A stretch of 38,604 bases of DNA from Okeania sp. KiyG1 (GTDB lineage Bacteria; Cyanobacteriota; Cyanobacteriia; Cyanobacteriales; Microcoleaceae): NCBI RefSeq assembly GCF_014132355.1, contig NZ_BLZO01000037.1, positions 1 to 38,604 of the forward strand, in the 5' to 3' direction. Both the position numbers and the translations under genes were made by a program. This document shows positions 1 through 38,604 of the stretch, one piece after another (the first letter of the stretch is position 1; each line of letters starts with the position of its first letter). The notes under the pieces were generated by a model. The model did no database searches and was not told the DNA's origin. It saw only the letters and a list, made by a program, of their open reading frames with translations.

Positions 1-291
1 TTGCTGTAAAATCTCTTTTAAGAAAGTATTGTGGGTAAATCTGTGCTTTTCTTCATATTGGGGTTCATAAAGTTTCGTTCCCTGTTCGGGAGATAACCCA
101 TCTTGTTGCCTTTTCTCTGACTTTTTCCGTTCCACCAGTGCCAGGGGAACATAAATTTGTTCTCGGTGTTTTTTTGCCTCCTCATCATCGTGAAATAGGG
201 AATTACTGGTTAGTTGATTATTCAGCATTTCCCGACAAATATCTTGCCATTCCTTGAGAGTCTTTTCTCTGCCCTGTTCAGGCAAAGTCAG
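1..291 (-). CDS. Partial NACHT/STAND-type NTPase, N-terminal linker region (runs off left edge)
   Basis: Reading leftwards from 291 the frame stays open for 97 codons to the window edge. The translation contains WQDICREML, QIYVPLALVERKK and SPEQGTKLYEP. From memory of the family, this pattern (EWxxICxxML, then IYVPLxLVERK, then EQGxxLYEP) lies just before the P-loop of cyanobacterial NACHT/STAND NTPases. The NTPase domain itself would lie outside the window, so it is inferred. A start is not clear: a TTG at 285-283 is possible, but no Shine-Dalgarno is visible. The frame is the same as that of the upstream 168-aa gene, separated only by a TGA at 294-292, so the two could be one interrupted gene or two adjacent genes. 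Such proteins are often signalling or defence NTPases. Confidence 0.6.
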   Translation of the reverse strand, partial: MTLPEQGREKTLKEWQDICREMLNNQLTSNSLFHDDEEAKKHREQIYVPLALVERKKSEKRQQDGLSPEQGTKLYEPQYEEKHRFTHNTFLKEILQQ

Positions 292-798
292 TCAAATAGT
301 AGTTCGTTTGTCAATCTTACGTTTGTCAATTTTACCAATTGTGTCAGCAACTATCCCATCTTTTTCTGTCTTTATTTTATTCTCACTTTTTCCAACCACC
401 ATCCCACCTTTTTCCGCCTTAACTTCTTTTGCTACTATGTTGGCATTCTTTTCATCTTCCGACTCCAGAGACTTTAACGCTTCTCTAATTTCTTCCACAA
501 CCTCAGTCAACTTTGGATGAGGATTTTCTTCTACTGCCGCTGCCAACTCCTGTATTGTCCGAGCAACATCAGGATTTTCTGCTGCCTCCTGCATTTCCAA
601 AACTGCCTGACCATAATCCAAAGGTTGCTCCGAAAATTGTTCAATAGCAGTTACAGTATCGGGAGATTCTTGTTTCAGATATTTCATCAACTTAGCACTT
701 TTATCCCAAACCACCTGCCCAATATTTTCTCCAGTTTTTTCCAAAGCTTTTGTCCCCAATACAGCAGCTAGCGCCATTACAATAGTAATAGGTTCCAT
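292..798 (-). CDS. Small cyanobacterial protein, likely partner of the adjacent NTPase
   Basis: A 168-residue protein. The ATG at 798 is preceded by a strong AGGAGG at 813-808, which fixes the start. Residues 1-25 are a hydrophobic or amphipathic stretch (MEPITIVMALAAVLGTKALEK). The rest is acidic, helical and rich in Glu, Lys and Ala, with a Lys/Gly-rich tail. Proteins starting MEPIT...LGTKALEKTGE are, as I recall, encoded just upstream of or fused to NACHT-type NTPases in cyanobacteria, where they may act as effector-associated or oligomerising segments. The next gene starts in the same frame right after its stop, which supports a functional link. No enzymatic motif is visible and the function is unknown. 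Confidence 0.7.
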   Translation of the reverse strand: MEPITIVMALAAVLGTKALEKTGENIGQVVWDKSAKLMKYLKQESPDTVTAIEQFSEQPLDYGQAVLEMQEAAENPDVARTIQELAAAVEENPHPKLTEVVEEIREALKSLESEDEKNANIVAKEVKAEKGGMVVGKSENKIKTEKDGIVADTIGKIDKRKIDKRTTI

Positions 799-867
799 AA
801 TTTTCAGCCTCCTAAAATTGGATTCAGATTAAGTTAATTATTAGATAATATTCTAAACTATTCCAAT

Positions 868-921
868 GTAGGTTGGGTAGAACGAAGTGTTAGCGGAGCT
901 TATCCGTAGGATAAACCCAAC
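868..921. repeat. Small dispersed repeat with GGTTGGGT/ACCCAAC ends
   Basis: About 54 bp bounded by TGTAGGTTGGGTA and ACCCAACA. The same element occurs inverted at 18695-18750, and a minimal hairpin version lies at 1101-1130. The inner part (GTTAGCGGAGCTTATCC) resembles the GC-richer palindromic repeats found inside the tnpB genes. Confidence 0.7.
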
Positions 922-940
922 AAAGTTTTATTATTATATT

Positions 941-1059
941 ATGTCCGGATAATTAGTAATAAAAACACTTCTTTCTCCTGGTACATTACTTACTCTCCTG
1001 GGAGGAGTTAGGAGTGGGTTGACTCCTCCTTAATTATTTATAAATTTTCAACCGGACAT
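941..1059. mobile_element. Short MITE-like element with 8-bp terminal inverted repeats
   Basis: The segment starts with ATGTCCGG and ends with CCGGACAT (perfect 8-bp inversion) and contains a pyrimidine-rich stretch with CTCCTGGGAGGAG. A similar end (ACGGACATGATAT) occurs near 16664-16676. It encodes nothing. No clear target duplication was seen. Confidence 0.45.
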
Positions 1060-1100
1060 GATATTAGACATCTCCAGATTTGATTTTTGGAGAGGTATAT

Positions 1101-1130
1101 TGTTGGGTTTCGTTCCTCAACCCAACCTAC
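1101..1130. repeat. Hairpin repeat, GTTGGGTTTCG...CAACCCAAC
   Basis: A 30-bp imperfect palindrome (TGTTGGGTTTCGTTCC then TCAACCCAACCTAC). It appears to be the minimal form of the repeat at 868-921. Confidence 0.6.
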
Positions 1131-1181
1131 TAGATTCTGTTAATTGCTTCACTTTTGAAGAAAGCGATCGATCTAGAAAAG

Positions 1182-1467
1182 CTAAGGAAAATATCTGTAA
1201 ATTTCTTTTCGGTGAAGTATCCTAACGAAAAAGACTATACCATCATTAACCTTAATACCCAATCGATAATCTCCTACTCTAATCCGATAGTATTCTTCCT
1301 CACCTTTTAACTTTTTTATATTTCTAATTTTCGTTAGAGGATATCTGAAAAGTTATTTAATACTGAATTTTGCCCCCTAGCCCCCAATTCTGGGGGAAAA
1401 AGAATCTATTAGCTGGTAAAAGTCCCCCAAAATTGGGGGATTTAGGGGCTTTTTCTAAACTCAACAT
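1182..1467 (-). pseudogene. RelE/ParE-type toxin, split by a palindromic repeat element
   Basis: Immediately after the antitoxin stop (TGA 1470-1468) an ATG at 1467-1465 opens MNVEFRKS, a typical start of cyanobacterial RelE-like toxins. The frame then runs into a palindromic element (about 1368-1452). Beyond it, from about 1356 to the stop at 1182, the frame encodes the toxin's C-terminal half: [34 protein letters not shown]. This matches the core and C-terminal signature of RelE/ParE mRNA interferases (KKLKG...RIRxGDYR...HRKEIYR). About 30 residues between the two parts are missing or unrecognisable. The gene is therefore inactive. It sits in the usual order behind its antitoxin remnant. 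Confidence 0.75.
1368..1452. mobile_element. Palindromic CCCCCTA.../...TAGGGG element inserted in toxin gene
   Basis: About 85 bp with nested inverted repeats: GCCCCCTAGCCCCCAATT and CCCCCAAAATTGGGGG close to TTTAGGGGC. A second copy lies at 2365-2437. It encodes no protein and interrupts the RelE-like toxin after codon 8. Short elements of this type are frequent between genes in filamentous cyanobacteria. Confidence 0.7.
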
Positions 1468-1676
1468 TCATAGCTTTCTCTTGAAAATTTTGAATATTTG
1501 TTCCCGACTAACTGTTTCAGTATTGTCACCTTCTTGAATAGCGTTTTTCATTAAAATATCTTCTAAAATTTATGCTAAAAATTCATAAAATTCCTCTTTT
1601 GTTATTGTAGTAACTCAATAATTGCTACTTTCAACAATTCTTTCAATTTGGTTTCATCTATAGTAATTTCAGACAT
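1468..1676 (-). pseudogene. Antitoxin of the RelE-like pair, frame-damaged
   Basis: Starts MSEITIDETKLKELLKVAI with an ATG at 1676-1674. The frame stops after ELLQ, but the +1 frames continue with KEEFYEFLA, ILEDILMKNAIQEG and ETVSREQIFKIFKRK, ending at the TGA at 1470-1468. This is the usual pattern of the small cyanobacterial antitoxins paired with RelE-like toxins (acidic helix, then xxAIxEGxxTExVSRExIF). There is one frameshift near ELLQ and one in-frame TAA after EFLA. The toxin ATG abuts the stop, as in an operon. Confidence 0.65.
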
Positions 1677-1772
1677 ATTTTTTTGATAATTGTTTACAGC
1701 AATTATAACAATAATAGCAATTCTAGCATATTTAATGATAAGATATAAACAATTAATTTAACTAAAAAAACA

Positions 1773-2327
1773 ATGATTGCTCAACCCCAAAATTATCAAA
1801 AAATGACCCCTGAAGAATATCTAGAATGGGAAGCTAAACAAGAATTTCGCCATGAATATGTAGATGGAAAAATTTTACCCATGACAAGAGAAACTATTCC
1901 TTATAATAATATTGTTCTCAATTTATGTAGGGCTTTATATCCCTCTGTTCATCAAAAAAGTTGTCGAATTAATCTGTTGGAGGTGAAAGTTAAGGATAGT
2001 AAAAATAGTCGTTATTTTTATCCCGATCTAGTTATTACTTGCAATGCTGACGATTTAAAATCTCATGACTTTATCGAACATCCTACAGTAATTATTGAAA
2101 TTCTTTCCTCCAGTACAGAAAAATACGATCGCGGCGATAAGTTTAAATATTATCGTCAATTTCCCAGTTTGCAAGAATATGTTTTAGTAGACTCAAAATC
2201 AATATCTGTAGAAATTTATCAACGTGGCGAGGGAAAAATTTGGCATTATTGTGCATATACAGAAGGAGAGTCAATTACATTATCTAGTATTGAATTTACT
2301 TCTGCTATTGAAGTTTGGCGTTGCTGA
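1773..2327 (+). CDS. Uma2-family (DUF820) PD-(D/E)XK nuclease-fold protein
   Basis: The 184-residue product has the Uma2 layout. An N-terminal helix carries MTPEEYLEWEAKQEFRHEYVDG, followed by YFYPDLVI (the PD of the nuclease core), IIEILSSSTEKYDRGDKF (the E-x-L and following K/D residues) and YRQFPSLQEYVLVD. Length is normal for the family. The ATG lies after an A-rich leader without a strong Shine-Dalgarno. Uma2 proteins are highly expanded in cyanobacteria and often sit among toxin-antitoxin genes and repeats, as here. Their biological role is mostly unknown; DNase activity is inferred from the fold. A broken relative lies at 18548-18691 in this window. Confidence 0.9.
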   Translation: MIAQPQNYQKMTPEEYLEWEAKQEFRHEYVDGKILPMTRETIPYNNIVLNLCRALYPSVHQKSCRINLLEVKVKDSKNSRYFYPDLVITCNADDLKSHDFIEHPTVIIEILSSSTEKYDRGDKFKYYRQFPSLQEYVLVDSKSISVEIYQRGEGKIWHYCAYTEGESITLSSIEFTSAIEVWRC

Positions 2328-2364
2328 ATTGAAGTATGAATACGCGATTGTTTGGTTCTACTCA

Positions 2365-2437
2365 AGCCCCCTAAATCCCCCAAAATTGGGGGACTTTTAG
2401 AGTTTTATCCCCCCCAAAATTGGGGGGTTAGGGGGGC
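2365..2437. repeat. Second copy of the CCCCCTAAATCCCCC palindromic element
   Basis: Starts AGCCCCCTAAATCCCCC and ends GGGGTTAGGGGGGC, with two internal AATT-centred palindromes (CCCCCAAAATTGGGGG). Same family as the insertion at 1368-1452. It lies downstream of the Uma2 stop and could fold as a strong hairpin that stops transcription. Confidence 0.7.
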
Positions 2438-2520
2438 AAAATCATACCCAGAATCAGCAACGAAGTTTTATACGAAGGAGTTAACTTTGAAACTGATAAC
2501 GTCGAACAATAATAAACTTA

Positions 2521-2599
2521 GTGGGAGCATCTTGCTCCCTTGATATTAAAATTATTTTGGTTACAGAAAACGATAGCAGGAACATCTTACTTCCCTGCT
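2521..2599. repeat. Two hairpin repeats (GGGAGCATCTTGCTCCC type)
   Basis: GGGAGCATCTTGCTCCC (2523-2539) and a diverged relative reading GCAGGAACATCTTACTTCCCTGC (about 2575-2597) are separate hairpins about 35 bp apart. They are probably small dispersed repeats. The remainder of the gap between the Uma2 gene and 2680 shows nothing coding. Confidence 0.5.
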
Positions 2600-2680
2600 A
2601 GACTTTGCTTATTCTCCTCTACAATTAATCACAATTAATTTCCTCCTATCAATTTTCTACTTCCTGAAATTTTGATTGAG

Positions 2681-2876
2681 ATTACGTTAACCTTAAGTAA
2701 TATCCTGAAAAATTCCCATTTCATTTTGTTTATAAGAAGAGGTAATTCTAAATTCTAAATTCTAAATTCTAAATTCTAATTACGCTAACCTTAAGTAATA
2801 TCCTGAAAAATTCCCATTTCATTTTGTTTATAAGAATAGGTAATTCTAAATTCTAAATTCTAAATTCTAAATTGTA
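2681..2876. repeat. 98-bp tandem duplication with AATTCTA heptamers, in the permease leader
   Basis: A block starting ATTACG(T/C)TAACCTTAAG, including ATCCTGAAAAATTCCC, is present twice (2681 and 2779). Each copy ends in a run of AATTCTA heptamers. The period of 98 is 14 x 7. The second copy ends about 25 bp before the permease start at 2901, so the array lies in its leader or promoter region. Confidence 0.85.
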
Positions 2877-2900
2877 GACTCGACCTTAAATCTGAAGTAT

Positions 2901-4079
2901 ATGGAGCGCAGTATCTCAAAGTCTTTATTCTTCCTACAAAGACTGGAACCAAAAATTTCAGTCATGGACCGCTACATCATCATAGAATTAATAGGGCCAT
3001 TTCTCTTTGGTGTAGGATTATTTTCATCTATCGGGGTGACAGCGGGGGCAATGTTTGAATTAGTCCGAAAAGTTACAGAATCTGGACTACCTATTTCTAT
3101 TGCCCTCCAAGTATTTTTCTTAAAAGTGCCAGAGTTTATGGGTTGGGCATTCCCTATGGCAATGGTATTATCGACTCTAATGGTTTACAGTCAGATGTCT
3201 AGTAATAGTGAGATAGTTGCTCTGCGTAGCTGTGGCATTAGTGTCTATCGAATGCTTATACCTGCGGTAATACTAGGTCTGACAGTCACTGGTTTAACTT
3301 TTGCACTCAATGAGGTAATTGTACCCAATGCCAACTATCAAGCATCTCTGACTTTAGATAGAACTTTAGACCGAGAAGATCCTCCTTTTCGGGAAGAACA
3401 TATTTTCTATCCAGAATTTGGCAAAGTTGAGCGGCCAGACGGAAGTAAGAAAGATACCTTGACTCGTTTATTCTATGCCGAAAAGTTTGATGGTAAATAT
3501 ATGAAGGGTGTAACTATTGTAGATCGTTCCCAATACGGAGTTGACCAAATTGTGTCTTCTGAGTCAGCAACCTGGAATCCAGCAGAAAATATTTGGGACT
3601 TGTTTAATGGGACTATTTATATTGTATCTCCAGATGGTTCCTACCGTAATATTGTTAAGTTTGACCATCAAGAATTCAAACTTTCTACGGCACCTTTAGA
3701 TTTAGCGGATAAAAGACGTACTTATCAACAGATGAATATTCCTCAATCTTATGAATATTTGGAGTTAATGCGATTGAGTGGAAATCATCGGAAAATTATT
3801 AAAACCCAAGTCAGAATTCAACAAAAGTTTGCTGTACCTTTTGTTTGTTTGGTTCTGGGTTTAGTAGGAGCAGCTTTAGGAATTAGACCTCAGAGAAATG
3901 CAAATAGAGGGACTAGCTTTGGTATTAGTGTGATAATTATTTTTGCTTATTATTTACTTTCTTTTATCACGGGGGCAATGGGGCAAAAAGAGGTTTTGAC
4001 TCCTTTTTTGGCTGGATGGTTACCAAATTTTCTAGGTCTTGGAGTGGCAATGTTATTGATAGCAAGAGCCTCTCGTTAA
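2901..4079 (+). CDS. LptF/LptG (YjgP/YjgQ) family permease
   Basis: A 392-residue inner-membrane protein. In the known family, LptF/G form the membrane part of the ABC machine that extracts lipopolysaccharide and passes it to LptC/A. Three membrane helices lie near the N-terminus (about 27-50, 70-92, 118-140). A periplasmic beta-rich domain spans about 150-290. Three helices close the protein (about 312-330, 342-362, 370-388). DRYIIIELIGPFLFGVGLF and the paired VPEF...AFPMAMVLSTLMVYSQMSSNSEI are characteristic. Translation may begin at Met22 (2964), which aligns better with the usual family start (MDRY); neither start has a strong Shine-Dalgarno. Cyanobacteria usually carry one such gene, so LptF and LptG cannot be told apart here. 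The frame is intact. Confidence 0.92.
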   Translation: MERSISKSLFFLQRLEPKISVMDRYIIIELIGPFLFGVGLFSSIGVTAGAMFELVRKVTESGLPISIALQVFFLKVPEFMGWAFPMAMVLSTLMVYSQMSSNSEIVALRSCGISVYRMLIPAVILGLTVTGLTFALNEVIVPNANYQASLTLDRTLDREDPPFREEHIFYPEFGKVERPDGSKKDTLTRLFYAEKFDGKYMKGVTIVDRSQYGVDQIVSSESATWNPAENIWDLFNGTIYIVSPDGSYRNIVKFDHQEFKLSTAPLDLADKRRTYQQMNIPQSYEYLELMRLSGNHRKIIKTQVRIQQKFAVPFVCLVLGLVGAALGIRPQRNANRGTSFGISVIIIFAYYLLSFITGAMGQKEVLTPFLAGWLPNFLGLGVAMLLIARASR

Positions 4080-4080
4080 G

Positions 4081-4125
4081 GAATTTAGAATTTAGAATTT
4101 AGAATTCAGAATTCAGAATTCAAAA
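4081..4125. repeat. TAGAATT heptamer run after the permease stop
   Basis: Six consecutive 7-bp units (GAATTTA, then GAATTCA variants) begin one base after the permease stop. This is the inverse orientation of the AATTCTA heptamers found elsewhere. The following 150 bp to 4280 shows no gene or clear structure. Confidence 0.8.
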
Positions 4126-4280
4126 TATTTAGGATAATCCAAGTAACATTTGCCTACCTTTTTATTCTTTGGTACGACTTTTTTTCATGTCATTTATTGA
4201 TAGAAGTAGCACCGAAATACTCTGCTCTGAAGACTATTATTTATATGAAATAAATTAATCTAAAATATTGTAGCTTTTTG

Positions 4281-4789
4281 CTAAAACCTGCAAAATATAG
4301 GTGGGTCTGGTAATATGTGAATATTCACTTCCCCTCCCCAAGAATTTAATTCTCCTTTATTACAACCACCTGTTACTCCTTTTGCTTCTAATGCTAAAGT
4401 ATGGGTTCCTTTTGTAATAAAACCTAGATCCTTTTTACAGATTTATAATTATCTATCTGATATTCTTCACGTCCTTTAAGTTTGTTATCAACATAGAAAT
4501 AGATTATAACCGTACTACAATGACCAGGAGGGACTATATATTCAGCGTATAATATTCCATCTTCCTTTACTTCTATTTGTTCTTCGCGACGAGGTTTACA
4601 AAGCTGACCATTGCTGGTACATTCTATTCCTTTACTCCCTAATTCCTGAAGCAATTTTATCTCTTTGGTGGCATTTGATTGACTACAGTATTGACCAATT
4701 GCTGCTATTAATGCAGCTATTATTACTGCAGTTCCACCAATAATAGCAACAATTATTTGTGTTCGAGAACCTTCGTTGTTAGAAGTCAT
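4281..4789 (-). pseudogene. Small membrane-anchored protein, one frameshift
   Basis: The first 121 residues form a continuous frame with one N-terminal membrane helix (about 11-31, IIVAIIGGTAVIIAALIAAIG). A soluble domain with paired cysteines (IECTSNGQLC, PPGHC) follows. The frame stops at 4424, but the next frame clearly continues the protein: DLGFITKGTHTLALEA, GVTGGCNKGELNSWGG, VNIHILPDP, with a stop at 4283-4281. The break falls in a 5-A run (minus strand, about 4433-4437). One added base would give a 169-residue protein. The whole resembles an anchored, extracytoplasmic beta-sandwich with disulfides. No known family was recognised. It could be a recent pseudogene or a sequencing error. 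Confidence 0.65.
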
Positions 4790-4980
4790 CTAAATTTAAA
4801 CCTTAGTTGTAATAAGTAATTAAATTTTAGCTATTTTAGCAAAGAAATAAAGCCCCAGCCTAGTTATAGCAATACTTTTTATTCAAAATTTACAATTATT
4901 CTAATTTTTAGAAGAAACTATTAACGCTAAACAACAATCGGCAATCATATCATGTTCTATAAAATCCCTAGTCTATAATC

Positions 4981-5178
4981 GTAAGTATTTCCTGCGGAAT
5001 GAATGCTGCGCAAATAGCTATTAGCTGTTAGCTGTCAGCTCTCATAAGGGGATTTTAATGAATATAAACTTTAAAGCCAGCTTTTATAGTAAGATTTAAT
5101 TCTGACTAAATTAGTAAAGCTTTTACCTAAAACTAAAAGCAATAGCTGATTGCTGAATGCTGATAGCTGAATGCTTAC
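4981..5178. mobile_element. MITE with 8-bp target duplication (copy 1)
   Basis: A 198-bp non-coding element begins GTAAGTATT and ends AATGCTTAC. It is flanked by a perfect direct repeat CTATAATC (4973-4980 and 5179-5186). The second copy at 19867-20060 shares its whole length, including the start TTTCCTGCGGAATG and AGCT-rich ends (TAGCTGATAGCTGA). The insertion ends 12 bp before the ATG of the membrane gene at 5191. The duplicated flank itself contains TATAAT. Confidence 0.9.
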
Positions 5179-5190
5179 CTATAATCAAAT

Positions 5191-6973
5191 ATGTCAAATT
5201 CTTTAATATCCAAATTAAAAATTAGTAGATTTTTATCAATTTTACATAAAAATTTGATAAATCGAAGCTGGATATTTTGGTTTGGTTTAAGTTTAGCTAT
5301 TGTCTTAATTTATAGTTTTGAATCTCTCAAAACATCCCTCCAAAGTGAATATTTCATCCAAGATGATGCACGACAACATATATTTTGGATGCGTCGTTTT
5401 TTAGATGCAGAATTATTCCCTCAAGATTTCATTGCTGACTATTTTCAATCAGTAGCTCCGTGGGGATATAAAACTTTTTATTGGCTCATCACATCTTTGG
5501 GTATCGACCCCATTTTTTTAGGTAAATCATTACCAATATTTCTCGGATTAATTTCGACAATTTACTGTTTTGGAATAAGTTTACAAATTCTACCTATTCC
5601 TGCTGTAGGTTTTTTTAGTTCATTGATTTTAAATCAAACTTTATGGATGGAAGATGATTTAGTTTCTGCTACTCCTAGAGCATTTTTCTATCCACTTTTT
5701 TAGCATTTTTATATTACTTACTCCGAAATTCTTTCTTTCCTGTATTAGTAGCGATCGCTCTCCAAGCAGTTTTTTATCCTCACACTGTTTTACTATCAGT
5801 AACTATCTTAACTATTAGACTATTTTCCTACGATAAAAAACGGTTAAAATTTACTTCAGTCCGATTAAATTATTGGTTATGGTTAGGAGGAATAATAAAT
5901 GCTGCAATTATACTTCTACCATACAAATTTTCTGCTACGGAATTTGGGTCAATTATTACTGCTGCGGAAGCTAAATTACAACCCATTTTTAACTATGTTG
6001 ATGGTAACTATGGCAGAGCATTCTTTTTTCACGAAAATCCTTTAGTTTTTTGGCTCATAGGACCGAGGAGCGGCATATTATTTTTAGGATTTTTACCTCC
6101 ACTAGCGATCGCCTCATTATTCTTACCTTTTGTACTTAGAAAAAGTCAAAAATTTCCTCTGGCAAAACGGGTTTCTTTGAAGGTAGAAATATTAGTTCAA
6201 ATTTTACTAGCATCTATTGGATTATTTTTCCTAGCTCATGCTTTTTGTTTCAGCTTCATTTTCCCAACAGATATATTTATCATAGTATGCGAGTAATGAT
6301 ACCAATAGCTGCTGGTATTGCTTTAACAATATGGTTGGATAGTTATTTGAATCAAGTTATTTCTCAGCTAAAAAATGGCTTAAATTTTCCACAAATAATA
6401 TATCTCGGCTGCACAACTTTATTATTCGTGATATTAAGTATTATTCCTTTTTCCCAAGACCTAACTATAGATAACCAATTCTACGTTAAAGGCAAAGAAA
6501 TAGAATTATATGAATATTTACTAGAACAACCGAAAAATACATTAATTGCCTCCATATCTAAAGAATCAGATAATATTCCTACTTTTGCCCAACGTTCTAC
6601 TTTAGTTGCCCAGGAATATAGTTTGCCTTACCATACAGAATATTATGCTCAGTTTAGTCAAAGAGCAAAGGATTTAATTCAGGCTCAATATACTTCTAAT
6701 CCAGAAGAGGTTAATAATTTTATTCAGAAGTATGGAATAGATTTTTGGTTGCTCGATCTAACAGCTTATAACCCTAGATATGTAGCTGATAAAGAACTAA
6801 TTCGTCAGTATGATTTAGCAGAGATAATTATTTATCAACTAGAGCAAAATATGATTCCTGCGTTATCCGTTACTATTGAAAATTGCACTGTATTAACAAG
6901 TAAGAGAATAGTATTATTACCAACATCATGTATTCAAAATGAGTTGATGAAATTCACTCAAATTTCAGGATAG
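5191..6973 (+). pseudogene. GT-C-like multispanning membrane protein, two frameshifts
   Basis: Three frames join into one protein of about 594 residues. Part 1 (5191-5700) has a membrane helix then FIQDDARQHIFWMRRF, where the DD in the first extracytoplasmic loop recalls GT-C glycosyltransferases. Part 2 (5703-6243, no start of its own) continues LAFLYYLLRNSFFPVLVAIALQ and further helices. Part 3 (6245-6973) carries FQLHFPNRYIYHSMRVMIP and a soluble C-terminal domain. Both breaks are explained by loss of one T in a T run (CCACTTTTTTAG near 5700 and GCTTTTTGTTT near 6243). The MITE at 4981-5178 sits directly upstream and a tandem array begins inside its last codons. The family is not certain; lipid-linked sugar transfer is a guess from the layout. 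Confidence 0.7.
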
Positions 6974-8717
6974 GCAATTATTCATTATTAATTATTCATT
7001 ATTCATTATTGAACAACATCATCTATTCAAAATGAGTTGATAAAATTCACTCAAATTTCAGGATAGGCAATTATTCATTATTAATTATTCATTATTCATT
7101 ATGGAACAACATCATCTATTCAAAATGAGTTGATAAAATTCACTCAAATTTCAGGATAGGCAATTATTCATTATTAATTATTCATTATTCATTATGGAAC
7201 AACATCATCTATTCAAAATGAGTTGATAAAATTCACTCAAATTTCAGGATAGGCAATTATTCATTATTAATTATTCATTATTCATTATGGAACAACATCA
7301 TCTATTCAAAATGAGTTGATTCAATTCACTCAAATTTCAGGATAGGCAATTATTCATTATTAATTATTCATTATTCATTATGGAACAACATCATCTATTC
7401 AAAATGAGTTGATAAAATTCACTCAAATTTTAGGATAGGCAATTATTAATTCTTAATTATTAATTATTCATTATTGAACAACATCATGTATTCAAAATGA
7501 GTTGATGAAATTCACTCAAATTTCAGGATAGGCAATTATTAATTCTTAATTATTCATTATTGAACAACATCATGTATTCAAAATTAGTTGATAAAATTCA
7601 CTCAAATTTCAGGATAGGCAATTATTAATTATTCATTATTAATTATTAATTATTGAACAACATCATGTATTCAAAATTAGTTGATAAAATTCACTCAAAT
7701 TTCAGGATAGGCAATTATTAATTATTCATTATTAATTATTAATTATTGAACAACATCATGTATTCAAAATTAGTTGATGAAATTCACTCAAATTTCAGGA
7801 TAGGCAATTATTAATTATTCATTATTAATTATTCATTATTGAACAACATCATGTATTCAAAATGAGTTGATGAAATTCACTCAAATTTCAGGATAGGCAA
7901 TTATTAATTATTCATTATTAATTATTCATTATTGAACAACATCATGTATTCAAAATGAGTTGATTAAATTTACTCAAATTTCAGGATAGGCAATTATTCA
8001 TTATTCATTATTAATTATTAATTATTGAACAACATCATGTATTCAAAATGAGTTGATAAAATTCACTCAAATTTCAGGATAGGCAATTATTCATTATTAA
8101 TTATTCATTATTCATTATTGAACAACATCATGTATTCAAAATGAGTTGATAAAATTCACTCAAATTTCAGGATAGGCAATTATTCATTATTAATTATTCA
8201 TTATTCATTATTGAACAACATCATGTATTCAAAATGAGTTGATGAAATTCACTCAAATTTCAGGATAGGCAATTATTAATTCTTAATTATTCATTATTGA
8301 ACAACATCATGTATTCAAAATTAGTTGATAAAATTCACTCAAATTTCAGGATAGGCAATTATTAATTATTCATTATTAATTATTAATTATTGAACAACAT
8401 CATGTATTCAAAATTAGTTGATGAAATTCACTCAAATTTCAGGATAGGCAATTATTAATTCTTAATTATTAATTATTGAACAACATCATGTATTCAAAAT
8501 TAGTTGATAAAATTCACTCAAATTTCAGGATAGGCAATTATTAATTATTAATTATTCATTATTCATTATTGAACAACATCATGTATTCAAAATGAGTTGA
8601 TGAAATTCACTCAAATTTCAGGATAGGCAATTATTAATTATTAATTATTAATTATTAATTATTCATTATTGAACAACATCATGTATTCAAAATTAGTTGA
8701 TGAAATTTACTCAAATT
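6921..8717. repeat. 93-bp tandem array built from a gene's 3' end (about 19 units)
   Basis: The motif GGATAGGCAATT occurs 19 times from 6968 to 8621. Spacing is 93 bp except for three intervals of 86 bp. Unit 1 is the last codons and stop of the membrane gene (CAACATCATGTATTCAAAA...CAGGATAG). Later units keep this coding end almost unchanged, followed by heptamers (TTATTCA, TTATTAA). Units vary at few sites (CATCTATT/CATGTATT, ATGAGTTG/TTAGTTG). The last unit is cut at 8717 where GTAAGCATTCCGCAAA begins. No open frame runs through the array. Confidence 0.97.
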
Positions 8718-8743
8718 AAGTAAGCATTCCGCAAACCTTGTAG

Positions 8744-8763
8744 GGACGTTCCATGGAACGTCC
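8744..8763. repeat. Perfect 20-bp palindrome GGACGTTCCATGGAACGTCC
   Basis: A fully self-complementary 20-mer flanked by TAG and TTA. Relatives lie at 11793-11812, 20522-20541 and 26681-26700 with changes mainly in the middle. It is probably a small dispersed repeat; an operator role is less likely because the sites have no common gene context. Confidence 0.75.
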
Positions 8764-8864
8764 TTACTGTGGTTTACCCAAACAAAACCGCTGTAATACC
8801 ATTTCTCCATGAAGTTGCACTTAATATATAAATATAAGAATAGTCAGTTTAATCAGGTCTGAGC

Positions 8865-9148
8865 AATAATTAGGGCTTGCTGATTAAATCTAAAAGCATT
8901 GACATATAAAGACAAGTGCCTTTTTGGGGCCTTTAAAAAGTACCTGGTATCACGTCTAAAACGCTCAAAAAGTTAGTATTTGAGGCAAGAGTTGGGCAGA
9001 AAAATCAAGGGACAATTCTTACTCCTACCTCTTCTAAATTTCCATTTCTCCTGTCTCCTATCTTCCCCTCCTGGGAGGGTTAGGGAGTGGGTTGTCTCCT
9101 GTCTCCTACCTCAGCAAAAAGACTTTCCATGCGCAAACCCTAATTATT
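8865..9148. mobile_element. MITE family TAATTAGGG, copy A
   Basis: Ends are AATAATTAGGG(C)TTGC and GCAAACCCTAATTATT. The inside includes GGGCAGAAAAATCAAGG, a CTCC-rich stretch and CCCCTCCTGGGAGGG. Related copies lie at 9185-9430, 16673-16996 and (inverted) 23556-23797. No protein is encoded. A transposase of matching ends would be needed in trans. Confidence 0.85.
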
Positions 9149-9184
9149 AAGCGCATTGTTACACAGAAATGGTATAACCATTTT

Positions 9185-9430
<246 letters not shown>

Positions 9431-10573
9431 TTAATTATTGTTAAAAGGATCGTTCCAACGTTGACCATATCCACGATTAAAACTATTATTACGTCTGGAA
9501 AAAGGGTTATTGGAAGGATTTGATGGTAAGTTTTGATTTACCCGATTAGGATTAACTCCATAGTTATATTGCTGTTGCTGATTTTGTGGATATCCTTGAT
9601 TATTACCATAGTTATAAAATCTTCCATTGTTAACTCCATTTACTCCATTTTGATTATTAGCTAAACCATTAGGTACTGTTGGTAATTGGGGTAAATTTGG
9701 ATTAGTAGGTTGCCCTTGAAGAGAATAGTTATATCCTGGTAAATTTCTTGGATTATTGTTTTGATTTACCGTACCAGTTCTATCTGTATAATAAGGTTTT
9801 GGTTGATTAATATTTATGGGTGGTACAGGTGAATTAAAATTGGTTTTTTCTTGAGGTTGATAACTGTTAGATGTTGGAATTCCAGGAAAAGGAGAAGGTT
9901 TGATATCTCTAGGTTTTATCTCCCTTGGATAGAGATTAATATTATTTTTTTGAAACTGAGAATTTGAAGGTGCTTGAGATTGATTTTTAGAACGCAGGTA
10001 ATCATCCATAGCATTCTGTAGAGTATTTGCAGGTTTTTCCTTTTTTTCTTCCTGATTGTTTTGGTCTAATATATTGAGACTCCGTAAAAGAGGAGAGGTT
10101 AATAATTGAGAACTGTCTAATTGATTTTGAGGAGTAAGAGTATTAATTGTTTTTTGAGGCAGAGGTATCGTTAAATTCTCTTTAGATGTTGTAGCGTTTT
10201 TTTGTGGGGCAGATTCATTTCCACTTTCTTCTTCTACCTCATTTAGTAAAACTTTCTGAGGAACTACTAAAGAATTAAATTGAGAGTTTTCAGAATTTTT
10301 TAAGTCCTCTATTAAAACTGAAGAATTATCAATATCGCTAATAATAGAAATTTCTTCAGGAGATAAATTTTCGGTGATAGTATTTCCACTTGTTACTGAA
10401 TTATCATCATCTTCAAGAGTTAACCACTCTGGATGGACTGTTAATTCCCAAGCAAATAATAGCACTAAAGAAGCGACAGCAATAGGTCCCCAAACTAAGG
10501 GTTTCGTCAGATGACGAAATCTGGCTCGGAAGTAGCGTATGGAATTGGGTAATTTTTTATTAGGAGTAGACAT
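9431..10573 (-). CDS. Asn/Gln/Pro-rich membrane-anchored protein of unknown function
   Basis: 380 residues. A basic N-terminus (about 1-30) is followed by one membrane helix (about 29-48, WGPIAVASLVLLFAWEL). An acidic, low-complexity region comes next. The last 170 residues are rich in Asn, Pro, Gln and Tyr with repeated NN, YN and PQ patterns, for example GYPQNQQQQYNYGVNPN. The layout suggests a single-pass protein with a long disordered periplasmic or surface tail. Similar proteins occur beside pgl in other cyanobacteria as far as I recall, but I can assign no function. The frame is intact, in contrast to many neighbours, so it is probably expressed. It is divergent from pgl (11027) across a 450-bp gap. 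Confidence 0.75.
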   Translation of the reverse strand: MSTPNKKLPNSIRYFRARFRHLTKPLVWGPIAVASLVLLFAWELTVHPEWLTLEDDDNSVTSGNTITENLSPEEISIISDIDNSSVLIEDLKNSENSQFNSLVVPQKVLLNEVEEESGNESAPQKNATTSKENLTIPLPQKTINTLTPQNQLDSSQLLTSPLLRSLNILDQNNQEEKKEKPANTLQNAMDDYLRSKNQSQAPSNSQFQKNNINLYPREIKPRDIKPSPFPGIPTSNSYQPQEKTNFNSPVPPININQPKPYYTDRTGTVNQNNNPRNLPGYNYSLQGQPTNPNLPQLPTVPNGLANNQNGVNGVNNGRFYNYGNNQGYPQNQQQQYNYGVNPNRVNQNLPSNPSNNPFSRRNNSFNRGYGQRWNDPFNNN

Positions 10574-11026
10574 GGGTTTTGTTTTTTTATTAATGGTTTT
10601 TTCTCTAACATTAATCTGCTCTCTCGTTATCGCTGAAAAATTTCATTTTGTGAGGCATACACTATAACTTTTTCAGATATTAGGAACTTTTTAGGCAAAT
10701 ATAATATATTGAGTCGATGATAACTTTTGTTTATTTTCTATTATCGAACTAAAAATATGGAAAAGGTATGTCAAGTGAGCAACAATAAACAGACCTACTA
10801 TGATTTATCGCTCAATAACTTTTTTCCAACTGTTAATTACTAAACTTCTACCACCTAAATTTTCCGCTAGTGAATAGCTTAAGCAAATACTAATATTATC
10901 TGGGGTAACGAGATAAACTGACATCTGAATCAAAATGGCTGTAGCATGACTTTGATGCCCAAATTTATCAAAAAATTATTGTATTTTTGGGTATATATAT
11001 CCTAACACAACACAAATAAACGTCAA
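10574..11026. other. Intergenic region between divergent genes
   Basis: About 450 bp of AT-rich sequence separating two divergently oriented intact genes, so it should hold both promoters. A TATATAT run at 10995-11001 lies about 25 bp upstream of pgl. No repeat, hairpin or hidden gene was recognised. Confidence 0.5.
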
Positions 11027-11734
11027 ATGAACAAACAGATTAAATTACTACAAAGTAAAGAAAAGTTAATTGAGCAAGCCTTGGACATTTCCTTGACTAA
11101 AATGCAAGAGGCAATTTCACAACGAGGCCAATGTACTATAGCTTTAGCAGGCGGTAATACTCCAAAACCCCTTTATGAGTCCATAGCAACTCAAAATCTA
11201 CCTTGGGATAAAATTCATGTCTTTTGGGGTGATGAACGCTATGTAGCTCCTGACCACTCAGATAGTAACCAAAAAATGGCTAGGCAAGCTTGGTTAGACC
11301 GAGTGCCCATACCACCGACAAATATCCATCCTATGCCTACAGGAGCTGGAGACCCTGAAGCTGATGCCTCAAATCATGATGCTCATTTGCGAGAATTTTT
11401 TCAGGTTTCCCCAGGAGAGTTTCCTAGTTTTGATTTAATTTTACTGGGAATGGGGGGTGATGCCCATACAGCTTCCTTATTTCCCCATACAGATGCTCTG
11501 CAAATCAGCGATCGCTTCGTTACTGTAGGGAATAAAGATGGCCAACCGCGATTAACTTTTACAGTACCACTAATTAATCAGGCTCGTTGTGTCATATTTC
11601 TAGTTGCTGGTGCAGATAAACAAGCTGCATTGGATCTAGTATTTGCAGAAAATGGGGATGAAATGAAATATCCTAGTCGCCTGATTCAGCCTAAAGGGGA
11701 ACTACATTGGTTACTAACTGGTGTTAATGTGTAA
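11027..11734 (+). CDS. pgl: 6-phosphogluconolactonase
   Basis: 235 residues, the usual size. The enzyme hydrolyses 6-phosphogluconolactone to 6-phosphogluconate in the oxidative pentose-phosphate pathway, the main source of NADPH in the dark in cyanobacteria; it is cytosolic. Family signatures are clear: IALAGGNTPKPLY near residue 40, VFWGDERYVAPDHSDSN near 66, and the active-site region LILLGMGGDAHTASLFP near 138, followed by TFTVPLIN and VAGADKQAAL. The start ATG fits the family N-terminus, although no strong Shine-Dalgarno is visible. The downstream FHA gene is on the same strand but separated by 357 bp of repeat-rich DNA, so an operon is doubtful. Confidence 0.97.
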   Translation: MNKQIKLLQSKEKLIEQALDISLTKMQEAISQRGQCTIALAGGNTPKPLYESIATQNLPWDKIHVFWGDERYVAPDHSDSNQKMARQAWLDRVPIPPTNIHPMPTGAGDPEADASNHDAHLREFFQVSPGEFPSFDLILLGMGGDAHTASLFPHTDALQISDRFVTVGNKDGQPRLTFTVPLINQARCVIFLVAGADKQAALDLVFAENGDEMKYPSRLIQPKGELHWLLTGVNV

Positions 11735-12091
11735 GTATTGACATCCTCCCTGGCGGTCATTTCAGTTATCAGTTGAAATAGGGAGTAGGTAGGGACGTTG
11801 CATCCAACGTCCGTACAGGGAGTGGGGAGTGGGGAAGTGGGAGGCAGAGTCAATTTATTGTCACTAGAAAAAAATTGTATCCTTTTAAATAATGAATTAG
11901 GATGACTATATAGTAAAGGATGGGCAGGTTATGACTTATGCCGCTCGTAAACCGTAAGACAGGGAAATCTTTTTCCCACAGGTGAGCTGTTGCCTGTTCC
12001 CTGTTCCCTGCTATAGAATCTGAAAGTTAAGTATAAGTATGTTTCTTATGTCGGTGTTTCGATCGTCTGGCCGATAACTAGGAGTAGATCA
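11735..12091. other. Intergenic region with IS right-end scar and palindrome
   Basis: At 11738-11765 the sequence TATTGACATCCTCCCTGG is the reverse complement of an IS200/IS605-type right end (GGGAGGATGTCAAT, compare 38298-38310), left without a transposase. At 11793-11812 lies GGACGTTGCATCCAACGTCC, a near palindrome related to 8744-8763. GGGAGTGGGGAAGTGGG runs follow. A good AGGAG at 12081-12085 precedes the next ATG. Confidence 0.6.
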
Positions 12092-12898
12092 ATGATTGTC
12101 TGTCCGAATTGCAATCATCAGAACCCTGATGGAGCAACACAATGTGAAGCTTGCTACACTCCCTTACCTGTAACTACCAGTTGTCCTAACTGTGGGGCAA
12201 CAGTTCAAGTTGATGCTGCCTTTTGTGGTCAATGTGGCTTTGATTTGAAAGCTAGTGCTGGTACAGAGGAAGGTCAAGTTTTATCTCAAACCGATCCAGC
12301 AGTAATGCCAACCATAGTATCACCAGTATCTGGTACGGATGCAGGTATGCCTTCAGAAGATATACCGGACCTATATCCACCAGATCCATTAGTGACTCCA
12401 GAACCTATAGTAGTGTCTGGTACGCCAAACTTAGAAAAATCTAGCAATATTAATACTCCAGTTCCTACTGAGGAACCTCTACAAACTATTAATGCTATTA
12501 ATACTCCTGTAGTAACTTCTCCACCTCCTACGGTCGGAAGTCCAATTCCGGCCAAGACCCAGTTACAAAAACAGTCTGTCAAGTTAATTCATATTAGAAC
12601 AGATACAGATATTGAATTACCAGTTAATTTATCTGTAATTCACATAGGTAAGCCTAACGACCGAGTACCACCAGATATTGATGTTTCTGGATTTCCTGAC
12701 TCTGAGGTGGTTTCTCGTAGTCATGCCGATATTAGAGTAGAGGGAGATAGTTATTATATTGAAGATATAGGTAGTTCTAATGGTACTTATGTCAATAATA
12801 CTTCTTTGGCAAGAGGAAATCGACATAAATTGAGACCAGGCGATCGAATATCTTTGGGCAAAGGAGACTTAGTTTCGTTCCTATTTCAAATTTCTTAG
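12092..12898 (+). CDS. Zinc-ribbon and FHA domain protein
   Basis: 268 residues. The N-terminus carries two zinc ribbons: CPNCNHQNPDGATQCEAC (about 4-21) and CPNCGATVQVDAAFCGQCG (about 31-49). A Pro/Thr-rich linker of about 110 residues follows. The C-terminal FHA domain (about 165-268) has IHIGKPND, the SRSHADI phosphothreonine-binding signature and SSNGTYVN. FHA domains bind phosphothreonine peptides, so a role in Ser/Thr kinase signalling is likely; partners are unknown. AGGAG about 7 bp before the ATG supports the start. A second FHA protein at 16025 lies in the same neighbourhood. Confidence 0.92.
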   Translation: MIVCPNCNHQNPDGATQCEACYTPLPVTTSCPNCGATVQVDAAFCGQCGFDLKASAGTEEGQVLSQTDPAVMPTIVSPVSGTDAGMPSEDIPDLYPPDPLVTPEPIVVSGTPNLEKSSNINTPVPTEEPLQTINAINTPVVTSPPPTVGSPIPAKTQLQKQSVKLIHIRTDTDIELPVNLSVIHIGKPNDRVPPDIDVSGFPDSEVVSRSHADIRVEGDSYYIEDIGSSNGTYVNNTSLARGNRHKLRPGDRISLGKGDLVSFLFQIS

Positions 12899-13529
12899 CT
12901 GAATCGCCGACAGGACTTACGTCATAATATGCAGATTTGGCGGATGAATTAGCAGCAAATTGAATAGGTTCGATGCCCATTCAATTTGCATGCCATCCCA
13001 GCAGAAGCTTTTGCCCTGGTTGAAGAGGAAACCACACTATAGCGCCAGCTTAGTGTGGAAGTATGTCACGTTAACACTGCTACATCCACTTCAGTATCTG
13101 CTAGCCAGATTTTGGACTTTGGGAATTGTACATATAACGAAGTCAAAAATCAAAAGTTATTTTTGTCAGGAGAATGTCGATCGACTCTCCAAACATATTT
13201 CGTCTTAAAAGAAGGAGTTTTATACCCCATTATTTTGAGTAGTAATTTTTTTTGAGTAACACTAAAATTTGTTTGATTTATGTTAGTTCTAATTTAGAGA
13301 AAGAATGTTGTGCCAAAAGATATAATTTGACTGCTTCGATATTTCACATTCCCTATTCCCTGTTGCTTAAAAATATAGGATATCTCACAACTAAAATCAG
13401 ATTACTATAGTAATTAATTTATATTTATTTAATTTATATTTTCGACCAAAAATAATATGATTTATTTCTTAACTTCCTTCTTAAATTGTTCAATAAATTT
13501 ATCAAAATCATCTTTTAGGAGTAAAATTT
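12899..13529. other. Intergenic region with orphan IS right end
   Basis: 630 bp without a convincing gene; short frames here (12960-13208, 13055-13255) lack recognisable content. At 13024-13069 an orphan copy of the tnpB-element right end is visible (CCACACTATAGCGCCAGC then GTGTGGAAGTATGTCAC). It closely matches the ends at 15962-16000 and 29534-29573. A terminal AGGAG at 13517-13521 belongs to the next gene. Confidence 0.6.
13024..13069 (+). mobile_element. Orphan right end of a tnpB-type IS element
   Basis: The stretch contains AACCACACTATAGCGCCAGC and ends GTGTGGAAGTATGTCAC. It differs from the right ends of the tnpB elements at 16000 and 29534 by a few bases. No transposase or left end is attached, so it is either a deletion scar or a minimal non-autonomous element. 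Confidence 0.7.
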
Positions 13530-14431
13530 ATGAATAAAATACCAGAGCCAGAAGTAATGAAACATAGTCAACTGTTGAAGAGGTTAGTACTTGACCAAAA
13601 AACAGTTGAAGATCAGGGTCGAATAGAGCAATTGTGCCTTGATACTCAATCTCATCAAGTCATAGGTTTTATATGTAAGTCTGGTATTTTTGGTAAGCAG
13701 AAAAAAGCTTTTGCTTGGAAACAAATTGAGACTATTGGCACTGATGCCACTCTAGTTAATGGGCACTCAACACAAGAGAGTTTAGATAAATTCAATAATA
13801 CTGTAAATATAATTGGAAATGAAGTATGGACTGATACAGGAAATAAGGTCGGTTTAATTGTAGAATACCTTCTAAACATTAAAACAGGTGCAGTAGTTAA
13901 TTATTTGTTTAAATCTAATGGGTGGCGAGGTGTTTTGAATAGTATTTATTTATTGTCGCCAGAAGCAGTTTCTAGTGCAGGGAATAAACGGGTAATAGTA
14001 GTAAATAGTTCTATACAAAATCCTCAATTTTATACTGAAGGAGTTACTCAAAAAATAGGTCTGGTTCAAGATTTTTTACAAGAAGATTTAGTGAAAACTA
14101 GAGAACATATTAATGTCGCACAACGTGAAGCAAAAAAATTACTTGTAGGTTTTCAAGAAACTGCTAAAGTTGTTAAAGAACAAGCTCAAGAAAAAGCACA
14201 AGTAGTTACAGAGCAAGCTAAACAAAAAGTAGAAGAATTTCAAAGTAAATCTACAGAAAAAAGTCCAGAAAAAGTAAGCAAACTTCAAATGATTTTTCTA
14301 GCAAAATTCAAGAAGTGACAGCAGAAGCTAAGGAAAAAATTGATGGGGTAAAGTCGCAATGGGGAAAAAAATTGCATATTTCAAAAGACGATCGAGAAAA
14401 TAGTACAGATGATTTACAAATACACTCTTGA
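13530..14431 (+). pseudogene. PRC-barrel protein with helical tail, one late frameshift
   Basis: The continuous frame gives 262 residues. Two PRC-barrel-like halves (about 10-85 and 88-165; ...GRIEQLCLDTQSHQVIGFI, ...GNKVGLIVEYLLNIKTGAVV) are followed by a Lys/Glu/Ala/Gln-rich coiled helix (about 195-250). The frame ends at 14318, but from 14249 to 14318 another frame takes over without a break and carries coding-like sequence to a TGA at 14429: SNDFSSKIQEVTAEAKEKIDG, then VKSQWGKKLHISKDD. One lost base in an A run (14257-14262 or 14269-14273) explains it. The tail change may be tolerated. PRC-barrel proteins often associate with photosynthetic or RNA-processing complexes; the role here is unknown. 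AGGAG sits 8 bp before the ATG. Confidence 0.75.
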
Positions 14432-14560
14432 AAAAGGCAGAAGGCAGAAGGAAAAATTGCTTATGGATAGTCTTCGATCGGCCACTCCCTGTCTACAAAC
14501 CCCAAATAATTTTAAGCACCCCATTGACGATGTGGGCTATTAAACTTGCCATAGAAAAGA

Positions 14561-14593
14561 TAAATTAATGGGGTTCAATACCCCATTAATTTA
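14561..14593. terminator. Strong hairpin with 13-bp stem
   Basis: TAAATTAATGGGG and CCCCATTAATTTA pair perfectly around a 7-base loop (TTCAATA). It is followed 9 bases later by TTTCTTTTTG. It lies between the PRC-barrel gene and tnpB. It could be a bidirectional terminator or the left-end hairpin of the IS element; I cannot decide. Confidence 0.5.
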
Positions 14594-15629
14594 CAAATAT
14601 TTCTTTTTGCTTAAGACTCAAATATTCATGTTATCATAACAACTATAAAACTCATGTTTTTCTGATGCGGACGACTTATCAGTACAAGTTAAAACCCAAT
14701 AAAGAACAAGTGGCCACCATAGAATTATGGTTAGATTTGTTGCGCCGACAGTACAACTATCGACTAGGCGAACGGTTCTCATGGTGGGAAGAAAACCGCT
14801 GTCAGGTTAATGCTTGTCCTTTGGTTATGCCAATTCCTCAACTAAGAAATAACCCAGATTATTATTCTCAAAAAAGGATTTGGTCAATACCAAAGACAAA
14901 TTTCGGGAATATAAATTAATTCATTCTCAGGTACTGCAAGATTGTATCAAGCGGGTGAAACTGGCTTTCTATCGATGGTTGAATACAGATAAAAACGGAC
15001 AAAAATTGGGAAGACCAAGATTTAAAAAGAAAAACCGTTATCGTAGTTTTACTTATCTTCAAATAAAGCAAGATTGCATAGTCAATCAAAGAATTAATCT
15101 TCCCAAAATTGGTAAATTCAAGTTGATTCAAAATCGATCGTTGCCAGAGGATTTTAACATTAAAACCGTCACTATTAGCCGTAAATCTGATGGTTATTAT
15201 GTGACTTTATCGTTGGAGAATAAATCGGTTCCTTCATTTAATTGTGAAGTAAAACCTACACCAGAAAATACTCTGGGAATAGATATGGGAATGAAGGATT
15301 TCTTGGTGACAAGCTCAGGAGAATCGGTTCCAATTTCTCAATATTATCGAAAATATCAGAAGGGATTAAAGACTCTACAAAAACGTTTATCCCGTAAAAA
15401 GAAAGGCAGCAAAAGATGGTTAAAAGCTATAACAGCTGTGGCAAAACAACATAAAAAAGTGGTTGCTCGGTGTAAAGACTTTCACTTTAAAAAAGCTAAC
15501 GATTTATTAACAAAAGCTGGAGTTATCGCCCACGAAAACTTAAATATTAAAGGCCTCGCCAAAACTCGATTGAGCAAGTCGATTAACGATGCTGGATGGG
15601 GACAATTTATGATGATTTTAACTGTCAAA

Positions 15630-15683
15630 GTCGTTAGCGGAGCTCCTCTTTTAGCAAAGCTCCTCCGCAGGAGGCAAGAGGCG
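15630..15683. repeat. In-frame palindromic repeat inside tnpB copy 1
   Basis: About 54 bp with GCGGAGCTCCTC and AGCTCCTCCGC arms, absent from the related gene at 29619-30877. It adds about 18 residues (VSGAPLLAKLLRRRQ) without breaking the frame. Confidence 0.7.
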
Positions 15684-15821
15684 AATGCTGGACAGAAAAC
15701 CATAGCAGTGAACCCCAAAAATACTAGCCAAGATTGCTCAAACTGTGGGGAAAAAGTCGATAAAGAATTATCGCAAAGAACTCATTATTGCCCACATTGC
15801 TGTGTTGTTATTGACCATGAT

Positions 15822-15866
15822 GTGTTTGCGTTTGCGCAGCATCCCGTAGGGAAGCATGACCTAGGA
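15822..15866. repeat. In-frame small repeat in the RuvC-III region of tnpB copy 1
   Basis: About 45 bp containing TTTGCGCAGCATCCCGTAGGG and AGCATGACCTAGGAAA-like ends, the same motif as in the 125-bp array at 27141-27660. It separates IDHD from NAAINIKNRAG, adding 15 residues. Confidence 0.7.
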
Positions 15867-15902
15867 AACGCGGCGATAAATATCAAAAATAGGGCGGGTT
15901 GA

Positions 15903-16000
15903 CATTCCGTCCTTAAAGCTCGTGGAGCCCGACGGAGTACCGGGGCTATCAAACGAGAAGCCCACACTATAGCGTCAGCGAGCGTGTGGGAGTATGTCAC
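15903..16000 (+). ncRNA. Putative omega-RNA / right end of tnpB element 1
   Basis: In this family the 3' end of tnpB and the right end of the element form the guide RNA scaffold, and the following bases act as guide. Here a GC-richer stretch follows the stop and ends in a hairpin (CCCACACT...AGCGTGTGGG) and AGTATGTCAC at 16000. The inferred guide is 16001-16020. No expression evidence; the call rests on family knowledge and on the conserved end at 29534. Confidence 0.5.
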
Positions 16001-16024
16001 TATAGTCAAATAAATTAGTATTAA

Positions 16025-16444
16025 GTGATTACTTTAGCTTTATTACATCCCACCCAATTAGTTCCAATTCAACATTGGAGTTTTGAATCAAAATCATTAA
16101 TTCACATAGGTAGAGCAAGTGATAATGATGTAATAATTTATAGTGCAGTAGTTTCTCGCCATCATGCAGAATTATGGCAAAATTCATCTGGTTGGATGAT
16201 GATGAATTTTGGCGCTAATGGCATTTATGTAGATGATGAGCCAATTATTCAGACATCAGTGGTAGATAATATGATTATTCGGTTAGGCATTTCCGGGCCA
16301 AAGTTACAAATTCATACTAAGGAATTAGCTTCTAAGTTTGCAAAGCAAATAGATGGGTTATCTAGGAAAGAAATAGATACAGTTAATGTTTTTGATCGGA
16401 ATGAATATATGGATGAGGATTTGACACAAACAGATTTTGATTAA
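16025..16444 (+). CDS. Short FHA-domain protein
   Basis: 139 residues from a GTG. A single FHA domain (about 20-95) has IHIGRASDNDVII, the SRHHAEL phosphothreonine-binding signature, and GANGIYVDD in place of the usual SxNGTxVN. An acidic C-terminus (EYMDEDLTQTDFD) follows. The right end of the tnpB element lies only 24 bp upstream of the GTG, so the native promoter or 5' end may have been displaced, and no Shine-Dalgarno is evident. An earlier start upstream of the insertion is possible. Together with the zinc-ribbon/FHA gene at 12092 this may form a phosphothreonine signalling cluster. The frame is intact. Confidence 0.85.
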   Translation: MITLALLHPTQLVPIQHWSFESKSLIHIGRASDNDVIIYSAVVSRHHAELWQNSSGWMMMNFGANGIYVDDEPIIQTSVVDNMIIRLGISGPKLQIHTKELASKFAKQIDGLSRKEIDTVNVFDRNEYMDEDLTQTDFD

Positions 16445-16672
16445 TTTATTTTGATTAGTTTATTAACTATAAAAGTTCACTACACAGTTGTGTAGAAAAT
16501 ACCTAATAGTATCATTTCCGGTAGCATCGGTCTTGTATAACAAAGGTAAGGAAGAAAGAAGAGGGAAGAAGAAAGAGGGAAGAGGTCCTAAGGCTACCCT
16601 CGCAAGAAAAAAACCATTATTTCCTGTAGATATTCACCCTTGGGTTTACACTAACGATATAAACGGACATGA

Positions 16673-16996
16673 TATAATTAGGGCTTGCTGAGTAAATATC
16701 AAAGCATTGACTGATATTGGTTAAAGCATTTTTTGGTCTAAAAAAGTGCGCCTGTTTTCAGCTTTTTGAGCTGCATAAAGCTAGTATTTTGGGACGATTA
16801 TGGCAGAAAAATCACTCTTACAATTTTTCCGACTATCTCCTCTAAAATTCCCATTTCTCCTGTCTCCTCCCTCCCCTCCACGGTCGGGGTTAGGGGTGGG
16901 TTGTCTCCTACCTTCCTCCTCCTGGGAGGGGTTAGGGGTGGGTTGGGAGGGGTTAGGGGTGGGTTAAAAGACTTTTTCAGCAGACCCTAATTATTT
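16673..16996. mobile_element. MITE family TAATTAGGG, copy C
   Basis: Starts TATAATTAGGGCTTGCTGAG and ends TCAGCAGACCCTAATTATT, the best-preserved ends of the family. It includes GGGACGATTATGGCAGAAAAAT and two GGGAGGGGTTAGGGGTGGGTT-like stretches. Its right end overlaps the apparent original stop of the methyltransferase gene (16987-16989). The 228 bp before it (16445-16672) hold a purine-rich run and TATTCACCCTTGGG, no gene. Confidence 0.87.
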
Positions 16997-18258
16997 TTTT
17001 TCCTACTTCTTGGTGCAATAATATGTCGATCTACCTGATATTTTTTGGCAGCCATAGACATATTAAACTCTAAATTTTCCCATTTTTCTAACTTGGTTTT
17101 TTTTTCCTCTAGGTTTAAATGGTTTAATATTTAAAACATGAATAATTTCTTGAGCTACTGCTTTTGCTAATAGGGGTGGAACTGAATTACCAACTTGTCT
17201 GAAACCATGCCATTTTGTGACATGAAATCTAAACCAATCAGGGTATGAATGTAATCTTGCTGCTTCTCTAACTGTGATACATCTGGGTGTAAATGGATGT
17301 ATTGGTCTTGGAGAAGTATATGCACCTTTACTACTTGGTGTTCCAGCTCTGAGTGTGTTACAAATACCATCAGGATTAAGTCTATAAAAGTGGCTTACTG
17401 ATTCAGTTTTTCCTGGTGCTGTAGCATTAAATCTTTCTCTTGATTTTTCTGTATGTTTTGTGCGTAAACTAGAGGTTAATATTGTTTTATCATATTCACG
17501 TTTATAAGAATAATCATTATCAAAACGTTCAAGATTACGCAATTTTCTAGCATATTTGCTTGGTTTGCCATAATCATTTTCTACTTTTATCCAATCTCTT
17601 TCTAATAATTCTGGATAATTTTCTACTTCTGGTAAGTCTCCTATTGCATCCTTAACAGTTATCAATTTTTCTGATTTTTATCTGTAGAAATATTTGTAAT
17701 TGGTAGAGGATAATTTGGTAGTTTTAAACCTTTTTGACATCCTATTAAAAATAATCTTTCCCTATTTTGCGGTATGCCATAATTGACAGCATTTAAAATT
17801 TGGTAAGGCTGCTGAATTTGATAACCATTTTTATCGAATTTATCAATGACTTCCTCAAGAAAAGATTTGTGTTTTCCTACAGTTAATCCTTTGACATTTT
17901 CTATGACAAAATATTTAGGTTTTAACTCTAAAACTAATCGAACGAAATGAGATATAAGTGTATTGCGTGGGTCATCTAAGGTGCGTTTTCCAATCAGAGA
18001 AAAACCTTGGCAAGGAGGACCACCAAAAATTACATCAATTTCTTTATTTTGAATATCTGGTAACTGTCTAATATCATCTCCAGTAATATCAACTATACTA
18101 CGACATAATATTGGCCAAAAAGGAAAATTGAATTGATGAGTGGCACAGTGAATGGGGTCTAATTCTACAGAAGCAAGTATATCAAATCCTGCTTGTTCAA
18201 AGCCAAGGGTCATACCTCCTGCACCTGCAAATAAATCTATACCTATTGGTCGTTGCAT
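16987..18258 (-). pseudogene. C5 cytosine-specific DNA methyltransferase, two frameshifts
   Basis: The start is taken at the ATG at 18258 (MQRPIGIDLFAGAGG), preceded by AGAGAG; the frame extends upstream only through repeat sequence. Motif I (DLFAGAGGMTLGFEQAG), IV (GGPPCQGFSLIG, catalytic Cys), VI (VIENVKGL) and VIII (QNRERLFLIG) lie in the first part, which stops near 17662. The second part continues ITVKDAIGDLP and holds the target-recognition segment and motifs IX/X (TVREAARLHSYPDWF, GFRQVGNSVPPLLAKAVAQEI). The first break is one lost A in an A run near 17663-17669. A second, in a 9-A run at 17097-17105, diverts the C-terminus; with 8 A the frame reads LEKWENLEFNMSMAAKKYQVD to a TAG at 16989-16987. 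Corrected length is about 424. No restriction enzyme gene is adjacent, so it looks orphan. Confidence 0.85.
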
Positions 18259-18547
18259 ATTATATCTCTCTAGAAAAGAGGGAGTAGGCAGTAGGCAGTA
18301 GGCAGTAGGGGGCAATAATTGATGATTTATGCACAATAACTGATTTGATTTTTGATTATCGGAGATGTCTATTATATCTCTAGATTTATACCAATTTGAA
18401 AAAGAATGTTACAAATAATAAGTGCGATAAAAAGATTTTGTAGGAAATTTCCCTTTGACAAAACAGAGAATTTACAACCTAAAAACTGGTATTAAAGCAA
18501 TTCATTATGACTCGGTTTAAATACCTAGTTTATATTCTCTGAAGTTT

Positions 18548-18691
18548 TCAAAAGGGATATAGAGAGGGGTAGAAATTAAGAGCAATATTATTATGAGGAA
18601 TACTTCCTCCTGTCATGGCTAAGATTTCTCTATCTACATATTCATGGTGAAATTCTTGTCTAGTTTCCCATTCAGCGACAACTCTATTGTA
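18548..18691 (-). pseudogene. Fragment of a Uma2-family gene
   Basis: On the minus strand the frame reads VAEWETRQEFHHEYVDREI, LAMTGGSIPHNNIALN, ending LYPF and a TGA at 18550-18548. It aligns with residues 16-60 of the intact Uma2 protein at 1773 (EWEAKQEFRHEYVDGKILPMT...NNIVLNL). The 5' part is cut at the small repeat 18695-18750 and the 3' two-thirds, including the nuclease core, are gone. The remaining sequence between here and the methyltransferase (18259-18547) shows no gene. Confidence 0.75.
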
Positions 18692-18694
18692 ATG

Positions 18695-18750
18695 TGTTGG
18701 GTTTATCCTGTGGATAAGCTACGCTAACGTTACCTTAACCCGACCTACAA
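18695..18750. repeat. Small dispersed repeat with GTTGGGT ends (inverted copy of 868-921)
   Basis: Runs from TGTTGGGTTTATCC to AACCCGACCTACAA and matches the reverse complement of 868-921 over nearly its whole length. It truncates the Uma2 fragment. Confidence 0.75.
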
Positions 18751-18826
18751 ATCCTATAATTTATACTTTATATGTAGCGACTGCCTTACCGTTAGGCTTT
18801 AATTCTTGATTTTTGCGGGTTATAAC

Positions 18827-19117
18827 TTAAATATATTTATTAACAAAAGCTTCAGGAGTTAGGCAGTCAAACTCTCTAGTTTTTTCTACAATAGCCTTAA
18901 CTAATTTATAGTTTGCCGACACAAAACATTGAGCTTTACCTGTTTTAGCAGTTAAATAAACTCCTGCATCCTCTCTAGGAATATTACCTAAATTTTCAAT
19001 TATTTCTAGTTTGTCTTCATCCACTAGAACATAAAAAACTTGAAAATTTTGCCAAATTTTATCGACTATTTCTCCACCTATTTCAAAAATATAAAAAAAG
19101 AAAAGTCCGTATTTCAA
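18827..19117 (-). pseudogene. PIN-domain toxin, C-terminal part only
   Basis: The frame encodes DEDKLEIIENLGNIPREDAGVYLTAKTGKAQCFVSANYKLVKAIV and ends FDCLTPEAFVNKYI, typical of the last 60-70 residues of cyanobacterial PIN-domain toxins, including the acidic residue before VYLTAKTGKA. The N-terminal beta strand with the first catalytic Asp is missing: upstream sequence is replaced by repeats of AACTGTTAACTGAT (19140-19165). The first 20 encoded residues are probably not native. The antitoxin-like gene directly upstream (19165-19410) is intact. Confidence 0.7.
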
Positions 19118-19164
19118 GCCTCCAGCTTAAGCTGATGGTACTGATAACTGTTAACTGATAACTG

Positions 19165-19410
19165 TTAACTGAAATGGCGTTCTTGTGAAATTTCCTGTTT
19201 CACTTCTCGTACTAAGTTCAAGATGTCTTCTCTTGATTTATATCCTGCCTCCGCTAAATCTTTAGCAAATTCTGACTGTAACCTTTCTATAGGCATTAAA
19301 GAATATTGAGAAGATTTATTTTTCTTGACTTCAACTATCATTTTTTCAATTAAAATAATTTGTTCAGAAAGCGACAGTTTTTTAGCTAAATTAAGCATTT
19401 TTTCTAACAT
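19165..19410 (-). CDS. Antitoxin-like partner of the PIN protein
   Basis: 81 residues: an amphipathic N-terminus (MLEKMLNLAKKLSLSEQIILIEKMI), then FAKDLAEAGYKSREDILNLVREVKQEISQER. The phrase EAGYKSREDI and the Glu/Lys-rich C-terminus recur in small cyanobacterial proteins encoded just upstream of PIN-domain toxins. It would bind and block the nuclease and repress its own promoter. The partner toxin (18827-19117) is N-terminally truncated, so this antitoxin appears to have outlived its target. Confidence 0.65.
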   Translation of the reverse strand: MLEKMLNLAKKLSLSEQIILIEKMIVEVKKNKSSQYSLMPIERLQSEFAKDLAEAGYKSREDILNLVREVKQEISQERHFS

Positions 19411-19523
19411 AATAATACCGAAAAATCCTCTTTACAAACTTACTATTTTTATCTTATTTTTTATTTTTTAAATTTCTAGTTTAATAAATGTTTGCTACGA
19501 ATCTATGTTGCCTGTTAATTTAC

Positions 19524-19601
19524 TCAAAAATCATCTACACCTTTGTAATTATGTTCGGGAATGTCTTTGTTTAATGAGACTCTTTGATAGAGTTTAACCA
19601 T
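19524..19601 (-). pseudogene. Truncated DUF4926-like small protein
   Basis: A 25-codon frame starting MVKLYQRVSLNKDIPEHNYKG and stopping after VDDF. The opening (LxxxVxLxxDIPEHNxxxG) matches the N-terminus of DUF4926-like proteins, which are about 70 residues long. Its ATG overlaps the stop of the upstream 78-residue gene by 8 bp (ATGGTTAA), a coupled arrangement. The rest appears lost. Confidence 0.5.
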
Positions 19602-19830
19602 TATTAACTTCCTCATTTGCTATTTTTTCATCTTGAACAGCTTTGATTTTTTCATACAAACTATTAACAGTTTCTCCTGCAAATAATTTATCTTTTAATT
19701 TTAAATAATCACCATGACAAAACTTGCAAATAGACCAAAATCTCATCACCTTAGAGGTTTCTAAATGTTCAAGCAAAATCTGAAAAACTTCTTGAACAAT
19801 TTCATAATCATTATCAATATTAACTTTCAT
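19594..19830 (-). CDS. Small conserved protein (78 aa), coupled to neighbours
   Basis: The product begins MKVNIDNDYEIVQEVFQILLEHLETSKVMRFW and ends in a Lys/Glu-rich tail. The middle phrase GDYLKLKDKLFAGETVNSLYEKI is recurrent in small cyanobacterial proteins followed by DUF4926-type genes; function unknown, possibly an antitoxin-like partner. Its ATG overlaps the last codons of the PIN pseudogene upstream (AATGAAAGTTAA) and its stop overlaps the ATG of the next small gene, so three genes formed a tight operon: PIN, this one, DUF4926-like. A run GGAG at 19841-19844 (minus strand) lies about 10 bp upstream and fits as a ribosome-binding site. Confidence 0.6.
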   Translation of the reverse strand: MKVNIDNDYEIVQEVFQILLEHLETSKVMRFWSICKFCHGDYLKLKDKLFAGETVNSLYEKIKAVQDEKIANEEVNNG

Positions 19831-20462
19831 TTTCTAACTCCTTAATAAAATCAATGGGGTTAATAGGTAAGCATTTCCTGCGGAATGCTGCGCAAACAGC
19901 TATTAGCTGTCAGCTCTCAGCTCTCATGAGGGGATTTAAATAAATATAGACTTTAAAGCTGGCTTTTGTAGTAAGTATAAATTCTGACTCAGTTAGTAAA
20001 GCTTTTATCTAAAACTAAAAACAATAGCTGATAGCTGATAGCTGACGGCTGAATGCTTACGTTAATAGCTTGAATGGATAAAGATGTACAACGATTAAGT
20101 AAACTTGATCACAAGTAACAAAATAATCACAGTTTGAAGCTTCACGCGCAAGCAACATGAAGAGCATAAATTGGTTTAATTCCTTCTATTTATAGTTGAA
20201 AAGCTCTGTTTTTAATTGATTCATTAACCAGTTGCTTAAAATTGGATTTTTTAAGATGTTCATTAACTACATTTCGCTGTTCTGGTATAGGATGCTTTTG
20301 GTTTTCATATTCTAGGACAAATGAATTAATTGATTGGATTTCTTTCGTTTCAATTAGATTCAAAATACTAATTGTAGCTTGCATTTCTAAAAAGATGCTT
20401 ACCTGATTTTTATCATCATAGAGACGATTATAAACACTGGTATCTAAATAGACCCTAATCAC
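19820..20462 (-). pseudogene. PIN-domain protein split by a MITE, with stop and catalytic loss
   Basis: The first 90 residues form a PIN N-terminus (MIRVYLDTSVYNRLYDD, with the first Asp; FVLEYENQKHP; VNESIKNRA). A TAA at 20192-20190 ends it, but homology continues in frame (EGIKPIYALHVACA), then after a +1 shift (EASNCDYFVTCDQ) and a -1 shift (LLNRCTSLSIQAIN). There the 194-bp MITE at 19867-20060 interrupts. On its far side the sequence resumes PIDFIKELENES and stops at 19822-19820. Removing the MITE and one target repeat leaves 441 bp, exactly 147 codons. The usual catalytic Asp of KPIDALH is Tyr here. The gene is therefore dead several times over. Confidence 0.85.
19867..20060. mobile_element. 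MITE with 8-bp target duplication (copy 2)
   Basis: 194 bp, start GTAAGCATTTCCTGCGG, end CTGAATGCTTAC (9-bp inverted ends). Perfect direct repeat GTTAATAG flanks it (19859-19866 and 20061-20068). It shares its length and order with 4981-5178 at roughly 85 percent identity by eye. It sits inside the PIN gene near its 3' end. Confidence 0.93.
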
Positions 20463-20695
20463 ATCATGCTACCTCCTCATATCAAATCCAGTTGAATACT
20501 TATTATATAGTTGAAAGTAAGGGACATTATATGCAACGTCCCTACTTTGTTTTAACCTTATAAAATCTAACTTTTAACTTTTAACTGTCTTGAGTGCGTC
20601 TTACATTCTGGAGGGCTGTGTGCGGAACCATTTCCGCACTTTATACGCCCCGTAGGAAACCTCGCCAATTAGCACTCGATGCATGACTTTTGACT
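20463..20695. other. Gap with palindromic repeat and hairpin downstream of clpB
   Basis: 20522-20541 is a diverged copy of the GGACGTT...AACGTCC palindrome. GTGCGGAA-CCAT-TTCCGCAC (20630-20649) is a perfect 8-bp hairpin close to the 3' end of clpB; it lacks a U-run on the clpB strand, so it is probably a repeat and only possibly a terminator. Confidence 0.5.
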
Positions 20696-23308
20696 TCACT
20701 TAGCCATCACTAACTCCGATGGCAACCGCTGAAATGAAAGTCGCTCATTTTCAACATCCACAAAAATAGTGTCACCATCATTAAACTCACTACGCAAAAT
20801 ACCCTTAGCAATTTGCGTTTCTAACTCTCGCTGAATTGCCCGCTTTAATGGACGAGCGCCATATACAGGGTCATACCCAACTTCTGCTAAAAAGTCAACA
20901 GCAGCATCAGCAAGTTTCAGTGACATCTTTCGTTCAGCTAACCGTTTCTCTAGACGTACAATTTGTAATTGTACAATTTCCCGTAATTGCTCTTTCTGCA
21001 ACCCTTTGAAAATAATAGTTTCATCAATACGGTTGAGAAACTCCGGACGGAAAGCAGCACGCAACGCTTCCATGACTCGACTCTGTATTTGCTCATAGTC
21101 ATCGGTGACATCTAATATAAACTGAGAACCAATATTACTCGTCATAATAATCACGCTATTCTTAAAGTCAACTTTGTGACCTTGAGCATCAGTAACTCGT
21201 CCATCATCCAAAATTTGCAGCATAATATTAAACACATCTGGATGCGCTTTTTCAATTTCATCAAACAAAATAACCGTGTATGGGCGACGACGAATAGCTT
21301 CGGTTAACTGACCTCCTTCATCATAACCAACATATCCAGGAGGTGCCCCTATTAAACGAGACACAGAATGTTTCTCCATATACTCAGACATATCAATGCG
21401 CACCATCGCATCTTCGGTGTCAAATAAATATGCTGCCAATGCTTTTCCTAATTCTGTTTTACCCACACCAGTCGGACCGAGGAAAATAAAACTAGCTACC
21501 GGACGGTTGGGGTCTGCTAAACCTGCGCGCGATCGCTGAATGGCATCAGAAACAGCAGTGACTGCTTCATCCTGACCAATAACTCGTTGATGTAATTCTG
21601 ATTCGAGGTGTAACAGTTTTTCTTTTTCTGACTCCACCAACTTACTCATGGGAATACCAGTCCACTTAGAAATAATTTCAGCAATATCTGCTTCTGTTAC
21701 CTCTTCCCGTAACAAAGTTTGACCGCTGGTTTGAGTTGCTTCAAGTTTAGTTTCTGCTTCCTCTACTTGTTTTTGTAGATTAATCAAATTACCGTACTTC
21801 AACTCAGCAGCACGGTTAAGGTCATAATTTCGCTCTGCTTGCTGAATCTCAATATTAACTTTATCTATCTCTTCTTTGAGAGTCTGAATTGTACCAATGA
21901 TACCTTTTTCTGCTTCCCACTGAGCAGTTAGGGTGTGTTGCTCTTCTTTCAAATTAGCCAAATCTTTTTCTAGTCTTTCCAACCTTTCTTTAGAAGCAGC
22001 ATCACTTTCTTTTTGCAGTGATAATTTTTCCATTTCTAGTTGGAGAATTTTGCGGTCAATTTCATCAAGTTCCTCTGGTTTGGAAGTAATTTCCATTTTG
22101 AGTTTAGCTGCCGCTTCGTCCACCAAGTCTATCGCTTTGTCTGGGAGGAAGCGATCGCTAATATAGCGAGTAGATAGAGTAGCAGCAGCGACTAGGGAAC
22201 TATCGGATATTTTCACACCGTGATGTACTTCATAGCGTTCCTTGAGACCTCGTAAAATTGAGATGGTATCTCCTACACTTGGTTGGTCTACATAAACTTG
22301 TTGGAAACGACGTTCTAAAGCAGCATCTTTTTCGATGTATTTACGATACTCATCGAGAGTTGTTGCTCCAATACACCGGAGTTCTCCTCTAGCTAACATT
22401 GGTTTGAGTAAATTTCCTGCATCCATCGCTCCTTGAGTTGCTCCTGCTCCAACAACTGTGTGAATTTCATCTATAAATAAGATGATTTTACCGTCGGAGT
22501 CGGTGACTTCTTTAAGAACAGCTTTCAAGCGTTCTTCAAATTCGCCTCTAAATTTAGCACCAGCAATTAAAGCACCCATGTCTAAGGCGATGAGTTGGCG
22601 GTCTTTGAGAGACTGAGGAACATCTCCAGTAATAATACGTTGTGCGAGACCTTCGGCGATCGCTGTTTTGCCGACTCCGGGTTCTCCTATTAATACTGGG
22701 TTGTTTTTAGTGCGACGACTGAGTATTTGAATAGTACGTCTAATTTCGTCATCACGTCCAATAACGGGGTCAAGTTTTCCTTCACGAGCAAATTCTGTGA
22801 GGTCGCGACCATATTTTTCTAGAGCTTCATATTTACCTTCTGGGTTTTTGTCTGTTACTTTTTGGTTGCCTCTAACTTGGGAAATAGTTTCTTTGAGTTT
22901 AGCTTCATCTAGTTTAAATTCTTGATAGAGCTTTTTACCAAAGCGGTCGTCTTTGAGATAAGCAAGTATCAAATGTTCGATGGAGATATATTCGTCTCCA
23001 TATTCTTGGCGATATTTTTCGGCATTGTCTAATAAAGTATCCAGACTGCGACCTAAGTAAACATTATTGGGAGTATTTTTGACTTTTGGTTGACGGTTAA
23101 TAAAGGTGTCGGTGTATTCTTGTACTTTGGAAGTTGAAACACCTGCTTTATTGAATAGACTGGTTGCTAGTCCATTTTGTTCTAACAAAGCTTTAATTAA
23201 GTGTTCACTTTCGATTTGTTGATTTTGAGAAGTTTTAGCAATGTCAGGAGTACGGGATATTGCTTCCCAAGCTTTTTCTGTAAATTGGTTAGGATTATTT
23301 GGTTGCAT
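20696..23308 (-). CDS. clpB: ATP-dependent chaperone ClpB (Hsp100 disaggregase)
   Basis: 870 residues, full length. Order: N-domain with two repeats (about 1-145), linker, AAA1 with Walker [14 protein letters not shown] (about 208) and [15 protein letters not shown], the coiled-coil middle domain (about 405-530, Glu/Lys-rich, [21 protein letters not shown]), AAA2 with Walker [15 protein letters not shown] and [16 protein letters not shown], and the C-terminal D2 domain. The hexamer threads aggregated proteins through its pore together with DnaK/DnaJ. It starts at ATG 23308 in [13 protein letters not shown], the expected N-terminus. The first 170 residues are nearly duplicated in the fusion gene just upstream. 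The two genes also share their upstream sequence. No CIRCE operator was found in front of the gene. Confidence 0.98.
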
Positions 23309-23420
23309 AATTTTTTGGTTTTCTTGATTTTTTGTCTATATGTTTTTCTTTAATTGTAACTTGTAGCTCTGAATAAATTTTAGTAGAAAAAACCGTTTTT
23401 CTTATTGGGTATTCACCCTT
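23309..23420 (-). promoter_or_regulatory. clpB leader with GGGTGAATACCC inverted repeat
   Basis: On the coding strand the leader contains GGGTGAATACCC (23418-23407) followed by ACGGTTTTTTCTACTAAAAT. The same order occurs before the fusion gene (26269-26220). Conservation in an otherwise drifting leader may simply reflect shared ancestry. The fusion copy has TATAAT right after the inverted repeat where clpB has AATAAG. Confidence 0.5.
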
Positions 23421-23555
23421 CAGTGTAACTTGGATTAAATTTAACTTATTTTCTTTTCTCTAGCATTTTTACTAAATCAAATACTGGTCAGATAATTGCC
23501 GAAATATTGTGGTTTAAAGCCTCCCCTTTTAAGGGAATAATAAATAAAAATTTTC

Positions 23556-23797
23556 ATAATTAGGGTTTGCTGAAAAAGTCTTATGGGTGAGGGTAGGAGA
23601 CAGGAGACAGGATAAATGGGAATGAGCGAGGAGGTAGGAGCGGGCGTTTTGTCCTTTGATTTTTCTGCCCAACTATGAGCCTAAAATACTAGCTTTTTGA
23701 GCATGAAGAGCTGAAAACCAGGCACTTTTTTCGACTCCAAAAAGGCACTTACCTTTATCTGTAGATACTTTTATATTTAATCAGCAAGCCCTAATTA
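23556..23797. mobile_element. MITE family TAATTAGGG, copy D (inverted)
   Basis: Starts ATAATTAGGGTTTGCTGAAAA and ends TTAATCAGCAAGCCCTAATTA. Inner motifs of copies A-C occur in reverse order and complement (TTTTTCTGCCCAACT, AAAATACTAGCTTTTTGAGC). Lies between the fusion gene and clpB, so it separates their transcription. Confidence 0.87.
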
Positions 23798-23821
23798 CTC
23801 AATCCTCTTCTTTTCAAGGAG

Positions 23822-23868
23822 AGGTAATTCTAAATTCTAAATTCTAAATTCTAAATTCTAAATTCTTA
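23822..23868. repeat. AATTCTA heptamer run overlapping the 3' end of the fusion gene
   Basis: GAGGTAATTCTAAATTCTA... with six heptamers, running into the last codons of the fusion gene (stop at 23844). The C-terminal residues KNLEFRI are encoded by the repeat, so the original stop was probably lost or replaced. Confidence 0.8.
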
Positions 23869-26159
23869 AACCTTTCGGGAAACCAAACAGTAAATGTATA
23901 TCCTTTTCCAGATTCATGTTTACGTTCCAAACTAATTTTTGCCCCCATCATCTCACATAAACCTTGACATATTTTTAATCGATCTGAGGAAGAGCTAAAA
24001 TCATACGTCCTAGTAAAACCAGGTTTATATAGTTCAGATAGGATATAATAAGTATAAGGTTTAAATATATCTTGTAACTTTTCTTCTGTCATACCAATAC
24101 CAATATCAGTATTGCTGACCTGAAAAACTATGTAATTTTGTGCATTATTCAATGACTCGACATTTCGATTTTGATGACCTTGTAGTTTCTGATTATTTAC
24201 TCTTTCTACACTGAATGTAATTACATCACCTTTTGTCGATGTAGCTACATCATCCAGTAAATTCATCAGTACCTCTCTCACTTTTGGCAGGTCTGCATAC
24301 ATATTACCCAGATTTTCTCCTAAGATTAATTTGAAAGTATTCTTGTTTTTCTCTGTAATATTCTTCACTCGATCGACCACATCTTGAATTAGCTGATTAA
24401 CATCAATATTTTCTAAATCAAGTGTAATTTGACCAGTTTCTATTTGGGCAATATATGAAAAATCGCTAATGGTTTTTAGGAGGTATGTAGCACCAATATT
24501 TATCGGTTCTAGAAGTTCCTTTAGGTCTATGGTGAAATCATTATCTCCTATTTCACAAGCTTTTTCATTAAGAATTTCAGCCTCTCTAATAATCGCATTT
24601 ATTAGGGGTGTACGAAATTCATTGATTAATCCAAGTCTTGCGAAGATAGAAACTTTTGCTGCTTTTGCTTTGATTGTAGCTTCCTGGAATTGTTTTATAT
24701 ATCTTGCTAATTCTTCTCGACTATATATTTCAGAAGTTTCATACTTGCATTCTAGGTTTTTGTCTGTTACTTTTTGGTTGCCTATAACCTGGAAAACAGT
24801 TCTTTCAAGTTTAAATTCATCAAGTTTCAAGTCTTGGTCATTATTGCCAAAGCGTAATGTCTCATTCATTCTTTCTGGAAACCAAACAGTGAATTTTGAA
24901 CCTTCTCCGTATTCACTTTCCACATCAATTTTTGCCCCCATTATCTCACAGAAACCTTGGCATATTGCTAATCCTAAACCTAAACCACTACTATAGCTAC
25001 AATGGGTAGTTAAAGGTTCAAATATATCTTTTAACTGTTCTTGTGTCATACCAATACCAGTATCGCTGACCTGAAAAACTATGTAATTTTGTGCATTACT
25101 CAATGACTCAGCATTTTGATTTTGATTATTTCTTAGTTTTTGATTACTTACTCTTTCTACACTGAGTGTAATTAAACCATCTTTTGTAAAATTCTCTGCA
25201 TTATCCAGTATTTTTCTAAGTACGCATTTCACGTTTGTCATATCTGCATACATTGTACCTAGGTTTTCTCCTAAGACTAATTTGAAGCTATTGCGGTTTT
25301 TTGCAGTGAATTTTTTGGCTGTACAAACCACATCTTCAACTAGCTTATTAACCTCAAGACTTTCTAAATAAAGTATAACTTGACCTGCTTCTATTTTAGA
25401 AATATCTAAGATATCCCAATTCATTTCTAGGAGGTGTGTACCTGCTAGCTTAATTCTTTCGAGAGCGGAGATAAAATCTTCATCTCCTACTTCCACAGCA
25501 TCCTCATACAGAAGATCGCTATAACCAATAATTCCATTTAGGGGTGTACGCAGTGTCCTAATCATGTTGTGTGGAAAAACACTTGAAAAATATTTTGCTT
25601 TTTCTACTTCAAGTCTAGCTTCCTGGAGTTGTTCCAAATATTTTGCTAATTCATCACGATGGTCTTTTTCCAAAGCTTTGTATTTGTCTTCGGGATTTTT
25701 GTCTGTTACTTTTTGGTTACCTCGAACTTGAGAAATGATTTCTTTGAGCTTTGTTTCATCTAATTGAAATTCTTGATAGAGATTTTTGCCAAAGCGGTCG
25801 TCTTTGAGATAAGCAAGTATGAAATGTTCGACGGAGATATATTCGTCTTTATATTTTTGACGATTTTTTTCGGCATTGTCTGATAAGGTGTCGAGACTGC
25901 GGCCTAAGTAGATATTGTTGGGTGTATTTTTAACTTTGGGTTGACGGTTAATAAAGGTATCTGTATATTCTTGTACTTTGGCAGTTGAAACCCCTGCTTT
26001 GTTAAATAGACTTGTTGCGAGTCCATTTTGTTCTAACAAAGCTTTCATTAAGTGTTCGGTTTCAATTTGTTGATTTTGGGAAGTTTTAGCAATTTCAGAG
26101 GTACGGGATATAGCTTCCCAAGTTTTTTCTGTAAATTGGTTAGGATTATTTAGTTGCAT
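23844..26159 (-). CDS. ClpB N-domain fused to two histidine-kinase-like (pseudokinase) modules
   Basis: 771 residues, one open frame. Residues 1-167 are a near copy of the ClpB N-domain and linker ([17 protein letters not shown]...[19 protein letters not shown]). Residues 168-430 resemble the DHp/ATPase part of the kinase at 27765 (LRTPLNGIIGYSDLL, DISKIEAGQV, VSDTGIGMT, GLGLGLAICQG, FTVWFPER). Residues 450-765 repeat the ClpB linker (GNQKVTDKN) and the kinase part. The phosphoacceptor His of SHELRTP is Arg (about 201) in module 1 and Asn (about 513) in module 2. Module 1 keeps the N, G1 and G2 boxes and could bind ATP. Module 2 lost them (NLLDDVA, SNTDIG, no GxGLGL). No transmembrane segment. 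It may be an adaptor or inhibitor using ClpB's substrate-binding N-domain, or a by-product of recombination. The intact frame over 2.3 kb argues for some constraint. Confidence 0.9.
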   Translation of the reverse strand: MQLNNPNQFTEKTWEAISRTSEIAKTSQNQQIETEHLMKALLEQNGLATSLFNKAGVSTAKVQEYTDTFINRQPKVKNTPNNIYLGRSLDTLSDNAEKNRQKYKDEYISVEHFILAYLKDDRFGKNLYQEFQLDETKLKEIISQVRGNQKVTDKNPEDKYKALEKDHRDELAKYLEQLQEARLEVEKAKYFSSVFPHNMIRTLRTPLNGIIGYSDLLYEDAVEVGDEDFISALERIKLAGTHLLEMNWDILDISKIEAGQVILYLESLEVNKLVEDVVCTAKKFTAKNRNSFKLVLGENLGTMYADMTNVKCVLRKILDNAENFTKDGLITLSVERVSNQKLRNNQNQNAESLSNAQNYIVFQVSDTGIGMTQEQLKDIFEPLTTHCSYSSGLGLGLAICQGFCEIMGAKIDVESEYGEGSKFTVWFPERMNETLRFGNNDQDLKLDEFKLERTVFQVIGNQKVTDKNLECKYETSEIYSREELARYIKQFQEATIKAKAAKVSIFARLGLINEFRTPLINAIIREAEILNEKACEIGDNDFTIDLKELLEPINIGATYLLKTISDFSYIAQIETGQITLDLENIDVNQLIQDVVDRVKNITEKNKNTFKLILGENLGNMYADLPKVREVLMNLLDDVATSTKGDVITFSVERVNNQKLQGHQNRNVESLNNAQNYIVFQVSNTDIGIGMTEEKLQDIFKPYTYYILSELYKPGFTRTYDFSSSSDRLKICQGLCEMMGAKISLERKHESGKGYTFTVWFPERFKNLEFRI

Positions 26160-26275
26160 ATTTTTTCGTTTTTCTTTAATATATTTTTCTTTAATTTATT
26201 TAAAATTAAATTGTAGTTTTGCAGAAATTTTAGTAGAAAAAACCGTTTTATATTATAGGGTATTCACCCTTGGGT
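26160..26275 (-). promoter_or_regulatory. Leader of the fusion gene, copied from clpB, with TATAAT
   Basis: On the coding strand GGGTGAATACCC (26269-26258) is followed by TATAAT (26257-26252), then ACGGTTTTTTCTACTAAAAT as in clpB. A good -35 box is not seen at the usual distance, so an alternative sigma factor or activator is possible. The predicted leader is about 85-90 nt. Confidence 0.5.
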
Positions 26276-26477
26276 GTTATAACGCTACGCCCAGGCAACA
26301 GGCAATAGGCAACAGGCAATAGAGGGGAATAAAAAGCTTATGATATAAGACTTTTATCTATTGGACACCTTCTTAATTTGTAAATATGCCAGCGCACATT
26401 GCTTTATTTTGATTAAATTTAACTGATTGTTTTTTCCTAGATTTTTTGAATTAAATGGTATTTAATTCATTACTATT
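26276..26477. other. Gap between fusion leader and kinase-fusion relic
   Basis: Contains AGGCAACAGGCAATAGG repeats (26291-26322) and AT-rich sequence. No gene recognised. Confidence 0.4.
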
Positions 26478-26672
26478 TCTGGAAACAAAATAGTAATTTG
26501 ACAATTTTTTCTGACGTACTTTCTACATGAATATTTGCTCGTATTATTTTATATAAATCTTGATAATTTCTCCAGTTTGTTCTAATCAAGTTTTGATTAA
26601 GTGTTTGGTTTCAATTTATTGTTGGGAGATTTTGCTAAAATGCTGTGTCTTAGCGATCGCTTCCCAAATTTT
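26478..26672 (-). pseudogene. Relic of another ClpB-N / histidine-kinase fusion
   Basis: The block 26573-26672 aligns with the 5' coding region of the fusion gene (26029-26130): both share TTTGTTCTAA, ATTAAGTGTT, GGTTTCAATTT and GCTTCCCAA at the same spacing. Directly joined to it, 26478-26575 aligns with the end of a kinase module (TTTCTGGAAAC of WFPE; ACTTTCTACAT; ATTATTTTATATAAATCTTG in place of the MGA/CQ coding stretch). All sequence in between is deleted. No open frame remains. It lies between the intact fusion and the intact kinase in the same orientation. Confidence 0.75.
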
Positions 26673-26680
26673 CTCTTTAC

Positions 26681-26700
26681 GGACGTTCCATGCAACTTCC
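26681..26700. repeat. Diverged GGACGTTCCATG palindrome
   Basis: GGACGTTCCATGCAACTTCC, related to 8744-8763. It marks the 5' breakpoint of the kinase-fusion relic. Confidence 0.6.
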
Positions 26701-26774
26701 CTACCCACTTCCCCTCCTGGGAGGGGTTAGGGTGGGTTAACTTCTGACTTCTGACTTCTGACTTCGTTAATTAA

Positions 26775-26885
26775 TAGACATCTCCAAAAATCCAAAATTA
26801 AATCAATTCTTATCCATAAATTATTAATTATTTCTCCCTGCTCCCTATTCCCTTTTCCCTGTTCCTTCTTTTCTGGAGATGTCTA
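26775..26885. mobile_element. MITE-like element with 12-bp inverted ends TAGACATCTCCA
   Basis: 111 bp bounded by TAGACATCTCCA and TGGAGATGTCTA (perfect). The inside is CTCCCTGTTCCC-like low complexity. Related ends occur alone near 18360, 27057 and 32624. No coding capacity. Confidence 0.75.
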
Positions 26886-27069
26886 ATACTATTTTGAAAA
26901 AGAATGTGTTTAATAAGTGTAATTATAAAGATTATAGGCGTTGCTAATTCTGGGTATGATTTGATAATTTTGTATTTTGTATTTTGTATTTTGAATTGTT
27001 TGAACTACTTGTTAATATTAACTGTTCCCTGCTCCCTATTCCCTGTTCCCTATTTTCTGGAGATGTTCT

Positions 27070-27764
27070 ATTGAATACAAATTTAAAAATTCATGCTATT
27101 CAAATCCTTTGTTTATCCTAGTTAGTAACTCCTGAATTCTGTTTGCGGAGCATGACTGAGGAAATTCTAAATTCTAAATTCTAAATTCTAAATTCTAAAT
27201 TCTGAGTTACGAATTTAAAAATTCATGCTCTTCAAATTCTTTGTTTATCCTAGTTAGTAACTCCTGAATTCTGTTTGCGGAGCATGACCTAGGAAATTCT
27301 AAATTCTAAATTCTAAATTCTAAATTCTGAGTTACGAATTTCAAAATTCATGCTCTTCAAATTCTTTGTTTATCCTAGTTAGTAACTCCTGAATTCTGTT
27401 TGCGGAGCATGACCTAGGAAATTCTAAATTCTAAATTCTAAATTCTAAATTCTGAGTTACGAATTTCAAAATTCATGCTCTTCAAATTCTTTGTTTATCC
27501 TAGTTAGTAACTCCTGAATTCTGTTTGCGGAGCATGACCTAGGAAATTCTAAATTCTAAATTCTAAATTCTAAATTCTGAGTTACGAATTTCAAAATTCA
27601 TGTTATTCAAATCCTTTGTTTATCCTAGTTAGTAACTCCTGAATTCTGTTTGCGGAGCATGACTGAGGAAATTCTAAATTCTAAATTCTAAATTCTAAAT
27701 TCTAAATTCTAAATTCTAAATTCTAAATTCTAAATTCTAAATTCTAAATTCTAAATTCTAAAGC
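27070..27764. repeat. 125-bp tandem array, five units, with heptamers and palindromic motif
   Basis: The motif GTTTGCGGAGCATGAC occurs at 27141, 27273, 27398, 27523 and 27648: spacing 132, then 125 three times. Each unit holds TTCAAAT(T/C)CTTTGTTTATCC, TAGTTAGTAACTCCTGAATT, the GCGGAGCATGACCTAGGAAA motif and 4-5 AATTCTA heptamers. After unit 5 the heptamer run extends to about 14 copies and stops just before the kinase stop codon. The 132-bp interval has one extra heptamer. Confidence 0.95.
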
Positions 27765-29495
27765 TTAGATGATTACTCTTTCTGGAAACCAAACAGTAAA
27801 TGTAGAACCTTGCTCTGATTTACTTTTAACATAAATTCTTGCCCCCATCCTTTCACACAAACGTTGACATATTGCCAACCCTAAACCAGTACCACCATAT
27901 CGACGAGTCGTAGAAGCATCTGCTTGAGTAAAAGGTTTAAATATATGCTTTAACTGGTCTTCTGTCATGCCAATACCAGTATCAGACACCCGAAAAACTA
28001 TGTAATTATTTGAATTATTAAACGACTGTAAGTTTTGATTTTGAGAACTTTTCACCTTCTTACTTACTCTTTCCACACTCAAAGTAATCAAACCATCTTG
28101 TGTAAACTTAGCTGCATTACCCAATAAATTTATCAGTACTTGTCTGACTTTTGGCATATCAGCATACATTGTACCTAAATTTTCTCCTAACAGTAATTTG
28201 AAGCTATTACGGTTTTTTTCTGTGAGATTTTTTGCTGTACCAACTACATCTTTAACTAACTGTTCAACTTCAATACTTTCTAAATAAAGTGTTACTTGAC
28301 CTGCTTCAATTTTGGAAATGTCTAAGATATCACTAATCATTTCTAGAAGGTGTTTACCTGCAATCTTAATTCTATCTAGATCCGGCATAAAGTCTTCATA
28401 TCCTTCTTCTTCAGCTTCTTCATGAAGAATTTCACTATATCCAATAATAGCATTTAAAGGTGTACGAAGTTCATGACTCATGGTGGCTAAAAAAGCACTT
28501 TTAGAACGGTTTGCTGCTTCTGCTCTCAGTTTAGCTTCCTGGAGTTGTTCAGTGTATTTTGCCACCTTACCAATTAATTCATTGAGAGATAAGGTTAATT
28601 GTCCTATTTCATCTTCTGTAGTGACAGGAAGTTGTAGCTCAAAGTTAGCTTCTTCTGTCACTTGTTGGGCAACTTTGATGATATCTTTAAGGGGAATCAC
28701 GATGGAACTGCTGGTATAAATAGCCATTATTACTGCAATAATTATCGATAGTAGTAGGCTACCTATTAATATTTTAATTCCTAATGCTTCTGCTTTTTGA
28801 TAATCTCTAAATCCTTGTTCTACTCTTTGATTAAATAATGTAGTTAACTTTTCTGAATCTTGTGATAATTTTTCTAGTTTTATTACTACTTCACTATTAG
28901 TAATTTGACTAAGTGATCTTGATGATAAACTCTCTACTTCTGTTGTTTCAGGAGCAGTTTCTACTTGTTTTTCAGGAGGAATTTGTTTAATTTCTTGAAC
29001 TAAATTTTCTAATTTTTGAATATAGACTGCTACAGGGTTAAAATAATTATCGATAAATTCTTGAAGCGGAACATAGTATTTTTTATGCAGACTTTTATCT
29101 TCGACTTTTGGTATTAATTGAAGTTGCTTGAAAATAGTATTAATCTCATAAATACTTGATAATTCTTGGGATATTTTTGCTTCTAAAACTTTCCGGTCAT
29201 TAACTAATTTTGGCCGCTCTTTTTGAATTATATTCACCTTCAATGCTTTTGTTGTGAGTTTCGTGAGTAAATTTACCTGTGCTTGGGCCTGCTCTATTTG
29301 TTCTCTAATTTGATGTTTATAATTCAACTCAAATATTCGCCCTGTCAGTACTCCTAAAGTAGCAACGGCGATCGCTAATATATAGCCAAAACTTATTTTC
29401 TTTCTGATTCCTATGCTACTAGACAGATTTTTCGATCCGGTTTTCTCTCGGATTGTAGACTGTTTTTCTGATGTAGAAGTTAAAGACATCTGCAC
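27765..29495 (-). CDS. Membrane sensor histidine kinase with HAMP domain
   Basis: 576 residues. Membrane helices at about 36-52 and 239-262 enclose an extracytoplasmic helical sensor of about 185 residues. HAMP domain about 264-316 (PLKDIIKVAQQV...DEIGQLTLSLNELI). DHp domain with FLATMSHELRTPLNAIIGYSEIL, phosphoacceptor His about 341. ATPase domain with N box INLLGNAAKFT, G1 VSDTGIGMT, F box FKPFTQAD and G2 GGTGLGLAICQ, all intact. It ends WFPERVII. No receiver domain is fused and no response regulator is in the window. The catalytic half is the closest relative in the window to the two degenerate modules of the ClpB-N fusion. The right end of a tnpB element lies 39 bp upstream of the ATG, so its promoter may have been altered. 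Confidence 0.95.
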   Translation of the reverse strand: MQMSLTSTSEKQSTIREKTGSKNLSSSIGIRKKISFGYILAIAVATLGVLTGRIFELNYKHQIREQIEQAQAQVNLLTKLTTKALKVNIIQKERPKLVNDRKVLEAKISQELSSIYEINTIFKQLQLIPKVEDKSLHKKYYVPLQEFIDNYFNPVAVYIQKLENLVQEIKQIPPEKQVETAPETTEVESLSSRSLSQITNSEVVIKLEKLSQDSEKLTTLFNQRVEQGFRDYQKAEALGIKILIGSLLLSIIIAVIMAIYTSSSIVIPLKDIIKVAQQVTEEANFELQLPVTTEDEIGQLTLSLNELIGKVAKYTEQLQEAKLRAEAANRSKSAFLATMSHELRTPLNAIIGYSEILHEEAEEEGYEDFMPDLDRIKIAGKHLLEMISDILDISKIEAGQVTLYLESIEVEQLVKDVVGTAKNLTEKNRNSFKLLLGENLGTMYADMPKVRQVLINLLGNAAKFTQDGLITLSVERVSKKVKSSQNQNLQSFNNSNNYIVFRVSDTGIGMTEDQLKHIFKPFTQADASTTRRYGGTGLGLAICQRLCERMGARIYVKSKSEQGSTFTVWFPERVII

Positions 29496-29533
29496 TGGTA
29501 TTCCTTGGCCATAATCATACAGTATATTTTATT

Positions 29534-29618
29534 GTGACATACTCCCACACTAAGCTGGCACTATAGTGTAAGCTCTCTCGTTTCGTAGCCCTGCCATTGC
29601 ATCGGGCAAGCGCGTGCT
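29534..29618 (-). ncRNA. Putative omega-RNA / right end of tnpB element 2
   Basis: On the minus strand the element ends in GTGTGGGAGTATGTCAC at 29534, the same terminus as element 1 (16000), preceded by a hairpin region. The adjacent bases 29533-29514 would be the guide. They lie in the upstream region of the histidine kinase. Inferred from the family; the nuclease gene is damaged. Confidence 0.5.
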
Positions 29619-30877
29619 TTAAAGACGTCTGGGCCCTACCGCCCTATTTTTGATATTTATCGCGGCATTTAAGTCGCGGTCTATTACTATGCCGCAGTAC
29701 GGGCAAGAATGAGTTCGTATGTTTAATTCTTTATCGACTTTTTCACCACAATTTGAGCAATTTTGGCTGGTATTTTTGGGATTTACTCCTATAGTCTTCA
29801 CCTCCAGCATTTCCGGCTTTGACAGTTAAAATAGACAGGAATTGTCCCCCAAATCGCATCGTTAATTGATTTACTTAAACGAGTCTTTGCTAGCCCTTTG
29901 ATATTTAAGTTTGCCTCCGGCACGCCGCTCCGCGTCTGGGCGATAACTTCGGCTTTTAATAACAATTCATTGGCTGTTTTGAAATGAAAGTCTTTACGTT
30001 TATCAGCAACTGCTTGGTGCGCGTTCCCTCTCTTGGTCAGCATTCCGCAAGCGAGCTGTCGTCGTCGCGGGGTCGCATCCGCCTTTTTATGTTGTTTGGC
30101 TACAGCTTTAACAGCTTTTAACCATCTTTTACTACCTTTCTTTTTACGAGATAAACGTTTCTTTTGAATCTTTAGTCGCTGCTGATAAGAGCGGTAGTAT
30201 TGAGGGATGGGGATAGATTCTCCTTCACTTGTTACTAAGAATTCCTTTAGCCCCATATCAATTCCCAGGGTGTTTTTTAATTTAGGTTCCACTTTAGTTG
30301 TTAAAGCTGGAACTAATTTGTCTTCTAGGGATAAAGTTACATAATAACCATCTGCTTTACGACTAATTGTCGCTGTTTTAATTTGAAAACTATCAGGTAG
30401 CGGTCGATGTTTAATCAACTTGATGTTGCCTATTTTTGGCAAATTAATTTGATTTTCTTCTATGCAGTCTTGCTTGATTTGAGGATAAGTAAAACTGCGA
30501 TAACGCCCTTTTCCTTTAAATCTTGGTTTTCCTAATTTTCGTCCTTTTTTGTCTGTTTTCAACCATCTATCAAAGGCAAGTTTTACCCGTTTTATGCAAT
30601 CCTGCAGGACCTGAGAGTGAATTAGCTTGTATTCCGGAAATTTGTCTTTGGTATTGACTAAATCTTTTTTTTGAGAGTAATAATTTGGATTATCTCTGAG
30701 TTGAGGAATTGGCGTTACTAAGGGGCAGGCGTTAACTGGACAACGGTTTTCCGACCACCATGAGAATCTTTCACCCAACCTATAGTTGTACTGCCGACGC
30801 AATAATTCTAACCACGTTTCTATGGTGGCTATTTGCTCTTTGTTGGGTCTTAATTTATATTGGTAGGCAGTGCGCAT
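29619..30877 (-). pseudogene. tnpB: IS200/IS605-family tnpB (copy 2), frameshifts and in-frame inserts
   Basis: Closely related to the copy at 14665. The frame from 30877 runs MRTAYQYKLRPNKEQ through LGIDMGLKEFLVTSEGE and LNIKGLAKTRLSKSINDAIWG, then diverges where one extra G is present (GGGGG instead of GGGG, near 29845). Another +1 follows near 29805; the zinc-finger end (NPKNTSQNCSNCGEKVDKE, CPYCG, DRDLNAAINIKNRA) is in the last frame. Two extra stretches are not in copy 1: about 24 residues (DATPRRRQLACGMLTK...) at about 30010-30085 and about 7 residues (RSGVPEA) near 29912-29935, both GC-rich repeats that keep frame. The second lies directly beside the RuvC Glu. The 5-nt difference in end position from copy 1 is minor. 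Confidence 0.87.
30010..30085. repeat. In-frame GC-rich palindromic insert in tnpB copy 2
   Basis: Contains GGTGCGCGTTCCCTC, GCATTCCGCAAGCGAGCTGTC and GCGGGGTCGCATCC. A shorter version (GCGACCCCGCGACGACGCCA, then GCTCGCTTGCGGAACGCG) occurs at 37723-37770 inside the third tnpB at a different place in the gene. Confidence 0.75.
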
Positions 30878-31196
30878 GGTGGAAAATTTCCGGGGTTACT
30901 AACTCTAAATTTATCAATATTTTGAAAATGATATAAATGACTAAGTTGTAATTAGAAAAGTATATAGACTTTCTCGTTCGGATAGGTACAATTTGAGTTT
31001 TTAGGGAGTATGGAACACCAGAGCAGGAAATATAAGCATTTGCAATACACTTCACATTTACTGAGTAATTTTATTGCATTTTTCACTGTACGAGTATTGG
31101 TCAAACAAAAAATATTAATTCTTAGTATAACTATTTATTTTTCTGAAAAATTTTGAGAATATTAACTTAACTTAATTACTGTTACTAATTTATTAC
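30878..31196. other. Gap upstream of tnpB copy 2
   Basis: AT-rich, with no gene. It should hold the left end of element 2. I could not find a left-end hairpin shared with element 1, so the left boundaries of both remain open. Confidence 0.4.
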
Positions 31197-31730
31197 TTAC
31201 TGTTGGCAAAACTTAAATAGATATAAATCATCTGGTAATTCAGAGGCCACGTCTAAATCAACACTTTCAGGAACAAATAAAACCATGCCAAATTCACATA
31301 GTTCAGTTGAACATTTATCTGGTCGTGCAGTAATTCGATAATCGCTGTTTTCTGTGGGAGTAAAAGAGATTACTGGTATCCCATCCTGTTTTTCATCATT
31401 GGCTATCTTTTCGCCCTGTTGATTCTTAAGGGTTAAATTTAAGTCATTACAATTATCATCACATACTCCTAGAATCGTATAGGACGTATCAGAAGATAAT
31501 TTGGCTGTAAAAGGAACTTCTACTCTTTCTTTAACTTTTCCAATAAGTGGCCAGAATACCAGTTTGTTACCAGCTTTTTCTTGTTGTTCTACTGTCTCTT
31601 TCAGCTTACATATTACTTGTTCTTGTTCAACACTAAGTTCTACACTGGCAGCAGTTGCAACCATTGCACTGCCTAATACCAAACCAATTCCACCTAAAAC
31701 TAATTTTTTGGTATCCATTGATTTACTCAA
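31197..31730 (-). CDS. Exported cysteine-containing protein of unknown function
   Basis: 177 residues with a signal peptide (basic MDTKK, hydrophobic LVLGGIGLVLGSAMVATAA, cleavage likely after ATA-A near residue 27-28). The mature part has six cysteines, two in GVCDDNCND and two in KCSTELC, suggesting disulfides, and beta-rich sequence (FTAKLSSDTSYTILG, FTPTENSDYRITA). This layout recalls pre-peptidase C-terminal-like beta-sandwich domains of extracellular cyanobacterial proteins, which is only a guess. Met5 (31718) is an alternative start that gives a cleaner signal peptide. It stands alone, with repeat-rich DNA on both sides, and its frame is intact. Confidence 0.75.
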   Translation of the reverse strand: MSKSMDTKKLVLGGIGLVLGSAMVATAASVELSVEQEQVICKLKETVEQQEKAGNKLVFWPLIGKVKERVEVPFTAKLSSDTSYTILGVCDDNCNDLNLTLKNQQGEKIANDEKQDGIPVISFTPTENSDYRITARPDKCSTELCEFGMVLFVPESVDLDVASELPDDLYLFKFCQQ

Positions 31731-31984
31731 ATAAAGATTTTTAAGTTTACTACAGTCAGGAGTTTAGCATATATCTTGCACAATAAAAATCTTTTATAGG
31801 GAATAGGGAACAGGGAACAGGGAATACCATTTCTCAAAAACTTTTCTATATTTTCTTGAGTAGGGGAGTAGGGGAGTGGGGGAGTGGGGGAGTGGGGAGA
31901 ATTAAACATAAGAATAATTAACATTAACTTACCTGAAAGTAGCAAAAAGGTTATTCGACATAAGTTAATTACTTAATAACTGAT

Positions 31985-32290
31985 TATAGGGAACAGGGAA
32001 CAGGGAATAGGAAACAGGGAGAAATAATTGATAATTTAGGGATAATAATTGATTGGATTTTTGGGGAGATTTCTATTGCTTAAAATTAATCATTAGATAG
32101 GGAAAAGGAAATAGGAAACAGGGAGCAATAATTGATAATTTAGGGATAATAATTGATTGGATTTTTTGAGATATGTCTATTGCTTAAAATCAATCATTAG
32201 ATAGGGAAAAGGAAATAGGAAACAGGGAGCAATAATTGATAATTTAGGGATAATAATTGATTGGATTTTTTGAGATATGTCTATTGCTTT
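31985..32290. repeat. 104-bp tandem repeat, about three units
   Basis: GATTGGATTTTT occurs at 32051, 32155 and 32259, exactly 104 bp apart. Each unit contains AGGGAAAAGGAAATAGGAAA, ATAATTGATAATTTAGGGA and ends near a GAGAT(A/T)TGTCTATTGC motif, related to the TAGACATCTCC ends seen at 26775. Units 2 and 3 are almost identical. Confidence 0.9.
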
Positions 32291-32355
32291 AACAAACAGT
32301 CTCTTAGGTAGCACTTTAACTATCAAGTAATTAATACCAATTTCATAAAATATTG

Positions 32356-32452
32356 CTACTGGACTGTTTCATCTTAAATGGTGCAATAGGAAGTTGGCCT
32401 GAGATTTCTTTACATTCGTTCGCAATGACAAATCTAATGCACAGTCCACTAG
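32356..32452. mobile_element. MITE-like element with CTA(C/G)TGGACTGT ends
   Basis: 97 bp: CTACTGGACTGT at the left and ACAGTCCACTAG at the right, matching at 11 of 12 inverted positions. Contains TTACATTCGTTCGCAATGACA. No coding capacity. Confidence 0.6.
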
Positions 32453-32743
32453 AAGCGTATTAATTATTATATAGGGAATAGGGAACAGGGAATAGGGAGG
32501 AATAATTGATAATTTAGGGAGTAGAGAGTAGGGGGTAGGGAACAGGGAACAGAGAACAGAAAACAGAGAGAAATAATTGATAATTTAGTGATAATAATTA
32601 TTGATTTTATTTTTTTATTTTTTTGGAGATGTCTATTCTGTTTACGAGGTAATTGTTAATTATTAATTATTAATTATTAATTATTAATTGTTGAGTTCCC
32701 CCACTCCCCCACTCAAGAAAATATAAGTTTTTGAGAAATGATA

Positions 32744-35700
32744 TTACTTGGTCTCCATCCAATTTTTTCCAGCATGAATATCTACTATTAGTGGTACTTT
32801 TAAATCTATGGCTTTTTCCATTGTAGATTTAATTACCTGTTCCAACTCTTGCCACTCTAATGATGGAATTTCAAATACTAATTCATCATGGACTTGTAAT
32901 AATAATTTTGCTTGATAATTTGCCAATATTTCATGGAATTTTATCATGGCAATTTTAATAATATCTGCGCTTGAACCTTGAATAGGTGAGTTAGCTGCTG
33001 CTCTTAAAAGTTGAGCATCATTTTGACTTAAACGTTTGAATTCATCTAGGTTAATTTCTTTTGGTTCTGTACCTTTTAAATCTCGGAGAGTTTTAGATTC
33101 AAATTCAAAATAACGCCGACGACCTAATATTGTTTCTACATAACCTTGAGCGATCGCTTGTTTTTTTAACTTCCCTAAATACTCAAATACTTGAGAATAT
33201 TGTTGTTTATATCTGTCTAGAAATTGTTTACTTTCTTTGACGCTTATTCCGACAGACCTTGCTAATTTTTGCGCCCCCATGCCATAAATTACGCCAAAGT
33301 TTATTGTTTTACCGACACGACGTTCATCTGATGTAATTTCTGTTTTTTCAAATAATAGTTTTGCTGTTACAGTATGTACGTCTTGATTATTTTGATAAGC
33401 TTCTATTAATACTGGTTCTTGACTCAAGTGAGCTAATATTCTTAATTCAATTTGTGAATAATCTGCGGCGACTAATAACCAATCATTTTTGGGGATAAAT
33501 GCTTGACGAATTTGCCGAGAAAATTCTGTACCAATGGGGATATTTTGTAAGTTTGGTTCGGAGGAAGATAAACGTCCTGTATCTGTTTGAGTTTGATTGA
33601 AATTTGTATGAACTCTCTGAGTATCTGTACGAACTAATTTTGGTATGGCTTCGACATAGGTAGAAAATAGTTTGTATAAGGTTCGGTGATTTAATATTTC
33701 ATCAATGATGGGATGATGTTGACTTTCTTCTTGTAATTTTTCTAAGACAACTACATCTGTAGAATAACCAGTCTTAATTTTTCGAGATTTTTTCTGATTT
33801 TGATTGAGTATATTAAATAGTAGTTCGCTTAATTGAGATGGTGAGTTTAGGTTTAAAAAATCGCTGGTTTCTGCTCGTTCGATTTGATTTTCAATTTCTT
33901 CTGAGTTCTGTCTTTGCTCTTTTGGTAATTTGGTAACATAAGCTTTTAGTATGGGGCTAGATATTGCTTTTTTTAATTCTTGTTGATTAGTGAATGAGTC
34001 AGTCTCTATATTTTGAATTTCTGTTTTGAGATATTCCTGTAAAATTCGACTATCTACAGTTTCAAAAGCTCTTTTTTCAATAGCTTCTAAATCTTTTTTC
34101 AGTTGAACTGAGAATTTATTGAGATATTCAATATCTATCCTAATTCCCAAATATTCCATTTCTGCTAAAACAGATTCTAATGGCTGTTCTACATCTACTA
34201 ATAATTTGTACAAAGATTTCTCAGGAGGTTTATTTTCATCGGCTTTTTCTAATTCAGCTCTTAATTTTTCTACTAACTGAAACGTTACAAAAACTTGAGC
34301 GCCACAATAGTGAGTAACTTTCAGAATATCTAAGTCAGCAATAGTTTGATTTCTAGAGACCACATCATCATAACTTTTTAAATTTATTCCAGCAGTTCTC
34401 AGATATCTAATATATATTTCTTCCAGACTATGTTTTGCTCCAGGATTTAATACATAACTTGCCAACATTGTGTCAAAAACAACCCCAGCTAATTTAATTC
34501 CTTGACAGCGAAAAACCAATCTATCAAATTTGGCATTTTGAAATACTTTTGGATAATCAGAACTTTCTAAAATTGGCTTTAAAGCCTCTAATACTTTTCC
34601 CTTATCTAGATTTTTTCCTACTTTATGTCCGGTGGGAATATAAGCAATATCTTCTATATTTCTTCCCCAACAACAACCAATACCAACCAACTCTGCATCT
34701 CGCGGTTCTAAAGATGTAGTTTCCGTATCCCAAGCCACGGGAGTCTCATAATTTGTCTGTTCTTTTAAAATATTTACTAACTCCTTTAACTTTTCTGGAG
34801 TATCAATAATTTGAGGTTTAATTTCTGATTTTGTTGTAGTTTGTTGTTGAGCTGCCTTTGTATCTTCTGCACTAAAAAACCAATCATCACTCTCCTCCTC
34901 AACCAAAATATTATCTGATTTTTCTTGTGGTTTATTTTCCGACTCTTCTGGCAAAACTTCAATTCCCGCCACTCCACCAAACTGTTGTTCTAAATGATGG
35001 ATTTGATTTAAGAAATGTTGTAATTCAAACTTTTGCAAAACAGGCTCAATTTCTGAGCGAGAGATTTTTTTGAGCTGCAAATCTTCTATCTCAATATCTA
35101 TTGGAACATTTACCTCAATTCTTGCCATAAACTGAGAATGTTCTGCCTCAGCTTTTCCCTCTTCAAGTTTTTTCTGATTTGCTCCTTTAATTTGAGGTAG
35201 AGAACTATAAATTCCTGCTAAAGAACCATATTCATTCAACAACTTAACAGCCGTTTTTTTCCCAATACCCCTAACACCAGAAATATTATCAGAAGCATCT
35301 CCACAAAGAGCCTTATAATCAACAACTTGAGTCGGTAAAATACCCAATTTTTCCTTAACTTCTTCAGGACCAAACTCTTGAGGAGTACTACCTTTACCTG
35401 CCGCTAAATGTAAAACACTAATACCTTTTTCCACATCTATTAATTGAAATAAATCTTGGTCGCCCGAAAGAATTTTGACCCGAAAACCAGCAGCACTAGC
35501 TTTTTGCGCTAAAGCTCCTAATACATCATCCGCTTCATAACCAGCAACAGTAATTATAGATATATTAAAAGCTTTAAGAATGTCTTGCAAATTTTCCACA
35601 TCAACAATTAAATCGTCAGGTGCTTCTTGTCTATTTGCTTTATAATTTTTGTCAGCTTCATGGCGAAATGTAGGTTGTCCTAAATCAAAAGCGATCGCTA

Positions 35701-35884
35701 AATATTCTGGCTTTTGAGTCTCCATAACTTCCAACAAAGACTTCAGAAAACCAAAACAAACACTGGTGGGAATGCCCGTAGAAGTTTTTAAGCCTCCACT
35801 ACGACTTTTACCAAAAGCATAGTAGGAACGAAAGGCTAGAGAATGGCCGTCAATTAAAACGGCAGTGGAAAAGTTTGTAGACAT
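32744..35884 (-). CDS. polA: DNA polymerase I
   Basis: 1046 residues, slightly longer than usual. The 5'-3' exonuclease comes first (about 1-320: IDGHSLAFRSYYAF, IAFDLGQPTFRHE, GYEADDVLGALA, GDQDLFQL, DYKALCGDASDNISGVRGIGKKTA). An acidic, Gln/Glu-rich linker follows (about 320-360). The 3'-5' exonuclease keeps DTETT and VFQNAKFD, so proofreading is probably active. The polymerase has motif A LVAADYSQIELRI, motif B RRVGKTINFGVIYGMG and motif C LLQVHDELVFEIP. It fills gaps and removes primers in replication and repair. A segment of about 180 residues in the polymerase N-part (EYLKTEIQN...SEEIENQIERAET) is unusually Lys/Glu-rich. A partial copy of the first 330 codons lies just upstream (36040-38604). 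Confidence 0.98.
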   Translation of the reverse strand: MSTNFSTAVLIDGHSLAFRSYYAFGKSRSGGLKTSTGIPTSVCFGFLKSLLEVMETQKPEYLAIAFDLGQPTFRHEADKNYKANRQEAPDDLIVDVENLQDILKAFNISIITVAGYEADDVLGALAQKASAAGFRVKILSGDQDLFQLIDVEKGISVLHLAAGKGSTPQEFGPEEVKEKLGILPTQVVDYKALCGDASDNISGVRGIGKKTAVKLLNEYGSLAGIYSSLPQIKGANQKKLEEGKAEAEHSQFMARIEVNVPIDIEIEDLQLKKISRSEIEPVLQKFELQHFLNQIHHLEQQFGGVAGIEVLPEESENKPQEKSDNILVEEESDDWFFSAEDTKAAQQQTTTKSEIKPQIIDTPEKLKELVNILKEQTNYETPVAWDTETTSLEPRDAELVGIGCCWGRNIEDIAYIPTGHKVGKNLDKGKVLEALKPILESSDYPKVFQNAKFDRLVFRCQGIKLAGVVFDTMLASYVLNPGAKHSLEEIYIRYLRTAGINLKSYDDVVSRNQTIADLDILKVTHYCGAQVFVTFQLVEKLRAELEKADENKPPEKSLYKLLVDVEQPLESVLAEMEYLGIRIDIEYLNKFSVQLKKDLEAIEKRAFETVDSRILQEYLKTEIQNIETDSFTNQQELKKAISSPILKAYVTKLPKEQRQNSEEIENQIERAETSDFLNLNSPSQLSELLFNILNQNQKKSRKIKTGYSTDVVVLEKLQEESQHHPIIDEILNHRTLYKLFSTYVEAIPKLVRTDTQRVHTNFNQTQTDTGRLSSSEPNLQNIPIGTEFSRQIRQAFIPKNDWLLVAADYSQIELRILAHLSQEPVLIEAYQNNQDVHTVTAKLLFEKTEITSDERRVGKTINFGVIYGMGAQKLARSVGISVKESKQFLDRYKQQYSQVFEYLGKLKKQAIAQGYVETILGRRRYFEFESKTLRDLKGTEPKEINLDEFKRLSQNDAQLLRAAANSPIQGSSADIIKIAMIKFHEILANYQAKLLLQVHDELVFEIPSLEWQELEQVIKSTMEKAIDLKVPLIVDIHAGKNWMETK

Positions 35885-36039
35885 TTGATATTGATATTTT
35901 GAGATATCTCTCTATTTTAGCGGGTAGTTTATACTAGCTAATAAGAAAAATCTAAATTACCTTATTTGAATGCTTTTATTGTTAAAAACTTATTTCTATA
36001 GTTGTGAAGTTTATGGATATGGAAATTTATTTCTTTTTC
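35885..36039. other. polA upstream gap
   Basis: 155 bp AT-rich sequence with the presumed polA promoter; a TTGTTAAAAACTT stretch lies at 35979-35991. Nothing else recognised. Confidence 0.3.
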
Positions 36040-36705
36040 CTAACTTTCTGACTCTTCTGACAAAGACTTAATCCCTGCCAACCCACTAAACTGTTGTTCT
36101 AAATGATGGATTTGATTTAAGAAAAATTGTAACTCAAACTTTTGCAAAGCAGGCTCAATTTCTGAGCGAGAAATTTTTTTGAGCTGCAAATCTTCCACCT
36201 CAATATCTATTGGAACATTTACCTCAATTCTTGCCATAAACTGACAATGTTCTGCCTCAGTTTTTCCCTCTTCAAGTTTTTTCTGATTTGCTCCTTTAAT
36301 TTTATCTTAACGTTGGCCCTTGACCCGCGCTCTCCCGTAGGGGAGCTAGGGCATGTTTGCGTAGCATTCCGGAGGAAAAACCAATCAATGTTGCGGTTTT
36401 ACAAATAATCTGTTAGAATGTAAATGTTGAAAATTAGTCAGTAGATGGTGGAAAAAGCGTACAAATTTAGATTTTACCCAACTCCAGAGCAGGAAAGTCT
36501 GTTGCGTAGGACATTGGGTTGTGTGCGTGGTCACTACAACAAAGCTTTAGCAGCTAGAACTACTGCCTGGTATGAGAACAAAGAGCGAGTAAGTTACAAG
36601 CAAACTTCAGCTATGCTTACTTTATGGAAAAAGCAGGAAGATTTAGATTTTCTTACTAAAGTAAGCAGTGTACCATTGCAGCAAGGATTGAGACATCTAC
36701 AAACC

Positions 36706-37145
36706 TAAAAAGCGTCGGGAGGAAGTACGCAGCGCCCGTTTTAACGGCTGGTTGAATAACGACACGCGGGTAATAAAGCGGAGTAAAAGTCTGGTATAAT
36801 AGAGGAATAAGGAACAAGGTTTGTCGCCATGACATGACCGCGCTTTGCGGTGAAATTCCGGTGGACAGGAGACGGGGAATTAACTTCCTACGACGGCTGT
36901 TAGCTCCGCATTCGGCACCGAAAAGCAAGTAGGCAGCTAGAGCAGCGAGAAGATTGCTCCAACCAGTGCGAGTAAAACCACTCGTGAAAGCTAATAAAAA
37001 AAAGTAAACTCACAGCTAGATTTCTGTCTATGCCGAGGAGTTCAGGAGTCTGTTGACAGGCTTTAAGCAAATGTGGATTTATCCCAAATGGGGGTGGACT
37101 AACCACAGAATCCAGGGTGTTTCAACCCCTGGAGATGTCAAAGCC
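36706..37145 (+). other. About 440-bp structured insertion inside tnpB copy 3
   Basis: Splits tnpB between LRHLQT and AFTNF. The insert is GC-richer than its surroundings, has no long frame on the + strand, and carries several hairpins (CCGCGCTTTGCGG near 36838-36850; CCAGGGTGTTTCAACCCCTGG at 37112-37132). Its right border CCCCTGGAGATGTCAA resembles IS200/IS605 right ends. It may be a non-autonomous omega-RNA-type element or a piece of a group II intron; neither could be confirmed. Confidence 0.55.
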
Positions 37146-37722
37146 TTCACTAACTTTTTAGTGGACGGACTAAATATCCCAACTTTAAGAAAAAACGTAT
37201 GGGGTGGTAGTGCTGAATTTACGAAGTCGGCATTTAAGTGGAAAGATGGTCAAGTCTATTTAGCGATCGGGCTCTGAACCGTTACCTATTAGATGGAGTA
37301 GACAACTACCGCAAGACTGTGTGCCAACAACAATAACAGTGAAACTTGACCCCAGTAGTAGATGGTCTATATCTTTGAGAGTCAATGATACCAGAGATTT
37401 AAAACTTAAGCCAGTCCAGAAACAAATAGGTATTGACGCGCGGAATTACCAGTTTAGTTACTACCAGTAATGGAGAAAAAATTGCTAACCCAAAGAATAT
37501 AAACAAATTACACAAAAAGCTGAGATTAACTCAAAAGTCTCTATCGAGAAAAACCAAGGGATCTAATAACTATCAAAAGGCTAGGCTAAAGGTAGCTAGG
37601 ACACACGCCAAGATTAAAGATTCAAGATTTGACTATACTCACAAACTGACAACCCAACTAATTAGAGAAAACCAAACGATAGTAGTTGAGGATTTGGCAG
37701 TTAAGAACATGGTCAAAAAGCG

Positions 37723-37770
37723 GTGCGACCCCGCGACGACGCCAGCTCGCTTGCGGAACGCGCACCAAGA
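37723..37770. repeat. GC-rich palindromic insert in tnpB copy 3
   Basis: Shares CGACCCCGCGACGACG and GCTCGCTTGCGGAA with the insert in tnpB copy 2 (30010-30085, opposite orientation in the window, same orientation relative to tnpB). It sits between VKKR and HKLARAISDA and shifts the frame here. A further insert of the same general type is at about 37893-37936 (GAGGAGCTTTCC, GGAATGCTTCGCAAACGC). Confidence 0.7.
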
Positions 37771-38604
37771 GACCACAAATTAGCAAGAGCTATATCAGAT
37801 GCCAACTGGGGAGAATTACTTAGACAATTAGAATACAAAGCAGAATGGTATGGACGGGAATTAATCAAGATTGATAGATATTTTCCTAGTGCCTCTTTCA
37901 GAGGAGCTTTCCTATCGGAATGCTTCGCAAACGCTAACAAAACGTTGTTCTAATTGTGGTTATGTAGTGGAAAAATTACCTCTAAATATTAGAGAGTGGG
38001 ATTGTCCTGAATGTGGTAGTCACCATGACCGGGACATCAATGCAAGTATAAATATTTTGCGGATGGGAACCCGCGTCGGCGTTAGCTTTAGCTCCTCCGG
38101 AGGAGGCTAGACGCAAGGGAACGCCCACCAAGAAGGCTGCGGGAGGAGCAGTGTCAGTCTGTGGAGCGCGCTTTTAGACCCGAGGAGAGTAAATCACCGT
38201 TTGCGGAGCATTCCGTAGGAAAGGCGGGTGCATTGAAACAGAAAGTCTCTAACAGTGATGCTAGGGAATCCCCTGCTGTCACGCAAGTGCAGCGTCGGGA
38301 GGATGTCAATCAGAGAACTATAAATTTCTGCTAAAGAACCATATTCATTCAACAACTTAACTGCTGTCTTTTTCCCAATACCCCTAACACCAGAAATATT
38401 ATCAGAAGCATCTCCACAAAGAGCTTTATAATCAACAACTTGATTCGGTAAAATACCCAATTTTTCCTTAACTTCTTCAGGACCAAACTCTTTAGGAGTG
38501 CTACCTTTACCTGCTGCTAAATGTAAAACACTAATACCTTTTTCCACATCTATTAATTGAAATAAATCTTGGTCGCCCGAAAGAATTTTGACCCGAAAAC
38601 CAGC

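Follow-up and report, generated by a model that had tools for sequence, protein, structure and literature searches.

A chimeric gene joining a ClpB N-domain to two histidine kinase-like modules between a kinase gene and clpB in Okeania sp. KiyG1

How does a gene arise that starts as the disaggregase ClpB and continues, twice over, as a histidine kinase, and what, if anything, does its product do? Such a gene lies between an intact kinase gene and an intact clpB in Okeania sp. KiyG1, on contig NZ_BLZO01000037.1, of which a stretch of 38,604 nucleotides was analysed (hereafter, the window). The genome that contains the window, an assembly of 11 Mb in 198 contigs, is referred to as G000, and its relatives by other G numbers. 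Photosystem II family genes, which among 14 control genomes were matched only in Synechococcus elongatus, are present in G000 and mark it as cyanobacterial. The gene is an open reading frame of 771 aa with an ATG start (23844–26159, minus strand). As had been proposed in an earlier note on this DNA, the same domain order was sought in related genomes, and open frames with this architecture were present in G002 and G005. Our best reading of these sequences is that the gene would be a translated, fast-evolving, and dispensable chimera.

Results

The first 167 codons of the chimera (25659–26159, minus strand) encode a ClpB N-domain and the start of its linker, assigned by identity to ClpB and by the finding of Clp_N twice. 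Over residues 1–165 the identity to the N-domain of the neighbouring ClpB (23308–20696) was 87.9%, bearing out the near-copy of ClpB described in the earlier note. Module 1 (24852–25658, minus strand) follows, with kinase-like DHp and CA parts recognized by HisKA and HATPase_c, and shared 63.8% identity over 265 aa with the catalytic half of the kinase encoded at 29495–27765 and 77% DNA identity with the 3′ part of that gene. Beyond this lies a second joint (24705–24851, minus strand), a remnant of the ClpB linker (GNQKVTDKN) and of the end of the N-domain, identified both from ClpB identity and as the start of an internal repeat; here, a 43-aa stretch ahead of module 2 was 62.8% identical to ClpB 122–164. 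Module 2 (23847–24704, minus strand) was assigned from kinase identity and motifs, with 51.2% identity over 281 aa to the catalytic half of the same kinase. The earlier picture of two kinase-like modules, with the ClpB linker repeated before the second, was therefore correct.

The alignment placed IRTLRTPL at the acceptor site of module 1 (His>Arg) and INEFRTPL at that of module 2 (His>Asn), the same two replacements that had been noticed before. Module 1 retained the N, G1, and G2 boxes for ATP binding, although its lid is shortened, and in the G000 copy of module 2 these motifs were eroded, with neither the N-box Asn nor a G2 box. The claim that ATP boxes were kept in module 1 and lost in module 2 thus holds for the G000 copy; module 2 of G017 differs in that it largely retains them. 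Pfam matches over cut-off comprised two stretches of Clp_N, a single HisKA confined to module 1 (203–259), and two stretches of HATPase_c. The Pfam scan detected no AAA family in the chimera and no HAMP, the latter being present in the parent kinase. The NCBIfam model chaperone_ClpB covered residues 9–169 alone, at 121.5 bits versus a cut-off of 1232.1. Hence, of the features of a ClpB, the chimera has the Clp_N repeats and not the two AAA modules or the middle domain. Of those of a HisKA kinase, it has the N, G1, and G2 motifs in module 1, not in module 2 of G000, and neither the phosphoacceptor His nor a parent-like HAMP sensor part. The chimera also shows the combination typical of a histidine pseudokinase, a HisKA/HATPase_c fold with a replaced acceptor, and the set of Pfam matches, without the parental HAMP part, agreed with the earlier description of pseudokinase modules on a ClpB N-domain. 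A single-sequence AlphaFold model of the chimera was unusable (mean pLDDT 34.5).

On the coding strand, the kinase (29495–27765) comes first, then the chimera (26159–23844), then clpB (23308–20696). The neighbour genes, which are the parents as judged by similarity, are both intact and on the minus strand: the kinase of 576 aa (27765–29495) has HAMP, HisKA with its His, and HATPase_c by Pfam, and clpB (20696–23308; 870 aa) was identified by Pfam and by chaperone_ClpB over its NCBIfam cut-off. Of the 20 genomes mapped, 17 have the kinase upstream of clpB and in the same orientation; in the remaining three, either the kinase was split over two contigs (G001, where its 3′ end is upstream of clpB) or the partner gene was off the fetched contig (G009, G021). 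We regard this adjacency as an old linkage, and the kinase may be a regulator of clpB. Several other features were observed at this locus. The kinase is followed by a repeat of about 125 bp in tandem and by TTCTAAA heptamer arrays (27076–27765), the same heptamer encodes the C-terminal residues and stop codon of the chimera (23837–23866), and an IS605 OrfB-like transposase gene is located directly upstream of the kinase (29798–30877, minus strand).

The chimera contains an internal repeat (24871–25796 against 23872–24854, 69.8% DNA identity) that begins inside ClpB codons, which is why GNQKVTDKN is present twice. Both joints, by our reading of the alignment, fall at short matches between the parents. 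Two tandem duplications across the kinase–clpB border would account for every joint. In the order that we propose, the kinase would have preceded clpB on a single strand in the ancestor. A first tandem duplication, running from the kinase interior into clpB, would have fused the clpB start, together with the element upstream of it, in frame to the DHp and CA parts and left an intact parent on either side of the chimera. Module 2 would have come from a second tandem duplication, which began near ClpB codon 121, extended through the end of the kinase part, and eliminated the inner stop. The resulting product would be cytoplasmic and would combine two DHp modules per chain with a single ATP-binding CA, while having no phosphoacceptor. 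Between the chimera and the kinase, a 165-bp relic (26469–26633, minus strand) fuses a scrap of ClpB N-domain (26571–26633; 81.8% over 66 nt) to a scrap of a module-2 end nearest the G002 type (26469–26576; 81.7% over 109 nt), and therefore at least two units were once present at the locus. The earlier note proposed neither the duplications nor a second unit. We are fairly, though not highly, confident that the gene is a chimera built locally by two duplications, kept translatable, weakly constrained, and often lost.

The duplicated segment included sequence upstream of clpB. Specifically, homology between 25665–26277 and 22814–23426 (86%) covers the N-domain and the 118 bp that precede the ATG, so that the chimera and clpB have a 118-bp upstream region in common (26160–26277 for the chimera, minus strand; by homology and alignment). 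Within it, a pattern search of the window found the element GGGTGAATACCC 99 nt before the chimera ATG (26258–26269, minus strand) and 99 nt before the clpB ATG (23407–23418, minus strand). These were the only two matches in the window, where 0.16 would be expected with one mismatch allowed. The element is inverted-repeat-like. GGGTRAATACCC had three matches genome-wide, before the chimera, before clpB, and within the coding frame of an ATP-synthase-beta-like gene (assigned from ORF reading). A wider regulon of GGGTRAATACCC was considered and rejected, as genome-wide there was nothing besides clpB and the chimera. Among 13 genomes of two genera, a longer form, GGGTRAATACCCWATAA, was located before clpB in nine (G000–G005, G017, G022, and G035) and missing there in G011, G026, G029, and G032; it was also found ahead of the headless copy in G017. 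The element before the chimera was exact in G000, had one base changed in G002 and G005, and was unrecognizable in alignments of the region before the broken G022 and G004 copies. Because the clpB upstream region was copied, the chimera is perhaps made together with ClpB.

We found the joint of head and module 1 in frame in three of 62 family genomes (G000, G002, and G005), and the joint of modules 1 and 2 in five, namely these three, G035, and G017, the last with a stop. Across 389 genomes of the order (149 genera) the full architecture was present in three and no further chimera was found, among the matches listed, where a full chimera would be expected to rank high. Pieces of the chimera occurred in nine of 18 kinase–clpB gaps (G000–G005, G017, G022, and G035) and in none of the other nine (G008, G011, G012, G014, G018, G026, G029, G032, and G036). 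In six of the nine trace-bearing genomes the copy was broken, reduced, or represented by scraps. Specifically, the head had been deleted in frame in G017, where the stop lies between the modules, and lost in G035, where the locus has assembly gaps; the G022 and G004 copies were broken; and G003 and G001 held module-2 ends only. A search of genome contigs with the full chimera returned two loci, both unrelated, and in searches of viral contigs, module 1–linker–module 2 as the query gave no matches. A tblastn search of plasmids matched 3052 records, in four of which one region spanned 80% or more of the query, with three at 60–80% identity, and the best eight of the 3052 all matched from residue 170, that is, the kinase part.

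Other frames with Clp_N were noted as well. G000 encodes a 401-aa ORF (contig C153, locus L093, 5635–6840, minus strand) with two Clp_N repeats, four 17-aa repeats, and an FtsH_ext domain, overlapped by a 1286-aa ORF (L093, 1802–5662, minus strand) with two AAA stretches and TPR-like repeats. In a search of the 62 family genomes with the 401-aa ORF (E 1e-40), the remaining matches extended over its Clp_N part only. A 2417-aa ORF in G026 (contig C113, locus L092, 77–7330, plus strand) had four Clp_N stretches, TPR-like repeats, and a C-terminal CHAT domain.

In phylogenetic reconstruction, module 1 sequences formed one clade (100/97) and module 2 sequences another (100/99), and the 19 parent kinase rows separated at 87/93. 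As to the genus of origin, module 1 sequences grouped with g7 kinases only at 60/59 and with both kinase groups at 79/86, and a grouping with g1 kinases was not rejected (p-AU 0.49). The copies of G002, G005, G035, and G022 clustered across two genera. Between G002 and G035, dS was 0.090 for module 1 and 0.128 for module 2, whereas the kinase gave 0.528 and the ClpB core 0.575. A weakly constrained gene is here more alike than its conserved neighbours, which points to exchange between genera, and the G002-type copy seems to have moved in this way, probably by recombination through the flanks. Identity between G002 and G022 was 0.79–0.86 in the kinase, 0.92–0.95 in the comparable chimera parts into the clpB start, and 0.86–0.92 in later clpB. 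Strictly vertical descent of the G002-type copies was disfavoured by the dS values.

We then considered whether the product is still under selection, for which several lines of evidence were available. Between G000 and G002 no stops were seen, versus a mean of 25.45 and a minimum of 13 in 100 unconstrained simulations from G000; between G002 and G005 there were again none, versus a mean of 3.2, with zero reached in 8/300 runs. Gaps in the G000–G002 DNA alignment were multiples of three, save one pair of 14 and 46 that sums to 60. With stops absent and gaps preserving the frame, the product has been kept translatable in these lineages. Pairwise dN/dS for G000–G002 was 0.78 in module 1, 0.77 in module 2, and 0.79 for modules plus linker, indistinguishable from simulations of a neutral but stop-free gene (medians 0.78–0.86). 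Other module pairs gave 0.57–0.96, and those lying furthest into the lower tail of the simulations were module 1 of G000–G017 (0.63; 11/200 and 24/200 simulations as low) and module 2 of G002–G035 (0.57; 18/200 and 33/200). For the whole chimera the pairwise value was 0.62 (1/200 and 8/200 simulations as low). A codon likelihood fit to five sequences gave omega below 1 for module 1 (0.54, p 0.00015) and module 2 (0.64, p 0.0022), with 0.50 and 0.53 for their respective CA parts and 0.61 (p 0.038) and 0.81 (p 0.37) for their DHp parts; in comparison, the parent kinase part had an omega of 0.11, and the N-domain one of 0.06 in ClpB and 0.22 in the chimera. Although the two approaches differ in how clearly they show constraint, both place it some three- to sixfold below that of the parent kinase part. 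The earlier note had held that a lack of homologues combined with neutral dN/dS throughout would mark a chance fusion in decay: homologues exist, most pairwise values were not separable from neutral, and by likelihood both modules fell below 1, moderately so.

The alternative that survives best is that the gene is a non-functional duplication scar in slow decay, still open by chance in three genomes. Most module pairs do look neutral in the pairwise tests, most trace-bearing genomes no longer hold a full copy, and the private changes in the N-domain, counted below, are nearly all replacing. The explanation that we prefer is itself weakened both by the fit of the G000–G002 module values to neutrality without stops and by the full form being found in 3/62 genomes, with broken or reduced copies in G017, G035, G022, and G004 and scraps in G003 and G001. 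Against a scar stand the missing stops, the likelihood omegas below 1 in both modules, and the upstream element, which persists without a change in G000 and ahead of the headless copy in G017, and we consider this account unlikely, although it deserves some weight.

Less credit is due to the proposal that the product acts through its N-domain as a competitor or adaptor of ClpB. The N-domain is nearly that of ClpB, the common upstream region could provide co-expression, and its dN/dS was low both pairwise (0.20, with 0/200 simulations as low at either kappa) and by likelihood (0.22). A strongly constrained N-domain, initially suggested by these two ratios, was set aside after private changes were counted, that is, bases present in no ClpB row. 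G000 had 0 synonymous and 6 replacing private changes, and G002 and G005 together had 1 and 23, a count in which some common changes enter twice and one entry is a first-codon artefact. ClpB controls had 11 and 10 (in seven of 19 rows; G001 alone had 5 replacing). Relative to controls, Fisher tests gave p 7e-5 for the intact copies pooled (1 to 29) and p 0.054 for G000 alone. The low N-domain ratio thus seems misleading and inherited from ClpB history, the head having probably been refreshed from ClpB and then relaxed. Moreover, the second Clp_N repeat of G002 and G005 carries a 16-aa insertion. The headless copies of G017 and G035, which retained their modules, together with the replacing private changes, suggest that the N-domain is not the part kept by selection, and action through it appears rather improbable.

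A catalytically competent kinase using an alternative residue is very improbable. The ATP motifs of module 1 were kept in 5/5 copies (in G017 with one G2 Gly replaced by Ser), and the acceptor site of module 1 is still His in G017. It is, however, Arg in G000 and Pro in G002, G005, and G035, and in module 2 it is Asn in 5/5 copies. Finally, an assembly artefact, conceivable where three related repeats lie within 10 kb and might be joined wrongly, deserves practically no credence given the identical order and joints in G000, G002, and G005, with G000 20% divergent in DNA from the other two.

Discussion

The product of the translatable, weakly constrained chimera that we prefer is probably a pseudokinase partner or decoy. 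The modules rank before the head as the useful part because two copies dropped the head and kept the modules (G017 with a stop between them), and ATP binding by module 1 is plausible given the retention of its boxes in all five copies. Upon clpB induction, the paired DHp modules might pair with, or titrate, the neighbouring kinase or its response regulator, and the ClpB head would contribute aggregate binding at most. That the product works as a pseudokinase through these paired DHp modules is the likeliest mode of action, though one that we advance tentatively. A fuller version, that of a single-chain pseudo-dimer built by tandem duplication and bearing a ClpB head, in which one half binds ATP and neither is phosphorylatable, expressed from the clpB promoter, feeding the state of proteostasis back onto the kinase and spreading between genera by recombination via its conserved flanks, is decidedly doubtful.

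Related genomes display most of the stages of this gene, from intact parents and full chimera to headless and broken copies and scraps, with the parents adjoining as references, and so offer a view of the making and loss of a new gene. The chimera also represents a natural two-module pseudokinase in one chain, and a test case for DHp pairs as a kinase decoy.

Several known systems invite comparison. DivL is an established cell-cycle regulator with a single module, in which the phosphoacceptor is replaced. One report describes this Caulobacter protein as a histidine pseudokinase (PMC4211667). Module 1 matched the DivL structure PDB 4q20 at E 1.5e-15, and DivL and the chimera are alike in their HisKA/HATPase_c fold and replaced phosphoacceptor. 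Unlike DivL, the chimera has a ClpB head, two modules per chain, and weak constraint. With the Hsp100 disaggregase ClpB, the chimera has the N-domain and linker in common, but it is without the AAA module.

If the modules pair with the neighbouring kinase or act as its decoy, ChrS of Corynebacterium glutamicum could serve as a precedent by analogy. According to the study of that protein, an inactive ChrS, which arose in laboratory evolution by a frameshift in the CA domain, heterodimerises with an intact paralogous kinase and alters its output (PMC9491836). In contrast to ChrS as described there, the chimera lost the acceptor site and kept the CA of module 1. A kinase beside clpB is, likewise by analogy, plausible as a regulator, since Hik34 of Synechocystis regulates clpB1 and, according to its report, is without transmembrane domains or conserved ATP-binding motifs (PMC4390874). 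Compared by description only, both are kinase-like with a link to clpB, and Hik34 differs, according to the same text, in keeping its H1 acceptor box.

A search of the open literature (one library, by titles and the starts of abstracts) returned no described family with a ClpB N-domain and two kinase modules, consistent with the earlier statement that no such layout was known. For its origin, one comparison is a chimeric gene of Staphylococcus aureus that reportedly arose by tandem duplication and involves other genes (PMC3486894). The origin of the chimera is ordinary, and its outcome is unusual.
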